In this document: piece by piece, positions 1 to 64,000 of the stretch
Layout of the letters: every line of letters starts with the position of its first letter
How positions within the stretch are numbered: position 1 is the stretch's first letter
DNA from: Methanococcoides alaskense
GTDB taxonomy: Archaea > Halobacteriota > Methanosarcinia > Methanosarcinales > Methanosarcinaceae
Assembly: GCF_027594145.1 (NCBI RefSeq)
Contig: NZ_JAQFFK010000003.1
Location: 620,001 to 684,000 of the forward strand
Direction: 5' to 3'
DNA length: 64,000 nt
Notes under the pieces: generated by a model
Told to the model about the DNA's origin: nothing
Seen by the model: the letters and a program-made list of their open reading frames with translations, nothing else
Database searches by the model: none
Made by a program: the position numbers and the translations under genes

Positions 1-133
1 GATGGCAAAGCTTGTAGTGATCCCACACATGCTCATAATGGTAATTGAAACAATAGTAACAGCATCAGTAGTAGCTTACCTTGCAAAGGTAAAGCCAGAA
101 CTTCTTCCACTTAACAAGGAGGACAAAAAATGA
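1..133 (+). CDS. cbiM: CbiM, C-terminal end (partial)
   Basis: This is the last 43 codons of an open frame that enters from the left edge and stops at 131-133. The visible residues include VIPHMLIMVIETIVTASVVA and a charged end KPELLPLNKEDKK, which matches the C-terminal membrane helix and tail of CbiM, the substrate-specific membrane component of cobalt/nickel ECF transporters. The stop overlaps the next start as ATGA, so translation is coupled to the following small subunit, and cbiQ and cbiO follow. The substrate, cobalt or nickel, cannot be told from this fragment. Confidence 0.75.
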   Translation, partial: MAKLVVIPHMLIMVIETIVTASVVAYLAKVKPELLPLNKEDKK

Positions 134-567
134 GATCCACCAAAATTTTTACTATAACAATATTATTAATTCTGTGTATGTCACTTATACCAACTGCATC
201 TGCACATAGGTGTTTCGTAGAGCAGTTCAGTGGCGATGAGATCATTGTAAAGGCTTTCTATGAAGGCGATGCACCAATGGGGTTGGCAGAGTACCAGATA
301 CTTAATGCAGATACCGAAGAGCTCCTTTATGAAGGAGAGACTGATGAAGATGGTTTCTTAAGTTTTGCACCGGTTGAAGGTGTTATACAATACCATGTGG
401 TCGTTGACCAGTTTGGTCACAAAGGTGATGCTATAGTAAGTGTCACAGGTGGCAACAACAAGCCAGCTGAACTTCCTCTTTTCATGAGGATCTTCACCGG
501 ATTTGGATACCTTATGGGACTTGCAGGAATTGCAATGGTCTATACTGCAAAGAAAGGAAATAATTAA
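130..567 (+). CDS. Small accessory subunit of Co/Ni ECF transporter (CbiN/NikL-like)
   Basis: A 145-residue protein with an N-terminal signal/anchor (hydrophobic residues 8-25 ending SASA), an extracellular beta-rich domain beginning with the mature-type N-terminus AHRCFV, and one C-terminal membrane helix (about residues 115-138) followed by a lysine-rich tail. Small two-helix proteins with this layout sit between CbiM and CbiQ in many nickel/cobalt transporters (CbiN, NikN, NikL). The His and Cys just after the predicted cleavage site could help bind the metal, which is an inference. It overlaps cbiM by 4 bases and lies 17 bases before cbiQ. Assignment rests mainly on topology and neighbourhood. 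Confidence 0.65.
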   Translation: MRSTKIFTITILLILCMSLIPTASAHRCFVEQFSGDEIIVKAFYEGDAPMGLAEYQILNADTEELLYEGETDEDGFLSFAPVEGVIQYHVVVDQFGHKGDAIVSVTGGNNKPAELPLFMRIFTGFGYLMGLAGIAMVYTAKKGNN

Positions 568-584
568 TTGGTGGAGTAATTGAA

Positions 585-1349
585 ATGAAATACCCCGAGA
601 TTGATAAATATGCAGAACTTGATTCTCTTATTCATCGATTTGACCCAAGGGCAAAAATAATTACTTTTACCATTCTTATTTTTTCTTTTGTTTTTATAGA
701 AGATATAAGGATCGCATTTGTAAGCCTGCTTTTTTCATCCTTCATTTTACTTGTATCAAGAATTCCTTTTGGATTTATCTTTGATAGGATGAAACCAGGA
801 TTGATCTTTGTTATGCCATTTCTGATAGTAATGCCTTTTGCATTAGATGGAAATGTCCTTTATTCCTATAACGGAATTAGTATCAGTTATGATGGTCTTT
901 ATTATGGCAGCCTTGTAGTTATAAGGGCAGCAACATCGATCATGCTTACACTGATCATGCTTGGGACAACGAAAATGGATACTACGATGAAGTCACTTCA
1001 TTCACTTAAGGTACCTTCTCCTTTTGTCCAGACGCTGATGTTCTCTTATAGGTACATTTTTGTTTTTATTGATGAATTCTTTAGCATGTGGACATCAATG
1101 AAAGCCAAAGGGTTTAAGGTAAAAGCAAACAAGCATTCCCTTTCCATCATAGGCAATCTAGTTGGCATGATCCTTGTCAGGAGCTATGAAAGAGCTGAAA
1201 GGGTCTATCATTCTATGGCCTCAAAAGGTTACACCGGAGAGTCCAGGACAATTGTTAAATTTAAAATGCAGACTGCAGATTACGGATTGGCAGCGATCTT
1301 AATTGGTACTGTTTTGATATTTATAATATATGGGATGTCCTTATCATGA
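585..1349 (+). CDS. cbiQ: CbiQ, membrane coupling subunit (EcfT) of Co/Ni transporter
   Basis: A 254-residue membrane protein with about five to six hydrophobic helices and the EcfT-type cytoplasmic arginine motifs near residues 205-217, where ERAERVYHSMASKG is the typical second 'A-R-G' coupling helix. EcfT subunits transmit ATP-driven movement from the CbiO ATPase to the substrate-binding CbiM. The opening KYAELDSLIHRFDPRAK is the classic CbiQ N-terminus. A GGTGGAG ribosome site lies 8-14 bases upstream of the start, and the stop overlaps cbiO as ATGA. Length is usual for the family. Confidence 0.88.
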   Translation: MKYPEIDKYAELDSLIHRFDPRAKIITFTILIFSFVFIEDIRIAFVSLLFSSFILLVSRIPFGFIFDRMKPGLIFVMPFLIVMPFALDGNVLYSYNGISISYDGLYYGSLVVIRAATSIMLTLIMLGTTKMDTTMKSLHSLKVPSPFVQTLMFSYRYIFVFIDEFFSMWTSMKAKGFKVKANKHSLSIIGNLVGMILVRSYERAERVYHSMASKGYTGESRTIVKFKMQTADYGLAAILIGTVLIFIIYGMSLS

Positions 1350-2254
1350 AAACGGCTATAAGTATAACAGATCTGAACTATTCTTATCCTGATGGTACAA
1401 AAGCACTGGATAATGTAAATATTGAGATCGAACAGGGTGAAAAGATCGTCATAATGGGGCCAAATGGGGCCGGGAAGACCACTCTTTTCCTTCATCTTAA
1501 TGGTGTCATCCGCGCTGAGCAGGACAATGTGAAAATATTTGGCAACAATATCGGGAGCATGAAGACCGAAGACAGGATCAGGGAGGTCGGAGTTGTCTTT
1601 GCTGAACCTGATGACCAGTTGTTCATGTCTACGGTCTATGATGATATTGCATTCGGACCCCTTAACATGGGACTTAGTGAAGAAGAGGTTGACAGAAGGG
1701 TAAAAAAAGCACTTGCAACCGTCGGTCTTGAAGGATTCGAGGACAAAGTACCTCATCACATGAGCTTTGGCCAGAAGAAAAAGGCGGCTCTTGCAGCAGT
1801 TCTTTCCATGGAGCCAAGGGTCCTGGTACTCGATGAGCCTACAGCGAACCTTGATCCTAAAAGCAGGGCAGATCTAATAAGAGTGATCAATGACCTGAAC
1901 AAGAACCATGGTATCACCACTGTAATAGCAATGCACGATATCAATGCTCTCTCTGAGCTGGCAGACAGGGTCTACGTCTTGAACAGGTCTATAGTGGCAG
2001 AGGGGCCAACAAGGGATATATTTTCAGATCATGTGCTTGTAAAAGAAAACAATCTGGATGCTCCTGATATATTTAAGTTTTTCAAGATCATGAAATGTTT
2101 TGGAGGGGATTGTGATCAAACTCCTATGTCAATAGATGAATCTGTTAAAGAACTGACACAAGCAATTGAGGCGCTTGAAGGGAAAATGAGCCTTCATATA
2201 CATGAAAGCACCCATGAAATGGTCAATGATGTAATATCAAGCTACAGGCACTGA
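1346..2254 (+). CDS. cbiO: CbiO, ATPase of Co/Ni ECF transporter
   Basis: An ABC ATPase of 302 residues that powers metal uptake together with CbiM and CbiQ. Walker A is GPNGAGKTT (residues 38-46), the Q-loop is near residue 92, the signature is SFGQKKK (about 139) in place of LSGGQ, and Walker B is LVLDEP (about 156), followed by the H-loop MHD near 193. The last 70 residues after the ABC domain are a helical extension seen in other archaeal CbiO proteins. The gene overlaps cbiQ by 4 bases and closes the operon. Confidence 0.9.
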   Translation: MKTAISITDLNYSYPDGTKALDNVNIEIEQGEKIVIMGPNGAGKTTLFLHLNGVIRAEQDNVKIFGNNIGSMKTEDRIREVGVVFAEPDDQLFMSTVYDDIAFGPLNMGLSEEEVDRRVKKALATVGLEGFEDKVPHHMSFGQKKKAALAAVLSMEPRVLVLDEPTANLDPKSRADLIRVINDLNKNHGITTVIAMHDINALSELADRVYVLNRSIVAEGPTRDIFSDHVLVKENNLDAPDIFKFFKIMKCFGGDCDQTPMSIDESVKELTQAIEALEGKMSLHIHESTHEMVNDVISSYRH

Positions 2255-2258
2255 TTCC

Positions 2259-2307
2259 TGTTCAAAAAAGTGCATACATTGAGACCTGTTCAAGAAATGC
2301 ATACATT
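2259..2307. repeat. Two tandem imperfect ~25-bp repeats downstream of cbiO
   Basis: Two consecutive units begin CCTGTTCAA and both contain TGCATACATT (starts near 2259 and 2284). They lie 5-50 bases after the cbiO stop. The unit is too short and too imperfect to name. It could be a transcript-end element or a regulator site for the downstream gene. Confidence 0.45.
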
Positions 2308-2488
2308 ATATCTATTTGAGGCAACAAATATTACCTTTTTCTTTTTAAAATAATCGGAAAGATCTTTTTGTTCAAAGGGCTGGTATTGATCTGATTTTTT
2401 GTGTCAGGACCCATGAACGGAATATTTATTTATTTAGTTCTTTTTTAGTATGGATTAGAGCTTAAATCTTTATAATTTGGGGAACAAG

Positions 2489-3001
2489 ATGGTAATCATG
2501 TGGAGCACAGTACTCAAGAAGTTCGAAAAACACCCTGCCCAGCAGAAGGTAATAAAGTTACTCTTCGAACGTGGTTTTCAGGTAAATGGCGATGGTAAGG
2601 TAACATCAGGCTCGATAGAGATCCCTCATACTCAGCTTGCAAAAGAAGCAGGTGTTGATCGCAGGGTCGTAGATGCAACTACTGAAACCATACTTTCGGA
2701 TGAACTATTAAGGAATATCTTCCAGAACGTCACGTCCATACCTTTCCTTCGTGATGTAGCTCCAGCTCTCGGTCTTGGTGTGATAATAATAACTCCTGAT
2801 GATGCCGCGAACGTTGGTATCCTGTTCAGCGTATCACAGGTGATATCTAACCACAACATCAGTATCAGGCAAGCGGTATCCGATGACCCATATTTCAACA
2901 GCAAAGCGATGTTGACCATAATCACGGATTCTAAAGTGCCGGGTGACCTTGTAAATGAGATCTTACAGCTTCCTGGCGTAAAAGGCGTAAGTATCTATTG
3001 A
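2489..3001 (+). CDS. ACT-domain regulator of amino-acid metabolism (COG2150-like)
   Basis: About 170 residues. The N-terminal half has a helix-turn-helix look (KHPAQQKVIKLLFERGF, then HTQLAKEAGVDRRVVDAT around residues 50-68). The C-terminal half is an ACT domain (about 100-170) with GILFSVSQVISNHNISI and the closing LPGVKGVSIY. This matches archaeal ACT-domain proteins annotated as amino-acid metabolism regulators. An upstream TTG at 2477 is open, but the GGGGAAC site at 2479-2485 fits ATG 2489 better; ATG 2498 is also possible. The gene is monocistronic and convergent with the geranylgeranyl reductase gene. Ligand unknown. Confidence 0.75.
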   Translation: MVIMWSTVLKKFEKHPAQQKVIKLLFERGFQVNGDGKVTSGSIEIPHTQLAKEAGVDRRVVDATTETILSDELLRNIFQNVTSIPFLRDVAPALGLGVIIITPDDAANVGILFSVSQVISNHNISIRQAVSDDPYFNSKAMLTIITDSKVPGDLVNEILQLPGVKGVSIY

Positions 3002-3006
3002 TCCTT

Positions 3007-4206
3007 TCACAGAACAGCTTTTGCAAACGCTCTGAAAACCCCTATCAAATGACGTGAGTTCATAGGGTTCAGTAGCTTTTTGATAAGTATGGACGGATGG
3101 TCCATATCTCCATATTTTGTGATAAGTTCGAGGATCGCATTATTGTTCATTGAACCGATAAGGTCATCCAGTTCTTTGTCGGTCAGCCCGCCCATAAAAT
3201 CGTGTATCCTCATTCCTGTTCTAAGTTCACGACCAAGAGCTGCTTTCCATCTGCTTTCATATTCTTTCAGTCTGTTTGCCGAAAGGTTCTCCTCACTGAC
3301 AGCTTCAGCTGCAACCTGTCCAGCTATCTTTGCACAAACAGCACCGGTATAAATACCGCCTCCAGATGTCGGTTTGACCTGTCCGGCTGCATCGCCTGCA
3401 ATGAGCACGCCATCCGAATATGTCCTCTTGAGCGGACCGATCGGTATCCCTCCGACAACAAGGTCTAGCATGCTGCTGGTGCAGTTGCCTGCAAGACGTT
3501 CGTTCTTGTTCACAATGTTCCTCAGGTAGTTTATTGCATTGTGTTCATTTCCTGGCTCTACTGCCAGTCCTATCCTTGATATCCTTTCATTGACAGGTAC
3601 TGTCCAGGCAAAGAATCCGGGTGCCTGTGAACCAACGAACAGTTCCACAAAATCAGTGTCATTTGAGTTGTAAAGGGCTTCTGTCTGTACTCCTGAAAGG
3701 ATCCTGTCAACCTTTCCAAGCCCTGTATATCTGGCAACGTTGCTCTTGACACCATCTGCACCGATGATGATCTTCGATCTGACGGTTATCATCTTTCCCA
3801 TGTGGATGACCGAAAGAAGTTGTATCCCGTCCTTTTGTTGTATCCCTGTGACCCTGCCCTTAAGCATGAGCTCTGCTCCGGTATCAACTGCAAGCGAGAC
3901 AAGATGACGGTCAAATATCTTTCTGGAAACGACATAGGCCTTTGTCCGTTTTCCATCAATGGGTAGACAGGTTCCGTCAGGTGAGTGTACAAAAGCCCCG
4001 CGAACACTGTTCAATACGAAATCATCTTCGGGACGTACATCACACTCCGAAACAGCACGTGTGCTCAGTAATCCTGTGCATTCCACAGGAGACCCGATGG
4101 AAGCATGCTCTTCGATAATGAGCACCTTCGCACCGGCCATTGCTGCGTAACGCGCTGCTGTAGAGCCAGTTGGTCCTGCGCCGACAACCACTACATCGTA
4201 TATCAT
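3007..4206 (-). CDS. Digeranylgeranylglycerophospholipid reductase (geranylgeranyl reductase)
   Basis: A 399-residue FAD-dependent reductase that saturates the geranylgeranyl chains of archaeal membrane lipids. The N-terminal Rossmann motif is VVGAGPTGSTAARYAAMAG (residues 7-25), followed by the EE at the FAD ribose position, the conserved GSPVECTGLLS, and the second FAD motif LIAGDAAGQVKPTSGGGI at about residue 270. All are typical of the archaeal GGR family. It is the last gene of a minus-strand group aligned with aroA and the thymidylate synthase gene, 34 bases after aroA. Confidence 0.88.
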   Translation of the reverse strand: MIYDVVVVGAGPTGSTAARYAAMAGAKVLIIEEHASIGSPVECTGLLSTRAVSECDVRPEDDFVLNSVRGAFVHSPDGTCLPIDGKRTKAYVVSRKIFDRHLVSLAVDTGAELMLKGRVTGIQQKDGIQLLSVIHMGKMITVRSKIIIGADGVKSNVARYTGLGKVDRILSGVQTEALYNSNDTDFVELFVGSQAPGFFAWTVPVNERISRIGLAVEPGNEHNAINYLRNIVNKNERLAGNCTSSMLDLVVGGIPIGPLKRTYSDGVLIAGDAAGQVKPTSGGGIYTGAVCAKIAGQVAAEAVSEENLSANRLKEYESRWKAALGRELRTGMRIHDFMGGLTDKELDDLIGSMNNNAILELITKYGDMDHPSILIKKLLNPMNSRHLIGVFRAFAKAVL

Positions 4207-4240
4207 GGTAAGCTGACCTAAAGATAATATATCTTCTTCG

Positions 4241-5524
4241 TCACTGTTCGCTTAGGATCACATCCGCTCCGATGGAACGCATTGAATCGAAGAAGTTCGG
4301 ATATGAGATAAAGATAGCTTCCGCAGTATCGATGGTCGTATCACCTGCGATCATTCCGGCAAGTGTCAGTGACATCACTATGCGGTGGTCGTGCCAGCCA
4401 TGGACATCTGCACCTTTAAGCTCTCCTCCTTTGATGGTGAGCTTGTCCTTTTCCTCACTTGTGGAGATTCCCATTTTATTGAGCTCTACAGCCATTGCAT
4501 GGAGCCTGTCGGTTTCCTTGTATCTGACGTGTTCGGCATTTGTAATGACAGTCTCACCTTCTGCAACTGCACCGAGGACTGCGACTGTAGGTACGAGGTC
4601 AGGTGTTGCGCCGGCATCCATTGTGATGCCGTGAAGTTTACCACCATTCACCTCTACTGTTCCTTCTTCTTTGTTCCAGTAGACATTGGCACCCATTTCC
4701 TTTAGGATATCTATGATGGCAACATCTCCCTGCATGGATGGGTACAGATTATTGACCTTGATCTTCGTATCTGTCATTGCAGCTGCTGCAAGAAGATATG
4801 ATGCCGAGGAAAAGTCTCCTGGTACGGTATATTCCTTGAGCCTGTACTTCTGGCTACCAGGTATTATGAACTTAAGGTTCTGATTATCTTCCAGATATAT
4901 CTCAACACCAGCTTTCTCCAGAATATCCAATGTGACATCGATATAAGGCCTGGATTTCAGTTCTCCCTTTATTGAAAGCGTTGTACTGTTCTTTGTTAGT
5001 GGACATGCAAGCAGAAGTGCGGATATGAACTGAGAACTTATGGAGCCGTCTATCTTTGCGATAGCACCTTTTAATCCTCCGGTCACCACAATAGGTGCAC
5101 ACCCGTTCCCTCGTGTTGATATGGACTGAACTCCAAGGTCGTTCAATACATTGAGAAGCGGTCCATTAGGCCTTGATCTTATGGAATTATCTCCTGTAAG
5201 AACGGTAGTTCCCTGGCCAAGGGCAGAAACGGCTGTCATAAAACGAAGCGTTGTTCCGGAATTGCCAACATCGATAACGTTGTCAGGAGTTTGTGGTTCT
5301 CCATCAACACCGCTTATCAATAATTTATCTCCATCCTTTTCGATGTATGCACCTAACATCTCACAGGCCTTTATCGTTGATTGGGTGTCTGCTGAGATCA
5401 AAGGTCTGTGTATAATGGATTCTTTTGAGAGGGCTGCAACTGTGATAGCCCTGTGAGTGTAACTTTTTGAAGGAGGTGCAAATATCTCTCCGTGTACTCC
5501 TGATCTTCCTACTGTAACTTTCAT
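4241..5524 (-). CDS. aroA: 3-phosphoshikimate 1-carboxyvinyltransferase (EPSP synthase)
   Basis: A 427-residue enzyme of the shikimate pathway joining phosphoenolpyruvate and shikimate-3-phosphate. Visible family motifs are PPSKSYTHRA at residues 17-26 (phosphate binding), GNSGTTLRFM near 86-95, the substrate loop LTGDNSIRSRPNGPLLN, and the C-terminal RYKETDRLHAM and DHRIVMSL. Length is normal. The ATG directly abuts the stop of the thymidylate synthase gene (5525), so the two are probably co-transcribed and translationally coupled. Confidence 0.95.
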   Translation of the reverse strand: MKVTVGRSGVHGEIFAPPSKSYTHRAITVAALSKESIIHRPLISADTQSTIKACEMLGAYIEKDGDKLLISGVDGEPQTPDNVIDVGNSGTTLRFMTAVSALGQGTTVLTGDNSIRSRPNGPLLNVLNDLGVQSISTRGNGCAPIVVTGGLKGAIAKIDGSISSQFISALLLACPLTKNSTTLSIKGELKSRPYIDVTLDILEKAGVEIYLEDNQNLKFIIPGSQKYRLKEYTVPGDFSSASYLLAAAAMTDTKIKVNNLYPSMQGDVAIIDILKEMGANVYWNKEEGTVEVNGGKLHGITMDAGATPDLVPTVAVLGAVAEGETVITNAEHVRYKETDRLHAMAVELNKMGISTSEEKDKLTIKGGELKGADVHGWHDHRIVMSLTLAGMIAGDTTIDTAEAIFISYPNFFDSMRSIGADVILSEQ

Positions 5525-6178
5525 TTACTGCACCCCTTTAATGATCTTCTCGATCTTGTCCCAGTCATGGTCGTATATATGTGCGGAAACACTCATGGTC
5601 GTTATCGTTCCTGGAGCAAGTCCTACTTCATCTGCAACATATTCGAGCAGTTTTGAAAGCCCATACAGGTTTGCAGGATATGCTCCGGCAAAATCATGGC
5701 TCCTGAACAATGTTGTAAGATGTACTTTTTCATCCCGTATTTTAAAATCATCAACTATCATGCATGGCACTTCATCCACTTCGGTATCGATCGTTGGTAC
5801 CCATGTGACGGCAGTAGCCCTGCGTGTTGTCTTGTTGTTTGTCAGTTTCTCGATGACATACTCTATCTGGTCGACCTTACCATCCCAGTTCCTGAGCCGT
5901 TGACCGTAGGTGTATTCGAAATCCTGTACATTTTCGCCTGTAATAAGCTGTTTTGCATATTCTTCCAGCCTCTCATGGTTCCAGGCGCTATCCTCAGGTA
6001 TCTCATTACTGTATGGGTCCTCGATAACCACCATAAGGTTCATGAATTCACGTATCTGGCTCCCACGCTCATCCGTGATCACACTTCCATGGTTCCATAT
6101 GACATTGAGTCCTCGATACCATGCATCGCTTATATTCCGGGCTTTTATGATCCTTCCAATTGCAGCATCATGCGTCAT
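5525..6178 (-). CDS. Archaeal thymidylate synthase (ThyA-like)
   Basis: A 217-residue protein resembling the short archaeal branch of ThyA, which methylates dUMP to dTMP. Support comes from RGLNVIWNHG near the start, the FEYTYGQRLRNW segment, a candidate nucleophile Cys in VDEVPCMIVDDFK (about residue 137), the LTTLFRSHDFAGAYPANLYGL stretch (about 150-170) and the closing SVSAHIYDHDW. Archaeal members lack part of the bacterial insert, so 217 residues is expected. It is the first gene of the minus-strand thyA-aroA-reductase group and lies opposite the DUF488 gene. Confidence 0.8.
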   Translation of the reverse strand: MTHDAAIGRIIKARNISDAWYRGLNVIWNHGSVITDERGSQIREFMNLMVVIEDPYSNEIPEDSAWNHERLEEYAKQLITGENVQDFEYTYGQRLRNWDGKVDQIEYVIEKLTNNKTTRRATAVTWVPTIDTEVDEVPCMIVDDFKIRDEKVHLTTLFRSHDFAGAYPANLYGLSKLLEYVADEVGLAPGTITTMSVSAHIYDHDWDKIEKIIKGVQ

Positions 6179-6346
6179 GATAAATTCTCCACTAATGAAC
6201 TTAATTAGGCATTATCCTTCTAATATAGGTATCTGTTCAATGTTCAATAATGTTCATTGATATGCATCCAATGTCTATAAATTCTGTTCAAAAAACGTAG
6301 GTTAACAGCTCAAAACAGAAAAGATAATAAGCTTCCAATCCATTCA

Positions 6347-6802
6347 ATGGCCATAATGGAAGACGGTAGTTTCTGCTATACCATAGGCTATGGTAACAGG
6401 TCTCTTGAATATCTTATTGATATGGTGCAAAGTTTCAATATCGTTCATTTGGTGGATATTCGCAGTTATCCGCATTCGGTGCACGAGGATTTCAATAAGG
6501 AGAACCTCGAGATAGTGCTTCCCATGAACAATATTATCTATTCTCATTGTCCGGGGCTTGGGGGTCTTAGGAACGGAAGCTACATGGATTATACAAAGAC
6601 CGATGAGTTCAGTAAATATTACTCTCGTTTAGTGGATAAAATAGAGGCTGTCAATAAAGCGGGTTCCTGTATCGTTCTTATGTGTGCTGAAAAGAACCCG
6701 AAGAATTGCCATAGATACCATTTATCAAAGGTTCTTGAATCTTCCGGAATAAAAATAATACACCTGACCGATCCTGGCCAGGTAGACCTTTTCAGGTTCT
6801 AA
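6347..6802 (+). CDS. DUF488 family protein
   Basis: A 151-residue protein with the DUF488 hallmarks: YTIGYGNRSLEYLI at the start, VDIRSYPHS (residues 37-45), an HCPGLGGLR segment, and the cysteine-rich LMCAEKNPKNCHRYHLSKVL near 112-131. The family is widespread and of unknown biochemical role; the Cys/His segment is its most conserved part. It is a single gene, transcribed divergently from the thymidylate synthase gene and convergent with htpX four bases away. Confidence 0.85.
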   Translation: MAIMEDGSFCYTIGYGNRSLEYLIDMVQSFNIVHLVDIRSYPHSVHEDFNKENLEIVLPMNNIIYSHCPGLGGLRNGSYMDYTKTDEFSKYYSRLVDKIEAVNKAGSCIVLMCAEKNPKNCHRYHLSKVLESSGIKIIHLTDPGQVDLFRF

Positions 6803-6806
6803 ATTT

Positions 6807-7664
6807 TCACATTTCGTTCAGGCGGCGTATCCTTTCCTCTGTGGGAGGATGTGTCCTGAACAACTTCATCAATGAGCTTCCTCTCAGAGGATTGACGATG
6901 AACATATGTGCTGTGTTCTGGGATGGCTTAACATCGTTCTTTCTTGGCTGGTAGTTCTGTGCTCCGGATTCAAGTTTTGAGAGTGCACTGGCAAGTGCCC
7001 AGGGTTTCTGTGAAATGCGTGCTCCTTCTGCATCTGCACCGAACTCACGTGAACGTGATATTGCAAACTGTATGATGGTTGCTGCCAGCGGTGCCACTAT
7101 TGCAAGTGCTATGAAACCAACAATATTTCCTCCCCCATTATCATCCCTGCCTCCGATACCTCCAAAGATGGCAGCCCATCTTGCCCAGGTGGCAAGCATT
7201 GTGATAACTCCGGCAATTGTCGCAGCAACAGCACTGATAAGTGTGTCCCTGTTCTTTACATGTGCCAGTTCATGGGCAAGCACACCCTCAAGCTCTTCTG
7301 GTGTGAGGATATTCATTATCCCTGTGGTCGCAGCTACTGCTGCATGTTTAGGATCTCTGCCGGTAGCGAATGCATTTGGCATCGATGTCTCCACGAGGTA
7401 AACTTTAGGCATCGGGAGTTGGGCACGCATTGCAAGATTCCTCACAACATCGTAAAGTTGTGGACTTTCGGATTCGGTCACTTCTTTAGCGTGGTACATC
7501 TTCAGGACTATCTTGTCACTGTACCAATAACTGCCGAAGTTCAGCACAAGTGCAAACGCAAATGCGATGAACATTCCGGCAGTTCCGCCGATAAGACGAC
7601 CTACAATGATCAGCAGTCCTGTCAAGGATGAAAGTAATAATGTGGTCTTAAGCATGTTCTTCAT
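6807..7664 (-). CDS. htpX: HtpX, membrane zinc metalloprotease
   Basis: A 285-residue M48-family integral membrane protease for quality control of membrane proteins. There are two N-terminal helices (residues 5-48), the zinc motif [10 protein letters not shown] near residue 130, two further helices (about 145-195) and the third zinc-ligand region [14 protein letters not shown] near 210. The C-terminus [11 protein letters not shown] is typical of HtpX. It is monocistronic. Upstream lies an AT-rich promoter region. Confidence 0.93.
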
Positions 7665-8054
7665 GTTTTACCTCAGTAGTGCGTATGTATCTTTTGTTCT
7701 TTGAAAAATCTGTAAATTTCAGATATTTACACCTACTAACATATCTATTGATTTGTAGTTCTATATAAATGCGTTGGGGTCTTGTATGTGTGTGAATAAT
7801 TTCATATGGTCAGTTCATATATATTGTCTGAAATACCCGATATTAGTGAAATGGTTCCCATCATGAGACCTAAAAAGGATGGTCTGAAGGGACAATTGAA
7901 AAACACATCTTCGTACACTTCGATGTAAAGCTAATGTGTTTCATAATGGTCTTTGCAATACTGTTCCTTGCTACATTATTATTCGCAGGGTCAATTGCTG
8001 CTGAGTAAAATAAGAAAAGAAAAAGAAAGAAGATAAAGTCGAAATGATCGACTT
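7665..8054. other. Intergenic region with htpX promoter and a possible micro-peptide
   Basis: This 390-base stretch has no ordinary gene. On the plus strand an ATG at 7934 opens a 24-codon frame ending at 8006-8008 that reads as one hydrophobic helix (MVFAILFLATLLFAG within it). Without an obvious ribosome site it remains only a possibility. A short hairpin, AAAGTCG/CGACTTT at 8035-8055, lies next to the stop of the downstream minus-strand lipoprotein gene and may end its transcript. The AT-rich part near 7720-7810 is the likely htpX promoter area. Confidence 0.35.
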
Positions 8055-8303
8055 TCATACCTCTTCTACTATGAGTTCTGTATCTTCTTCTATCTCGGAG
8101 ATCTGGGCTTCAAATTCCTCAAGATCGTTCTCAAGGTCTGCTATTTCAGAATCTGTCAGTTCAACTCCCTCTTCTGCAAGTATCTCGTCTGCAGTGGCTG
8201 TATCTTCTTCTGTATCATTGTCAGCAGGTTCCCCTACGCAACCGGAGAGTGTAAGTCCGATGAGAAGGATAGCAACAATTCCCAGATGTTTAATGCTTAC
8301 CAT
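8055..8303 (-). CDS. Small acidic lipoprotein
   Basis: An 82-residue predicted lipoprotein. A hydrophobic signal (residues 6-20) ends in the lipobox LSGC, so Cys21 would be lipid-modified and anchored outside the membrane. The mature part is almost entirely Glu/Asp-rich and helical (LENDLEEFEAQISEIEEDTE), resembling a short coiled coil. It starts 2 bases after the stop of the larger acidic repeat protein and is probably in the same transcript. The acid-rich composition is shared with that protein, suggesting they act together at the cell surface. Function unknown. Confidence 0.7.
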   Translation of the reverse strand: MVSIKHLGIVAILLIGLTLSGCVGEPADNDTEEDTATADEILAEEGVELTDSEIADLENDLEEFEAQISEIEEDTELIVEEV

Positions 8304-8305
8304 GA

Positions 8306-9886
8306 TCAGACCACCTCAGTTGAGTTGTTGTCATCGGAACTGTCATCTTTATCATCATCTTCGGAATCGTCGGAGTCTTCATCCTCCATTTCTTCGGTGC
8401 TGTTGTCTTCAAGTTCATTCTCTTTTTCATCAGCACTGTCATCATCGGAGTTTTCATCTTCCATTTCTTCGGTGCTGTTGTCTTCAAGTTCATTCTCTTT
8501 TTCATCAGCACTGTCATCATCGGAGTCTTCATCCTCTTCATCGTCGCTTATCTTTGGAGCAGCCCATTCAAGTTCAGTGCTCTCACTATCTTTCTCGATC
8601 GTGTAAGATCCTTCTCCTGAAAGGGATGTACTGCCTGTCCCTTCTGCTTTGATGGTTATGTCCTCTCCACGGACCATAACTGTGAGGCGGGATCCTTCAA
8701 TTTTTGCTTCTCCGGTAAAATCATGGTAGACGACTGCGTAACTTCCGTCTCCTGTAGTGTCCTCATTGAACTGTTCGTAATCCCCATCAAGGTCAATTTC
8801 TGCGTCTCCTGCAAGGTCTTTGATAACGATAGTGGCATTGGTTGCAGTGAACTCGACCTTAAGTTCTCCTGAAAGCACGATCGTTCCATCACCCTCTGCA
8901 TCGATCAAACCTTCGCCTGCCATTGTCACATAGCCCTGTCTGAACCCTTTCATTTCCTGGACAAGTGCTCTAAGTTGGGTGTTGGCCTCATTCGTCAGTC
9001 TGATGGATTTACGGAGCTGTTCGCCAGCGTCATCTTCTCCATTCTGGTAAGCTACTCTTGCACGTTCATGCTCCTGCTTTGCTTCCTCGATAAGGGCGTT
9101 GTAGTCGTCAAGCATTTCCTGGAGGTCTTCAGTATCTTCGCCGTCCTCGGTCAAACTGTTGATCTCATTCTGGAGTCTCTCTGAAACACCATTTGTTTTA
9201 TCAAGGTAGTTAACAAGGCCACTGTTGATCTTCTGTGCTCTCATCCTGTTCAGGTCCTTTTGAGCATCACTCCAGATCTTCCTTATGTCCCTTGTTGCTT
9301 CGGAGAGGTCCTTTCTGGTATCTGCAGCAGCAACATCATCTTTCTGTGCTTCAAGACTGTCAATGTATGTGTCGATTGTCTTATTGACATCTTCTGTATA
9401 GTTCCCTTCTTTCTTGATAGTCTCAAGACGGGTGACCATATAATCAATGGTTCCGGCCAGGTATTCCTTTGCTGCATCCATTGCTTCTGTGGCATTTAAT
9501 TCACCTTTGGCTTGCAATGCCTTAGCGTTCTGGAAATTTCCTCTTAGTTCATCATAGCCGGCCTTTGAAAGCTGAACTTTGCTCCTTGCCCGGTCATTTC
9601 GCATTTCCTTTTCCTGGATCATTTCAGGTGTGATGTTCTCATCTTTATGTTCCTGTAATCTTATCCTGTCTGCATCTGTGGCTCCAACGCCATTATCCCC
9701 TTGGTTAGCAGCAAACTCAGGTGTGATGGTTTCATCTTTGTGTTCCTGTGATCTTATCTTGTCTGCACCCATGGCCCCAACACCATTATCCCCTTGGTTG
9801 GCAGCAAAAGCTGTCACAGGAAGAAGACTGAATATCATCAATATGGCACCGATCAGTGCAACCCCTTTCATTGTTCTGTTCTTCAT
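8306..9886 (-). CDS. Exported coiled-coil protein with internal repeats and acidic tail
   Basis: A 526-residue secreted protein of unknown function. It has a signal peptide (residues 1-28, ending AFA), then two near-identical ~30-residue repeats (about 29-58 and 59-88) each with NQGDNGVGA, IR.QEHKDE and ITPE. A long charged helical/coiled-coil region follows (about 90-330), then a beta-rich domain (about 335-440), then a Ser/Asp/Glu-rich tail with two 25-residue repeats containing DEKENELEDNSTEEMEDE. The tail repeat is encoded by an almost perfect 75-bp tandem duplication (8379-8453 and 8454-8528). Its extreme acidity suggests binding of cations or of the cell envelope, an inference. Confidence 0.7.
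   Translation of the reverse strand: MKNRTMKGVALIGAILMIFSLLPVTAFAANQGDNGVGAMGADKIRSQEHKDETITPEFAANQGDNGVGATDADRIRLQEHKDENITPEMIQEKEMRNDRARSKVQLSKAGYDELRGNFQNAKALQAKGELNATEAMDAAKEYLAGTIDYMVTRLETIKKEGNYTEDVNKTIDTYIDSLEAQKDDVAAADTRKDLSEATRDIRKIWSDAQKDLNRMRAQKINSGLVNYLDKTNGVSERLQNEINSLTEDGEDTEDLQEMLDDYNALIEEAKQEHERARVAYQNGEDDAGEQLRKSIRLTNEANTQLRALVQEMKGFRQGYVTMAGEGLIDAEGDGTIVLSGELKVEFTATNATIVIKDLAGDAEIDLDGDYEQFNEDTTGDGSYAVVYHDFTGEAKIEGSRLTVMVRGEDITIKAEGTGSTSLSGEGSYTIEKDSESTELEWAAPKISDDEEDEDSDDDSADEKENELEDNSTEEMEDENSDDDSADEKENELEDNSTEEMEDEDSDDSEDDDKDDSSDDNNSTEVV
8379..8528 (-). repeat. 75-bp tandem duplication in the acidic tail
   Basis: Units 8379-8453 and 8454-8528 differ at only two positions by eye. 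Both encode the same 25-residue acidic block in frame, so copy number can change without breaking the gene. Confidence 0.85.
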
Positions 9887-10286
9887 AATGGACCCTTCCT
9901 TTTTTTCTATGTGATACGATCTTGATCATCGATGTAATGAACTTACAAGTTCAACTTTGGATATGGGGGATATAAGCTTACTTTCATTGATCTTCAGAAT
10001 CAAGATTATCTAAAGTATTATTTGAGCGATAAAAAGCATTTTTTTACTTTATAATACTTTATATCGAACTATTTTGTATATTAAAGGACAAAATTTGCTT
10101 ATTTTCTAATATAATCATATAATCCCGCTTTTCCATCTAATATCCCCTTCCCGTTTTTATTTAAGCTGTTCAGCTATTCAATATTTTTGGTGTTCCTATT
10201 ATTAGTATTCCAGAGATACAATTCGCTTCAATACTACTAATTCGGGAATAAAAAACTATAAAAGTAGAACCCGGCAATATAACACT
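9887..10286. promoter_or_regulatory. AT-rich divergent promoter region
   Basis: 400 bases between two divergent genes for envelope-associated proteins. The centre (10015-10110) is strongly AT-rich with several TATA-like runs, and no coding frame is convincing on either strand. It most likely holds the promoters of the acidic repeat protein (minus) and the membrane winged-helix protein (plus). I see no clear palindrome. Confidence 0.45.
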
Positions 10287-11153
10287 GTGAAAGGCAGGGC
10301 ATTATTTGGGGTTTGCACATTTCTTACATTAATACTGCTTATTGTTCCTGTGGGGGCTGTTGGAACTGCAACGATACATGGGGCTATCTATGAATGGGAC
10401 ACCTTTGAACCTCTTGAGAATGTCTTGATAGAGGTCAATTCCACTCCTCCGCAGTCCATAGTTGCAAAGTATGGTGTTTATTCCCTTGATCTGGCTCCAG
10501 GTGACTATGTGATAGTTGCTACTTATTATACTGGTACTACTCTCGTAGCGTCGGCACAGGAATCAATAACAATAACCGATGATGGTGATTACATAATCGA
10601 CCTTCTTCTCCTTCCTTCCTATGAAAATGAGGACCTTGAAGATGCTGAAATAGCTAATTTGAGCGAAGCATTTGAAGCCGATTCTCAGATCATCGAGGCT
10701 GATACGGGAAGCTCATATATGGCCTATGTAGCGGCTTTGCTACTCGTTTTTGTACTTGTTTTGTCAGTATATGTGTATTCAAAGAAGAAAGGGGCGAATG
10801 AAGGGAGTTTGGTCAACACTTCACCAGAGGGTGATAATGGTGTTTTACCAGATGGGTCCCTCTCCGTTTATGTGAAGGAAGATGGTCTGGTTGATACTAT
10901 TACCGATGATTCGGAAACCATTGATACTATCACTAAAGCTGAAACAAATATCCTGCCTGATGACCTTCAGGAAGTTCTGGACATCGTTATTGCAAATGGT
11001 GGACGTATAACCCAAAAGGACCTGCGTGGGAAATTGAGATATTCCGAGGCGAAGGTAAGTCTGATAGTCTCTGATCTGGAAAACCGCGGACTTGTGGATA
11101 AGTTCAAGAAAGGGCGGGGCAACATCATTATAATTCCTGAAGATAAGAAGTAA
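10287..11153 (+). CDS. Membrane-anchored winged-helix protein with extracellular carboxypeptidase-regulatory-like domain
   Basis: 288 residues starting at GTG. A signal/helix (5-25) leads to a domain with ATIHGAIYEWDTFEPLENV and YSLDLAPGDYVIVATYYTG (about 27-110), typical of the carboxypeptidase regulatory-like beta sandwich. A second membrane helix lies at about residues 148-168, followed by a cytoplasmic linker and a C-terminal winged helix (about 225-288) with GGRITQKDLRGKL and SDLENRGLVDKFKKGRGNII. Such one-component membrane regulators are common in archaea. The DNA-binding part inside and a sensor outside suggest signalling of a surface state. Target unknown; it is divergent from the acidic surface protein. 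Confidence 0.7.
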   Translation: MKGRALFGVCTFLTLILLIVPVGAVGTATIHGAIYEWDTFEPLENVLIEVNSTPPQSIVAKYGVYSLDLAPGDYVIVATYYTGTTLVASAQESITITDDGDYIIDLLLLPSYENEDLEDAEIANLSEAFEADSQIIEADTGSSYMAYVAALLLVFVLVLSVYVYSKKKGANEGSLVNTSPEGDNGVLPDGSLSVYVKEDGLVDTITDDSETIDTITKAETNILPDDLQEVLDIVIANGGRITQKDLRGKLRYSEAKVSLIVSDLENRGLVDKFKKGRGNIIIIPEDKK

Positions 11154-11237
11154 GTTGACTTTGCTTCTGTACTATCTTAAGAATTAATGGTATGGCTTAT
11201 CAATACATTTATATGAAGAATGCCTAAGAGGGAACAC

Positions 11238-11744
11238 ATGAGAGTTTCAATGGACATTGAATTAAAGGACACTCCAGGACAATTGCTTCTGGCTTTGGAT
11301 CCGATTTCGGAGCTAAAAGGGAACTTGAAATCGATCGTGCATCATCATGAAGAACGAACTCCAAGAAGTGCCATTCCGGTACAGCTTGTTTTTGAGATAG
11401 AACCAGCCAATCTTGAGGTCCTTATAGGTCGTCTTAAAGAGAATGGAATTGGTGTTGCAAGGGTTGATGAGAAGCGTTTCACAGCACATGGTGCTGTCCT
11501 CCTGATAGGTCATATAGTTCATACTGATATACAGGATACTATTGATACTATTGATAATACCGGCTTTGCAGAGGTCGTGAACATTTCTCTTTCAATGCCG
11601 CAGATAGACATGCGTTCTTCTGCTTCCTTAAAGATAGATGCTGTGGGTAAGAATGAGCTTCATGAAGCGATATCAGTCCTTAGGCAGGTCGCGATCAAGA
11701 AGGATCTTCTGGTCATAGAACCAATTGAAGCTGAAATTTCATAA
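11238..11744 (+). CDS. ACT-domain protein, probable regulator of homoserine/threonine synthesis
   Basis: About 168 residues, opening MRVSMDIELKDTPGQLL and containing two ACT-like modules: one around residues 1-85 with HHHEERTPRS, and one in the C-terminal half with ALVLIGHIVHTDIQDTID-like strands. An upstream ATG at 11220 is also in frame, but the GAGGG site at 11228-11232 points to ATG 11238. A TATA-like TTTATATG at 11208-11215 is the probable promoter. The gene sits 12 bases before homoserine dehydrogenase, so feedback sensing of aspartate-family amino acids is a reasonable inference. Confidence 0.72.
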   Translation: MRVSMDIELKDTPGQLLLALDPISELKGNLKSIVHHHEERTPRSAIPVQLVFEIEPANLEVLIGRLKENGIGVARVDEKRFTAHGAVLLIGHIVHTDIQDTIDTIDNTGFAEVVNISLSMPQIDMRSSASLKIDAVGKNELHEAISVLRQVAIKKDLLVIEPIEAEIS

Positions 11745-11756
11745 AGGTGATATTCA

Positions 11757-12752
11757 ATGAGAAAAGTACGTGCATCCATTATTGGATTTGGTTCAGTTGG
11801 ACAGGGTGTTGCAGAGGTCCTTCTGAGAAAGGATGAAGAATTAAAGTCTCTTGGTATCGACCTCGACGTTGTGGCCATCGCTGATTCCAAAGGCGCTGAG
11901 GTAAATGTTGCTGGTATCGATCTTAAAGCTGCACTTGGCAGAAAGCGGGAATTCGGTACTGTTGCTATCGATGATCTTACTGGGGAAGATGTCATCAAAA
12001 GTGTGGACCATGACATTGTGATCGAGACCACTCCTACCGATATAGAGACCGGTGGTATCGGCCTTGTTAACATGGTTGCTGCTTTTGAGTTTGGCAGACA
12101 TGTGGTGACCTCTAATAAAGGTCCTCTTGCGTTGAAATATCGGGAACTTGTCGAAGCTGCGAAGGAAGCTGACCGTAAGTTGCTCTTTGAGGCGACCGTC
12201 GGCGGTGCGATGCCTATCATCAATCTTGTGAGAGATACGCTTGCCGGAAATGAGATAATCAGTGTGGAAGGTATCCTTAACGGTACATGTAATTACATTC
12301 TGACACGTATGATGGAAGAGCATGCTTCATATGAGCAGATGCTTGCGGAGTCACAGGAGCTTGGTATTGCTGAGACCGACCCTACATATGATGTGGAAGG
12401 TATCGACACGGCATGTAAACTTGTCATTCTTGCAAATTCCATATTCGATCAGGATGCAACCTATCAGGATGTGGATGTTACCGGAATTACCAAAGTAACT
12501 CTGGAATCTCTTTCTCTTGCCCATGATGAAGGCTATGTAATCAAGCTTATAGGTGAGGTCAAGAAGGATCGTCTTCGTGTTTCACCACGCCTTGTACCGG
12601 TATCCCATCCTCTGGCTGTGGGCGGTACGTTGAACGTTGCATCGGTGTGTACCGATCTTGCAGGGACCATTACGGTTACAGGCAGGGGTGCAGGTTCTAT
12701 TGAGACTGCAAGTGCTATCTTGAGCGATATTATATCCATCTACAAGGACTGA
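11757..12752 (+). CDS. hom: Homoserine dehydrogenase
   Basis: A 331-residue NAD(P)-dependent oxidoreductase that makes homoserine from aspartate semialdehyde for threonine and methionine synthesis. The Rossmann motif [14 protein letters not shown] is at residues 11-24. Catalytic-domain motifs follow: [10 protein letters not shown] (about 120), [10 protein letters not shown] (about 145), [15 protein letters not shown] (about 170) and [15 protein letters not shown] (about 205). There is no C-terminal ACT domain, consistent with a separate ACT protein encoded just upstream. DNA ligase follows after 43 bases. Confidence 0.93.
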
Positions 12753-12795
12753 TGGCGATCTGATTACCAGATGGGAACGACAGGAAATTTTACTC

Positions 12796-14481
12796 ATGAC
12801 CGATTTCAAGGAATTCGCTGATGTTTGTAAACAGATCGAACATATCTCAAGTTCACTGGAGATGACAGATGTTGTCTCGGATATGTTAAAGTCGGTATCT
12901 ACAGAGGAACTTCCTGTTGTGACCCATTTTGTGATGGGGGATGTTTTTCCTGCATGGAGTGTTGAACAGCTTGGCGTGGGTACGAGTCTACTGTATGGTG
13001 CCCTTTCGAGATCATCCGGTCTTTCCCTGAAAGACATTGAGGACCTTGTCCGTTCCACAGGCGATATAGGTGAAACTGCGGTAGCGGCACTTGGAAAACA
13101 GAAAAAGAACCAGTCTACATTCTCTGCATTCATGGGTGAAGATCCTTCCATCTCTATAATGGATGTCTTTGATCGGTTCCTTGATATTTCCAGATCATCA
13201 GGCGCAGGTTCACAGAGTAATAAGATGAGGAACTTGCAATTCCTTTTCAATTCATCCAGCTCTGAAGAAGCACGTTATCTTGCCCGACTGGCGATCGAGG
13301 ACCTTCGCATTGGTGTTGGTGAAGGGATCGTTCGTGATGCTATCTCTAAGGCTTTCGATGTTCCGGCAGGGGAGATAGAACGTGGGTTTATGGTGACCAA
13401 CGATCTGGGTCTTGTGGCAGTTGCTGCAAAAGAGGGTGGCATTGAGGAGATCTCAAAGCTCAGGATGGAGCTTGACCGTCCGATAAAGATGATGCTGGCA
13501 CAGGTTACTCCGAGCATCGAGGCTGCTATAAAGGACCTTGGTATGCTTGCTATCGAGTGGAAGTTCGATGGTGCAAGGGTTCAAATTCATAAGAATGGGG
13601 AATCGGTCAACATCTTTTCGAGGAGACTTGAGAATGTGACACTATCTCTGCCGGATATCGTTGAGGCAGTGAAGCTCCATGTGAAGGCGGATTCTGCCAT
13701 TCTGGAGGGTGAGGCTGTAGCGGTCGATGAGACTGGAGCTCCTCGTGCCTTCCAGGATATACTCAAACGCTTCAGGAGAAAGTATGACGTTGAGGCAATG
13801 GTTCGTGAGATCCCTCTTACGTTGAACCTCTTCGATATTCTCTATCTTAATGGAGAGGTATTGATGGACCAATCTCTTTTAAGAAGAAGGGAACAACTGG
13901 TCTCCTGTGTGGATAACTGTGAGAGTATCAAGGTGGATGAGCAGGTTCTCACAGATGATGAGAAAGTTGTGAACGAGATATATGCTGCTGCGTTGAAGGG
14001 TGGACATGAAGGAGTCATGCTAAAGAACCCGGAAGCTTCTTATTCTCCAGGCAAGCGGGGTAAGAACTGGCTCAAGAAGAAGCCTATAATGGAGACACTC
14101 GACCTCGTTGTCATTGGTGCGGAATGGGGTTATGGGAAGCGTGCAAATCTTATCGGTTCTTATGCTCTGGCATGTCATGACCCGGAAGATGGAACATTCC
14201 TTCCGATCGGCAAAGTGGCTACAGGTTTTTCAGATGAGCAACTTGTTGAGCTTACTGAGGTCTTCTCTGAGCTCATTGTTGGTGAATCCGGTCGGGAGAT
14301 CGAACTTAAACCTGATGTGGTGTTCGAGATCGCCTTCGAGGAGATCCAGAAAAGTACGAACTATGGTTCAGGGTATGCTCTCCGTTTCCCCCGGCTTGTA
14401 AATGTGAGGGAAGATAAATCTCCGGAAGAGGCTGAAACGATAGATCGTATCGAGAGCATCTATTTATCACAGAGAGGCTAA
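12796..14481 (+). CDS. lig: ATP-dependent DNA ligase
   Basis: A 561-residue archaeal replicative-type ligase. The N-terminal DNA-binding domain (1-210) includes [11 protein letters not shown] and [12 protein letters not shown]. The nucleotidyltransferase motif [14 protein letters not shown] carries the AMP-accepting Lys (about residue 255). Motif III is SRRLENVT, motif IIIa LFDILYLNG, motif [10 protein letters not shown] and motif V WLKKKP. The OB-fold domain ends the protein with [20 protein letters not shown]. It is probably cotranscribed with hom. A hairpin terminator follows immediately, and the mobile segment begins 25 bases past the stop. Confidence 0.95.
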
Positions 14482-14501
14482 ATCCTTTTTTTTAAAAGGA
14501 T
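14482..14501 (+). terminator. Hairpin/T-run terminator after lig
   Basis: ATCCTTTT and AAAAGGAT form an 8-bp stem directly after the lig stop, including a run of eight T. The 8-bp target duplication of the downstream mobile segment (14499-14506) overlaps the 3' edge of this stem. Confidence 0.6.
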
Positions 14502-14506
14502 GTTTC

Positions 14507-14576
14507 GGCTCTGTAGAAAACGTCTCAAAATCCACATCCTTAGACTGGAATTGAGATTATAATCCAATATCGTGCA
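14507..14576 (+). repeat. Left IS-derived element (inverted copy of 20962-21093)
   Basis: Starting with the 14-base terminus, this stretch aligns to the reverse complement of the right element, including ACTGGAATT, AGATTA and AATCCAAT in the same order and spacing. Its inner end is not recognisable, so it may be truncated. Confidence 0.65.
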
Positions 14577-14652
14577 CCACATTCAATAATATTTTTAAAT
14601 TTGATCATTGTCCGAATGGAGTGGGTGCAAAATATTGCAATCCGTTATTTTA

Positions 14653-14835
14653 TTATGCTTTAAGAGCTACCAGTGAAAGACCCAGTTTCTTTTGCAGATC
14701 CTTTACTTCTTTAGCATCGTCTTCATTTAAGTCTGCATACACTATTTTTTTCACCTGAAAAAGCAATTAAGGTTATACCGAATTTGCTTTCTAGATAAGT
14801 GATAGCTTTCAGATTGCCGGTGTCTATTTTTAAAT
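14653..14835 (-). pseudogene. Decayed small gene of unknown family
   Basis: Two adjacent reading frames on the minus strand look like parts of one protein. The upstream part reads ITYLESKFGITLIAFSGEK in one frame. The downstream part, 14653-14754, reads IVYADLNEDDAKEVKDLQKK, then LGLSLVALKA and a stop, in another frame. A single frameshift near 14750 would join them. The downstream half could be translated alone from GTG 14754 (33 residues, preceded by AGG). Not recognised. The region 14836-15250 holds nothing else convincing, apart from a plus-strand fragment near 14950-15060 with an in-frame TAG that may be another remnant. Confidence 0.4.
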
Positions 14836-15260
14836 AACTCCACATTTTTAAAACCGCCAATATAATCTAAATTCGATTAGCTAATATATGATTTCTCTGA
14901 ACTATTCATAAATATAATTAGTCTCATATACATCAGTTGGCAAACATTAATACTCATAAAATAGTAGATATTGTCTCTGTTGATCGTAAGAACCATGCTT
15001 TTCTCGAATAGTACTTTGCAAAATATGAAGCAGGATTCCAAAATTGCATGTTCGTTTTATGAATTTCCTTGACCTCAACCTTTTGATTATATTTCTATTG
15101 AAGTATGGGCGAATTCTCTGTGGTTTTTGAATATATATATCGATGTCTCTAATTTTTCACACCCATTCGAACAAATTTTAATTATTTTCATTTTGCTGCA
15201 TCACCTATTCTACAAATTTCTAGCGTCACAGTGTTAATACGAAAGTTTATATTTAATCCA

Positions 15261-15352
15261 TTTAGTATTACGTTTTAATAAATAAGTAACACTAAAAATA
15301 AGTAATATTTATAAAAATATTACTTATCGGTATTACTAAATGTGTACTTATT
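15261..15352. promoter_or_regulatory. Nested palindromic operator upstream of the metal-uptake operon
   Basis: The core is a perfect 30-base palindrome at 15298-15327: a 13-base arm ATAAGTAATATTT, a 4-base loop ATAA, and the exact reverse complement. Outer imperfect arms extend it: TTTAGTATTAC (15261-15271) pairs with GTATTACTAAA (15330-15340), and AATAAGTAACAC pairs with GTGTACTTATT (15341-15351). Repeated half-sites of the type AGTATTAC/AAGTAATA suggest cooperative binding of a dimeric regulator. It lies 45 bases before the first gene, so it probably controls the operon. A metal-dependent repressor is my inference from the operon content. Confidence 0.6.
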
Positions 15353-15396
15353 AAAAAATCATCATAAATTTATTCTCTAATTAGTGGTGTGATATT

Positions 15397-16248
15397 ATGA
15401 ATAATAATTCGGTTGATTGGAATATGGTCTGGACAGAAATGATGCAGGCCAATCAGAAGGCAGACCATCAGGAACGTGGTGACTGTGCAAAGCTATGGGA
15501 TAGCAGGGAGAACGCAGAACGCTTCTGGAAGAGGTCTCAGAAAAATAAGGGAAGGATCGAAAAGACATTGAAAGAACTTCCTATAAAGAAAGGCTCCAGA
15601 GTGCTGGATATTGGGTCTGGTCCCGGAAGTCTGGCAATACCTCTTTCAGAGAAAGTGGCTCATGTAACTGCTGTCGAGCCTGGAAAAGGTATGATGGAAC
15701 TTCTGCAGGAGAATATAAGCAAGTATGGAATAAACAATATTAGCTGTGTCAACAAGAGGTGGGAAGACCTGAATGTTGAAGATGACCTGGAAGGTCCTTA
15801 TGATATTGTAATTGCCTCCTTTTCACTTGGTATGCCTGATATAAGGAATGCAATAGAAAAAATGCAAAGTGCGTCTTCAGGGCATGTATGCCTTTATTGG
15901 TTTGCAGGTGAAACACCATGGGAAGCCCATTCCTACAATCTGTGGCCGGCCATGTATGGAATGGAATATAGTCCCGGTCCCAAGTGTGATGTACTTTACA
16001 ATCTGCTCTATAGTATGGGTATCTTTCCGGATATGCATGTATTCCCACTTGAATTCACTAATGATTTTGGTTCAATGGATGAAGCCATCGATTATTTTAG
16101 ATCCCGCTATACTATCGATACAGAACAACAGGAAATGATACTCAGGAATTATCTGGAGGAAACACTGGAGCAGCAGGACGGGCAGTTTGTAGACCATGGT
16201 CATTCTACCAGAGTAAAGATCTGGTGGGAAAAGGAAGTGATCGATTGA
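15397..16248 (+). CDS. Class I SAM-dependent methyltransferase, first gene of the metal-uptake operon
   Basis: A 283-residue methyltransferase. Motif I is VLDIGSGPGSLAIPLSE (about residues 68-84), the acidic post-I residue is in VTAVEPGKGMMELL, and motif IV is YDIVIASFSLGM (about 130). The N-terminal 65 residues include DCAKLWDSRENAERFW, a segment often seen in methyltransferases encoded beside methanogen iron/cobalamin-type ABC transporters. The substrate is unknown; a small metal-binding ligand or corrinoid-related molecule is possible from context. The stop overlaps the next gene's TTG start as TTGA, so translation is coupled. Confidence 0.75.
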   Translation: MNNNSVDWNMVWTEMMQANQKADHQERGDCAKLWDSRENAERFWKRSQKNKGRIEKTLKELPIKKGSRVLDIGSGPGSLAIPLSEKVAHVTAVEPGKGMMELLQENISKYGINNISCVNKRWEDLNVEDDLEGPYDIVIASFSLGMPDIRNAIEKMQSASSGHVCLYWFAGETPWEAHSYNLWPAMYGMEYSPGPKCDVLYNLLYSMGIFPDMHVFPLEFTNDFGSMDEAIDYFRSRYTIDTEQQEMILRNYLEETLEQQDGQFVDHGHSTRVKIWWEKEVID

Positions 16249-17008
16249 AAACTCTGCTCTGTGGAAAAGGTGGTAGTGGCAAAAGCACGCTTACTGCCTT
16301 AATTGCAAGATCCCTGTCTGAAAGGGGTTGCAATGTCCTAGTTATAGATAACGATGAATCCAATTTCGGTCTGCACATGCAAATGGGTTTGGAATTGCCA
16401 GATGATCTCTTGAACTTCTTAGGGGGAAAGAAAAACCTTGTCGGGAAAATGATGGAAGCTTTTCCAAAGGGTGAAAAACTCAGCCTGTTCGATCATAAAT
16501 GGAAAATATCGACTATACCGGAAGGTTATGTCACCAGAAAAGGAAATCTCTCTTTGGTGGCAGTTGGAAAGATCCATGAATTCGGAGAGGGTTGTGCATG
16601 TCCGATGGGTGCTCTTGCAAAACAGCTGATACAGAACATAGAACTAGGTGAGAACGAGTTTGTTCTTGTTGATACTGAAGCTGGGATCGAACACTTTGGC
16701 CGGGGTGTGGAAGAAGGCTGTGACGTTATTTTCATGGTGGCAGATCCTTCCTATGAATCCATACGTCTTTCTGAAAAGATCAGTAAGCTTGCAGACAATG
16801 CCGGAAAACAGCTCTACTATATACTGAACAGGGCTGAAGGAGCAAGCAGGGAGATATTATCTTGTGGGATTCCGAAGACAGGGTGATCTCTACTGTTCCT
16901 ATCCATGAGTCCATCTTCAAAGCCGGTCTTCTCGGAGATGAGTTTCATATCTCTGTTCCTGAGGTGGAGATGATCGCTGATTTTTTGATAGAACATAAGT
17001 TGAAATAA
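16245..17008 (+). pseudogene. CooC-like nickel-insertion ATPase, frameshifted near 16860
   Basis: The first ~205 codons read as a MinD/CooC-type P-loop ATPase: KGGSGKST (deviant Walker A, residues 8-15), VLVIDNDESN, the CooC-type cysteine pair EGCACPMG (near 116), and VLVDTEAGIEHFGRG (near 145). CooC proteins load nickel into CO dehydrogenase. The frame stops at TGA 16884-16886, but the expected C-terminus continues in another frame to a TAA at 17006-17008: RVISTVPIHESIF, then VEMIADFLIEHKLK. A single indel near 16855-16865 (around TCTTGTGGGATT) explains this. It could be real inactivation, programmed shifting or a sequence error. TTG 16245 is preferred because GGAAGTGA lies upstream. Confidence 0.75.
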
Positions 17009-17044
17009 AGTTTCAAAATTCTGTATAACTTTTGGAGAATTCCA

Positions 17045-17659
17045 ATGAAAGTAAACATATCTATTATCTATTTCGCTCTGCTCATGCTTGCAGGGTCTGC
17101 ATTCTCACCCGTTGCTCTTGCTATGGATGGGAATACTATGGAGATTACACGCAATGTTCCTTCCAGCTTACCATTCGGAGAGACCGTTGAAATAACACTG
17201 GAAATTACAGGCGAGACTCCTTTTATGGTTGGTATTGTAGAGACTATACCTGAAGGTTTCTCTTTTCCTGAAGATGATCCTGATGTTTCGGATGCAATTT
17301 ATTTCAGGGTTGACAGAAATACCGGCAAGATCGCTTTTTCTGTGAGTGATGAAGATGAGCTCACATACAGAGTGATCCCTTCTGGAGCTGAAGGAAGTTC
17401 CTTTGAAGGATATTGGGTTGATATGCTTTTCCAGACCCAGGAACTCAACGAAGGTAAGGAGAGATGGGTTCCGATCACAGATCCGAATGCAGATCCGGCT
17501 ACATTCTCTGCTTCAGCTGGTGATCCATCTGTTTCAGAAGAGCCGGATTACGCTTCGACTTCAGAGGCACCGGGTTTTGGATCATTGATGGGTTCATTGG
17601 CGATTATTGGCAGCTTGCTTGTTTTCAGGAGATCTAATTCCCGAGGCGATATAAAATGA
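17045..17659 (+). CDS. PGF-CTERM surface-anchored protein
   Basis: A 204-residue exported protein. It has a signal peptide (residues 1-27, ending ALA), then an extracellular beta-rich, acidic domain (about 30-165) of the kind that resembles cohesin or NEAT-like sandwiches, then a Ser/Glu/Pro linker. The tail is PGFGSLMGSLAIIGSLLVFRR. PGF, a hydrophobic helix and RR together form a PGF-CTERM sorting signal, which archaeosortase A cleaves and replaces with a lipid anchor. The stop overlaps the next start as ATGA. Sitting before the binding protein, it may hand a ligand to it or organise the transporter at the S-layer side; this is inference. Confidence 0.75.
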   Translation: MKVNISIIYFALLMLAGSAFSPVALAMDGNTMEITRNVPSSLPFGETVEITLEITGETPFMVGIVETIPEGFSFPEDDPDVSDAIYFRVDRNTGKIAFSVSDEDELTYRVIPSGAEGSSFEGYWVDMLFQTQELNEGKERWVPITDPNADPATFSASAGDPSVSEEPDYASTSEAPGFGSLMGSLAIIGSLLVFRRSNSRGDIK

Positions 17660-18936
17660 GAATAAGATCAAAGTTTCTATCTGGAACATTAATGCTTACA
17701 TGCTTACTTGTTTCAGTCATGACTGCAGCAGCGTTACCCTCAACTCTTCCATGTGATGACGGTGATGGTATACTTACTGAAAAGGAGGTTTCAGATGCAG
17801 TATGTGATTACATGCTCGTCGATAGTTCTTATTCACTCGATGATGTAGGCGATGCTTCATACATGCTTATTTTCTGGAACGGTAAAGCAAAAACAGTAAC
17901 TGATACTCATGACCGGAAAGTTACTTTCTACAGACCCATTGAGAGAATTATCACTACCAATCCCGATAATTCCAGAATGATAATTGCTCTTGGTGACCTT
18001 GATAAAATAGTTGCTACTGATGAATGTACATGTTTCGGATGTATATTGCCACGAGACGAAAATGATGAGAAAATAGCAGTGAATTCATGGGAAGCTCTCC
18101 AGATATATGATGGAGGTCAGCTTGATGATTTCCCGGAGACAAATACTCGCAAAGAGATCGATTATGAAACCATGGCAATACTTAGACCAGATGTAGTTTT
18201 CGATGCAACCTGGTACAACAGAGGAGATCTGATAGAAGAGAAGGTAGGTTGTCCATGTGTTGATGCAGGTGCAGGTTTTACTTTTGTTGAAAGCTATGAG
18301 CACATCCGAATGATGGGGAATGTTCTGGATGAGCAGAAAAGAGCTGATGAACTGGAGAATTATGTCCGTTCAAAGGTTGATATGATCGAATCCGTGACAT
18401 CACAGATCGATGATAGTGATAAACCAATAGTCTATTTCGCACCCCGAGGTGCTAATAAAGGTTTCTATGACGCAGTTGAAGGAAGGGATTTTACTCGTAC
18501 AGAATCAGTTTATGAGCCATTGGACATTGCAGGTGGCATAAATGTTGCAAATGATTGCACAGGCGAGAATATTAATGTTCCAGCAGAGCAGATCGTTGCG
18601 TGGGAGCCGGAATATATCTTTGTCGCATGGTCATCCACTTCATCGTTGGGTGAACCAAACGGTGTCGATTTTGTAATGGAGACCGCTGAACTTTCAGAGA
18701 TCCCTGCTGTACGCAATAATGATGTCTATGCCTGCATCTATCCATACTGCAGAGGTAGACCTCTGGACAGGAGCCTTTTGAATATGATGTACATGGCAAA
18801 ATGCTTGCATCCAGAAGAGTTCAGTGCCCTTGACATGGAAGCAGAAGGAAATGAGGTCTATAGGCAAATTCTGGGAATTGATGGTGTTTATACAGAATTG
18901 GCAGAATATCAGCCTTTCCTGATAGAAGTAAATTGA
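17656..18936 (+). CDS. ABC transporter substrate-binding protein with EF-hand-like N-terminus
   Basis: A 426-residue exported periplasmic-binding-type protein (FecB/BtuF family). After the signal peptide (1-27) comes a calcium-loop-like DGDGILTEKEVSDAV (about 37-51). The binding fold includes PIERIITTNPDNSRMIIALG (about 95-114), a middle helix region, and EQIVAWEPEYIFVAWSS in the second lobe. Unusual features are the cysteines CTCFGC (about 117-122), CPC (about 199) and IYPYCRG (about 360), which could contact a metal or be disulfide-linked. It delivers a ligand to the FecCD-type permease encoded next. Iron-, nickel- or cobalt-chelate cannot be distinguished by eye. Confidence 0.8.
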   Translation: MRIRSKFLSGTLMLTCLLVSVMTAAALPSTLPCDDGDGILTEKEVSDAVCDYMLVDSSYSLDDVGDASYMLIFWNGKAKTVTDTHDRKVTFYRPIERIITTNPDNSRMIIALGDLDKIVATDECTCFGCILPRDENDEKIAVNSWEALQIYDGGQLDDFPETNTRKEIDYETMAILRPDVVFDATWYNRGDLIEEKVGCPCVDAGAGFTFVESYEHIRMMGNVLDEQKRADELENYVRSKVDMIESVTSQIDDSDKPIVYFAPRGANKGFYDAVEGRDFTRTESVYEPLDIAGGINVANDCTGENINVPAEQIVAWEPEYIFVAWSSTSSLGEPNGVDFVMETAELSEIPAVRNNDVYACIYPYCRGRPLDRSLLNMMYMAKCLHPEEFSALDMEAEGNEVYRQILGIDGVYTELAEYQPFLIEVN

Positions 18937-19035
18937 GACAGTCTGTTTACTGGAACATGAACTTGTGGAGGATATGTGGCTGTAACCTTTGAAGTTTCAG
19001 CGATTAGAACCTCCTTTTCCCAAAAAGGTGATAAT

Positions 19036-20157
19036 ATGCAAAATCCTTTTAAAAAACAACAGAATGTCAAGTCGGAAAATATTGAAAGTTCCTGGACGAA
19101 CAAGAATACTCAGGTAAGGGAAGGTTACCAGCGTTATGTCGGGAAAAAAATGTTTTTCCTTTTTTCAATGTTAGTTCTGGTAATTTTTCTTTCAGCTTTT
19201 ATCATTACGATCGGTCCACTCGAGATATCAGTTACAGAAGTCTATAAAATATTACTTTCCAGCTTGTTCCCAGATTATTTCACTAATGAAGGACTGACTT
19301 CACAAATCGTATGGAATATCCGTCTTCCACGTATTATTGCGGGTATAATGGCGGGGTTCGGGTTGGGAGTATGCGGATGTGTAATGCAGGCAGTTCTTAA
19401 AAATCCACTGGCAAGTCCATTCACTCTTGGTATTTCTTCAGGTGCTAATTTCGGTGTAGCTGTCGCAGCTGTAATGGGTGTGGGTGTAATAGGAGGTCCG
19501 TACCTGCTGGTGGGAAATGCCTTCCTTTTTTCAATGCTGTGTGCATTGTTCATAATTGCTCTTGCAAATTTTAAAGGTGCAACTTCTGAAACCCTGATAC
19601 TTGCAGGAATTGCGATAAACTATCTATTCAGCTCTCTCAGTGACTTGTGCCGTTATTTCGCTACGGATGAACAGTTGAGAATAATGGTCAGCTGGGGTAT
19701 GGGGGACCTTTCTGCTTTTTCATGGAGTAATTTCTCAATTCTGCTTGGTGTCTTTGTTTTCTGTACTCCTTTACTTTATCTGAAGGCAAATGATCTCAAC
19801 ATAATGGCAATAGGTGATGAAAATGCAAAAAGTCTTGGTATAGATACAAATCGGGTTAGAATGTTCACTATGCTTCTTGCAAGTCTTCTGATAGCTACGG
19901 TTGTTTGCTTTACAGGCACGATTGCTTTTATAGGATTGGTTGCACCCCACATGGCACGTATGGTGGTAGGTTCGGACCACAAATATCTGTTCCCTGCCTC
20001 TGGAATACTTGGAGCTCTCATACTGATATCAGCAGATGCTACTGGTTTGAACCTATTGAGGCCCACAATGATACCGACCGGCATTATGACCTCTCTGCTT
20101 GGAGTTCCGTTCTTCATGTATCTTATACTTAAAAAGAAAAAGAAGGAGTTCTGGTAA
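19036..20157 (+). CDS. FecCD/BtuC-type ABC transporter permease
   Basis: About 373 residues with some ten hydrophobic helices. Family motifs include WNIRLPRIIAGIMAGFGLGVCG (from about residue 95), QAVLKNPLASPFTLGISSGA (about 118-137), the ATPase-coupling loop near GMGDLSAFSW, and FIGLVAPHMARMVVGSDH (about 298-315). The 50-residue N-terminal cytoplasmic extension is rich in Lys/Gln/Asn and longer than usual. A GTG at 18976 is open, but AAAGGTGATA precedes ATG 19036, which I chose. It forms a translocator with the ATPase that starts one base past its stop. Confidence 0.88.
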   Translation: MQNPFKKQQNVKSENIESSWTNKNTQVREGYQRYVGKKMFFLFSMLVLVIFLSAFIITIGPLEISVTEVYKILLSSLFPDYFTNEGLTSQIVWNIRLPRIIAGIMAGFGLGVCGCVMQAVLKNPLASPFTLGISSGANFGVAVAAVMGVGVIGGPYLLVGNAFLFSMLCALFIIALANFKGATSETLILAGIAINYLFSSLSDLCRYFATDEQLRIMVSWGMGDLSAFSWSNFSILLGVFVFCTPLLYLKANDLNIMAIGDENAKSLGIDTNRVRMFTMLLASLLIATVVCFTGTIAFIGLVAPHMARMVVGSDHKYLFPASGILGALILISADATGLNLLRPTMIPTGIMTSLLGVPFFMYLILKKKKKEFW

Positions 20158-20158
20158 T

Positions 20159-20947
20159 ATGGTGAAGATAAAGATTAAGGATATGTGTTTTGGCTATGCC
20201 AGTACACCAATATTGGAAAATGTATCGGTTGATATCTATGGGTCAAGTTTTGTGAGCATTGTGGGTCCTAATGGGGCTGGTAAATCAACCATGCTCAAAT
20301 GTATCAACAAAATATTAGTGCCGGATTCCGGCGATATACACATTGATGGATATAATTTAAAGAACATGAAACGGATGGAAGTTGCCAAGAATATTGCTTA
20401 CGTACCTCAGAGTTCGAACAGGGTTTTTCCCACGACGGTCTTCGAAACGGTTCTAATGGGAAGAAGGCCACATATTGGCTGGTTCAGTAATGAAAAAGAT
20501 ATCGAAAAAGTCTGGCAGGTCCTTGAGGAGATGGGAATTGAGGATATTGCATTGAGTAGTTTCGATGAATTGAGCGGGGGACAGCAACAAAAGATCCTCA
20601 TTGCAAGGGCACTGGCACAAGATACAGGTGCTATTCTTCTTGATGAACCCACTAGTAATCTGGATATATGGCATCAGTTGGACGTTATGGAGAATGTGCA
20701 AAGACTTGTAAAAGTAAAAAAGGTTACAGCTATAATGGCTGTACATGACCTTAATCTGGCTTCCAGATATTCAGATCAGATATTGATGATGAAGGATGGT
20801 AAAGTAGTTTCTGCAGGAACACCTGCTCAGGTACTTACTACTGAGAACATAGCAAAGGTCTACGAAGTTGAAGCACATGTGCACAACTATGGAGAAACGC
20901 CTTATGTTATGCCTCTTAAGCAACTTGGTATGAGGGCAATTACATAA
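20159..20947 (+). CDS. FecE/BtuD-type ABC transporter ATPase
   Basis: About 262 residues. Walker A is GPNGAGKST (about 37-45), the Q-loop is YVPQSS (about 82), the signature is LSGGQQQK (about 139), Walker B is AILLDEPTSNLD (about 158) and the switch His is in AVHDLNLA (about 193). It drives uptake through the FecCD-type permease. An upstream in-frame start at 20099 lies inside the permease gene; AAGGAG at 20140-20147 supports ATG 20159. It is the last gene of the operon; the right IS-derived end begins 15 bases after its stop. Confidence 0.9.
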   Translation: MVKIKIKDMCFGYASTPILENVSVDIYGSSFVSIVGPNGAGKSTMLKCINKILVPDSGDIHIDGYNLKNMKRMEVAKNIAYVPQSSNRVFPTTVFETVLMGRRPHIGWFSNEKDIEKVWQVLEEMGIEDIALSSFDELSGGQQQKILIARALAQDTGAILLDEPTSNLDIWHQLDVMENVQRLVKVKKVTAIMAVHDLNLASRYSDQILMMKDGKVVSAGTPAQVLTTENIAKVYEVEAHVHNYGETPYVMPLKQLGMRAIT

Positions 20948-20961
20948 AATAGAATGTTTTG

Positions 20962-21093
20962 GGCTCTGTAGAAATCCTTAATATTCGAATCACAATCGGA
21001 TCTAATAACTTTATCTAATATGTTGGACGAGATTGGATTCTAATCTTAATTCCAGTTTATAGATGTTTATTTATATCGGTTTTCTACAAAGCC
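20962..21093 (-). repeat. Right IS-derived element, 132 bp with inverted ends (MITE-like)
   Basis: It begins GGCTCTGTAGAAATCCTT and ends GGTTTTCTACAAAGCC, forming terminal inverted repeats of the IS5-family type around about 100 AT-rich non-coding bases. Its reverse complement aligns to the left end at 14507-14576. It looks like a MITE mobilised by the transposase of the related IS. Confidence 0.6.
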
Positions 21094-21184
21094 TAAAAGA
21101 AGTGAAGTTAAAAGTATTGATACACAACCTTGACAGGTATGTCAAGATTGTGCGTTTAGTTCATTTGAGGATTTCTACAAAGCC
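21094..21184 (+). pseudogene. 3' end of an IS5-family transposase gene (remnant)
   Basis: This stretch matches the last 90 bases of the intact IS at 23559-24556 closely. It encodes LIHNLDRYVKIV in the transposase frame, followed by the right terminus GAGGATTTCTACAAAGCC. The rest of the element is missing. It forms the right outer end of the 6.7-kb segment. Confidence 0.7.
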
Positions 21185-21215
21185 GATGTTTCTTCTTAAA
21201 ATAAGTTAAGCTGAG

Positions 21216-22460
21216 TTAACGCCCCAGCTCTGCGTGTGCTTTTGCCAGATGTCCGGCTGCTTGTGCTCCTATCAGTGATATTTCACCTGCAAGGACTGCA
21301 GCGGCGATTATCTCTGCCAGTTTCTTCGAATTATGCCCGGGCACCTCTCCTGCTCCTGCAACTCCCAGCAGGTTAAGGCAGTCTCTCTGGGTGGCTATGC
21401 CTGTTCCGCCTCCAACGGTTCCGACCTGTATTGACGGGAGGGTGACGGAACAGTAAAGGTCTCCGTTCTCATTTACTTCCATTGTTGTTATGGCACTACT
21501 TCCCTCTACAACATGGGCAGCATCCTGGCCGCATGCCAGATAGAGTGCTGCGATAATGTTTGCTGCATGGGCATTGAATCCTAGGGCACCTGCCCTTGCT
21601 GAACCCAGCAGATTCTTCCTGTAATTGACCTCTTCCATCATCTTCGGGGTGGTCTTCAGTTTCTTCTCCACGATCTCCTTTGGAATTGTAACGTCTGCAG
21701 CAACGGTCTTTCCCCTGCCAAGTATATTGTTGATGGCAGCCGGTTTTTTGTCGGTGCACATGTTGCCTGAAAGTGAGATCGGGTAAACTCCGAATTCCTC
21801 TGAGATAAAGTTGAGCACAGCATCGGTGGCAATGGTTACCATGTTCATTCCCATTGCGTCCTTGGTGTCATAGGCAAACCTTAGGAATACAGTATTCCCT
21901 GTGATGAATGGATCTACACTGAGCAGTTCTCCGAAACGTGTGGTTTCGCCTGCTTTCTCTTTCATATTTGTGAAAGTTTCCGGTTCTTTTACCCAATCCA
22001 CAAAGTCCTTTACCTTGTTCACATTGTCCAGTTTGAATACCGGAGCACGGGTCATGAGGTCCTGGAATATCCTTACATTTGAACCGCCGGAAGCTGTGAT
22101 CACTGTACATCCACGGTTGACGCTTGCTACGAGTGCTCCTTCAGTGGTTGCAAGGGGAAGCGTGAAGTCTCCGTTGGCATATTCACCATTTACTTTTAAA
22201 GCACCTGCAACACCAAGAGGGATCTGTATGGTTCCTATCATGTTCTCGATGTTGCGTTTGGTGGCTGCTTCAGCATCGATCGTATAGTTTTGTATGTGCT
22301 CGAACTTAACTCCCTTCATCTTCTCAATGGCACATTTTCGAACCCTTACAGCTGTATCAGTGTCGGTATATGCATCTATTTTTCGGAGTGGCATTTCTCC
22401 TGAGATGACCTTTTCAAGCAATTCATCTTCTTTCATTGTGGTTTCGGTTTTTGATGCCAT
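21216..22460 (-). CDS. hmgA: 3-hydroxy-3-methylglutaryl-CoA reductase
   Basis: About 414 residues; it makes mevalonate for archaeal isoprenoid lipids. Class I features are IENMIGTIQIPLGVAG (near 50-65), the substrate segment NRGCTVITASGG, the NADPH-binding DAMGMNMVTIATDAVL (near 190), SGNMCTDKKPAA (near 220), HAANIIAALYLACGQDAAHVVEG (from about 290) and GTVGGGTGIATQRDCL (near 345). An upstream ATG at 22499 is open, but GGGAAC before ATG 22460 and normal family length favour the shorter form. It appears to have been the convergent neighbour of lig before the mobile segment inserted. Confidence 0.95.
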   Translation of the reverse strand: MASKTETTMKEDELLEKVISGEMPLRKIDAYTDTDTAVRVRKCAIEKMKGVKFEHIQNYTIDAEAATKRNIENMIGTIQIPLGVAGALKVNGEYANGDFTLPLATTEGALVASVNRGCTVITASGGSNVRIFQDLMTRAPVFKLDNVNKVKDFVDWVKEPETFTNMKEKAGETTRFGELLSVDPFITGNTVFLRFAYDTKDAMGMNMVTIATDAVLNFISEEFGVYPISLSGNMCTDKKPAAINNILGRGKTVAADVTIPKEIVEKKLKTTPKMMEEVNYRKNLLGSARAGALGFNAHAANIIAALYLACGQDAAHVVEGSSAITTMEVNENGDLYCSVTLPSIQVGTVGGGTGIATQRDCLNLLGVAGAGEVPGHNSKKLAEIIAAAVLAGEISLIGAQAAGHLAKAHAELGR

Positions 22461-22911
22461 TAGTGTTCCCTGCAATATTATTTTTTTAGAATGTATCAAT
22501 TGTGTGATGAATTATCGAGTGGTATTGAACCTGGTCAAAAATTTATAATGAACCAGTATTATCTGAATCCATTATGGTGCTTCCTGCTTATATGTTTTGG
22601 TGGCACTTATATATTATTATATTACAAACGGTATCCTTATACGTCTTAGCATTTTTATTTTCATTTACTATAAATACGTATATGGGCTGTGGATTAATTC
22701 TGATGAAGATGATTACTATCTAAATTCTTGTAGATGATCTTAAATACAAAAATGCCACTTATTTTATGGTTATCATATATAGGATATTGGTGGAATATTG
22801 GGGAATTATGTATTTTTGAATGATCTTTATGTGGCGTTCAGGAATGGTATTACCTGTTATTTTTGTACCATGTTCAACAATTTGAAAACGTGTTTAAATG
22901 GGTGTTATTGT
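22461..22911. promoter_or_regulatory. Divergent promoter region of hmgA
   Basis: About 450 AT-rich bases (TATA-like runs near 22600-22630 and 22665-22680) with no convincing gene. It should hold the hmgA promoter on the minus strand and that of the hypothetical gene at 22912 on the plus strand. Confidence 0.4.
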
Positions 22912-23481
22912 ATGATAGATGCGAATGGTTCTATGGGGCATCATATTTTCAGTTTGAGCTCTGCGTCTTCTAAAGAAGAATTTAACATGAGGCGTAAGGA
23001 GGGGCTTGTTGAGAATGCAAAGATCAGGCAGTTAGATGACCATAGGTATGCTGTAGATCACAAGATCAACAATGGTTTCTGGTCCTGGTATCTTGAAAAA
23101 CACAAAGATCTGACCTGTAGGTACAACAATCTCTATTCCGATATAACTGCAAGGGATTGCAGGGAACTGGAGAGAGATAAGCCGGAAAGTATGAACTTGT
23201 CAATTTCATCTGGGTATGTAGACCTTGATTACATCAGACAAGAATTCATCAAGCACGACAGGAACACGATCGAATGTATGGCTACAAGTTTAAAGAAGAT
23301 AGGTCTTGTTAAGGAAGCTGAAGGGCTTTTGTCCTTGGAACCAATTGAAAAGAAGGCTATCTACGTTCTTGACAGGTTCTTTGATGCTTTACATAATAAG
23401 AATTTCAATGACCTGCAAATAATCGATTTCTATCTCGAACTGATTCCAGAAGAGCGTGTCTCACTTGGATGCAATCCCTAA
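22912..23481 (+). CDS. Hypothetical protein
   Basis: About 189 residues, not recognised. The reading frame is open from GTG-like starts at 22798, but the GGGTG site at 22900-22904 fits ATG 22912. The protein is charged, apparently soluble and mostly helical, with no membrane segment or signal. One segment near residues 95-125 (YIRQEFIKHDRNTIECMATS) and a helical C-terminus (EKKAIYVLDRFFDALHNKNF) stand out. A hairpin with 7-bp arms GCTTAAA/TTTAAGC at 23483-23499 follows the stop. It sits between hmgA and an IS copy and could be an accessory gene. Confidence 0.5.
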   Translation: MIDANGSMGHHIFSLSSASSKEEFNMRRKEGLVENAKIRQLDDHRYAVDHKINNGFWSWYLEKHKDLTCRYNNLYSDITARDCRELERDKPESMNLSISSGYVDLDYIRQEFIKHDRNTIECMATSLKKIGLVKEAEGLLSLEPIEKKAIYVLDRFFDALHNKNFNDLQIIDFYLELIPEERVSLGCNP

Positions 23482-23482
23482 G

Positions 23483-23499
23483 GCTTAAATGGTTTAAGC
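23483..23499 (+). terminator. Hairpin after the hypothetical gene
   Basis: GCTTAAA, a 3-base loop, TTTAAGC form a perfect 7-bp stem two bases past the stop. No strong T-run follows, so termination is tentative. Confidence 0.4.
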
Positions 23500-23558
23500 G
23501 CTCGGATGTTTTTAAGTTCTGAAGTTGGAGGAAGCAGAGCATCCAGAGGTAATTTTGT

Positions 23559-24556
23559 GGCTCTGTAGAAATCCTCTTTCCTAACCCCAATTGACACATA
23601 ATTTTTATAATAATAAGTCCCCTGTGTGTGTTCGTCCAAAAACCACAAGGGGATGATACTGTTTTGTCTAACAAGTACTTAAAATTTATCGATATCGCTC
23701 TACAAATGACAAGATATTCACGTTTATCGCTTTATAGCTGCAAATATTCTAAGAAAACCTACACACAACATCAGCTATTGTCACTGGTTTTGTTTAAAGA
23801 CTATTTAAATGAAGATTATCGAGATTTTGTTGATCTTATTAAAATCATGGATTCTGTCCAATCGAAACTCGAATTAACTAAAGTACCACATTATACTACA
23901 CTTCAAAAATTTGTCAGCCGATTTTACTCAGTAATACTTGATCGTATATTCAAGAGAACATTGGATCTATTTTACAATAAAGGCGATTCAATTCAAGTTA
24001 CTGCAATTGATTCCACTGGCTTTACGAGCGGGTATTGTAGTCGGTATTATTCCAAGAGAATAGGGAAATGGAGGCATAGTTTCATAAAAACCAGTATTTC
24101 AGTCGATGTTACTAAATTTATCGTAACTGGGTACAAGATATCTGGCAAACCTGTTCACGATGCAAAACATGCAAGGACATTGCTTTAGCAATCTCATCAC
24201 AATAGAAGATCAAAATATTATGTGATGGATAAGGCATATGACTCTGAGAAAATTCATGAATTGACGAGGGAAAAACTCGGATCAATAGCAATTGTTCCAC
24301 TTCGACAACGTAAAAGAAAAAGCATCAAGGGAAGATATAGAAAGAAAATGGTGCATGAATTTGATGATAAAATATATCCTCTGCGAAATCTGAGTGAAAC
24401 GATGTTTTCAGTATTGAAAAGGAGATATGGAGAGAACTTACGTGCAAGAAAGTATAGAAATCAAGTGAAAGAAGTAAAATTCAAAGTGATATTACACAAT
24501 CTTGACAAGTATGTCAAGACTGTGTTTTTTGTTTGGATGAGGATTTCTACAGAGCC
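23559..24556 (+). mobile_element. Complete IS5-family (ISH1-group-like) insertion sequence, 998 bp
   Basis: Perfect 18-bp terminal inverted repeats, GGCTCTGTAGAAATCCTC at 23559-23576 and its complement at 24539-24556, are flanked by the identical 8-bp target duplication AATTTTGT (23551-23558 and 24557-24564). The size of about 1 kb, a single DDE transposase and 8-bp duplications agree with the ISH1 group of IS5. The perfect repeats and duplication indicate a recent insertion. The element family is also represented by the ends of the 6.7-kb segment and its inner remnants. Confidence 0.92.
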
Positions 24557-24590
24557 AATTTTGTTTTATTTTATAAATTGTAGCTATTGA
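23628..24590 (+). CDS. IS5-family DDE transposase with in-frame UAG at 24186-24188
   Basis: One frame of about 320 codons interrupted by a single TAG. The first catalytic Asp is in AIDSTGF (upstream of TAG). The second is in VMDKAYDS and the Glu in [17 protein letters not shown] (both downstream). Frame and similarity continue directly across the TAG (ARTLL then [15 protein letters not shown]). Methanosarcinaceae can read UAG as pyrrolysine, so a full enzyme may be made; otherwise the copy is dead. The start is uncertain (GTG 23628 or TTG 23664). The frame also has no stop inside the IS: it passes through the right terminus (RISTEP) and ends in flanking DNA at 24588-24590. Confidence 0.8.
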
Positions 24591-24671
24591 TACAACTTAG
24601 AACACAACATCTATATATCATAATTTAATCTACATCATAGTACTTATTTGTGCATTATATGAGGAATATCT

Positions 24672-25976
24672 ATGGAACCGACTAAGATCCTACTTGATGA
24701 AAACGAGATGCCAAAAAAATGGTATAATATCCTTCCGGATATGCCCACTCCATTGGCTCCTCCACTTAATCCTGCAAACAATGAACCACTGGCACCAGAG
24801 GACCTTGCTCCTCTTTTCCCGATGGAGCTCATTAAACAGGAAATGAGCAGTGAGAGATACATTGATATTCCGGAAGAGGTTCTTGAAATATACAAGCTCT
24901 GGAGACCGGCTCCTTTATACCGTGCACACAGGCTTGAAAAATTACTTGACACACCTGCAAAGATCTACTACAAGTATGAGGGTGTCAGTCCTGCAGGCAG
25001 TCACAAACCAAATACTTCTGTTGCACAGGCTTACTATAATATGAAGGAAGGCACAGAGAGGATAACCACCGAGACCGGAGCTGGTCAGTGGGGCAGTGCA
25101 CTTTCACTTAGCTGTAATTATTTTGATATCGAATGTAAGGTCTACATGGTACGCTCAAGCTTCGAGCAGAAACCATACCGTAAATCCCTGATCAATCTCT
25201 GGGGTGCAACGGTAGTACCTTCGCCAAGTCCTGATACTGAGTTCGGACGTCACATGCTTGAGAAATATCCGGACACTGCAGGCAGTCTTGGTATTGCTAT
25301 TGGAGAAGCTGTAGAGGATGCTGTGAAGCACGACAATACCAAATATGCCCTTGGCAGTGTGCTCAACCACGTCATGTTGCATCAGACAGTTATAGGTCTT
25401 GAAGCCCAGAAACAGCTCGATAAGGTCGAGGAATATCCCGATATAGTTATCGGTTGCTGTGGTGGCGGAAGTAACCTCGCAGGTATCAGCCTTCCATACA
25501 TGAGGGATAAGATCGAGGGCACCCATGATCCACGTATCATCGCTGTGGAACCGTCTGCCTGTCCAACCCTTTGTGACGGCAAGTTCCAGTATGACTATGG
25601 GGACATGGCAAAACTGACCCCTCTCCTTAAGATGTATTCACTCGGATACGATTTCATGCCACCTGCCATCCATGCAGGGGGCTTAAGATACCACGGTTGC
25701 TCACCGATAATCAGTCAGTTGACCGCAGATAAACTCATGGAAGCTACCAGCTATCATCAGATCGAGGTATTCGAAGCAGGCGTCATGTTCGCTCGCAGTG
25801 AAGGTATTCCACCAGCACCAGAGTCAAACCATGCTATCAAATGCGCTATCGATGAGGCTCTTAAGTGCAAGCAGACCGGAGAAGAGAAAACCATCCTGTT
25901 CTGCCTTAGCGGACACGGTCATTTCGATATGTATTCCTACGACAAGTATTTCAGTGGTGGACTCAGCAACGAATGA
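24672..25976 (+). CDS. trpB2: Tryptophan synthase beta chain, TrpB2 type
   Basis: A 434-residue PLP enzyme converting indole plus serine to tryptophan. The PLP lysine lies in the [17 protein letters not shown] segment (about residues 103-119), the phosphate-binding loop is [11 protein letters not shown] (about 259-269), and [18 protein letters not shown] closes the fold. The length and the N-terminal extension with [14 protein letters not shown] identify the TrpB2 subfamily, which usually stands outside the trp operon, as here. The IS lies about 115 bases upstream, so its promoter (AT-rich 24590-24650) is close to the insertion but looks intact. A palindrome at 25987-26001 follows. Confidence 0.93.
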
Positions 25977-25986
25977 TCCGGGAAAG

Positions 25987-26001
25987 CGGCTTTTAAAGCC
26001 G
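25987..26001. terminator. Hairpin after trpB2
   Basis: CGGCTTTTAAAGCCG is a perfect palindromic stem about 10 bases past the stop, followed by T-rich sequence near 26009-26025. It may serve both trpB2 and the convergent nth gene. Confidence 0.5.
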
Positions 26002-26070
26002 TATTCCTCATACTTTCTTTTTTACTTTGCAACCTTATTGCGGAAAGTTTCTTTTTAAAAGATGTGATCT

Positions 26071-26685
26071 TCAGATAAGTTTCGGACAAATGTCATTCAT
26101 AATACATTCGTCACATTTTGGTGATACTGGTCTACATATGCTTTTACCGAACAGTACCATCAACCCGTTGATATCTTTCCATATTTCCTTCTCGACCACT
26201 TTTCCAAGCTCGATCTCCGTTTCTTCGGGATTAGTGGTCTTAACAAGTCCCATCCTGTTGGATATGCGATGTACATGAGTATCCACCGCAATGGCATCTT
26301 TGTCAAAAGCATAGGTCAGTACACAATTGGCTGTCTTCCTGCCTACTCCGGGCAGTTTAACAAGCTCGTTGATATCATCTGGAACTATCCCGTCATATTC
26401 ATCAAGAAGCATACGGGATATCTCTATTAAGCGCTGTGATTTGACCCTATAGAATCCAACATTCCTTATTAGTTCCTGTATTTCATCCACATCAGCATTT
26501 GCCATTTTCTGAGGTGTATCAAAAACTGAAAATAGCTTCTGGGTTGTCGGTATCGTGACCTCGTCCCGGGTGCGCTGGGATAATACGGTGGAAATTAGAA
26601 TATAATAAGGGTCACTGTTAATTTGGAAATAGCCTTTTGGGTACAACTTCTTAAGGCGGGATATAATCTCTTTGACGTACATCAA
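26071..26685 (-). CDS. nth: Endonuclease III
   Basis: A 204-residue base-excision repair glycosylase/AP lyase acting on oxidised pyrimidines. The helix-hairpin-helix LPGVGRKTANCVLTYAF (about 107-123) contains the catalytic Lys, and AVDTHVHRISNRMGL (about 130-144) contains the catalytic Asp. The [4Fe-4S] loop at the C-terminus has the exact C-x6-C-x2-C-x5-C spacing (CRPVSPKCDECIMNDIC). Length is normal. It is divergent from hel308 with 114 bases between. Confidence 0.93.
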   Translation of the reverse strand: MMYVKEIISRLKKLYPKGYFQINSDPYYILISTVLSQRTRDEVTIPTTQKLFSVFDTPQKMANADVDEIQELIRNVGFYRVKSQRLIEISRMLLDEYDGIVPDDINELVKLPGVGRKTANCVLTYAFDKDAIAVDTHVHRISNRMGLVKTTNPEETEIELGKVVEKEIWKDINGLMVLFGKSICRPVSPKCDECIMNDICPKLI

Positions 26686-26799
26686 ATAGCGTAAAATCCC
26701 AGATTATTTAACCTTTTGTAATAGATGGTCCTTTGCCAGTTTTAAGAAATTACTTATACAATACTGAAGCAAACGTTCTAACAGTGATGTGAAATTTCT

Positions 26800-29040
26800 A
26801 TGATGATACGAGAGCTTGACATTCCAGAGGATATTATTGGATTTTATGAGGATTCCGGCATTAAGGAATTGTATCCTCCTCAGGCTGAAGCAATAGAGAT
26901 GGGTCTGCTTGAAAAGAAGAATCTCCTTGCAGCCATACCCACAGCTTCAGGTAAGACGCTCCTTGCGGAACTTGCAATGATAAAGTCTATTCGTGAAGGT
27001 GGTAAAGCTCTCTATATCGTTCCTCTTCGTGCACTGGCCTCTGAAAAGTTCGAGCGTTTCAGAGAACTTGCACCCTTTGGTATCAAGGTTGGGATCTCCA
27101 CGGGGGATCTGGATTCAAGGGCTGACTGGCTCGGAGTTAACGATATTATTGTTGCCACATCCGAAAAGACCAATTCCCTTCTACGCAATGGCACTTCCTG
27201 GATGGATGAGATCACCACTGTTGTTGTTGATGAGATACACTTATTGGATTCTAAGAACCGCGGACCTACACTGGAGGTCACTATCACCAAGCTGATGCGA
27301 CTAAATCCGGATGCACAGGTACTGGCACTCTCTGCCACCGTGGGAAATGCACGGGAGATGGCAGACTGGCTCGGTGCGGGTCTTGTGATTAGTCAGTGGC
27401 GACCCACTGACCTTCATGAAGGTGTGTTCTTCGGAGAGGCCATCAACTTCCCCGGAAGCCAGAAGAAAATAGACCGGCTCGATAAGGACGATGCTGTGAA
27501 CCTTGTTCTGGATACTATCAGAGCAGAAGGGCAATGTCTTGTTTTTGAAAGCAGCAGGCGGAATTGTGCGGGATTTGCAAAGACCGCATCTTCAAAGGTT
27601 GCGAAGATCCTCGATAATGATGCAAAGATCAAGCTGGCAGGGATAGCTGAGGAAGTGAAGTCCACAGGTGAGACCGATACTGCCATCGTACTTGCCAACT
27701 GCATACGCAAGGGTGTCGCTTTTCACCATGCTGGCTTGAACTCGAACCACAGGAAGCTTGTGGAAAATGGTTTCAGGCAAAATCTCATCAAGCTTATTTC
27801 CAGCACACCTACGCTGGCCGCGGGTTTGAACCTGCCTGCAAGACGTGTCATCATAAGGAGCTATCGCAGGTTCGATTCCAATTTTGGTATGCAGCCAATC
27901 CCGGTGCTCGAATATAAACAGATGGCGGGAAGGGCAGGTCGCCCTCATCTTGATCCGTATGGGGAATCGGTTCTTATCGCAAAGACCTATGACGAGTTTG
28001 CACAGCTCATGGAGAACTATGTTGAAGCTGATGCGGAAGATATATGGTCGAAGCTTGGGACAGAGAACGCACTGCGAACTCATGTGCTGTCCACGATCGT
28101 GAACGGTTTTGCTTCCACAAGGCAGGAGTTGTTCGATTTTTTTGGAGCTACTTTTTTTGCTTACCAGCAGGATGCATGGATGCTGGAAGAGGTCATCAAT
28201 GACTGTCTGGAATTCCTCATCGATAATGACATGGTGAGTGAAACCGAGGATATCGAAGATGCAAGTAAGCTTATTTTAAGAGGTACCCGCCTTGGCGGTC
28301 TGATATCCATGCTTTATATTGACCCGCTTTCAGGTTCAAAGATAGTCGATGGTTTAAGGGATGTGGGTAAGGATGCTGTCAAAGTGACAGACATGACCCT
28401 TCTGCATCTTGTTTGTAGTACTCCTGACATGAGGCAGCTCTATCTTCGCAATGCCGACTATACTATAGTGAACGACTATATTATGGTTCACAGTGATGAA
28501 TTCCATGATATTCCTGATCAGTTCAAGGAGACCGATTATGAATGGTTCATGGGTGAGGTGAAGACCGCCATGCTTCTTGAAGAGTGGGTCACCGAGGTCT
28601 CTGCTGAGGACATCACCCGGCATTTCAATGTGGGGGAAGGGGATATTCATGCCCTTGCTGATACCTCGGAATGGCTGATGCATGCTGCTGCAAAACTGGC
28701 GGACCTGCTGGGTGTGGAATATTCTTCACATGCTTACAGTCTTGAAAAAAGGATAAGATATGGTTCAGGGCTTGATCTTATGGAGCTTGTCGGTATAAGG
28801 GGTGTTGGACGTGTGCGGGCACGTAAATTGTACAATGCGGGCTTTGTTTCGGTTGCAAAACTTAAGGGTGCTGACATGTCGATATTATCAAAACTTGTCG
28901 GGCCTAAGGTCGCTTACAATATACTGTCCGGTATCGGTGTTCGGGTCAAGGACAAGCACTTTGAAAGCATACCTATAAGTTCAAATACTCTAGATACAAT
29001 ACTGGACAAAAACCAAAAGACATTCAATGATTTCCAGTGA
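26800..29040 (+). CDS. hel308: Hel308 DNA helicase
   Basis: A 746-residue superfamily 2 3'-5' helicase for stalled replication forks. Motif I is [16 protein letters not shown] (about 45-60), motif II is VVDEIHLL (about 143), motif III is LSATVGN (about 173), motif IV region FESSRRNC, and motif VI is [11 protein letters not shown] (about 369). The winged helix and ratchet domains follow. The C-terminal helix-hairpin-helix is [20 protein letters not shown] (about 663-682). Length is as usual for archaeal Hel308. A TATA-like ACTTATACAATAC lies around 26751. Confidence 0.95.
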
Positions 29041-29122
29041 TGTTGAACTATCCATTTTTGGTTTCTGTTCGTAAATGCCAATTGTTATTGTTTTTTGTCA
29101 CTGGTTAAAACGAGATGATCAT

Positions 29123-30403
29123 ATGCTGTATAAACACCTATCGGAAGTCACTGACGAAGAGATGGAGAAGCTCCTCTGCCGCACTGGAGATATGATGGAC
29201 GTTACTGATACTGTTTCATCAATTCTAAAGGATGTGCAGGAGAAAGGCGATGAAGGCCTGCGTGAATATACTAAGAAGTTCGATAGGGCTGACATTCATG
29301 ACATTGAGGTCAGTTCCGAAGAGATCGAGCAGGCAATGAAAGAGGTCGATGCAGAACTTCTCAGACATCTTATGATCGCAGCAGAGAACATCAGGAACTT
29401 CCATACAGCACAGCTTCCGCAGAAGACATGGTACATCGAACCGTCCCCTGGGATTAAACTTGGTCAGATGGCCACTCCGATAGCATCGGTAGGTGCTTAT
29501 GTTCCAGGCGGTCGTGCTTCTTATCCTTCGACTGCACTCATGACCATAATCCCTGCAAAGGTCGCAGGAGTGAAGAATGTCGTGATGTGTACTCCCCCTG
29601 GTTCCGATGGAAAGGTAAATCCGCTTACTATCGTGGCAGGTAAGGTGGCTGGTGCGGATCATATCTATAAGGTCGGTGGAGTTCAGGCGATCGCTGCAAT
29701 GGCTTACGGTACTGAAACGGTATTAAGCGTTGATAAGATCGTGGGACCTGGAAATGTGTTCGTGACCGTTGCCAAGATGATGGTTCGGGATAAAGCGGAA
29801 ATCGATTTCCCGGCAGGTCCGAGTGAAGTGCTTATTATCGCAGATGATTCTGCGGATGCTGCTATGATAGCATCTGATATTCTTGCACAGGCAGAGCATG
29901 ATCCAAAAGCGGTGTCCGTGCTTGTGACCACATCATCTGAACTTGCAGAACAGACCAACGCCGAGGTCAAAAAGCAAGCTGCCATTGCTGTACGCAGGGA
30001 GATCGTTGACCAATCTCTTGAGAATGCAGCTATCCTCGTTGCGGATTCCATGGATGAGTGTATAGGAATATCCAATGCTTTTGCACCGGAACACCTTGAG
30101 ATCATGGTTAGGGATGATGATGCAGTTCTCGATAGGATCGAGAATGCAGGTTCTATCTTTATCGGTAATTATGCTCCGGTTGCAGCAGGTGATTATGCAT
30201 CGGGTACGAATCACGTCCTCCCCACAGCCGGTTATCCCAGGATATATTCCGGTCTGAATATTCACCATTTCCTGAAATATTCCACCATACAGAAGATAAC
30301 GAAGGAAGGCTTAAGCTCCATCGGAGATACGATAATAACCCTTGCTGAAAAAGAAGGGTTGCAGGCGCATGCCGATTCTGTAAAAATTCGCCTCAATGAT
30401 TGA
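29123..30403 (+). CDS. hisD: Histidinol dehydrogenase
   Basis: About 426 residues; the last two oxidation steps of histidine synthesis. Recognisable segments are [15 protein letters not shown] (about 120-134), the NAD-binding [14 protein letters not shown] (about 205-218), [29 protein letters not shown] with the zinc-region residues (about 250-264), and the closing [14 protein letters not shown]. An upstream start at 29075 is open, but MLYKHLSEV at 29123 gives the normal N-terminus and is preceded by GAGATGATC. It stands alone, 82 bases after hel308. Confidence 0.93.
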
Positions 30404-30560
30404 TCTGTTTCGAGGGCATCAAATTAGAAGTTTCGTGGGGGCAAATTTGAGATTCCCAAACTTAAAAAAACGTTTCAATCGTCAATTATTTAATAGGTTA
30501 CTTTGTATCAATTAATTTACTAAGTATACGCGGACCGTTTGAATATAACGAGGTGTTCCT

Positions 30561-30959
30561 ATGAAAATTAGAGTCGTAAGCAAAAGGGAAGAAATTGAAA
30601 AACTTGATACGGACGAAAAGATCATCCATCTTGCATTCAGACCTTCTAATGAAGATATCTTTAATCTTGTAAAGAGATGTAAAGATGTTGAGGTAATTCA
30701 GATCCCGACTTCATACAGGCGTACTGTATCCAAATCAATTGAAATGTTCATGGAGATGCAGAACATCAAGCTTATTGAAGGGGATGTCTGGGGTCACAGA
30801 AAGGATATCAATGAATATTATACTGTATCTCCGGCTATTGCTGAAAGGATCAATGCTTTGAGGTCTGAAGGGATATCAGATGAGATTATAGCTGAAAAAC
30901 TTTCACGTGAAGGAAAGTTGAAAAAGGAAATGCTATTTTATATTCTGAGCCAGAGCTGA
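30561..30959 (+). CDS. DUF1699 family protein
   Basis: A 132-residue soluble protein matching the methanogen-restricted DUF1699 family: MKIRVVSKREEIEKLD at the start, VEVIQIPTSYRRTVSKSI (about 49-66), and GDVWGHRKDINEYY (about 78-91). The last 40 residues (ALRSEGISDEIIAEKLSREG) look like a small helix-turn-helix module, so nucleic-acid binding is conceivable. Function unknown. It is a single gene with the ribosome site CGAGGTG 8-14 bases upstream of the start. Confidence 0.75.
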   Translation: MKIRVVSKREEIEKLDTDEKIIHLAFRPSNEDIFNLVKRCKDVEVIQIPTSYRRTVSKSIEMFMEMQNIKLIEGDVWGHRKDINEYYTVSPAIAERINALRSEGISDEIIAEKLSREGKLKKEMLFYILSQS

Positions 30960-31165
30960 TCATATCACAGTTGTTGCCCATGATCTGGCAACATTTCTCA
31001 TTTTATTCATTATATATCTTATTTCGATGTCTTATCTATCAGTGATTCATTTTTTTTGGCTGCTTCTTTATGGACATTTTTGAGATGGAAAAATAACACA
31101 TATCAATCTATTTATTATATCAGGTAATTACATCTCCAAAACACTAATTGAGGATATCTGGTAAT

Positions 31166-31918
31166 ATGGCTCAACAATACGGAAAAGTATATCTTGTAGG
31201 CTCCGGTCCCGGAGACCCTGAACTGATGACCTTGAAAGCACGCAGGCTTCTTGACACTGCTGATGTTATCGTCTTTGACCAGCTTCCAGGGGAAAAGATA
31301 CTGGCTTCTATGCCTGAAACTGCAGAGAAGATCGATGCAGGTAAACACGCAGGGGAACACACTCTGACCCAGAGTGAGATCAACGATGCTATCGTGGAAA
31401 AAGCAAAGGAAGGTAAGATGGTGGTCCGTCTCAAAGGTGGAGATCCTTACATGTTCGGACGTGGCGGCGAAGAGGCTGAAGAACTGGTGAAAGCGGGTAT
31501 CGAGTTCGAGATAGTTCCGGGCATCACATCTGCTCTTGCAGCTACGGCTTATGCTGGTATTCCTGTTACACACAGGGACCATGCTTCAATGGTCACTTTC
31601 ATAACCGGCCATGAGGACCCTACAAAAGAGGAAACTGCCCTTGACTGGAAGACACTTGCTGCTTTTGGAGGTACTATAGTTATCTTCATGGGTGTCAAGA
31701 TGCTCGAACGTAACATGGGCGAGCTGATAAAGAACGGAAAAGACCCCAAGACCCCGGTTGCAATGGTGGAGAGGGGAACACGTCCAGATCAGCGTGTGAC
31801 CATCGGTACTATCGAGACTATCGCACAGATATCAAAGGATGCAGGGGTAAAGGCTCCGGCACTTACTGTTATCGGCGATGTTGTCAAGCTTCATGATATA
31901 CTGGGTTCCCAGATCTGA
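31166..31918 (+). CDS. cobA: Uroporphyrinogen-III C-methyltransferase (SUMT)
   Basis: About 250 residues; converts uroporphyrinogen III to precorrin-2, the branch to siroheme, heme, cobalamin and F430. Motifs are YLVGSGPGDPELMTLKA (about 9-25), RLKGGDPYMFGRGGEEAEEL (about 90-109), PGITSALAATAYAGIPVTHRD (from about 120) and the C-terminal ALTVIGDVV. A TTG at 31148 is open, but ATG 31166 gives the family N-terminus. Followed by hemD and ahbC, it forms a tetrapyrrole operon feeding the siroheme-dependent heme route. Confidence 0.92.
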   Translation: MAQQYGKVYLVGSGPGDPELMTLKARRLLDTADVIVFDQLPGEKILASMPETAEKIDAGKHAGEHTLTQSEINDAIVEKAKEGKMVVRLKGGDPYMFGRGGEEAEELVKAGIEFEIVPGITSALAATAYAGIPVTHRDHASMVTFITGHEDPTKEETALDWKTLAAFGGTIVIFMGVKMLERNMGELIKNGKDPKTPVAMVERGTRPDQRVTIGTIETIAQISKDAGVKAPALTVIGDVVKLHDILGSQI

Positions 31919-31948
31919 TGAAATTGCTATTTTATTGATGGTGATAAG

Positions 31949-32749
31949 ATGGATCAAAACGGAAAGAAGCCTGTAATAGCTATTATGAGGCCTGAGAGTT
32001 ATGTGGTAAAGTCACGTGAACTTGCGGAATCATTTGGTTTTGAAGTTGTGGCTATCCCAATGATAGAAATTGAAGGTATGAAGGATGAATATTTCGATGC
32101 ATTTGCAGAGAACATATTTTCCGGAACATCCGATTATACTATATTCACCAGTGCCAATGGGATTGATCACACTCTTTCCAAGATACCTGAGGACAAGCAC
32201 AGCGATTTCATCGATGCTCTTAACAAGACAAATGTGGTAGCCATCGGTCCGACAACCCGTAAACAGCTTGAAGATATCGGGATCGAAGTAATGGGTATGC
32301 CTGGCGTTTACAGTTCAGAAGGGCTTGTGGAATATCTCTGTCCTGATGTTAAGGGTAAACAGATAGATACTGCAAGGAGCGCTTACGGTTCCATGTTTTT
32401 GATATCTGGTCTGAGGGATTGTGGTGCCAATGTGCTTGAGACCAAGGTCTACACTCTGACACTGCCAAAAGGGGCATTGCAGGATGAGCTTATTAATAAA
32501 AGTGTCAACGGTGAGATCGATGTATTTGCATTTACCAGTTCCATGATGGTCAGGAGCTTTTTCGACCGTGCTGAAGCTTTGGGTGCAGGTGAGTCTATAA
32601 AGGAAGTTCTTGCTAACAGTCTTATTGCTGCTATTGGTATCCCAACTGCCAATACGTTGAAGGAATTTGATGTGGAAGTGAACGTTACTCCGGATGAGTA
32701 CACTTTCCGGGAAATCTTGAGGGTTGCAAAAGAAGCTCTTGAGAACTAA
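31949..32749 (+). CDS. hemD: Uroporphyrinogen-III synthase
   Basis: A 266-residue HemD-fold protein that cyclises hydroxymethylbilane with ring-D inversion. HemD proteins are poorly conserved; the assignment rests on the two-domain pattern with AIMRPESYVVKSRELAESFG at the start, YTIFTSANGIDHTL (about 67-80), VAIGPTTRKQLEDIGIEV (about 105-122), VFAFTSSMMVRSFF (about 190-203) and IAAIGIPTANTLKEF (about 228-242), which are the typical 'TS.N/G' and 'AIG..T' elements. It lies 30 bases after the SUMT gene, strengthening the call. Confidence 0.87.
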   Translation: MDQNGKKPVIAIMRPESYVVKSRELAESFGFEVVAIPMIEIEGMKDEYFDAFAENIFSGTSDYTIFTSANGIDHTLSKIPEDKHSDFIDALNKTNVVAIGPTTRKQLEDIGIEVMGMPGVYSSEGLVEYLCPDVKGKQIDTARSAYGSMFLISGLRDCGANVLETKVYTLTLPKGALQDELINKSVNGEIDVFAFTSSMMVRSFFDRAEALGAGESIKEVLANSLIAAIGIPTANTLKEFDVEVNVTPDEYTFREILRVAKEALEN

Positions 32750-32786
32750 ATTGATCTAAAAACGAATTAATTTCAGGAGGATAATT

Positions 32787-33995
32787 ATGATAGGAATATC
32801 TAAACTCTATTGCGGAACTGTTGAACCGTCAGATGCTCTTCGATATGAGCGTGATTCAAGTAAACTTCCGTCACATTTGCTTCAATTCTCCAAAGACAAG
32901 AAACCGGTAGTCGTCTGGAACGTGACCCGTCGCTGCAATCTTAAATGTATACATTGCTACGCACACGCAAAGGACATGGAGTTCGAGAACGAACTGACCA
33001 CCGAGCAGGGCAAGGAACTGATAGATGATCTGGCAGAGTTCGGTTCTCCTGTGATGCTGTTCTCCGGCGGTGAACCGCTGATGCGCAAGGACCTGCCGGA
33101 ACTTGCTGAGTATGCGATCTCCAAGGGTATGCGTGCGGTGATATCCACCAATGGTACACTTATCGATAAACCAATGGCAAAGAAGCTCAAGGAGATCGGT
33201 TTGTCCTATGTCGGAATTTCCATAGATGGTCTGCGAGAGACCAACGATAAGTTCCGTGCAGTCGAGGGAGCTTTCGATGCTGCAATGGAAGGGCTTCGCA
33301 ATTGCAGGGAAGAAGGTATCAAGGTCGGACTTCGCTTTACTATAAATAAACAGAACGTGGCTGATATTCCTGCTATATTCGACATGATCGAGGAAGAGGA
33401 TATTCCACGTATATGCTTCTACCATCTGGTCTATGCCGGACGTGGAACCAAACTTGTGGAAGAGGACCTCTCCCATGAGGAAAGCCGCAAGACAGTTGAC
33501 CTTATCATGGACCGCACAAAGCAGCTTCATGAGAAGGGAACTCCTGTGGAAGTTCTGACAGTGGACAATCACTGTGACGGTCCATACATCTACATGAGGC
33601 TTGCAGAAGAGAACCCCGAACGTGCAGAAGAGGTCTATGAGCTTCTCAAGATGAACCGCGGTAATTCCACTGGCATTGGATTTGGTTGTGTTTCATGGGA
33701 TGGCGCAGTTCACCCTGACCAGTTCTGGAGGCATTACACCTTTGGTAATGTGAAGGACAGGAAGTTCAGTGAGATATGGACCGACCTGAGCGATGAGCTC
33801 ATGGCAGGTCTCAAGGACAGAAAACCCCTTATCAAAGTGAACGCTGACAGATGTGCAAAGTGCAAGTGGTTCGATGTCTGCAACGCTAATTTCCGTGTAC
33901 GGGCTGAAGCCGTGTATGGCAATGTCTGGGCAGATGATCCTGCATGCTATCTGACAAAAGAAGAGATCGGTTACGATGAAGATGGGGAAGAGTGA
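32787..33995 (+). CDS. ahbC: AhbC, radical SAM 12,18-didecarboxysiroheme deacetylase
   Basis: A 402-residue radical SAM/SPASM-type enzyme of the alternative heme pathway, removing acetate side chains to give Fe-coproporphyrin III. The start MIGISKLYCGTVEPSDALRY is characteristic of AhbC. The radical SAM cluster is CNLKCIHC (about 51-58) and the SAM motif is FSGGEPLM. The C-terminal auxiliary cluster region has CVSWDGAVHPDQFW and CAKCKWFDVCNANFR (about 351-365). AhbD is the nearest alternative. It ends the cobA-hemD-ahbC operon. Confidence 0.85.
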   Translation: MIGISKLYCGTVEPSDALRYERDSSKLPSHLLQFSKDKKPVVVWNVTRRCNLKCIHCYAHAKDMEFENELTTEQGKELIDDLAEFGSPVMLFSGGEPLMRKDLPELAEYAISKGMRAVISTNGTLIDKPMAKKLKEIGLSYVGISIDGLRETNDKFRAVEGAFDAAMEGLRNCREEGIKVGLRFTINKQNVADIPAIFDMIEEEDIPRICFYHLVYAGRGTKLVEEDLSHEESRKTVDLIMDRTKQLHEKGTPVEVLTVDNHCDGPYIYMRLAEENPERAEEVYELLKMNRGNSTGIGFGCVSWDGAVHPDQFWRHYTFGNVKDRKFSEIWTDLSDELMAGLKDRKPLIKVNADRCAKCKWFDVCNANFRVRAEAVYGNVWADDPACYLTKEEIGYDEDGEE

Positions 33996-34055
33996 GTTAT
34001 CACTCTTCTATTCTTGTTTTTTTAAAAAGAAAATGGCAAAGGCTTAATTAAAGCC

Positions 34056-34415
34056 TTAAAATCCAATCTGTTCCATTTCCGGCAGTACATCACTGCTGAT
34101 ATCGGTAAAGTTCTGTATGCCACCGGCCCATGCTGCCATCATCATTGCGTCCAATACCTCTGCCCTTGTTGCACCATGGTTTTTGAGTTTCACAAGGATC
34201 TTCTTTGCGCTGTTGGTGTTGTTCTTTGAGCATGCTATGGTGAAGACCATCAGGTGTTTGTTCTTCATTGAAAGCCCGTCTTCCCTGTCCTTCCAGATAG
34301 CCTTGTAGAAACTTGCAACTCCCTGCCCGAAGTCATCATCCATCTGTTTGGCCATTTTGATGGCCTTTGGCATGGTTCCTTTTACTTGCTTAACGCTTTC
34401 TATATTTTCTGTCAT
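34056..34415 (-). CDS. Carboxymuconolactone decarboxylase/AhpD-like protein lacking the CxxC
   Basis: A 119-residue all-helical protein of the CMD/AhpD fold: SFYKAIWKDREDGLSMKNKHL, then MVFTIACSKNNTNSAKKILVKL, then GATRAEVLDAMMMAAWAGGI (about 75-95). In AhpD-type peroxidase partners the middle helix holds a CxxC redox pair; here only one Cys remains (ACSKNN), so classic disulfide chemistry is unlikely. It lies 6 bases after ferritin in the same direction, suggesting a shared role in iron or oxidative stress. Confidence 0.7.
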   Translation of the reverse strand: MTENIESVKQVKGTMPKAIKMAKQMDDDFGQGVASFYKAIWKDREDGLSMKNKHLMVFTIACSKNNTNSAKKILVKLKNHGATRAEVLDAMMMAAWAGGIQNFTDISSDVLPEMEQIGF

Positions 34416-34421
34416 TTATTA

Positions 34422-34952
34422 TCACCTGATCTGTGTCCAGTTTGGTACGTTTGCCGGAGGGTTGAACACTCTTGCAGCAAGGTCTTTGTCGATCATGAAA
34501 AGTCCGTTACCTTCCTCGCCTGCAAGTTTAAGTTTGTCAATGATCTCATTGTCATTGCCTTCCTCTTCTATCTGTTCGGTGATATACCACTGGAGGAAAA
34601 TGTTGGTTGCATGGTCCTTTTCTTCAATGGCAAGGTCTACCAGGTCATTGATGGAACGAGTGATGAACTTTTCGTGTTCAAGGGTCGCATTGAGCATGTC
34701 AAGGGTGGTGCCGAATTCCTTTGCCGGCTTTTCAATTGCCTGAAGCTCTACCTGTGCTCCCTGATCGATAATGTAGTTGTAAAATTTCATGGCATGCAGC
34801 ATCTCTTCCTGATACTGTACCATGAACCAGTTGGCAAATCCGCTAAGCCCGATATTCGAACTGTAGGCTGACATTGCCATGTAAAGATGAGCGGAATACA
34901 TTTCCTTGTTGATCTGACCATTCAATGCTTTAACCATTCTTTCACTGATCAT
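34422..34952 (-). CDS. ftn: Ferritin
   Basis: About 176 residues; a four-helix iron-storage protein. Ferroxidase residues are visible in QINKEMYSAHLYMAMSAY (Glu near 17), QEEMLHAMKFYNY (Glu/His near 50-53), the mid-helix Glu of ATLEHEKFITR (near 94) and FLQWYITEQIEEE (Gln/Glu near 125-130). The C-terminus is typical of prokaryotic FtnA. A GTG at 34961 is open, but AAAGGAGTG six bases before ATG 34952 decides the start. It is the first gene of a two-gene operon with the AhpD-like protein. Confidence 0.93.
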   Translation of the reverse strand: MISERMVKALNGQINKEMYSAHLYMAMSAYSSNIGLSGFANWFMVQYQEEMLHAMKFYNYIIDQGAQVELQAIEKPAKEFGTTLDMLNATLEHEKFITRSINDLVDLAIEEKDHATNIFLQWYITEQIEEEGNDNEIIDKLKLAGEEGNGLFMIDKDLAARVFNPPANVPNWTQIR

Positions 34953-35211
34953 GTGATTCACTCCTTTGTTATGTAAATAGAATTACTATCTGATAAACAG
35001 GCTCCACAATTAATGTGGTTAATTCCCCATAAAAGCCTGTGGGTAGTTGTTTTTAGCTTTGTGGCTAACAGTAGAATATTAGTTATCGTCTGTATAAATG
35101 ATTATCTGTGGGAAGTATGGGGTGTTTTTTGTTCAATCGATTTCGAATCTCAAATGGTTTATACCTTTGAACGATATTACCCCTAAGAACACGATAATCG
35201 AGAGAATTAAC

Positions 35212-36552
35212 ATGGAATCCCTCAAAAAAAGCATTCTGGAAAAGATAAAGCCAACTGAAAAGGAAAGGGAACACCTGACCAAAGTGGCCGATGAGCTGAT
35301 GTACAAGATCGATTGCCTTACATTCAAGGTCGGTCTGGTAGGTGTAAAAACACAGCTTGTAGGCTCTGCTGCAAGAGGTACCTGGATCTCCGGTACACAT
35401 GACCTTGATATTTTCATAACATTTCCGGATGATACCAGCCGTGAAGACCTTGAAAGCTATGGGCTGTCAGTTGGCAGGCAGGTGGCAAAGGAGGCGGAAT
35501 ATTGGGATGAGCATTATGCTGAACATCCATACGTGAAGATGCGATACAAGGGTTTCGATGTCGATCTGGTCCCTTGCTATCGGGTTTCAAGTGCAAGTTC
35601 AATTATCTCTGCAGTGGACAGGACACCTTTCCACAACGAGTTCATCAAGGCCAATCTGAACGGTCTTGAGGATGATGTTCTGCTTCTCAAGCAGTTCATG
35701 AGAGGTACTGGAGTTTATGGCTCAGAGCTCAAGACCGAAGGATTTTCAGGTTATCTGACCGAACTTCTGGTCATCAATTACGGCTCATTCGAAAAGGTAC
35801 TGGAAGCAGCATCTAATTGGAGACCGGGTCTGCTTCTCGATATTCTGGAACACGGGACACTGAAGTTCGATGACCCTTTGGTGGTCATTGACCCCACAGA
35901 CCCGAAACGGAATGTGGCGGCTGCACTCTCTCTTGACAAGTTCTGCACATTTGTTGATGTGGCTCGCAGTTTCCTTGGCATTCCGGACGAAAGCATGTTC
36001 TTCTCATCCTTGATTCCACCAATATCTGACATTGAGATAGTTGAACGGCTGGAAAAGAAAGGTTCCTCACTGCTGGCCATCGTCTTCAAAACACCGGATG
36101 TGGTCGATGATATATTCTATCCCCAGTTCGCTAAAATGGAGAATTCGGTGGTCCCAATGCTTGATAAGAACGAATTTACCGTACTCAAGGCTGGAAAATG
36201 GAGTGGTGAGGATTCTGTTGTGATGCTGGAGCTTATGTCGGGCACTTTGCCGAATGTCAAAATGCACAGAGGTCCTCCTGTATGGGTACGTGATCATGCC
36301 GAGAAGTTCAGGGACAAATACGTTGACAATGAGGATGCTTACTCATTTACCATCAAGGACGGTTTCTATGTGGCTGAAATTCCACGAAAACATGTCTCAG
36401 CAGTAGAGCTTCTTGAAAAAGAACTTGCGAACTGTTCCCTTGGAAAGCACATCTCCAAAAGTGTAAAGGCTGGCTTTGATATTCTCGAAGGAAAGCAGGT
36501 ACTTGAACTGAAAGAGGATGGGTTTAGAAGCTTCCTCAATGGCTGGTTGTGA
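35212..36552 (+). CDS. cca: Archaeal class I CCA-adding enzyme
   Basis: About 446 residues; adds or repairs the CCA end of tRNAs. The polymerase active site is GSAARGTWISGTHDLDIFI (from about residue 47) with the paired Asp, and a third Asp lies in YKGFDVDLVPCY (about 108). LLKQFMRGTGVYGSELKTEGFSGYL (from about 155) is the conserved class I domain segment. The frame is open upstream to 35098, but the TATA-like TTTATACC at about 35158 and family length place the start at ATG 35212. Confidence 0.93.
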   Translation: MESLKKSILEKIKPTEKEREHLTKVADELMYKIDCLTFKVGLVGVKTQLVGSAARGTWISGTHDLDIFITFPDDTSREDLESYGLSVGRQVAKEAEYWDEHYAEHPYVKMRYKGFDVDLVPCYRVSSASSIISAVDRTPFHNEFIKANLNGLEDDVLLLKQFMRGTGVYGSELKTEGFSGYLTELLVINYGSFEKVLEAASNWRPGLLLDILEHGTLKFDDPLVVIDPTDPKRNVAAALSLDKFCTFVDVARSFLGIPDESMFFSSLIPPISDIEIVERLEKKGSSLLAIVFKTPDVVDDIFYPQFAKMENSVVPMLDKNEFTVLKAGKWSGEDSVVMLELMSGTLPNVKMHRGPPVWVRDHAEKFRDKYVDNEDAYSFTIKDGFYVAEIPRKHVSAVELLEKELANCSLGKHISKSVKAGFDILEGKQVLELKEDGFRSFLNGWL

Positions 36553-36561
36553 AACGTAAGT

Positions 36562-37401
36562 TTAGACCAGGCCTTCAAGCCGTTTCTGGTAGAACAAATA
36601 TTGCTGGGCATAGCCACAGTACTCTCCGAAATAGTGTCTTCCCCATTTTCCAATTTTTGATTTAGTTGGATTGCCTTTAAAATAGGGGTCGTTTCCGTAA
36701 TAGGCCTTGACTATCTTCTCGACATGGGTATCCACAGGGAATCCTTCCATTTTCTCAAAAGCGAAGAGCAGTATGCAATCAGCCACCTTTTCCCCGATAC
36801 CCTCCAGCTTCATCAGTTCTTTCTGAGCTTCGCCATAGTCGAGCTTGAACAGTTCCTCGAGCACAATATCGTCATTGGCGACAGCATTCGCAGCTTTGAT
36901 TATCCTTGCTGTGCGAAATCCCATCTTGCATTCAAAAAGATCCTCGCAAGTGGCTGATGCGAGAGCTTCGGTCTTCGGGAAACTGTAATGGCCGTTTCCA
37001 AGTTCTTCCCCGAAGAGAGCTGACAGCATGTATATGTTCTTCTTTATACGAGGGATGTTCGAAGCGGTTGCGAGCATGTAGGAGATCAGACATTCCCAAG
37101 GATCTTGGCGTATAAGTCTCAATCCTCTATATTTGTTGATGGCGATATCCATGTGCTCGTCCTTGTTGATCTGTTTGAATATTGCCGGCAGGTCATCATC
37201 CAGTCTGAAATAACTATAAAAGAAGTCCTCATCAAGAGAGGAATCTACCAGAAGGTCACCTGTCTCAGGGTCCTGGCTTATGCGTGCAACAGCACCATTG
37301 ACAACGCCTGTCCACCAGTCTCCGTCCCTGTCCCAGCGGAATACCTGACCGCAGTCCAGTGTATATTCAAGGTTGAGATCTTCTGTTTTGATGGTGTACA
37401 T
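36562..37401 (-). CDS. ogg: 8-oxoguanine DNA glycosylase/AP lyase (Ogg1 type)
   Basis: A 279-residue HhH-GPD glycosylase that removes 8-oxoguanine. The N-terminal OGG domain has LDCGQVFRWDRDGDWWTGVV (about 15-34), and the central QDPWECLISYMLATASNIPRI is characteristic of OGG1. The hairpin LEGIGEKVADCILLFAFEKM contains the catalytic Lys (near 206) and FPVDTHVEKI the Asp (near 223). It is convergent with cca, 9 bases apart, and has a separate TATA-rich promoter around 37402-37440. Confidence 0.9.
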   Translation of the reverse strand: MYTIKTEDLNLEYTLDCGQVFRWDRDGDWWTGVVNGAVARISQDPETGDLLVDSSLDEDFFYSYFRLDDDLPAIFKQINKDEHMDIAINKYRGLRLIRQDPWECLISYMLATASNIPRIKKNIYMLSALFGEELGNGHYSFPKTEALASATCEDLFECKMGFRTARIIKAANAVANDDIVLEELFKLDYGEAQKELMKLEGIGEKVADCILLFAFEKMEGFPVDTHVEKIVKAYYGNDPYFKGNPTKSKIGKWGRHYFGEYCGYAQQYLFYQKRLEGLV

Positions 37402-37463
37402 ATGTGAACAACTGCCACTTGTTATAGTAAATATATGTAAAAATAAAATGTGAAGTTATGGTC

Positions 37464-38054
37464 TTATTCGACCATACTTCTTCCCATCTCAAAGGCCTTC
37501 ACGTTGGTGTCGATGGTCTTTGGAGGTACCATCTCCTTTACGCGTTCCAGCAGTGTTTCGGTCTTGATCGGCAGGAAGTTGGAGACTGCTCCTACAAGGA
37601 CTACGTTCATAGCCTGTCTGCTTCCAGCCTCGGCCGCTTTCTCGGTCGCGTTGAACGCAATTACTCTGTGGGTCTTTCTGAGTTCCGCTACGATGCTTTC
37701 CACATCAGGATACTCTGCCTTTCCAGTGGTAACTGTTACCGGATGAACTGCTTCAGTGTTCATGATGACAACACCATCGTCTGCAAGGGAATCGATATAG
37801 CGCAGTGCTTCTACCGGCTCAAGTGCAAGAAGACAATCCGCACCTTTGAGGGGGATCATGGATCCAAGGTCACAGCCGATACGTACATGGTTAACCACTG
37901 AACCGCCACGCTGTGCCATTCCGTGAGTTTCCGCTGCACGAACGTTGTAGTTCTCAAGAACTGCGGATTTTCCGATGATGTCTGAAGCGAGGATCGCTCC
38001 CTGTCCACCGACACCTGATATTACAAGATCGAACTTAGATGCTTTACTGCTCAT
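37464..38054 (-). CDS. iorB: Indolepyruvate:ferredoxin oxidoreductase, beta subunit
   Basis: A 196-residue gamma-domain-type subunit. VISGVGGQGAILASDIIGKSA (about 10-30) is the conserved start, followed by ETHGMAQRGGSVVNHVRIG (about 58-76) and KADCLLALEPVEALRY-like segments. With IorA it oxidatively decarboxylates aryl pyruvates from aromatic amino acids to aryl-acetyl-CoA, passing electrons to ferredoxin; in methanogens it can also work in reverse for biosynthesis. The start overlaps the iorA stop by 4 bases. Confidence 0.92.
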   Translation of the reverse strand: MSSKASKFDLVISGVGGQGAILASDIIGKSAVLENYNVRAAETHGMAQRGGSVVNHVRIGCDLGSMIPLKGADCLLALEPVEALRYIDSLADDGVVIMNTEAVHPVTVTTGKAEYPDVESIVAELRKTHRVIAFNATEKAAEAGSRQAMNVVLVGAVSNFLPIKTETLLERVKEMVPPKTIDTNVKAFEMGRSMVE

Positions 38055-39856
38055 TTCTGAACCTCCTTTATCGCATCGAATTTACATACTTCTGCACACA
38101 GTCCACATCCTGTGCACGTTGTATTGATAGTGGATTTCTTGGTCTCCTTGTCAAATTCAATTGCAGGGCAACCAAGGTTCACACACATCCTACAGCCTAC
38201 ACACTTGTCATGGTCAACCTTGAATGGTGTTAGCCTGACGCCGGTTCTGCGTGCGTAGATGATACAGGGCTGTTTTGAAATGATAACGGATGTGCCTTCG
38301 TAATCCTTTGCACGTTTGAACGCTTCGATCGTTGCTTTCACATCGAATGAATCAACAACTTCGACGAATTCAGCACCGAGTCCGTGACAGAGCTGCTCAA
38401 GATTTATCTCCTTTGTGACCTCACCTGTGGATGTAAGTCCCATTCCAGGGTTTGGCTGGTGACCGGTCATTGCGGTGATGCGGTTGTCCAGAATTGCTAC
38501 TGTGATGTTCGCCTTATTATATACTGCATTGAGCAATCCGTTCATTCCGGTATGGAAGAAAGTTGAATCTCCAATTGAACAGCAGATAGGCTGCTTTTCA
38601 CCAGAGTGATAGATGCCTGATGCAACCGGGATACTAGCTCCCATGCACAAGGTGGTGTCCACGGTCCCATTCTGTATGCCCAGTGTGTAACATCCAATAT
38701 CACTTGGGAAGACCGCATTCTTGCCAAATACTTTTTTCATGGCATAGTAGGTAGCCCGGTGGGAACAGCCTGCACACATTGCAGGTGGCCTTGGTGGCAG
38801 TTCCATCTCGATCTCCTTGATCTCCGGCAGACCTGATTCAATTTCGAAAACATCAGCGAGCGCTTTCACGCAATGGTCAACATTAAGTTCGCCGACCCTT
38901 GGAACAGTGCCATCTGTCTTTCCGATGATCTTGACGCTGCTTTCCATGTCCTTTGCAATGATCTTGCAACGGTCTTCCACAATGGGCTCAAGCTCTTCGA
39001 TGACGAGAACTGTATCGACCTGCTCGTACATCTTTTTGATAAGACCTTCAGGGACCGGGTATGCACCGATCTTCAAGTATGATGCGGATACTCCCAGGTT
39101 CTCAATGGCTTCCTTTGCATAGACCGAAGCGATACCTGCTGCGATGACCCCTATCTTGGAGTCCTCCTTGATGGTAAGTTCGTTCCAGGGGGATATCTCA
39201 AGCTCTTCCCTGATGCCATCCTGTATTGAAAGGAGGTGCGGATGCCTGACAACAGCATTGCTTGGTACCATTACCCAGCGGGATGTGTCCTTCTCGAACT
39301 TGGCTTGCACTCTGTGTTCAGTGATCTCTCCAAGTTCGATATCTGCCTTGCCGTGTGATATTCTGGTGGTTGGTCTGAATATGACCGGAAGCTCGAACTT
39401 CTCGGAAAGTTCAAAGGCATAAGGTATCATGTCCTTTGCTTCCTGTGGGGTGGAAGGGTCAAGACATGGCATGAGTGAGAACTCTGAATATTTGCGTGTG
39501 TCCTGTTCATTCTGGGATGAGTGACATCCCGGATCGTCAGCCACAATGACGACCATTCCGCCCTTGACTCCCATATAGGACAGTGTCATAAGAGGGTCTG
39601 CTGCAACGTTCAGACCTACGTGTTTCATGGTGACCACAGAACGCACACCGGTCATGGCAGCTCCTGTAGCAACTTCCATTGCAACTTTTTCATTAACGGA
39701 CCATTCGACATAAAAGTCGCGTTCCTTCATTTTGGACAACGTATCGACGATCTCAGAAGAAGGCGTACCCGGATATCCGGAAATGACACGTCCTCCTCCT
39801 TCCACGATACCGCGTGCGATCGCTACGTTCCCAAGCATATACTCGCGTGTGTTCAT
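38051..39856 (-). CDS. iorA: Indolepyruvate:ferredoxin oxidoreductase, alpha subunit
   Basis: A 601-residue subunit with thiamine diphosphate and iron-sulfur binding. The N-terminal pyrimidine-binding domain has GGGRVISGYPGTPSSEIVD (about 20-38). CAGCSHRATYY (near 354) precedes the ThDP Mg-binding CCSIGDSTFFHTGMNGLLNA-type segment (near 410). The C-terminal ferredoxin domain has two clusters, CVGCRMCVNLGCP and CTGCGLCAEVCK (about 556-592). It is first in the iorAB operon and coupled to iorB. Confidence 0.94.
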   Translation of the reverse strand: MNTREYMLGNVAIARGIVEGGGRVISGYPGTPSSEIVDTLSKMKERDFYVEWSVNEKVAMEVATGAAMTGVRSVVTMKHVGLNVAADPLMTLSYMGVKGGMVVIVADDPGCHSSQNEQDTRKYSEFSLMPCLDPSTPQEAKDMIPYAFELSEKFELPVIFRPTTRISHGKADIELGEITEHRVQAKFEKDTSRWVMVPSNAVVRHPHLLSIQDGIREELEISPWNELTIKEDSKIGVIAAGIASVYAKEAIENLGVSASYLKIGAYPVPEGLIKKMYEQVDTVLVIEELEPIVEDRCKIIAKDMESSVKIIGKTDGTVPRVGELNVDHCVKALADVFEIESGLPEIKEIEMELPPRPPAMCAGCSHRATYYAMKKVFGKNAVFPSDIGCYTLGIQNGTVDTTLCMGASIPVASGIYHSGEKQPICCSIGDSTFFHTGMNGLLNAVYNKANITVAILDNRITAMTGHQPNPGMGLTSTGEVTKEINLEQLCHGLGAEFVEVVDSFDVKATIEAFKRAKDYEGTSVIISKQPCIIYARRTGVRLTPFKVDHDKCVGCRMCVNLGCPAIEFDKETKKSTINTTCTGCGLCAEVCKFDAIKEVQK

Positions 39857-39991
39857 ATTTTATCTCCTGCCATTCTCATAAATAGGCATTATTAATAAAT
39901 ATGTGGGTGAGATCGTGCAGGAGCTTGTTTTTTGGGATGTCGGTTGTTGTACGTTGTTGTATATGTAATTATAATCTCATCTTTTTAAGTA

Positions 39992-41929
39992 TCAATTTTC
40001 GACATCTCCCACCCCTACGAAAACAAGGTTAGTTTCCATCGGAAAAATATCGGCATCATTCATTTTGATATCCTGTTTTATGACCTCTATTTTATGATCC
40101 TCTATCTGAAGACCGGAATTATTCAGGTACTCCATGACAAGCCGCTTTCCCTCAATGTCTGCTTCCTCAAGAGCCTGGGGGTAAGTTCTGAATCGCTTTC
40201 TACCGGTAGGGGTAAACATCATTGTGATTGATTTATTTCCCTCATACACGTTACGAATAAGTATTTGAACTCTCTTAGTGACTTTGCCTACTATAGCACC
40301 AACAGCATTTCCAACTTCTGCATATTCAGGTAAAATAATCTCTGCATCAATTGCACCCCGTATATTATCAACGTAAGCCTGAACTGGACCTCCAAGTAAG
40401 ACCACTGGCACTCCTACCTTGAACTTTGTGATGTATTGATCTTTATTCTCAATTATTTTTTTGATATGGACATGATCAATTTCTCTCAACAGGTATGACA
40501 TGACATAAACAGCCATATTTTCACCAAAAACATTTTTAATTTCCTCACAAAATGTTGTGTGATCTGAATGGGTCATTTTGGATAAAATTCCGGCTGCAAT
40601 TCTGGAAGCTTCACAATCCCATTCCGTATAATCCCCGAGAACATGTAAAGCATCGGTTGGAGTAAATCCAATTGCATGAACAATTTTTTTCTTGATCAAA
40701 AGGTCTAGAAATACAGATGATGGCAGCCCATCAGTGAAAATTTCATTGATTGAGGTTGGCTCATCACCGATGCGATCAAACAATTTTTTTTCTGTTTTGC
40801 TCATCCTGTCGGGTTTGTGACCTGCTCGTACATAGAATTTAGTTGGCTGTATATTTTCGCATAATTGTATTTTTGAAGGAATAGATGTTCTCTTTAATTT
40901 TTCCTTTATTGCAGGCCATTTTGTTGCAGCCATACAAATTGGGATAACTCTGCGTGGTCCAACACTTATTCTTCCATTTTTGATCCAGATGTGACTATCG
41001 CCCCCCATTGCTGAAGTTTCCATGCGTATAGCTTTCACTTTCGTCTTCCATCCACCAACGACAGCCCCTTCATCCGTGATCTCTGGGATTCCATCAGTCA
41101 CTTTTGCAACATCAGTACTGGTGCCGCCAACATCGATGACGATACAATCTTTCATTTTTGAAAGATATGATGCACCAACGAGGCTTGCGGCCGGTCCTGT
41201 AAATACAGATTCGATCGGATGTTTGAGGGCCTCAACAATACCCACAACAGAACCATCACATTTTAGCATCATGATTTTAGCATCGATTCCACGCCTTTCG
41301 ATCTCTGAAACCACTGCATTCATGAATTTCGTGGAAATGGGGACCAACTGGGCATCAATGTAAGCTGTTACTCCTCTTTCATAGGATCCTAGTGATTGCG
41401 AAAGTTCATGTCCACAAACTACAGGCAATCCTGTCATTTCTTCTATGATCTCTTTAGTTTTTAGTTCATGATCTGGATTCCTGATGCTGAAATGAGAAGA
41501 AACCGCAAAAGCTGCTACTTTGTCCTTTGTTTCGAGAATAAAATCCCTGATGTTTTTAGTGTCTAAAGAATGTATCTCCATTCCATTTGAGCTATGACCG
41601 CCCTGAACATTAATGGTGTAAGGAATTTTAGAATCTGTAGGTTTAATTACATCACCTATCATGATAAGTGCAACATCATGTCCTGATGATCTTTCCGAAA
41701 CAGTATTTTCAAGAACGGCGTTTGTTGCAAGAGTTGTAGATACAGAGATCTTTGATACATTATTCAAATAAGAAGGGTTCAAAGAATCAAGAGCATTCTG
41801 AATTCCAGGAAGTGGATCAGGATATGTAGTGGGTGATTTTGTACTGTCTATTACTTTGCCATCGTCTTCTCTCACGATCACAGCATCGGTGTATGTGCCA
41901 CCGGCATCAATTCCAAGTCCGTACTTCAT
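39992..41929 (-). CDS. Hydantoinase/oxoprolinase family protein
   Basis: About 645 residues of the HyuA/5-oxoprolinase ASKHA fold. Phosphate-binding motifs are GLGIDAGGTYTDAVIV (about 4-19) and IVIDVGGTSTDVAKVTDG (about 270-287), with TTLATNAVLENT (about 70) and GPVQAYVDNIRGA near 510. The family hydrolyses cyclic imides with ATP, but the archaeal branch has no assigned substrate. ATG 41929 follows GGGGGACAG and gives the usual N-terminus; ATG 41941 is also open. It is a single gene, close to but separate from the flavin-binding protein upstream. Confidence 0.8.
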   Translation of the reverse strand: MKYGLGIDAGGTYTDAVIVREDDGKVIDSTKSPTTYPDPLPGIQNALDSLNPSYLNNVSKISVSTTLATNAVLENTVSERSSGHDVALIMIGDVIKPTDSKIPYTINVQGGHSSNGMEIHSLDTKNIRDFILETKDKVAAFAVSSHFSIRNPDHELKTKEIIEEMTGLPVVCGHELSQSLGSYERGVTAYIDAQLVPISTKFMNAVVSEIERRGIDAKIMMLKCDGSVVGIVEALKHPIESVFTGPAASLVGASYLSKMKDCIVIDVGGTSTDVAKVTDGIPEITDEGAVVGGWKTKVKAIRMETSAMGGDSHIWIKNGRISVGPRRVIPICMAATKWPAIKEKLKRTSIPSKIQLCENIQPTKFYVRAGHKPDRMSKTEKKLFDRIGDEPTSINEIFTDGLPSSVFLDLLIKKKIVHAIGFTPTDALHVLGDYTEWDCEASRIAAGILSKMTHSDHTTFCEEIKNVFGENMAVYVMSYLLREIDHVHIKKIIENKDQYITKFKVGVPVVLLGGPVQAYVDNIRGAIDAEIILPEYAEVGNAVGAIVGKVTKRVQILIRNVYEGNKSITMMFTPTGRKRFRTYPQALEEADIEGKRLVMEYLNNSGLQIEDHKIEVIKQDIKMNDADIFPMETNLVFVGVGDVEN

Positions 41930-41974
41930 ACTGTCCCCCATTACTTCTTCATAAAAACAATTGGCTTTATCTGA

Positions 41975-42433
41975 TTATTCATCATTCATTCCATATTGTC
42001 TGCCATGCAAATCATCTATGTCAATACGGATGACTGCCACTCCCTTGACGTCTAGATCATCAATACTGTATTCTTTATTGTGGTAGCGATCAATAATGAT
42101 CTTAAGACCTTCTTTTATTTCTTTTTCATCTTCCAGAATTGTTGCAGTTCCGTAGCCTACAACGCTTTGGTATTTCATATAATATGAACAGGGTTCATCT
42201 GATGGAAGAGTTTCATAAAAAGTATCCACTTCAAAACAAACATTTTTATTTTGTTTTATAAGGTTGATCTTAGTACCTTTTCGGGAACTATGTAAATATA
42301 TGGTATTATCCTTGTATCCGAATGAGATTGGTACGATGTAAGGCTTTTCATTACTACAAAGTCCCAACCTTAGGTATTGTGCATCTAAAAGTATGTCTTC
42401 AAGTGCTTTGTTATCTCTTATTTTTTTACCCAT
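41975..42433 (-). CDS. Pyridoxamine 5'-phosphate oxidase-like flavin-binding protein
   Basis: A 152-residue split-barrel protein of the NimA/PNPOx-like group. Family features are YLRLGLCSNEKPYIVPISFGY (about 20-40), IYLHSSRKGTKINLIKQNKNVCFEVD (about 45-70) with the conserved HS..G.K element, and YQSVVGYGTATIL (about 88-100). Such proteins bind FMN, F420 or heme; the cofactor here is not evident. It lies 45 bases before the hydantoinase-like gene on the same strand. Confidence 0.75.
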   Translation of the reverse strand: MGKKIRDNKALEDILLDAQYLRLGLCSNEKPYIVPISFGYKDNTIYLHSSRKGTKINLIKQNKNVCFEVDTFYETLPSDEPCSYYMKYQSVVGYGTATILEDEKEIKEGLKIIIDRYHNKEYSIDDLDVKGVAVIRIDIDDLHGRQYGMNDE

Positions 42434-42598
42434 TATACCAAATCCACTTTCTCTAATACAATTTTACAAATAAGAAAATTACTCTCTTTCTTTATATCTA
42501 CCTAAGCTATTGGTATTTTCCAAAGGCATGTGCCTTTTCCAGTAGTGTTAGTATATGTGCCATTTTAAAAATATATTCAAATTTAGGCCTTTATCTGA

Positions 42599-42883
42599 AA
42601 GAAGGGTGATGCGATTAATGCTCTATCACTATTATATTTTGACAATTGTTCAGAACCAATAAGGCAGTATGTGGAACATCCAGAACATAAATTTGATGGC
42701 AAGGTGACAAACAATATTGATATGCAGGAGCCTGAAGGGGATATGGTTGGATCATACTTGAATATTGAGAAATTTCATGAATGGGTGCTTTGTCTGACTC
42801 TCGATGATGTTCGGGAAGGGGGGATTGAACACAGGAGTACGTTGAAACAACTGAAGGACAGAGTTGGAGAAGGGGGATTATAG
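42599..42883 (+). pseudogene. Decayed gene fragment with EHPEHKFDG motif
   Basis: The frame begins right after a stop at 42596-42598 without a good start and reads DAINALSLLYFDNCSEPIRQ, then YVEHPEHKFDGKV and further to a stop at 42881-42883. A GTG at 42671 would give a 70-residue product. The EHPEHKFDG block recurs at 62056. Both seem to be pieces of one larger family that I do not recognise. It lies just outside the left ~240-bp direct repeat and marks the edge of the accessory island. Confidence 0.45.
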
Positions 42884-43009
42884 TCTAAATACTAAGGGAT
42901 AAGGAAAGTAATTGATAGCTTTCTCTAAAATTGATATTAAATAGAAATATTAATGCCTGAAGAAGTGTCCTAAATTTATCTATGACTGAAATTGAAGTTC
43001 TCAAAAACA

Positions 43010-43247
43010 GGGGGGATGAAGGAGGAATGACATCCCCACTCCCAATTAGAACCACCACCACCACAGCGTTCGTGTTTTCAGACCGTACCACCGGAGTCGT
43101 GAATGACACATGGTTCTTAATATATAATAATAAGTTAATGGCATATTAACTTATCGAATATAATTTAAATGTTATAATACTCATCATTATGAAATCGGAA
43201 TAAGATCCTGTGTTGTCTACTTTCCCAGAAGCCTGAACGAAGCAAGA
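43010..43247. repeat. Direct repeat A (~240 bp) bracketing the accessory island
   Basis: It matches 48386-48632 over its whole length with scattered mismatches and one ~14-base gap. Shared landmarks in order are GGGGATGAAGG, ATGACATCCCCACTCCCA, CAGCGTTCGTGTTTTCAGAC, ACCGGAGTCGTGAATGACAC, CATATTAACTTATCGAATAT and TTGTCTACTTTCCCAGAAG. Near its start GGGGATG/CATCCCC form a hairpin. No coding frame is convincing. After it, 43248-43330 encodes a short piece with FTLNAHLRERLKTW, another decayed gene end. The stretch 43331-43495 holds nothing I can name. Confidence 0.85.
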
Positions 43248-43344
43248 CAGCTGGTAATGTTGAGAGTTATAAACAGTTTACTCTCAATGCTCATTTGAGG
43301 GAGAGATTGAAGACTTGGGACAACGGGATTAATGTAAATGGATA
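43248..43344 (+). pseudogene. Short gene-end remnant with TLNAHLRERL
   Basis: In the plus frame the DNA reads NVESYKQFTLNAHLRERLKT and ends at a TAA after WDNGINVNG. The pattern TLN.H..ERL is repeated at 46440-46490 (YNPYTLNTHVSERL). Both follow a CC-L element in translation, so they look like C-terminal ends of the same vanished family. Confidence 0.35.
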
Positions 43345-43495
43345 ACTTACATGTAAACTCAATAGCAGTAACAGGTATTGCATAATGAAAGGCAATATCG
43401 GTAGCAACAGAGGAGTTTATAAATATTACTTATATTAGTAGTCAGGTGCTATATAACCGATAATAATATCACTAATACTCCTGAAAAGTATTTTA

Positions 43496-45436
43496 TTATA
43501 CTTTGCCCGCTATAGGAATTGTAAATGTGAAAGTACTTCCTTTTCCAACTTCACTTTCAACCCAGATTTCCCCGCCATGCATTTCAACAAATTTTTTGAC
43601 AAGTGCAAGGCCAAGCCCCGTCCCTTTTTCCACTTTTGTTTCGAATTTATCGACTTGTAAGAAAGGTTCGAAGATAGAAGAAAGGGAATCAGACCCAATA
43701 CCTTTGCCAGTATCTTCAACACTGAAATGATTCTCACTTCCAACAATTGAACCATTAATTGTTATAGAACCACCTTCTGAAGTGAATTTAACAGCATTGC
43801 TGAGTAGGTTATAAAGTATCTGTTTGAACTTTGTAAGATCAGCGAATATCCATTTCATACCCTCATCAACAGATAAATTCAGTTTAAGGTTCTTTTTAAG
43901 AATAAGAGGCATCAAAGAATAACAAACTTCATCAATGGCATCCATGGAATTGAATTCTTTAACCAAAAGTTCCGTCTTTCCTGCTTCTATTTTTGAAAGA
44001 TCTAGAATGTCATTGATAAGGTTCAATAAGTGTTTCCCACTATCCAAAATATTTCCAGAATACTTGATCTCTTTTTCATTCAGGTTGCCGAAAGTATTGC
44101 TATTTAGCAACTGTGAGAAGCCGATGATGGAATTAAGAGGCGTCCGTAGCTCATGACTCATATTTGCGAGGAATTCGGTCTTGGTACGGTTGGCAGCTTC
44201 CGCCATAATTTTTGCATTGATCATTGCTTCTTCTGCTTTCTTGCGTTCGGTAATATTATCAAATGCTACCCCTACACAATTATTTGGTAAGGGAAACACC
44301 TTGACTGAAAATGTATTCTCAAGAACTTGTTCATCGCCATAGTAAATATCTTCCAAGACCCTGGACTGACCAGTCCGAACAACTTCGGCAAAAGCCTGTG
44401 GAATATCCTTCTCTCTGAGACTGGGAAAATTCTTATCTAAAGTATTTCCAAGGATAACTTCATTGGGAACACCTGTAAAATCAGAAGATGCTGGATTTGC
44501 AGCTATCAGCCTTAGAGTTCTATCATCATCTAAGTTCTCTAAATAATAGACATAAAGCCCTATTCGCACATTCTCAAAGATGTATGCATACTGTTGAATG
44601 GCTTCTTCCATTTTCTTGCGTTCAGTAATATCCTGCACTGTTCCAGACATACAAATAGCTTGGCCAGCTTTGTTAAAAGTAACCTCACCTTGCGAATGAA
44701 CAATACATTCTGAGCTATCGGGCAAAAGAATGCGGTAGTTAATACTATACGGTTTATGTTCATATATTGCCTTATTTATATTATCTTGAACAAACAACTC
44801 GTCATCAGGATGGACGTACTTTAGAAAAGACTCAAAAGTAGTTTCAAATCTCTGGGGTGCCAGCCCAAGGATTTTATGGATCTCGTTAGATAATTTCACC
44901 TTATTTTTGACGAGGTCCCAATCCCAATTACCAAGATGGGCAATACGCTGTGCATTGGACAAACTGGCCTCACTCTTACGTAGAGTTTCTTCCATCTGCT
45001 TGCGCTCGGTGATGTCTCGTATAGTAACCTGCAGAATCTGTTTATCTTTTAACAAAAAGCGCGTTAGCCACACTTCAGCAGTGAATTTCTCTCCATTTTG
45101 TCTGCGGTGAACCCATTCAAACTTGGTAGATTCATTTTTGAATGCCTCTGAGATTCGATCTTGTGCAGAACTCCACGAATCTTCCCCATTTGGCTGTTTT
45201 GTAGGTGATATTTCGGATGGATGTAATGCAATAAATTCTTCTTTTTCTGAGAAACCGAACATCTTCAGAGCCGCTTTATTACAGTCGATGAATCCTTTCT
45301 CTTCCATTAATATAAAGACGTCAGAAGATGATTCGAATAGTGCATGATAGCATTCATCGTTTAAAATACCTGTTTTTTCAAGGGTAGAGATTTTAGTCTC
45401 TTGTTTTACCAACCGATTCAAATCATCTTCGATCAT
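43496..45436 (-). CDS. PAS-domain sensor histidine kinase
   Basis: A 646-residue cytoplasmic sensor kinase without membrane segments. There are three PAS modules (about 30-145, 155-275 and 280-400), each ending in the DITERK-type PAC sequence. The HisKA box is [20 protein letters not shown] with His at about 428. The HATPase_c domain has the N-box [11 protein letters not shown]1 [10 protein letters not shown] and G2 [18 protein letters not shown]. No receiver domain or regulator gene is adjacent, so its partner is elsewhere. The stimulus is unknown; PAS domains often hold heme or flavin. It lies inside the repeat-bracketed island. Confidence 0.92.
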
Positions 45437-45539
45437 TTATCTCTCTTCAATTATAATGAATGTGATTTTAATTTAAATTTGTTGACATATTTAAGGTACG
45501 GTCTGCAACAAAATCATGACAGTTCATTTTTTGCCCTAA

Positions 45540-45640
45540 TTATAACTATAATCAAGATTTTTGATTGATAATAATTGAATTAACTTCACTCATCACTTTG
45601 AAGTACTTATTACCAGTTTCTGTAATAGTTATCGCAACAC
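45540..45640 (-). pseudogene. Remnant of a winged-helix gene (3' end)
   Basis: This 100-base stretch is similar to the 3' part of the intact gene at 48097-48366: both contain ATTGAATTAACTTCA, TCATCA.TTTGA and TTATTACCAGTTTCTGTAAT. It corresponds to the last ~30 codons on the minus strand; the rest is missing. Confidence 0.5.
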
Positions 45641-45679
45641 AGCATATGACGAGAACTTCTTCTTCCGTATTAGCATCGC

Positions 45680-45913
45680 TCAAAGACCGTCAACACTTTT
45701 GCTTTCATTATCGGTGTTTTCCGCTTTAGACCTCTTAATCTCCAACAAATAGATTATCCAGAATGTTATAAGTGCAGTTGTGCTTAAAAGTAAAAGAACC
45801 GTTGTCAGTGAACTTATAGTCCTTCCTAAAAGAGAACTTAAATTGTATATTAGTAACAAAGAAATTACAACTAATGAAATGATAATCGTTTTTACTTTTA
45901 TTTCGTGTTTCAT
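45680..45913 (-). CDS. Small two-helix membrane protein
   Basis: A 77-residue protein with two hydrophobic helices (about 8-26 and 36-57) and a charged C-terminal tail (KRSKAENTDNESKSVDG). It is not recognised. It stands alone inside the island between the kinase gene and a second tiny membrane-protein gene. An AT-rich promoter-like sequence lies upstream (45914-45990). Being short and unlike known families, it could be a spurious frame, but the amphipathic pattern argues for a real membrane peptide. Confidence 0.45.
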   Translation of the reverse strand: MKHEIKVKTIIISLVVISLLLIYNLSSLLGRTISSLTTVLLLLSTTALITFWIIYLLEIKRSKAENTDNESKSVDGL

Positions 45914-46095
45914 TTTTCATTTATTCCTTCTGCCACATTCATGACAGTATTCACATTTGTAATAAAGTTTCATAGTTTTTTTGTATACAATTAATTATGT
46001 GTTATTTATAATTTACCCCGTCATTTTGTGCATAATGGTCATTTGAGGTATTTTTATATGCCATAAACCAAATTAAAGGGTGGGGGTTCAAAAAC

Positions 46096-46299
46096 ATGGT
46101 TTTTACTCAAAAATTTAATTTAAGAATTGTCGAGCTAGTGAGCAAGAATCAAAAAAATATTCGTATATTAGCTATTCTTTTGTTGATAATGACGGCAGGA
46201 ACAAAAATAGCATTAAATATTGATCCAGTATATGCACCCATGGGGACGGTGGGTGGCCTTATTTTTGGTATGAATCTAACATACTATATTTTCCAATGA
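46096..46299 (+). CDS. Small membrane protein
   Basis: A 67-residue protein with an N-terminal charged segment and two hydrophobic stretches (about 24-40 and 48-66). A GGGTGGGGG tract at 46079-46087 acts as a plausible ribosome site, and a TATA-like TTTTTATATG lies near 46051. Not recognised. Its stop overlaps an ATG (46296) of a dubious 71-residue frame whose end encodes the TLNTHVSERL remnant. Confidence 0.5.
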   Translation: MVFTQKFNLRIVELVSKNQKNIRILAILLLIMTAGTKIALNIDPVYAPMGTVGGLIFGMNLTYYIFQ

Positions 46300-46379
46300 T
46301 AAAGCAAGACACAAAGCAGGTCATAAACGGTATAATGGCATGCTTAGCCATTCTTTTTTTTGTTTTGAAATTCAAGCTT

Positions 46380-46511
46380 CCACGAAATACAAATGCTGTC
46401 TGTTGCCTTCCGTATTTCATGAAACAGAATGCCAAGAATTATAATCCGTATACTCTTAATACTCATGTGAGTGAGAGATTGCAATGCTCAAAAGGCTTTA
46501 TAATTAAATAA
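46380..46511 (+). pseudogene. Second gene-end remnant with TLNTHVSERL
   Basis: The plus frame reads CCLPYFMKQNAKNYNPYTLN followed by THVSERLQC. It parallels the CC-L and TLNAHLRERL piece after direct repeat A. The frame is open upstream to 46296, but only this end resembles its partner. The TnpB element begins just after it. Confidence 0.35.
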
Positions 46512-46611
46512 GCAAGAAGACCACCCATTTCAATGAGTGGATGAATTGCGTAAACAGTTGTTTGTTCTTGGTTCTGATATATATTAGTAGTATCAAAACG
46601 TATACAAAAAT

Positions 46612-47751
46612 ATGCGGAAATCCTACAAATTCCGTCTGTACCCGACCAAAGAACAGGAGATTGTCCTGGTCAAAACTCTTGATGTATGCAGATACCTCCA
46701 CAACGAGTTTCTTGCGGACAGAAGGAATGCGTATGAAAGATGTAATCAAGGATTAACAACATTTGACCAGATAAATCAGGTCAAGTATCTTGAACTCAAT
46801 ACCGAAGTATTCTCACAGGTCAAACAGGATATTTTGCGAAGACTTGGAAAATCATTTGATGCTTTTTTCAGAAGGTGTAAAACGGGTGAAACCCCGGGAT
46901 ATCCAAGGTTCAAAGGGAAAGACAGGTACAACAGTTTCACATATCCTCAATCTGGTTTCAAAATTGAAGATAACAAACTGAAACTTTCCAAGATCGGGAG
47001 TATCAAGATCAAACAACACCGAGAGATGGAAGGCAAGATCAAGACAGGTTCTATCAAACGTGAAGTGGATCAATGGTATGCAGTCTTTTCTGTTGATATG
47101 GGTGCAAGTCCTGAAAAGATCGATCCAGCTACATCCATAGGTATTGATGTCGGGCTTAACTCATGTGTCACGTTGAGCAATGGGGAACAATTCAATTCCC
47201 CTATATATTACCGAAATTCAGAGAGATCTCTTGCAGCTCAACAAAAGAGACTGAGCAAAAAGAAGAAAGGTTCATCAAACCGTCTTAAACAAAAACTCAA
47301 AGTTGTTAAGGTTCACAGAAAGATACGTAACCAGAGACTTGATTTTAACCATAAGTTGAGCAGGGCTCTTGTCGACAGGTTTGACTGGATAGTGTTCGAG
47401 GATCTGAGCATCAGGAATATGGTTAAGAATCATCATCTTGCAAAATCAATACATGATGTTGCATGGGGTCAACTGATCCAGATGGCAAAAAGCAAAGCGG
47501 AAGAAGCTGGCAAGTTTGTCGAATTGGTTAACCCCTACAATACATCACAGGAATGTAGCAGTTGTGGAAACATCGTCAGGAAAGGTCTATCGGTCAGGAT
47601 TCACAAATGTCCTGAGTGTGGGCTTGAACTTGACAGAGATGTTAATGCTGCAATCAATATTCTTAATCGATGCACCGTAGGGACTACGGAAAGAGCCTGT
47701 GGAGTCATGGACGTTGGTCTGGGCTATGAAGCAGGAAGCCACTCATTTTAA
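46612..47751 (+). CDS. tnpB: TnpB, RNA-guided endonuclease of an IS200/IS605-family element
   Basis: A 379-residue protein of usual length. The RuvC residues are present: Asp in GIDVGLNSCV (about 179), Glu in VFEDLSIRNMV (about 263) and Asp in LDRDVNAAINI (about 343). The zinc ribbon is CSSCGN...CPEC (about 315-336). The N-terminal RKSYKFRLYPTKEQE is characteristic. TnpB proteins cleave DNA guided by an RNA from the element's right end. All catalytic residues are intact, so it may be active. The gene ends inside the right-end hairpin. Confidence 0.93.
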   Translation: MRKSYKFRLYPTKEQEIVLVKTLDVCRYLHNEFLADRRNAYERCNQGLTTFDQINQVKYLELNTEVFSQVKQDILRRLGKSFDAFFRRCKTGETPGYPRFKGKDRYNSFTYPQSGFKIEDNKLKLSKIGSIKIKQHREMEGKIKTGSIKREVDQWYAVFSVDMGASPEKIDPATSIGIDVGLNSCVTLSNGEQFNSPIYYRNSERSLAAQQKRLSKKKKGSSNRLKQKLKVVKVHRKIRNQRLDFNHKLSRALVDRFDWIVFEDLSIRNMVKNHHLAKSIHDVAWGQLIQMAKSKAEEAGKFVELVNPYNTSQECSSCGNIVRKGLSVRIHKCPECGLELDRDVNAAINILNRCTVGTTERACGVMDVGLGYEAGSHSF

Positions 47752-47758
47752 TGGGTGG
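47600..47758 (+). ncRNA. Predicted omega (right-end) RNA of the TnpB element
   Basis: In IS200/IS605 elements the guide RNA scaffold overlaps the 3' part of tnpB and the right-end hairpin, and the guide is copied from the adjoining genomic DNA. Here the region contains CCGTAGGGACTACGG (a strong hairpin near 47677-47691) and the right-end palindrome. The boundaries are approximate and the call is by family analogy. Confidence 0.4.
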
Positions 47759-47786
47759 TAGTTCACGATAACATCATTAATAACCA

Positions 47787-47933
47787 TTAATCGTCCTTTC
47801 TCATTCTTACAATATCCAGATAGAAATAAAGCATCAATGCGTAAATTCCAACAACAACAGCAATCGCTCCTGCGATATATCCCACGTGAGCTGAATCGAA
47901 GTCTATTATCAGATTCATTGCTTCAGCTTGCAT
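47787..47933 (-). CDS. Small single-helix membrane protein
   Basis: About 48 residues from ATG 47933 (ATG 47918 also possible; the frame is open to 48008). One hydrophobic helix, VGYIAGAIAVVVGIYALMLY, is followed by FYLDIVRMRKDD, the positive end facing the cytoplasm. The pattern recalls CcmD-like small membrane proteins, but no cytochrome c maturation genes are near, so I do not name it. No clear ribosome site. Confidence 0.45.
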   Translation of the reverse strand: MQAEAMNLIIDFDSAHVGYIAGAIAVVVGIYALMLYFYLDIVRMRKDD

Positions 47934-48096
47934 TTTTGATTCATATCGGCTACCGTGTAAATAGAAATGAATATTATACAGTCGATTGATGAAACATGGA
48001 ATAAACATGTTGCCTCTTAGGGCATACTTAATGAGTGTCTAACAATAATAAAAAATGAATAAGTAGCAAAAAAGAAGTCAACTGATTAAGATTGAT

Positions 48097-48366
48097 TCAA
48101 TTAGTGTTAGCAATACAAAGATTTTTGTCGACAATGATTGAATTAACTTCATTCATCATTTTGAGGTAGTTATTACCAGTTTCTGTAATGTTGTATTTGT
48201 CGGAAGGTTTTTCCACCAAATTTATTTGCATCATCATGTCGAGATACTGATCCGCTCTTTTAAAATTTAAATTTGCATTATAAACTATTGCAGTTTTAGT
48301 TACTTCAGATCCTTTTAAGACTTTCAATATATCCACCATTATTTCTAATTTATCTCTCGTACCCAC
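48097..48366 (-). CDS. Small winged-helix transcriptional regulator (HTH_45-like)
   Basis: An 89-residue protein with the archaeal single-domain winged-helix pattern: DKLEIMVDILKVLKGSEVTK, then TAIVYNANLNFKRADQYLDM (recognition region about 26-45), then INLVEKPSDKYNITETGNNYLKM (wing, about 48-70). Such proteins bind DNA as dimers. A decayed copy of its 3' end lies at 45540-45640. The direct repeat B begins about 20 bases upstream of its start codon on the opposite side, which could influence its promoter. Target unknown. Confidence 0.7.
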   Translation of the reverse strand: MGTRDKLEIMVDILKVLKGSEVTKTAIVYNANLNFKRADQYLDMMMQINLVEKPSDKYNITETGNNYLKMMNEVNSIIVDKNLCIANTN

Positions 48367-48385
48367 ACCACCTAAAGTTTTCAGA

Positions 48386-48632
48386 GGGGATGAAGGAAGA
48401 ATGACATCCCCACTCCCAAATTTTTATTAAGTCGAACTACCACCACCACAGCGTTCGTGTTTTCAGACCGTACCACCGGAGTCGTGAATGACACATAGTT
48501 CCTAATATATAATAATATATTAATAGCATATTAACTTATCGAATATAATTCGGATGTTATAATAATCATCATTATGTAATAGGAATATGATCTGGTGTTG
48601 TCTACTTTCCCAGAAGTCTGAACGAAGCAAGG
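48386..48632. repeat. Direct repeat B (~247 bp), partner of 43010-43247
   Basis: Same orientation and landmarks as repeat A, with an extra ~14 bases after CACTCCCA (AATTTTTATTAAGTC). The two copies bracket about 5.1 kb. The 3' edge encodes the same CCLLSQK..ERSK piece as repeat A before the sequences diverge. Confidence 0.85.
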
Positions 48633-48659
48633 ACTGCTGGATCGCGGCAAATTATTTGC

Positions 48660-48809
48660 TTAGTAAGTGAAAATTTCAGTGTCATTGGCCTTTTTAGCAA
48701 AATAATCCACTTTAGTAATGTAGTTGTCTGACCTGGAAACATATTCCCCGATCATCACCACTTCATTTTCAAAAAATATAATGGCATATACCTTTTGGTT
48801 TACTTGAGA
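48660..48809 (-). pseudogene. C-terminal protein fragment in frame after a regulator's stop
   Basis: Directly past the TGA of the minus-strand regulator (48810) the same frame continues for 49 codons, reading KVYAIIFFENEVVMIGEYVS, then RSDNYITKVDYFAKKANDTE, to a TAA at 48660-48662. It reads like genuine protein with no start of its own except an internal GTG. It could be the end of another gene fused out of context, or a readthrough extension. Confidence 0.35.
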
Positions 48810-49562
48810 TCAATTTTCTTCAGGAATAAGGACAGAATACATCTCACTGACACTTTCCATTACTTTGAAGCCTTTGCTTGTGATCATATAATCCCCCCTC
48901 TCATGGGGCTGGATTATCATCCCGCTATCAGAGAGCTTCTGTAGGTGGAACAAAAGGTTACCCCCACGAAGGCCCGTAAGCTTGGAAAGGAAAGAAAAGC
49001 TCATTGACTGAGCAGAGACTGCTTTTAATATTTCAAACCTCTTGGGGTGGCAGAGAGGGTCAAGCACATCATCGATCACTGATTGTGATGGGACAAGTGA
49101 TATGTTCTGTTTACTGTCTTTCTTTGTTTCATATACCCTCAAAGACTGCATTAGATCGACCTGTTTTTCGAAAAGGTCTGTAACTTCGGAAAAACAGATG
49201 TCACATTTATCATATGGCATGCCTTTCCTTAAAGTTTTGAGCTCAACGCGTTTGTTATCAATAAGTTCACTATCTACTGAAGACTGCTTGATGAGTGATG
49301 CATTCTTCTGTAACATATCTGTGAAAACGGGTCTGCATTGGTCAAGACGGTCACATTTTTTGACCATGTTCTTTGAAAGTCCGATCTCCGTATCGGCAAT
49401 AAGGTGTTTTTCCAGTACATCGGAATAATCACTTCTGACAAAGGCCAGAATGGATTCCAGATGTTGCCTATTGGAATCTTCGATAAATGTCCTGATATCC
49501 CTGTGGATCTCATCGAGCTTTACATTGATATCGACAATCTCAGAATCGCAATTTTCATTCAT
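48810..49562 (-). CDS. ArsR-type winged-helix regulator with Cys-containing sensor domain
   Basis: About 250 residues. The N-terminal ~165 residues are helical and hold paired cysteines: CDRLDQC (about 70-76) and KCDICFSE (about 120-127). The C-terminal winged helix (about 175-250) has LCHPKRFEILKAV, then SFLSKLTGLRGGNLLFHLQK (recognition) and the wing ERGDYMITSKG. The second half is closely related to the regulator at 54047. It is divergent from the MTH865/iron-sulfur flavoprotein pair, making those genes its likely targets. A thiol, metal or Fe-S sensor is my inference. ATG 49562 is preferred over ATG 49604. Confidence 0.75.
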   Translation of the reverse strand: MNENCDSEIVDINVKLDEIHRDIRTFIEDSNRQHLESILAFVRSDYSDVLEKHLIADTEIGLSKNMVKKCDRLDQCRPVFTDMLQKNASLIKQSSVDSELIDNKRVELKTLRKGMPYDKCDICFSEVTDLFEKQVDLMQSLRVYETKKDSKQNISLVPSQSVIDDVLDPLCHPKRFEILKAVSAQSMSFSFLSKLTGLRGGNLLFHLQKLSDSGMIIQPHERGDYMITSKGFKVMESVSEMYSVLIPEEN

Positions 49563-49752
49563 AATAGGGAATTTATATGCATGCCTTATATAGGTTCCTG
49601 ACAAGACCTTAAAAGTTATTAGAGTTACTCGAATGTACTATGTATAGTACAGTGACTGTTAAGTATATATCAGGAACCAACCTATGTTCTATTGTAGTTC
49701 AATGTCTTCGAAGGACATTCAACCATAAAAACATCATAAAGGAGTTATAAAT
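49563..49752. promoter_or_regulatory. Divergent promoter between regulator and MTH865-family gene
   Basis: It contains GAATGTACTATGTATAGTACAGTGAC near 49631-49652, where GTACTATGTATAGTAC forms an inverted repeat (GTACTAT/ATAGTAC), a good operator candidate. TATA-like AGTATATATC at 49660-49670 lies in the right place for the plus-strand gene, and the site GGAG at 49741 precedes its ATG. Confidence 0.6.
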
Positions 49753-50028
49753 ATGAGCGTAAAAGAAGATATTCATTCCCAGATCGTTGGCGGACTTGCA
49801 GATGCAACATTCCCTATAAACACACCTGAAGATCTACTTGCAGCATTCCCTGCAGGTGCAGATACCACATGCAAGTCAGGAGATTTTGAAATAACCGCAG
49901 GAGAAGCAGGAAAACTTCTTACGGCAGAAGACTTCCCAATCGAAAGTGCAAAGCAGATCGCTGACATCCTCGTTGAAAGGGCAGAAACCGCATGTAAAGC
50001 AGGAAAATGCTGTGGATGTGACTGCTGA
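49753..50028 (+). CDS. MTH865-family protein with Cys-rich tail
   Basis: A 91-residue protein. The N-terminal ~78 residues match the small archaeal MTH865 family (FPINTPEDLLAAFPAGADTT, then CKSGDFEITAGEAGKLLTAE, then FPIESAKQIADILV), an EF-hand-like helical fold of unknown function. The last residues CKAGKCCGCDC are an unusual cysteine cluster that could bind Fe-S or another metal; ordinary family members I know end earlier. It is followed after 84 bases by the iron-sulfur flavoprotein gene, suggesting an electron-transfer or metal-handling partnership. Confidence 0.8.
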   Translation: MSVKEDIHSQIVGGLADATFPINTPEDLLAAFPAGADTTCKSGDFEITAGEAGKLLTAEDFPIESAKQIADILVERAETACKAGKCCGCDC

Positions 50029-50112
50029 AAGGATAGGGTTGTGATACCCACACCCTTTTGTGCACAACATTTAAATTATTTATAAGCTGATTGTTTGTAG
50101 GAGTGGATAATA

Positions 50113-50769
50113 ATGAAAGTTCTTGGTGTATCAGGTTCCCCTATCAAAGACAGCAATGCTGATCGTGCTCTGAAAGCAGCCCTTGAAGCAACAGGCATGG
50201 ATTACGAATTTGTTAAGCTTATTGATTATACCGTTGCTCCCTGCAAAGCCTGTCTGGGATGTGTAAAAACTAATGTCTGTGTAATTAAAGACGACGGCAT
50301 TGCTTTAGCAGAAAAAGCTAAAGAGGCAGATGCTCTTATTATTGCAGGGTTTACCCCATATTCTACCCTTGACTCACGTACAAAGGCATTCATTGAAAGA
50401 CTCTACCCACTTCGTCACAGATATGGATTCATGCGAGGAAAACCAGGCGGTGCTATAGTAACATCTGCAATTCCCAAAGGAATGGAAATGATGCCACCAG
50501 CCGGTGATAACGGCATCAATGCAATTTCATATTATATGATGGAAGAAGGAATGGAGTCAGTAGGGTCTGTTATTGTTCTTGGAAATAATCCCTGTGTGAG
50601 GTGCATATTTGGAGACGAATGTGACATGAGCGGTATCAAGATGATGTTCGGTCCAGATGCAACAAAAGCCTCTGTGGGAATTAACAGATTTGAAGACCAG
50701 CCAGAAGCGGTCGAAGCCGCAAAAGAACTGGGTAAGAATATTGCAGAACACCTGAAGTCAAAAGAATAA
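50113..50769 (+). CDS. Iron-sulfur flavoprotein (Isf-like NAD(P)H/FMN reductase)
   Basis: A 218-residue flavodoxin-fold protein. The FMN phosphate loop is GVSGSPIKDSNADRAL (about 4-19). The compact cluster motif CKACLGCVKTNVC (C-x2-C-x2-C-x5-C, about 44-56) binds [4Fe-4S] in methanogen Isf proteins, which reduce O2 and peroxide using ferredoxin electrons. An additional CVRCIFGDEC (about 157-166) is a second Cys group. It is the second gene after the MTH865 protein and probably belongs to the same regulon under the divergent Cys-containing repressor. Confidence 0.87.
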   Translation: MKVLGVSGSPIKDSNADRALKAALEATGMDYEFVKLIDYTVAPCKACLGCVKTNVCVIKDDGIALAEKAKEADALIIAGFTPYSTLDSRTKAFIERLYPLRHRYGFMRGKPGGAIVTSAIPKGMEMMPPAGDNGINAISYYMMEEGMESVGSVIVLGNNPCVRCIFGDECDMSGIKMMFGPDATKASVGINRFEDQPEAVEAAKELGKNIAEHLKSKE

Positions 50770-51075
50770 ATCGAAAAATGACTTCAGTATACATTTTTTA
50801 AGACATTGCACATAATGCTTATTGTATTATTGTTTGAACCGAAAAAATTTTCAAAATGATTATTTTTTCTTTACTTTCAACACGAAAAAAATCGAGTTGT
50901 GCAGCAAATTAGCACAACTCCGCCACATTCCTATTCTTCTGAAGTTCGCGATGAAGAGCTTTGGGTTTGTGATTTTGATTCAACTATTGTGAGCTCTGTT
51001 TTGCTGTCAGTGAGGTGATAAGCTACACTCATCACCTCGTTTCGCACTCCAGAAGAATGATCTGGCTGCAGGAAC
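50770..51075. terminator. Intergenic region with two hairpins between convergent genes
   Basis: GAGTTGTGC/GCACAACTC (50893-50919) forms a strong stem after the flavoprotein gene. GAGGTGAT/ATCACCTC (51013-51038) forms a second stem just past the acetyl-CoA synthetase stop on the other strand. No gene is seen in these 306 bases. Confidence 0.5.
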
Positions 51076-52965
51076 TCAATCCTCCAATGAGGACACATCC
51101 CCAGGATCCATTCCAAGCTCCTGTGCCTTAAGCAACCTTCTCATGATCTTCCCGCTGCGGGTCTTTGGTAGCGAGTCAACAAATTCGATCTCAGAAGGCA
51201 TTGCAATTGGACCCAGGTTCATCCTTACATGATATAAAAGATCAAGCTTCAGTTTGTCGGAAGAGTTGAAGCCCATGCGAAGTATGACGAAAGCTTTGAT
51301 GGAATCCCCTTTAAGAGGATCAGGTTTTCCTATTACAGCGGCTTCAGCCACGGACTCATGGGATACAAGTGCACTTTCGACCTCTGCACTTCCAATGTTG
51401 TGACCGGCAACGATAAGGACATCGTCGGCACGTCCCCGTATCATGATATAGCCATCCTCGTCCTTTACGGCAAGATCACCCGCACTGTAGTAATTCTTGA
51501 TCTTTGTCCAATACTGGCGATATCTTTCATCATTACCATAAACGGTCCTCATCATGGAAGGCCAGGGTTGTTTTATTACAAGGAAACCACCTGTTCCTGC
51601 AGGCACCGGGTCACCATTCTCATCTACAACATCAACAACCACACCTGGCACAGGTCTTCCCGTGAATCCCGGTTTCATGGGTTCTCCAACCGCTGTGGTG
51701 AGCATGTGCATGCCCGTCTCGGTCTGCCACCAGGTATCCAGAACAGGGCATTTTTCCTTGCCGATCACACGATAATACCACTTGAACGCTTCAGGGTTCA
51801 GAGGTTCGCCAACCGAACCCAGGATCCTCAGGGAACTAAGGTTGTACTTCCCGGGCCATTCCTCTCCCATCCTCATGAACATGCGTATCGCTGTTGGTGC
51901 CGTATAGAAGACGCTCACATCGAACTCCTCTATCATGCTCCACCAGACACCTGGATCGGGATAGTCGGGCGTTGTCTCTGAAATGAGGATCGTTGCACCC
52001 ATGGAAAGAGGACCATAGACAATGTAGCTGTGACCCGTGATCCATCCGGGGTCTGCAGTACACCACATGACATCATTTTCCTTGAGGTCTAAAACGTTCT
52101 TTGTGGTGTAGTATGTACCTACCATGTAGCCACCGCAGGTATGAACTATTCCCTTGGCAGGACCGGTTGTTCCGCTGGTGTAGAGAATGAACAGAGGGTC
52201 CTCGGAATCCATTATTTCAGGCTCACACTCCTTCTCCACATCTTCCATTATCTCATAGAAGTCCACCTCTATCTCAGAAAAGAGTTCCATTTGAGGTGTC
52301 ATCCTTCTCAGGACAACTATCTTCTCAACGCATGAGGCATTGACCACGGCATCATCCACAAGGGATTTCAGGTCAATGCGCTTACCACGCCGAATGCTTG
52401 CATCTGCAGTAATGACGACCTTTGCCTGTGCATCCTTTATCCTGGAATGCAATGCTTTGGCACCAAACCCTCCGAACACGACACTATGGATCGCACCGAT
52501 ACGTGCACATGCCAGCATGGCCACGATCTGTTCAGGAACCTGTGGCATGTATATGCATACCGTGTCACCTTTCCCAACGCCCAAAGATTTGAGACCATTG
52601 GAAAATCTCATGACATCGCGGTAAAGCTGACGATATGTGATAACCTGTTCTTCTCCATTATCACCCACCCAGATCATTGCAACTTTGTTCCTTTTCCCGT
52701 TGAAGACATGGCGGTCAAGGCAATTGTGGGTGATGTTCATTTTGGCATTGGTGAACCATTTTGCATAGGGATGGTCCCATTCCATCACCTTATCCCACTT
52801 TTCGAACCATTCAAGTTCCTCTGCAACATTTTCCCAGTGTTTTTCAGGATCCTTGATAGATTCACTATAAACCTTTTCATAATCCTGCATCCAGGAATTT
52901 TCTTTTACCGATGGATCAGGATAATAGCTTTTACTGTCCATCTTAACGTCAAATTTTTCAGACAT
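51076..52965 (-). CDS. acs: Acetyl-CoA synthetase, AMP-forming
   Basis: A 629-residue adenylate-forming enzyme activating acetate to acetyl-CoA. Motifs are [23 protein letters not shown] (P-loop, from about 253), [12 protein letters not shown] (about 400), [30 protein letters not shown] (from about 489) and the C-terminal [12 protein letters not shown] with the catalytic/acetylatable Lys (about 600). The N-terminal W-rich region is usual for Acs. Full length. It is monocistronic. In Methanosarcinaceae that do not grow on acetate it would serve assimilation. Confidence 0.95.
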
Positions 52966-53484
52966 GTTCTATTCATTCCTAACTATTATTCATTATATAT
53001 TTCACATGACCTGACCTAGTTTCAGACCAATTGAACTCAGTTCTGGAACCATAGAATAAACTCCACCAGGTGAAAATTAAGCCGGTTGATATGGATGTTC
53101 ATGGAACCAAATAAGGAAGAGATAATGAAACCACAGGTTAATAGTTCCCATCCATCATGAATAATAATGGTAGATGTATATGCCTGTTGTGGTCTCTGGA
53201 TCGAAATGAAGAAGATGGGATTTTCAAAGAACATTGAAAAAAATCTTTGTAAATATGCTTAAGGTACTTTCCCAAAAACATCCTGATCATGTAAACCCCA
53301 ACAACTAGGGTCGGTAGGTTTTGCAAGGATGAGTACAGAGAATTTCTGTTAATGATAGAGTTTGCAATGATCCTTTATTATGGTATATTTTTTGGCATTA
53401 ATCCCATGGTCCTAAATTTTACTAAGAGTCGGGTATATAAATCAGTAGAACCCAATTATCATATCTATCATAAGGTGGGGTTAA
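52966..53484. promoter_or_regulatory. Intergenic region with flavodoxin promoter
   Basis: About 520 bases without a convincing gene. The last 140 bases (from about 53349, TAGAGTTTGCAATGATCC) recur near 59167 upstream of a decayed flavodoxin, so they form a duplicated promoter unit. It contains GGGTATATAAATCAG at 53431-53445 (TATA box) and AAGGTGGGG at 53471-53479 (ribosome site) for the flavodoxin gene. The acs promoter must lie near 52970-53010. Confidence 0.55.
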
Positions 53485-53982
53485 ATGAAAACATTAGTAA
53501 CATATATGACACAGACAGGAAACACAAAGAAGATCGCAGAAGCTATTTATGGTGAAGTTGCTGGTGAAAAGGATATCAAAGACATTAAGGATGTAAGTAA
53601 TTTTGAATCTTATGATCTTGTATTTGTAGGCTTTCCGGTAATTCAATTCACCATTCCGCCGAATGTTTCAAAATTTGTTTCAGAAAATGCAGCTGGCAAG
53701 GACATAGCATTCTTCATGACACATGGTGTTCCTGAAGGTTTTGAGGCCATTAAATCATGGACCGGATCAATAAAGGATATTGCAGCTGATGGTAATTTAC
53801 TTGGTACATTTGAATGTCAGGGTGAAATTGCACAGAACGTTCTTGATATGCTCGAAAAGTCCGATGATCCTGAAATGAAGGCATTTGCCGAATTGGGTCC
53901 TGGCGCAAAAGGACAGCCTGATGAAGCCCATCTTCAGAAAGCAAAGGAATTTGCAAAGGAAATTCAGGCAAAGGTCCAGTGA
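53485..53982 (+). CDS. Flavodoxin-family protein
   Basis: A 165-residue flavodoxin fold. The FMN phosphate-binding loop is YMTQTGNTKKIAEAIY (about 6-21), followed by YDLVFVGFPVIQFTIPPNVSKFV (about 45-67) and AFFMTHGVPEGFEAI (about 77-91). The closing helix has QPDEAHLQKAKEFAKEI. It is a small electron carrier or flavin oxidoreductase replacing ferredoxin in unknown steps. It has its own TATA promoter, and a related Cys-containing regulator gene is convergent 64 bases away. A decayed duplicate lies at 59287. Confidence 0.88.
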   Translation: MKTLVTYMTQTGNTKKIAEAIYGEVAGEKDIKDIKDVSNFESYDLVFVGFPVIQFTIPPNVSKFVSENAAGKDIAFFMTHGVPEGFEAIKSWTGSIKDIAADGNLLGTFECQGEIAQNVLDMLEKSDDPEMKAFAELGPGAKGQPDEAHLQKAKEFAKEIQAKVQ

Positions 53983-54046
53983 CCTAGTATGTCTGATCTT
54001 TCTTTTTTTTAAATCCTTTAACATTGTCCTTAAATAAATATTGACT

Positions 54047-54748
54047 TCAATCCTTCTTCCTCTTATCAATGTTTAATGCTTTTACAACTTCTAGTAGAGA
54101 ATTGAGGAGATTATGACCCTGCAAACTGATCTGATATTCACCTCGCTCTTCACGTTGGTGTATCAATCCTTTGCTTTGTAATTTATCCAGATGGAACAGA
54201 AGATTTCCGCCACGAAGTTTTGTAAGTTTTGAAAGTGCAGTAAATGATTTGCCTTCATCATACAATGCTTTTAGAATCTGGACTCTAACAGCACTACTTA
54301 ATGCATCCCCGATCAAAATGGAGATATGTTCTTCAGGAAGATCTTGAACTTGTATTTGCTCGTTGCTATCGGGTTGGTAGAAATTCATTTTTTGCAACAT
54401 TTCAATCTGACTTTCAAAACATGTTTCAGCATGTTGCAAGCAATTGGAACACTGCTTCGATTCCGATGCAAGTTCCTTCATGCTATCAAACTTGTTCCTT
54501 AAAATTGAAATATTATCATCTGATAGCTCCCCGTTTTTTGCATAATCAGATAAACTTTCAAAGTAATCAATATAGATGGGCTCACAGTGCTCCCACATAG
54601 TACAATCATTTGATTCACTTTTGATGATATTTAAGTTATTATCCCGAGAACCATTAAGAAAATTTTCAGCGCATTGATTCTTGAACTCACTGAGTAACGA
54701 ATTTGCTTTGTTCATGGTAACTTCACTTCTGAACCTATTAAGTTCCAA
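54047..54748 (-). CDS. ArsR-type winged-helix regulator, paralog of the 48810 gene, start uncertain
   Basis: At least 233 residues from TTG 54748. The C-terminal winged helix has SAVRVQILKALYDEGKS, TALSKLTKLRGGNLLFHLDK and the wing EERGEYQISLQG, closely matching the 48810 gene. The helical sensor part contains CTMWEHC (about 50-56) and QCSNCLQH (about 101-108). The TTG has no ribosome site. The frame stays open upstream to a strong AGGAGG (54822-54827) followed by ATT, ATT, ATA, with no ATG, GTG or TTG between, so a non-standard start or a changed start codon is likely. It lies convergent to the flavodoxin gene. Confidence 0.72.
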   Translation of the reverse strand: MELNRFRSEVTMNKANSLLSEFKNQCAENFLNGSRDNNLNIIKSESNDCTMWEHCEPIYIDYFESLSDYAKNGELSDDNISILRNKFDSMKELASESKQCSNCLQHAETCFESQIEMLQKMNFYQPDSNEQIQVQDLPEEHISILIGDALSSAVRVQILKALYDEGKSFTALSKLTKLRGGNLLFHLDKLQSKGLIHQREERGEYQISLQGHNLLNSLLEVVKALNIDKRKKD

Positions 54749-54827
54749 GCGAAGGGCACGGATTTCTTCTTGTAATAAAGAAGCACTTGATGATGCCGAT
54801 ATTAACTCGCTTATAATAATTCCTCCT
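54749..54827 (-). promoter_or_regulatory. Strong ribosome site with no standard start codon
   Basis: On the minus strand AAAGGAGGAATTATTATA precedes 24 open codons in frame with the regulator. The possible initiators at 54817 (ATT) and 54814 (ATA) lie 4 and 7 bases after GGAGG. The added residues (LLQEEIRALRLELNRF) continue the helical pattern of the paralog's N-terminus. Confidence 0.5.
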
Positions 54828-55011
54828 TTACAGTAGTTTGTTTTAAGGTTATATATACGTATGTTTGGTATATTTTTATGACCAAAACACGTTTGGTATA
54901 TTTTTATGACAAATCAGTATATATTCATGTACGTATTAATTAGTTTTGGCGACTTAATTATTCCAAATCACTAAAAATGGAAGATTTATCTAAAACAAAA
55001 GGAGAAATACA

Positions 55012-55464
55012 ATGGATATAAAAGAACTAACTTCACCCTGTGGAATGGGTTGTTTTGCCTGTGGAGTATATAAAGATAACATTACTGATGAGATGGCTCA
55101 GTCTCTTGCTGGGATGTTAGGGATAGAAGCTAAAGATGTAGTGCCATGTGATGGGTGTAGAAGTGAACGTGGCAGTATTTTTTTAGGCACAACAGGTTGT
55201 CCAACTAAAACATGTGTTGAAAGTAAAGGTTTGCATAATTGCTCTGAATGCAGTGAATTCCCTTGTGAAAACCAGATGCCTGTTGCAGATCAAGCTAATA
55301 TTTTCCCACATAATACCAAGTTGTACAATCTAAGCCGAATCAAATTAAATGGTCTTGAAGCATGGGCTGCTGAAGCAGGTATGATTCAGCAAAAATATTT
55401 CAAAGGTAAATTTGCTCCTGGAAAAGGTCCCTATGAAGGGGAAGATACCATACAGTCCGAATAA
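55012..55464 (+). CDS. DUF3795 family Cys-rich protein
   Basis: A 150-residue protein with many cysteines: CGMGCFACGVYKD (about 10-22), PCDGCRSERG (about 45-54), CPTKTCVESKGLHNCSECSEFPC (about 62-84). The pattern is that of DUF3795, probably a zinc- or Fe-S-binding protein of unknown role. A ribosome site AAAGGAG is at 54999-55005. A decayed paralog is present at 62440-62805. It is divergent from the Cys-containing regulator. Confidence 0.82.
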   Translation: MDIKELTSPCGMGCFACGVYKDNITDEMAQSLAGMLGIEAKDVVPCDGCRSERGSIFLGTTGCPTKTCVESKGLHNCSECSEFPCENQMPVADQANIFPHNTKLYNLSRIKLNGLEAWAAEAGMIQQKYFKGKFAPGKGPYEGEDTIQSE

Positions 55465-55619
55465 AATGAAAATAAAGCAAACAAGTCTCTCAAGTTGACT
55501 GATAGAACGGGGGATGCTTGTTTGAAAACTGCTAGCTTGGTGTTATATTCTTAAGCCACATAGACTATTAAAATATACTTAAATAAAGTATAAAACTATT
55601 ATTGAAAGGAGATTGAACC

Positions 55620-56123
55620 ATGTCTAACTACGAAGAAGATATTTATGTTGAAAAAGAGGTTGCGGTTTCTGCTGAAAAAGCTTGGGATATAATTTCTACG
55701 CCAGGTGGTTTAAATCACTGGCATCCATTCATGAAAGCAAATATAGCTGAGAGCTGGAATGGTGTTGGCTCAAAAGATCACCTGACTTACTATAGTGGTT
55801 TTGAATTTGATAGGGTGGTCACTAAATGGATAGAGGGTGTTGGCTATGATCTGAGCGTTACTGAGAACGGTAAGCGTGAAAATACAGCTATTTGGAGAAT
55901 AACTCCAATAGATGATCAAAGATGTATCCTTAGAATCACCGGCCAAGTTAACTTTATCAAGAAGTTCCCCTTCCCTATCAGATGGGCTTTGCTTAAATTC
56001 AAAATGAGACCTGTTTATGGCCAATATCTCTTTCAAATTCTGGAAGGCTTCGCGTACTATGCAGAAACAGGTAATCAAGTTAAACGTAATCAATTTGGTT
56101 CTAACTCAATGTTTTCGAAATAA
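55620..56123 (+). CDS. SRPBCC-family protein
   Basis: A 167-residue START/Bet v1-like fold: VEKEVAVSAEKAWDIISTPGGLNHWHPFM (from about 10) and ENGKRENTAIWRITPI (about 83-98) with the long C-terminal helix (QILEGFAYYAETGNQVK). Such proteins bind small hydrophobic ligands or act in polyketide-type or stress responses. The ribosome site AAAGGAG lies at 55605-55611. Nothing around it reveals the ligand. Confidence 0.75.
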   Translation: MSNYEEDIYVEKEVAVSAEKAWDIISTPGGLNHWHPFMKANIAESWNGVGSKDHLTYYSGFEFDRVVTKWIEGVGYDLSVTENGKRENTAIWRITPIDDQRCILRITGQVNFIKKFPFPIRWALLKFKMRPVYGQYLFQILEGFAYYAETGNQVKRNQFGSNSMFSK

Positions 56124-56208
56124 CAACAAATTCCAATAATCGTTTAGTATATTGAACACATATTAAGAATACATAAAAATGAGGTTTATAGAAAAGGGGG
56201 TTATAGAG

Positions 56209-56646
56209 ATGAACAATAAATTTGTAGTTAAAGATTTTATAATCATCACATTAATTACCAGTATATGGGTAAACATTTCCGAATTATTCAGGTTCTTCGC
56301 TTATGCAAAACCGGAACTAGTGAATTTCTTCTCTGCCCTTCCAAATGTAGCTCCCATGAATGATCTGGGAACACTTCTCATCTGGGGAGTATGGGATACC
56401 TTGCTTACGGCTTTATTTGTATATCTTTTCTGGTTGTTCGCACAGACCTTTGGCAATAATAACAAATCTATTTTAGGCAGTGCTATTATGTCCTGGTGTT
56501 TTTTCTTTGTCCTATACTGGGTTGCTAATGCAAATATGAACCTTGCGGATTGGAGTTCTTTGCTAGTTATCTTGCCTCTGGCTTTACTTGAAACAGTAGT
56601 AGCATCTTACATTGCTTCAAAATTGTATTTAAGAAAAAGCACATAA
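56209..56646 (+). CDS. Four-helix membrane protein
   Basis: About 145 residues with four hydrophobic helices (about 8-25, 50-70, 83-105 and 112-135) and few charged residues. An upstream ATG at 56179 is open; GGGGGTT before ATG 56209 and the hydrophobic start favour the shorter form. It is not recognised. Spaced 60-85 bases from neighbours on the same strand, it belongs to a run of small accessory genes (SRPBCC, this, TfoX-N). Confidence 0.6.
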   Translation: MNNKFVVKDFIIITLITSIWVNISELFRFFAYAKPELVNFFSALPNVAPMNDLGTLLIWGVWDTLLTALFVYLFWLFAQTFGNNNKSILGSAIMSWCFFFVLYWVANANMNLADWSSLLVILPLALLETVVASYIASKLYLRKST

Positions 56647-56681
56647 CACCAAGGTTTGAAGGAGCTGGGGGGAAATATTAC

Positions 56682-57008
56682 ATGGCCGTATCAAATGACT
56701 TCATTGAATATATTCTTGACCAACTTTCACCATGGGGTGAAGTCATTGTACGGAAAATGTTTGGTGGTGCCGGATTATATCTTGATGACGATATATTTGG
56801 CATTGTTTCTAAAGATATTGCCTATTTGAAGGTTGATGAAACAAATAGGGACAAATTTTTATTGGCAGGATCTGCACCACTCAAACCGTTCCCAAATAGA
56901 CCAACGGTTTTGTCATACTTTGAGATACCTCCGGAAATCCTAGAAAATCCCGATGAACTGATAGAATGGGCAGAAGAATCGCTGTTCATTCAAAAGAAAA
57001 AGAAATGA
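56682..57008 (+). CDS. TfoX N-terminal domain protein
   Basis: A 108-residue stand-alone TfoX_N domain: FIEYILDQLSPWGEVIVRKMFGGAGLYLDDDIFGIV (the MFGG..L motif is diagnostic), then AYLKVDETNRDKFL and LSYFEIPPEILENPDELIEWA. In bacteria the domain is part of the competence regulator Sxy, but stand-alone copies are widespread with unknown role. The gene follows the membrane protein after 35 bases and precedes the CopZ-like gene. Confidence 0.87.
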   Translation: MAVSNDFIEYILDQLSPWGEVIVRKMFGGAGLYLDDDIFGIVSKDIAYLKVDETNRDKFLLAGSAPLKPFPNRPTVLSYFEIPPEILENPDELIEWAEESLFIQKKKK

Positions 57009-57064
57009 TTTTTTAAACAGCAAAAACGACCATCTTGAAAATTGTATCAAGGAGTGCTAAAAAA

Positions 57065-57520
57065 GTGGACAAAAAGAAAAAGGAAGTACCTTGTCCGATC
57101 TGTGACAAAACTGGAGTTCCTGTTGAAACTTTAACAGTAGAACAAATGGTGAAAGAAGAACTTGTAGATAAGGTGAGTGTGGATGATCACTGGCTTTGCA
57201 TGAGTGAGGAATGCGAAGTTTCATACTACACCGGATCAGGTACAAAATTCAATAAAGAAGACATCAAAGTGCCGCTATGGTTCAAGAAAGATGCTGACCC
57301 GAAGTATGCATGCTATTGCAATAACATAACTGAAGAACAGGTAATCGATGCAGTGGCCAATAAGGGTCTTGGTAACATGAGGGATATCATTGTTTCGATA
57401 AATGGTAAAGCTAGAATACGATGCAAGACCAACAACCCTACCGGAAAACGTTGTACAAAGGTATTTAGTGAAGCAATAAAAAAAGGTATGGACATAAAGA
57501 ACAAAGGAGAACGGATATGA
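57065..57520 (+). CDS. CopZ-type [2Fe-2S]/zinc domain protein without the copper domain
   Basis: About 151 residues resembling the N-terminal half of Archaeoglobus CopZ: CPICDKTG (about 10-17) and CMSEECEVSYYTG (about 47-59) would hold a zinc, and ACYCNNITEEQVIDAV (from about 82) with CKTNNPTGKRC (about 120) would hold [2Fe-2S]. The usual HMA copper domain is absent. GTG 57065 with GGAG at 57051 is preferred over TTG 57035. It overlaps the next flavodoxin-like gene as ATGA, so the two are coupled, suggesting an electron-transfer pair. Confidence 0.8.
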   Translation: MDKKKKEVPCPICDKTGVPVETLTVEQMVKEELVDKVSVDDHWLCMSEECEVSYYTGSGTKFNKEDIKVPLWFKKDADPKYACYCNNITEEQVIDAVANKGLGNMRDIIVSINGKARIRCKTNNPTGKRCTKVFSEAIKKGMDIKNKGERI

Positions 57521-57927
57521 AAATAGCCGTTAGATACTATACCAGATCAGGAAACACAAAAAAGCTTGCAGAATCGATTGCGGAAGCAGTTGGAGTAAAA
57601 GCGTTGCCAATCATTCAGCCGCTTACCGAGAATGTGGATATCCTTTTTCTGGGAAGTTCTGTTTATGCATCGGGAGTTGCAGCTGATGTTAAAAAATTCA
57701 TCGCTTCGATTGACTGCTCTATTGGAACAATTATAAATTTCAGTACTGCTGCAAAGTCCAAATCTACATACGAACGAGTAAAAAAGCTTGCAGATGAAAA
57801 GGGAATTAAAATGTCTGAGAAAGAATATCATTGTCTGGGTTCTTATGGCCAAAGGAACAAAGGCAAACCAGACAAGAATGACCTCCAAAATGCTGCTATC
57901 TTTGCAAAAGAGATCGTACAATATTGA
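57517..57927 (+). CDS. Flavodoxin-domain protein
   Basis: A 136-residue flavodoxin fold. The FMN loop is RYYTRSGNTKKLAESIAEAV (about 5-24), then VDILFLGSSVYASGVAADVKKFI (about 42-64) and the C-terminal GQRNKGKPDKNDLQNAAIFAKEI. It is shorter than the flavodoxin at 53485 and only distantly similar. Its start overlaps the CopZ-like gene, making that [2Fe-2S] protein the likely redox partner. It is 26 bases before the YcaQ-like gene. Confidence 0.83.
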   Translation: MKIAVRYYTRSGNTKKLAESIAEAVGVKALPIIQPLTENVDILFLGSSVYASGVAADVKKFIASIDCSIGTIINFSTAAKSKSTYERVKKLADEKGIKMSEKEYHCLGSYGQRNKGKPDKNDLQNAAIFAKEIVQY

Positions 57928-57953
57928 TCTACTAAAAATTTTCCAATAACAAA

Positions 57954-59060
57954 ATGACAAGATCACTTTCCATTCAACAAGCTAGAAAACTGGTGCTGCT
58001 GTCACAGAGACTGCCTCCGGCAAATCAAACCGGCAGTGCAATTGCAGCCACGCTATCAGCTATTGAACACCTTGGTTATATTCAGATCGATACGATCTCA
58101 GCCGTTCAGCGTGCTCACCATCATACCCTGTGGAATCGCAATCCTCGTTACAAAACATCCCACCTCGATCAATTGCTTGCAGACAAACAGATATTTGAAT
58201 ACTGGTCTCATGCTGCCGCCTACCTGCCTATGAGTGACTACCGCTACAGCTTACCTCGCAAACAGGCCATAGCAAATGGGGATCAGGATCACTGGTATGA
58301 ACGCGATGAGCAGCTGATGAGATCAGTGCTCAAGCGCATTGCTACCGAAGGGCCATTGATGGCCAAAGACTTTGAGGACGTCGGTGAAAATACCGGCGAA
58401 TGGACGATCAAACCCTCCAAACGCGCCCTGGAATCTCTGTTTATGCAGGGTGATATTATGGTTTCTTATCGGGTTAATTTTCACAAGGTTTATGATCTCA
58501 CCGATCGGGTATTGCCCGAAGACACAGACACTTCCATGCCCACTCCTGAAGAATATGCCCGTTTTCTGATCATCCGATACCTGCAATCAAACGGTCTGGG
58601 ACAGTCTACCGAAATAGCCTATTTACTGAAAAACATCAAACCGCTTGTTTCCGCTACCTTACAGGAAATGGTTTCAAGCGGAGAATTGCTACTGATCAGT
58701 GTCGGCGGTAATAGCTATTATGCGTTGTCAGCTTCATTGGAGCTACTGAAAAAACCACTGTCTCGTAGTAAACTTAAAATTCTCTCACCGTTTGACAATC
58801 TGCTCATTCAGCGCAAGCGCATGCAGGCACTGTTTGGCTTTGATTATCAGATCGAATGCTATGTCCCTGAAGCAAAACGTCAATACGGATATTTCTCTTT
58901 GCCCGTTTTATGGGATGGAAAACTGGTTGCACGAATGGACTGCAAATCCGATAAAAATAAATCACTACTGCATATTTATCATCTTGCATTGGAACCCTGG
59001 CTCGTAAAAACCGACGCTTTTTCCCTCGCCCTGTACAAAGAACTTGTATCTTTTATGTAG
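57954..59060 (+). CDS. YcaQ/AlkZ-type DNA glycosylase (HTH_42), probably acquired
   Basis: A 368-residue winged-helix protein. IQIDTISAVQRAHHHTLWNRNPRY (from about residue 37) contains the catalytic QxD-type motif of the interstrand-crosslink glycosylases AlkZ and YcaQ. IFEYWSHAAAYLPMSDYRY (about 80-98) and KILSPFDNLLIQRKRMQALF (about 277-296) are also diagnostic. The codons (CGC, CTG, GCC, CAG) and higher GC differ from the AT-rich neighbours, which supports recent acquisition from a bacterium. It would unhook crosslinked or alkylated bases. It has no SD-rich archaeal leader. Confidence 0.87.
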   Translation: MTRSLSIQQARKLVLLSQRLPPANQTGSAIAATLSAIEHLGYIQIDTISAVQRAHHHTLWNRNPRYKTSHLDQLLADKQIFEYWSHAAAYLPMSDYRYSLPRKQAIANGDQDHWYERDEQLMRSVLKRIATEGPLMAKDFEDVGENTGEWTIKPSKRALESLFMQGDIMVSYRVNFHKVYDLTDRVLPEDTDTSMPTPEEYARFLIIRYLQSNGLGQSTEIAYLLKNIKPLVSATLQEMVSSGELLLISVGGNSYYALSASLELLKKPLSRSKLKILSPFDNLLIQRKRMQALFGFDYQIECYVPEAKRQYGYFSLPVLWDGKLVARMDCKSDKNKSLLHIYHLALEPWLVKTDAFSLALYKELVSFM

Positions 59061-59673
59061 TTTAATAACTGTAGCAGTCTCCGGTTACACAGAACCTCCC
59101 CTGCCAACTTTAAACCAGTTTTGCAAACTGTAATCGACAGCTTGATGAAGTGAATTTCGGTTGATAATAGAGTTTGCAATGATTCTTTATTATGGTATAT
59201 TTCTGTACTAATCCAATGATTGTAAATTTTACTGATTTTTGTCTTTATATATTTATATGCCATAATCTTTTTACCAATCATAAGGTGTGAGTTCATTAGT
59301 AACATATATGACACAGACAGGAAATAAAGAAAAGATTGCAAATTCGTAAAAGAGAATGTGGCTGGTAATCCAGAAACTCATCAACTTGACAAAAATCAAG
59401 TTTAGCCCTTTTAGGCATCACATTGTTTCATAAGTTACTCAGAAAATCCCGTTGCCATATTTTCTTTGTATATATCCCCTAATTGCTATGCTGGGGCATA
59501 CACAAAGTACAAAAAATGCACGTTGTTGTGTGACATTTCTGAACGAACGACTTTTTCAGATTCAATGATGAAAAGAGTATACCTTTTACAAGAAATATAA
59601 AAATCAAATCTTTTTTCTCGATGAAGATCGCAATCAAAATAAATAAATACATACATAGATGTGCATACATACA
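59061..59673. other. Intergenic region with a decayed flavodoxin copy and ArsR promoter
   Basis: About 610 bases. The first 100 bases hold nothing named. From about 59163 the sequence repeats the promoter of the flavodoxin gene (TAGAGTTTGCAATGATTC, TTATTATGGTATATTT) and then a broken coding start. The remainder up to 59673 is AT-rich, with several TATA-like runs near 59636-59670 that probably belong to the ArsR gene. Confidence 0.5.
59287..59395 (+). pseudogene. Decayed flavodoxin duplicate (5' part)
   Basis: GTG 59287 opens a frame reading LVTYMTQTGNKEKIANS to a stop at 59347-59349. This matches the N-terminus of the flavodoxin at 53485 (LVTYMTQTGNTKKIAEA). Weak similarity continues to about 59395. 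The upstream 120 bases match the promoter of the intact gene as well, so the copy arose by duplication of the whole unit. Confidence 0.75.
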
Positions 59674-59961
59674 ATGATGAATGAACAAGTTAAATTCTTC
59701 AATGCTTTAGGAGATGAAACTCGGTTACTGATCTTAAGTTGTCTTTTAACTCAGGAAAAATGTGCATGTGACTTCGCATCAATAGCAAATAAGGATCAGA
59801 CAACTACATCCAGACATTTAAAGATACTTCTTGAAGCTGGAATAGTTGATTTTGAAAAGGATGGAAGGAACAGGATATACAAGATAAAGACCGAGGAAAT
59901 GAGAGAACGTCTTCTAAATTGCGGAATTAAAAAACTCGAATTTTGCTGTAAGAAGCAATAA
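59674..59961 (+). CDS. ArsR-family repressor with CxC metal motif
   Basis: About 95 residues. The winged helix reads FFNALGDETRLLILSCLL (about 7-24), the helix with CACDFASIANKDQTTTSRHL (about 29-48) and the wing FEKDGRNRIYKIK (about 61-73). The KCACDF pair sits where ArsR sensors place the As(III)/Sb(III)-binding ELCVCDL, and the FCCKK tail adds two more thiols. This suggests sensing of arsenite or another soft metal. ATG 59674 is chosen (59659 and 59677 also possible). No arsenite pump is in the window. Confidence 0.87.
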   Translation: MMNEQVKFFNALGDETRLLILSCLLTQEKCACDFASIANKDQTTTSRHLKILLEAGIVDFEKDGRNRIYKIKTEEMRERLLNCGIKKLEFCCKKQ

Positions 59962-60485
59962 AAAAAGGTATGGGATAAGAAACAACGAGAAATGAGAAAG
60001 AATTGATATCTCTGATCAATGGTTTTTACCTCTACTTTTTTTTGTTCAAATAACTAACTATTTTCTTACCTTCCTGCCTTGAATCTTCCATTTATCTTCC
60101 CTTGATTTTTTTTAAATAAGCCGTAGCACTCCTATATTTAATGCTAATTTATCTCTATTTCTCAGGGATATTTAAAATTTAAAAGAGAGATGACAGAGTG
60201 GAACCTTTAAATCTTTTTCATGATCAGGGTTGCAAAGCAATACGTATAAATATATGCACATATGTACATATGTAGTATAACACATGTATTTACTATTCTT
60301 CGATCTCCAGGAGATGAAACTCGATCGAGAATTGTAAGTTGTCTTTCAGCTTATGACAAATGTGCGTGTGACTTCACATCAATAATAGAAAAAGATCAGA
60401 CACTGTATCCAGATATTTAAAAGTGCAGCATTTTCTTTTGATGTCTCGAAAAAGATGCTATTATCGATTAAAAATGGTGATCTAA
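59962..60485. other. Region between ArsR and the flavin-binding gene
   Basis: About 520 bases without an intact gene. It has poly-T and AT-rich stretches (60030-60130), a TATA-like TATAAATATATG at 60245-60256, and then the decayed ArsR duplicate at 60290-60429. The 40 bases after 59957 resemble the end of the CopZ-like gene (AATAAAAAAAGGTATGG), possibly a duplication scar. Confidence 0.4.
60290..60429 (+). pseudogene. Decayed ArsR duplicate, 5' part
   Basis: The DNA matches 59696-59830 of the intact ArsR gene with indels: GGAGATGAAACTCG, TAAGTTGTCTTT, AAATGTGC.TGTGACTTC and AAGATCAGACA are shared. It still encodes a KCACDF-like KCACDFTSI. Frame changes break it. The matching 3' piece is found 480 bases further on, after the flavin-binding gene. 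Confidence 0.7.
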
Positions 60486-60890
60486 ATGGTTATACTTACA
60501 GAAAATATGAAAGAAGCATTTTCAAAATTAATGATATTTCCACTCGCAACAGCATCAAAGGAAGGAACACCAAATGTTGTTCCAATGCGTTTTTGCGAGC
60601 TTAGGGATGATGAGACCATATGGTTTGCTGATAACTTCATGGTCAAGACCCTTGCAAACATTCAGGAGAACCCACAGGTCGCTATATATGTGTGGGGTTC
60701 CGGTACAGGAGGCTGTTTCCAGATAAAAGGAAATGCAGAGGTCAAGACAGAAGGTCCTGATCACGAGAAGATGAGGGAGTGGGTACATTCCATAAAGCCA
60801 GGATTTCCTGCAAAGAGCCTCGTGATCGTCAAGATCACTGACGTTTTCCAGTGTTCACCCGGTTCAGAGGCTGGAAAAAAGCTCCTTTGA
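60486..60890 (+). CDS. Pyridoxamine 5'-phosphate oxidase-family protein
   Basis: A 134-residue split-barrel flavin-binding protein: MIFPLATASKEGTPNVVPMRFCELRDDETIWFADNF (from about 17), VKTLANIQENPQVAIYVWG (about 54-72) and GCFQIKGNAEVKTEG. FMN or F420 binding is expected from the family. GGTGATC just upstream of ATG 60486 is a good ribosome site. It sits between the two halves of a decayed ArsR gene, so it was probably inserted there, and it could be part of the metal/redox response region. Confidence 0.82.
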   Translation: MVILTENMKEAFSKLMIFPLATASKEGTPNVVPMRFCELRDDETIWFADNFMVKTLANIQENPQVAIYVWGSGTGGCFQIKGNAEVKTEGPDHEKMREWVHSIKPGFPAKSLVIVKITDVFQCSPGSEAGKKLL

Positions 60891-60903
60891 GCATATATGA
60901 AAG

Positions 60904-60951
60904 CATCCTCTAAATTGTGGACTAGAAAAATTTGAGTTGTTGTAAGAAGGT
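60904..60951 (+). pseudogene. Decayed ArsR duplicate, 3' part
   Basis: CCTCTAAATTGTGGACTAGAAAAATTTGAG matches the last codons of the intact ArsR gene (CTTCTAAATTGCGGAATTAAAAAACTCGAA), and the shared TGTAAGAAG ends both. It completes the copy begun at 60290-60429. Confidence 0.65.
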
Positions 60952-60959
60952 GTAATTGG

Positions 60960-61517
60960 ATGAAAGATAACAAAAACGAAGAAATATCGAGGAAAATTTT
61001 AGAAAAACTTGATGTTTTTGATGTAGTTGGTATCGCTACTAAAGAAAGATTTAGTGATCTGGAAAATGGAAGACACCCTGCAAGTATATTCCCCGAATTT
61101 GAGTCTGCAATAGTGTTTGCAGAAGGAAATGAAAGTGGTGAAATGGGAGTGTTTAATGACATTTTTAGCACAATAGCTGCACAAAATGATGTTATTGATC
61201 ATCTCAATGAAAACGGGTTTAAAGCTATACCAATTGAGCCGGATGAAATGGGTTTTTCCCTTGTCAGACTTGGAATTGAAGCAGGACTTGGAGGAATAAG
61301 TCCTGTTGATTCCTTAGTAATTGAAGGTTTAGGACTAACAGGAGCGATCAGTGCAATTCTAACTGATGCAAAACTAATTCCAAGTGAAAAGAAAGAAAAT
61401 GTCTGTATCAATTGTATGAAATGTTTAAAAGTATGTCCTATTAGGACGATTCCGAATGCAAAAGGTGACCTAAGTAAGTGTGCTTGTGGTAAATGTGTGA
61501 ATGTATGTCCAGTATAA
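60960..61517 (+). CDS. Ferredoxin-type 2[4Fe-4S] protein, reductase-like
   Basis: A 185-residue protein. The N-terminal ~140 residues (DVVGIATKERFSDLENGRHP, SAIVFAEGNES, PDEMGFSLVRLGIEAGLGGI) resemble the catalytic region of epoxyqueuosine reductase/dehalogenase-like enzymes. The C-terminus has two cluster motifs, CINCMKCLKVCP and CACGKCVNVCP (about 150-184). It is shorter than QueG, so the substrate may differ. A ribosome site AAGGTG precedes it. Followed 15 bases later by the Cys-rich protein, the two probably work together. Confidence 0.78.
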   Translation: MKDNKNEEISRKILEKLDVFDVVGIATKERFSDLENGRHPASIFPEFESAIVFAEGNESGEMGVFNDIFSTIAAQNDVIDHLNENGFKAIPIEPDEMGFSLVRLGIEAGLGGISPVDSLVIEGLGLTGAISAILTDAKLIPSEKKENVCINCMKCLKVCPIRTIPNAKGDLSKCACGKCVNVCPV

Positions 61518-61541
61518 AAATAAAAGGTTAAGGTGAAAAAA

Positions 61542-61943
61542 ATGGAAAAGAAATCAATTGAGATATTTGTTAGTGGTAAAGAGCAAAGTGACGCAGGTTG
61601 CGGCTGTAGCTGTAATTGCGAAAGTGCTGATACAATGATGCCGACAGATCTATCTGTAAATTTTGGAAATGGAGATTATGAAATGACTTTTAACGTTAAA
61701 ATGATCGAAGTTGAAAAAGAAAACAGGGAAGATCTGATCGCACGCCTTAATACTATCTTTGAAAACAGCGGTGAAAAATTAACTGTTAAAGATATTAATT
61801 TAGACTTTACATTGTCAAAGCTACTACCGTTAATCGTGGAAAGCGGAAAAATCAGGGCAGCAAAGACGTTCCCTGATGAAAATGAATTGTCTGAGGCAAT
61901 TAATTCAGACGGCAGAGTAAAAGTCAAATCTGGTTGCTGTTAA
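61542..61943 (+). CDS. Cys-rich protein of unknown function
   Basis: About 133 residues. It starts with a beta strand IEIFVSG, then a cysteine cluster CGCSCNC (about 20-26), and ends KSGCC. The middle is a soluble alpha/beta domain (about 35-125) with no recognised motif. The paired clusters at both ends suggest metal or arsenic binding, and the strand-then-Cys start recalls thioredoxin-like folds such as ArsD, but the match is weak. AAGGTGA before ATG 61542 sets the start; GTG 61533 is also open. It is cotranscribed with the ferredoxin-like gene. Confidence 0.6.
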   Translation: MEKKSIEIFVSGKEQSDAGCGCSCNCESADTMMPTDLSVNFGNGDYEMTFNVKMIEVEKENREDLIARLNTIFENSGEKLTVKDINLDFTLSKLLPLIVESGKIRAAKTFPDENELSEAINSDGRVKVKSGCC

Positions 61944-62055
61944 TGACCTAAAAAAATAAACTACCTACTTTTTTATTTTTTAATAATAGCAGTTTATTTT
62001 TAGTTAACCTCGACAACATGAAAAATACTGTGGTCTCATTACTTCAAACCGTTGA

Positions 62056-62364
62056 GTAGAACACCCTGAGCATAAGTTCGATGGTGAGAGTGGGATTCTT
62101 GAGAGGAAGCATGTTTATGCTGATGGTGTTGTTTACATCGGGAAGGAAGCTAACAATGTTGATGAGCAGGAATTGGATGTGAAGAAGGCTCAAGAATTTT
62201 TGAATAAAAAAGACATTATGCAGAAGATACTTGCTTTACCTCAAAAGCAGGCTGAAAAATGGGGAGTTGATAGGAAGACTTTCCAGAGAATCAAAAAAAA
62301 GATACTTGAGGATGGAGACATTAAATTGAATACTCCAGCTGTAAAGCGAATAGTATCAATTTAA
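62056..62364 (+). pseudogene. Decayed gene with EHPEHKFDG motif (second copy)
   Basis: Right after a stop at 62053-62055 the frame reads VEHPEHKFDGESGILERKHV, then YADGVVYIGKEANNVDEQEL, then QKILALPQKQAEKWGVDRKT, to KRIVSI and a stop. The first part matches the fragment at 42671. The second half looks like a small helix-turn-helix (WGVDRKTFQRIKKKILEDGD). No start exists at the 5' end, so this is the tail of a larger lost protein that I do not recognise. An ATG at 62173 could yield 63 residues. Confidence 0.5.
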
Positions 62365-62439
62365 GAATACTGTATTTAACCTACTCAAATTGAGTGAATT
62401 TATAAACAATAAAATACTAATTTTTGAAGAGGTGATGTT

Positions 62440-62805
62440 ATGAAAAAAACAATTTAGGTTGCTGTGGCTTGAATTATGAGGAGTGTCCTGTATTCATTGC
62501 TACAGTCAATAATGATGATAAACTGGGACAAAAAAACTGCTGAAGAATGGTCGAAGCTATATGCTGAATATCTTGGAAAGGGTTTGACTTTAAAAGATAT
62601 GAATTGTAAAGGTTGCTGATCAGAAAGCAGTGTTTTCATAGGATGTTCAAACTGTCCTATAAGGAAATGCTGTAAAGGAAAGGAGTTCAGCACATGTGCG
62701 AGTTGTGATGAATATGAAACATGCAATATGTTAAAAGGCTTCTTTTCAGTCCCAAACCATCAAAATGCAGAAAGCAATTTGGATAAGATAAGAGGGAATA
62801 AATGA
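62440..62805 (+). pseudogene. Decayed DUF3795 gene
   Basis: With two frameshifts (near 62451 and in the A-run near 62530) and one TGA in frame, the DNA encodes a DUF3795 paralog of the gene at 55012: LGCCGLNYEECPVFIATVN, then MNCKGC, the stop, SESSVFIGCSNCPIRKCC and FSTCASCDEYETCNML. The TGA sits where the intact paralog has Arg in CDGCRSE, so a CGA-to-TGA change is likely. The 3' end overlaps the next gene as ATGA. Confidence 0.8.
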
Positions 62806-63371
62806 AAGAAAAATTAGAGACAATGTACTCAAAAGATCGCGAAGAATGGCGATCATGGTTACAAAAAAATTATCTTTCAGAAAAAAATGTCTGGCTGATC
62901 TATTATAAAAAACACACAAAAAAATTGTCTATTCCTTATAGCGATGCTGTTGAGGAGGCTATTTGCTTTGGTTGGATTGATGGTCAGATACAGACAATTG
63001 ATGATGATAGATATATGCAGCGTTTTAGTCCTCGAACATCCAAAAGCCATTGGTCTGTCATCAATATTGAAAGAGCAAAAAAAATGATTAAGCAAGGACG
63101 TATGACAGAAAGAGGTCTTAGGATATTTCAGAATGGAATCAAGAATCAAGAAATAGTTCCATCAAGTAAAGATTTTTCTGTGCCAGATGATCTTAAATCA
63201 GCTTTGGAAAAGAATAAGAAAGCACTAAATAACTTTGAAAACCTTGCTCCTTCAGCAAAATTAGCTTATGTTTATTGGGTTAATAGTGCAAAGAAAGACG
63301 AAACTAGACAGAAAAGAATTAAAAACTCAGTAGAGTTAATAGAACAAAATAAAAAATTTGGAGGAAAATAA
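62802..63371 (+). CDS. YdeI/OmpD-associated (OmdA) family protein
   Basis: A 189-residue soluble protein with family hallmarks: WRSWLQKNYLSEKNVWLIYYKKHT (from about 16), SIPYSDAVEEAICFGWIDGQIQTIDDDRYMQRFSPR (from about 43) and WSVINIERAKKMIKQGRMTERG. The C-terminal KLAYVYWVNSAKKDETRQKRI is also typical. Family members are implicated in resistance or stress in bacteria, but the activity is unknown. Its ATG overlaps the stop of the decayed DUF3795 gene, a relic of former coupling. Confidence 0.88.
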   Translation: MKEKLETMYSKDREEWRSWLQKNYLSEKNVWLIYYKKHTKKLSIPYSDAVEEAICFGWIDGQIQTIDDDRYMQRFSPRTSKSHWSVINIERAKKMIKQGRMTERGLRIFQNGIKNQEIVPSSKDFSVPDDLKSALEKNKKALNNFENLAPSAKLAYVYWVNSAKKDETRQKRIKNSVELIEQNKKFGGK

Positions 63372-63413
63372 AATATCTAAGTTCTCAGAATTTAAATTCA
63401 TTGCCAAGATTCT

Positions 63414-63785
63414 TTATTTCGTATTTTTATCTTCTTCCCAAAGGCCAATGGTATTATTTTCAGTATCATTAAAAATTGCATAAAATCCCAATCCAGCCAC
63501 AGCTGTTTTAGGCTCAAGCACTTTCCCACCGAGTATTTCAACTTTATCAATGCATTCATCTACTGATGGAACTCCAATAAAGGTGGTAATTTTCTGATCG
63601 GCATTTTCTCTTTTTGCCATCCCACCACTGAGGCCTTCTTCACCGCTTAGAGTTGTTGTTTCAATAGAGTAGTATTCTAATGGCTCTGGAATCTTTTCAA
63701 TCTTCCAATCAAATAGTTCGCCATAGAATTTCTTTGCACGTTCTATAACATCTACTGGTAAGTCAAAATAAACAATTGTTGGCAT
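63414..63785 (-). CDS. VOC-family (glyoxalase/bleomycin resistance) protein
   Basis: A 123-residue vicinal-oxygen-chelate fold: VYFDLPVDVIERAKKFYGELFDWKIEKI (from about 4), GGMAKRENADQKITTFIGVPSVDECIDKV (about 54-82) and the end YAIFNDTENNTIGLWEED with the conserved metal-ligand Glu. Small VOC proteins bind a metal and act on diverse substrates; no partner gene reveals which. It is convergent with the YdeI-like gene. Confidence 0.85.
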   Translation of the reverse strand: MPTIVYFDLPVDVIERAKKFYGELFDWKIEKIPEPLEYYSIETTTLSGEEGLSGGMAKRENADQKITTFIGVPSVDECIDKVEILGGKVLEPKTAVAGLGFYAIFNDTENNTIGLWEEDKNTK

Positions 63786-63940
63786 TTATACTACTCCCCC
63801 AAACATATTTGATTCACAATCATTTAATATTGCCGGTTTAGATTTTTATCAAAATTTAATTAAATATGCAGCTATTAATTAAAGTTGCTTTTTTCAAAAG
63901 AATAAGTGAATTAATTAAAAGAGTGGCATTTTTACGAGTT

Positions 63941-63976
63941 ACCTATATCCCCGATAGATTATGCGGGGATATAGGT
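63941..63976. terminator. 36-base hairpin near the right edge
   Basis: ACCTATATCCCC (63941-63952) and its exact complement GGGGATATAGGT (63965-63976) enclose a 12-base loop and are followed by a TTTTTTT run at about 63983-63991. This is the form of a strong terminator on the plus strand. No gene precedes it within 150 bases on that strand, so it may instead serve a gene to the right on the minus strand or be a repeat end. Confidence 0.5.
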
Positions 63977-64000
63977 AAGTCTATTTTTTTGTACGCTATA

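Follow-up and report, generated by a model that had tools for sequence, protein, structure and literature searches.

Composite (or compound) transposons such as Tn5 and Tn10 are bounded by insertion sequences (IS), and 8-bp target duplications are made by the ISH1 group of the IS5 family. Other bacterial genes are mobilised by MITEs, as in the case of the Acinetobacter integrons which lie between identical MITEs; in these systems the MITEs flank and move the cargo, and at least once the transposase is known to have acted in trans (PMC10969869). We compared these systems with a locus found in a 64,000-nucleotide stretch of Methanococcoides alaskense DNA (the window; its genome, referred to here as G000, is 77% complete), and conclude that positions 14507–21184 very probably represent a decayed, non-autonomous composite transposon which moved into the gap between lig and hmgA, and that the locus was later probably passed between species. 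Like Tn5 and Tn10, this island carries its cargo between two related elements, uses the outermost inverted repeats, has a target duplication of the length typical of its family and an inner flank derived from a donor locus; unlike them, its bounding elements are non-autonomous and unequal with no transposase recognised inside, the host is an archaeon, and the cargo is a transport system rather than resistance. It also differs from the Acinetobacter integrons in that the cargo is a chromosomal ABC operon of a methanogen and the ends are unequal. The features of the locus are as follows (+ and − indicate the strand where this applies).

14499–14506: left target-site duplication GATGTTTC, occurring once where the site is empty in G002 and G008
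14507–14618 (+): outer 112 bp of the left bounding MITE, with about 20 inner bp deleted here; complete at 132 bp in G005 (L106:2251-2382)
14620–15178: donor-locus DNA, left over from an array of small genes and carried on the inner side of the left MITE, 86% to G008 C4:162913-163464
15176–15360 (+): upstream region of the original operon, 76–79% to stretches of G006, G009 and G004
15358/15361: point at which the S-layer-type gene of relatives (~1.25 kb) is deleted
15397–16248 (+): class I SAM-dependent methyltransferase
16245–16886 (+): P-loop ATPase resembling CooC, with a CxC motif; a 1-bp deletion near 16870 cuts it short (length in G005, 261 aa)
17045–17659 (+): secreted protein with a PGF-CTERM-like C-terminus by eye
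17656–18936 (+): substrate-binding protein, Peripla_BP_2
18976–20157 (+): FecCD/BtuC-type permease
20159–20947 (+): ABC ATPase, FecE/BtuD-like
20962–21093 (−): complete 132-bp member of the left-end MITE family, in inverted orientation and lacking its own duplication
21094–21184 (+): final 91 bp (3' end) of an IS from this family, forming the right outer terminus
21185–21192: right target-site duplication GATGTTTC
23559–24556 (+): 998-bp IS belonging to the family of the island ends, with duplication AATTTTGT and a single TAG in its transposase frame; G008, G009 and G002 lack it at this position

The perfect 8-bp duplication noticed in a preliminary description of this DNA is confirmed, as GATGTTTC lies flush on each side against the terminal repeats GGCTCTGTAGAAA (from 14507) and TTTCTACAAAGCC (ending at 21184), and the chance of a random flush 8-mer match is p ~2e-5 at this base composition. 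Nine of the eleven genus genomes examined have lig and hmgA directly adjacent, and the uninterrupted site which had been proposed as a test in relatives was found in G002 and G008 with one GATGTTTC each; G009 has one GATGTGCC. A further copy of the unit, which it had been suggested should be sought elsewhere, is present in G005 with the same left end, at the same base of the gap and in the same orientation, and has GATGTTTT and GATGTTCC outside its ends where the target duplication has mutated. The empty sites and the G005 copy support the original proposal that the operon had inserted in the manner of a transposon at one GATGTTTC site, while the details given of its ends and its completeness were wrong. 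GC content, also put forward as an island marker, is uninformative about origin, with values of 0.37–0.43 per kb lying inside the window's range of 0.32–0.50 so that the island is not set apart.

The outer ends had been described as the two termini of a single IS, and while both are indeed terminal repeats of one IS/MITE family, the left is part of a MITE and the right combines a complete MITE with an IS 3' end. Similarly, the IS at 23559 taken to be intact is structurally whole but has an in-frame TAG in the transposase. It resembles the IS5 family in its length, its 8-bp duplication, and its DDE_Tnp_1 domain (PF01609; 71.2 bits against a cut-off of 23 with the TAG read through), and the first 186 residues have an NCBIfam IS5-type match whose score (107.7) is below the curated cut-off of 140. 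A copy of the IS at G000 C6 (flanks CAAATGTT) has an unbroken frame. MITE copies elsewhere in G000 have the duplications GGATAATG, CATATTTG and the one-mismatch pair GATGGATG/AATGGATG, which together with that of the IS at 23559 give 8 bp as the duplication length of the family. Our IS and MITE searches covered ten of the eleven genus genomes (G000 to G009), and the MITE family is common in the group comprising G000, G002, G005, G008 and G009, with 12, 10, at least 30, at least 11 and at least 18 matches, respectively, compared with 1–3 in each of G001, G003, G004, G006 and G007 (these counts take in short repeat-end matches). A fragment beside the G006 operon might come from the IS found in G000 and G005, although no match was seen for its flank.

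The cargo had been thought to be a complete operon, but this is incorrect. G000 has lost the S-layer-type gene that G005, G006, G007 and G010 carry, its CooC-like gene is frameshifted, and the unit in the window's genome is decayed. We expect that it most likely encoded the import of nickel or another metal chelate, with the metal passed to the CooC-type ATPase. The full-length G005 ATPase is a MinD-type P-loop protein with a CxC metal site whose best solved relative is CooC of a CODH system (3kje; E 3e-17), to which it aligns over residues 9–241 with the CxC pair aligned; unlike CooC, its gene belongs to a FecCD-type transporter operon and is truncated in G000, and no CODH gene was recognised among the operon ORFs of G000 and G005. 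It is possible, but we suspect not the case, that the substrate is not a chelate of nickel or iron but a tetrapyrrole of the corrinoid or haem-like kind, given that the permease and ABC ATPase match models for vitamin B12, F420-0, haem and iron (each scoring under the curated cut-off) and the methyltransferase has weak matches to CbiT and CpaM. The kinship of the CooC-like ATPase with CooC argues against this, as does the binding protein, for which the best match is an entry labelled iron(III) followed by weak matches to entries labelled nickel, none of which fixes the ligand. The structure predicted for the binding protein was of too low quality for use (mean pLDDT 37), and the secreted protein had no family match in Pfam or NCBIfam.

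The DNA immediately internal to the left MITE comes from another chromosomal locus, which indicates that the MITE, donor DNA and operon moved together. In G008 C4 and G003 C8 this DNA is colinear and reads through without the MITE, and against this G008 C4 stretch the copy carried by G005 reaches 88% (L173:12838-13465), its first part also matching G003 C8. The left MITE of G005 has GAAAATAC as its inner flank followed by DNA colinear with both, and so a donor-derived inner flank is found on the left side of the island. Counting against the composite reading, a donor site having lost the unit was not found in G005 or G000; the small-gene array is absent in G005 beside a rearranged ABC locus in which no terminal repeat or scar was seen, and no match to this ABC locus was found in the 77% complete G000. 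On the right, G005 has 1.96 kb ending in a 458-bp non-autonomous element (L106:11551-12008), a second copy of which occurs elsewhere in G005 with flanks that agree at 6/8 bases. This structure and that of G000 are alike only in their inner start and outermost repeat, a further point against the composite reading, which indicates that at least one of them has been rearranged since the insertion. We recognised no transposase gene in the island: the IS search picked up the 91-bp end alone in G000 and nothing in the G005 island, and on this basis we describe the unit as non-autonomous and working like a composite transposon. The preliminary description had raised the alternative that the operon had entered an IS already resident at this site. 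An IS or MITE resident between lig and hmgA might have been entered by MITE–MITE recombination or nested insertion, and the nesting of MITEs and IS fragments at the right end and the abundance of homologous MITEs might be expected of such a history. We regard this as very unlikely, however, because a lone MITE insertion would give GATGTTTC on both sides, whereas the complete left MITE of G005 is followed by donor-locus DNA and no second GATGTTTC. Furthermore, a MITE crossover predicts two MITEs of the same orientation and sequence, but the right end is IS-derived with another sequence.

The presence of the same insertion in G005 could also be explained if the unit had inserted once, in the shared ancestor of G000, G005, G008, G002 and G009, and had been inherited vertically with precise loss in the last three, or if sister copies had transposed on two separate occasions to an identical base in the gap. 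Ancestral insertion would agree with the shared site and left MITE and with the weak branching inside the clade (50–60% in the lig+hmgA tree, and 50% for G000 with G008 in the flank tree), but is rather unlikely since the flank tree, in which G005 falls outside G000, G008, G002 and G009 with 93% support, would require several precise losses. It is also at odds with the divergence between G000 and G005, as the six island genes have dS values of 0.037–0.175 (median 0.0945), some threefold below the median of 0.306 for 19 flanking genes (p = 0.0002), and are closer than G000 is to G008 (median 0.187; p = 0.008). It should be noted that the flanking set excludes a window gene at 1346–2254 (dN 0.79, dS not computable), that genes without a match covering 60% were left blank in the dS table, and that the G000 CooC-like gene was used in trees and dS only up to the frameshift. 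Two transpositions might account for the different right-hand structures, but the duplications of the family vary (GGATAATG, CATATTTG, AATTTTGT, GATGGATG/AATGGATG) and indicate no fixed target, and hitting the same base in the same orientation twice makes this highly improbable. As the island copies are closer than their flanks even though G005 branches outside three empty-site relatives, later transfer of the loaded locus between species is likely. No clear G000–G005 recombination tract was found in the left flank by site patterns; the right flank has a signal (11 vs 19 differences at 21193–21942 and 36 vs 19 at 21943–22460, p = 0.013, for a boundary chosen post hoc), and G005 hmgA is also fairly close to those of G008, G009 and G002 (dS 0.14–0.20).

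The operon is found at three chromosomal places in the genus, between lig and hmgA (G000 and G005), beside a PAS histidine kinase (G006), and between glyS- and aroA'-like genes in G007 with the same aroA'-like gene alongside in G010 (glyS and aroA' were named by eye). In the operon tree, G000 and G005 are sister to G006 plus (G007, G010) with 100% support, a topology which does not itself demonstrate cross-clade transfer, and the case for this comes from branch lengths and dS. The G000–G006 distance is ~0.20 in the operon vs 0.48 in lig+hmgA, compared with ~0.21 vs 0.20 for G006–G007, and the cross-clade dS is 0.42–0.72 for the operon vs 1.6–1.9. We tentatively suggest that this CooC-linked metal-scavenging operon may be a recurrent mobile Methanococcoides cassette, which might have crossed between the two main clades and whose IS/MITE ends could be mobilised in trans by the host's IS.

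We propose a mechanism for this island that builds on the outer repeats, 8-bp duplication, empty sites, donor junction inside the left MITE and shared insertion described above. In an ancestor within the Methanococcoides group holding G000 and G005, a MITE would have inserted at the edge of the small-gene array that adjoined the uptake operon, and related elements derived from IS would have ended up downstream of the operon. A full IS of the family may then have supplied the transposase in trans, acting on the two outermost terminal repeats by either a cut-and-paste or a copy mode, such that the MITE, donor DNA, operon and right-hand element moved as one unit into the lig–hmgA gap with duplication of GATGTTTC. 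The loaded locus would subsequently have moved from one species to another, for which homologous recombination in the flanking genes is the simplest route, before the cargo in the window's genome decayed through deletions and the frameshift.

This locus provides an archaeal case, with a target site, empty sites, a donor junction and a second carrier, in which non-coding transposon remnants appear to have moved a whole multi-gene uptake operon, with the locus apparently spreading between species afterwards. Whether MITEs serve as vehicles for metabolic genes in methanogens, beyond the resistance genes of bacteria, thereby becomes a testable question.

The 6.7-kb insert that fills the lig–hmgA gap in M. 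alaskense (genome of 1.97 Mb, rated 77% complete, with the window in contig 3) has GATGTTTC immediately outside each end, and the 8-bp target duplication claimed in the preliminary description is therefore confirmed. The outermost bases at both ends form inverted terminal repeats of the family to which those of a 998-bp IS also belong. The features concerned are:

12796–14481, lig, left neighbour of the insert
14501–14617, left end of the insert, member of a MITE family of 131–132 bp (found by own-genome search with the insert)
20962–21093, complete MITE of the same family, in inverted orientation
21094–21184, IS remnant directly after this MITE (the final 91 bp of an IS)
21216–22499, minus strand, hmgA, right neighbour of the insert
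23559–24556, the 998-bp IS, with its own duplication AATTTTGT

The ends had been described as the two termini of this IS; both do belong to its family, but the left is a MITE and the right a MITE plus a 91-bp IS end. Other copies in the genome carry GGATAATG, CATATTTG and GATGGATG/AATGGATG, so the duplication is 8 bp long and variable in sequence.

The 998-bp IS is not present at the corresponding place in G008, G009 (M. seepicolus LLY) or G002. Its transposase has an in-frame TAG at 24186–24188, where other copies have TCG (Ser), AAG or TTG, and an IS fragment next to the operon of G006 (L116:2274–2942) has TAG at the same codon. Read-through is possible, as PMC3639795 includes M. burtonii among the pyrrolysine users and notes annotated pyrrolysine transposases in M. 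acetivorans. The adjacent trpB-like gene region (24597–26028; named by eye) shares 92% identity with the distant-clade G006, compared with approximately 69–79% in neighbouring stretches, which suggests a recent exchange of this gene.

Among the eleven Methanococcoides genomes examined, lig and hmgA are 46–110 bp apart in nine and separated by the insert in two (G000, the M. alaskense genome, and G005). The empty sites of G002 and G008 read AAGGATGTTTCCTC, uninterrupted and containing a single GATGTTTC, and that of G009 reads GGATGTGCCCTC; these unduplicated sites speak directly for an insertion. The remaining six (G001, G003, G004, G006, G007 and G010) come from a distant clade whose intergenic sequence is different, and they show gene adjacency only.

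The second carrier, G005 (2,575,032 bases), which we take to be M. burtonii DSM 6242, has 9.8 kb inserted at the same base. From the left, this consists of GATGTTTT, a complete 132-bp MITE, DNA of a small-gene array, an S-layer-domain gene (PF07752) and the six operon genes (methyltransferase, CooC-like ATPase, secreted protein, Peripla_BP_2 binding protein, FecCD permease and ABC ATPase), followed by a terminal repeat where G000 has its inner right MITE, a 1.9-kb stretch with what we read as broken beta-helix-type ORFs, and a 458-bp element ending the insert before GATGTTCC. This element recurs in G005 as a 454-bp copy near 488.8 kb, with GAAGATCG and GAAGATAA on either side. Within the left MITE, GAAAATACAAAA (L106:2383–2394, in the G005 locus) resembles, inverted, the sequence preceding an internal repeat of the 458-bp element (L106:11930–11941), probably by chance as the second copy has it too. 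Compared with G005, the G000 insert has a left MITE without its inner end (14618/14620), no S-layer gene (15358/15361) and a CooC-like gene one base shorter, so the operon cannot be called complete as first described. These losses are on the G000 side, since G006, G007 and G010 keep an S-layer-type gene heading the operon and have the CooC-like gene in full length, and the missing base may be an assembly error.

The insertion of the operon as a transposon-like unit is thus supported, with these corrections. The alternative is that a MITE or IS was resident between lig and hmgA before the operon arrived, and the strongest argument against this is the donor junction. G008 C4 matches the segment just inward of the left MITE (L106:2384–3015; window 14620–15178) colinearly (88%), as G003 C8 does for the first part of the segment, and both matches begin at the first bases past the MITE; these loci read uninterrupted without it (ATTGAAAAATTCAAAAGTATTC and ATTGAAAAATACAAAAGTATTC, respectively), whereas in G005 the MITE end ACAGAGCC is followed by GAAAATACAAAAGTATTC. 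The DNA just inward of the left MITE is donor-locus DNA, so the MITE first inserted at that locus, beside the small-gene array, and later moved along with the DNA to its right. Among the open-licence papers listed on composite transposons (12 of 13 for archaea with MITEs, 15 of 22 for methanogens), no title or abstract opening describes a comparable case. A 72-aa gene (MWSYSKIDTENLKAINELESKLGI...) has dispersed and tandem copies across the genus (L173:4101–4460 and 12202–13465 in G008 C4; G009 C149, C24 and C18; G000 C1:507711–508086).

The six-gene cluster recurs in other Methanosarcinaceae, where we compared seven further loci (L120, L138–L141, L083 and L086; two of the stretches are too short for the whole cluster); a CooC-like ORF was not found in L120 (G017), nor a methyltransferase ORF in L141, which adjoins a stretch of N. 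Within the genus, a close binding protein (82–100%) occurs in G000, G005, G006, G007 and G010 and one of 72% in G009, with best matches of 28–35% or none in the other five of the eleven. CooC is the best solved relative of the CooC-like ATPase, with the CxC pair aligned, and the transporter proteins match NCBIfam models below cut-off; our best guess for the ligand is nickel or another metal chelate. L140 (G009 C123) brings together two transporters and three methyltransferase paralogues of this type in one large cluster, as though the two sorts of gene belonged together.

A tree of 14 concatenated flanking genes (16.1-kb alignment; four genes missing in G008 and two in G006) was ((((G000,G008),G002),G009),G005) with support of 50, 96 and 93%, and the island is restricted to G000 and G005. 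Between these two, dS for the six island genes (0.037–0.175) is lower than for 19 flanking genes (0.115–0.647, median 0.306; p = 0.0002), and also lower than G000–G008 dS (median 0.187, 15 genes; p = 0.008). In the other clade, operon-gene dS is roughly that of lig and hmgA, with some genes lower (0.59–1.06 vs 0.78–0.87 for G006–G007, 0.59–0.98 vs 0.92–0.99 for G006–G010, and 0.09–0.39 vs 0.21–0.25 for G007–G010), and a threefold reduction is therefore improbable as the product of slow synonymous change alone, although this may account for individual genes. The simplest reading is a later exchange of the loaded locus between species, with which the right flank adjoining the island fits weakly and for which the left flank is of no help. 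Across the two clades, the operon copies differ far less than lig and hmgA do, which suggests an earlier passage of the operon from one clade to the other, in either direction.
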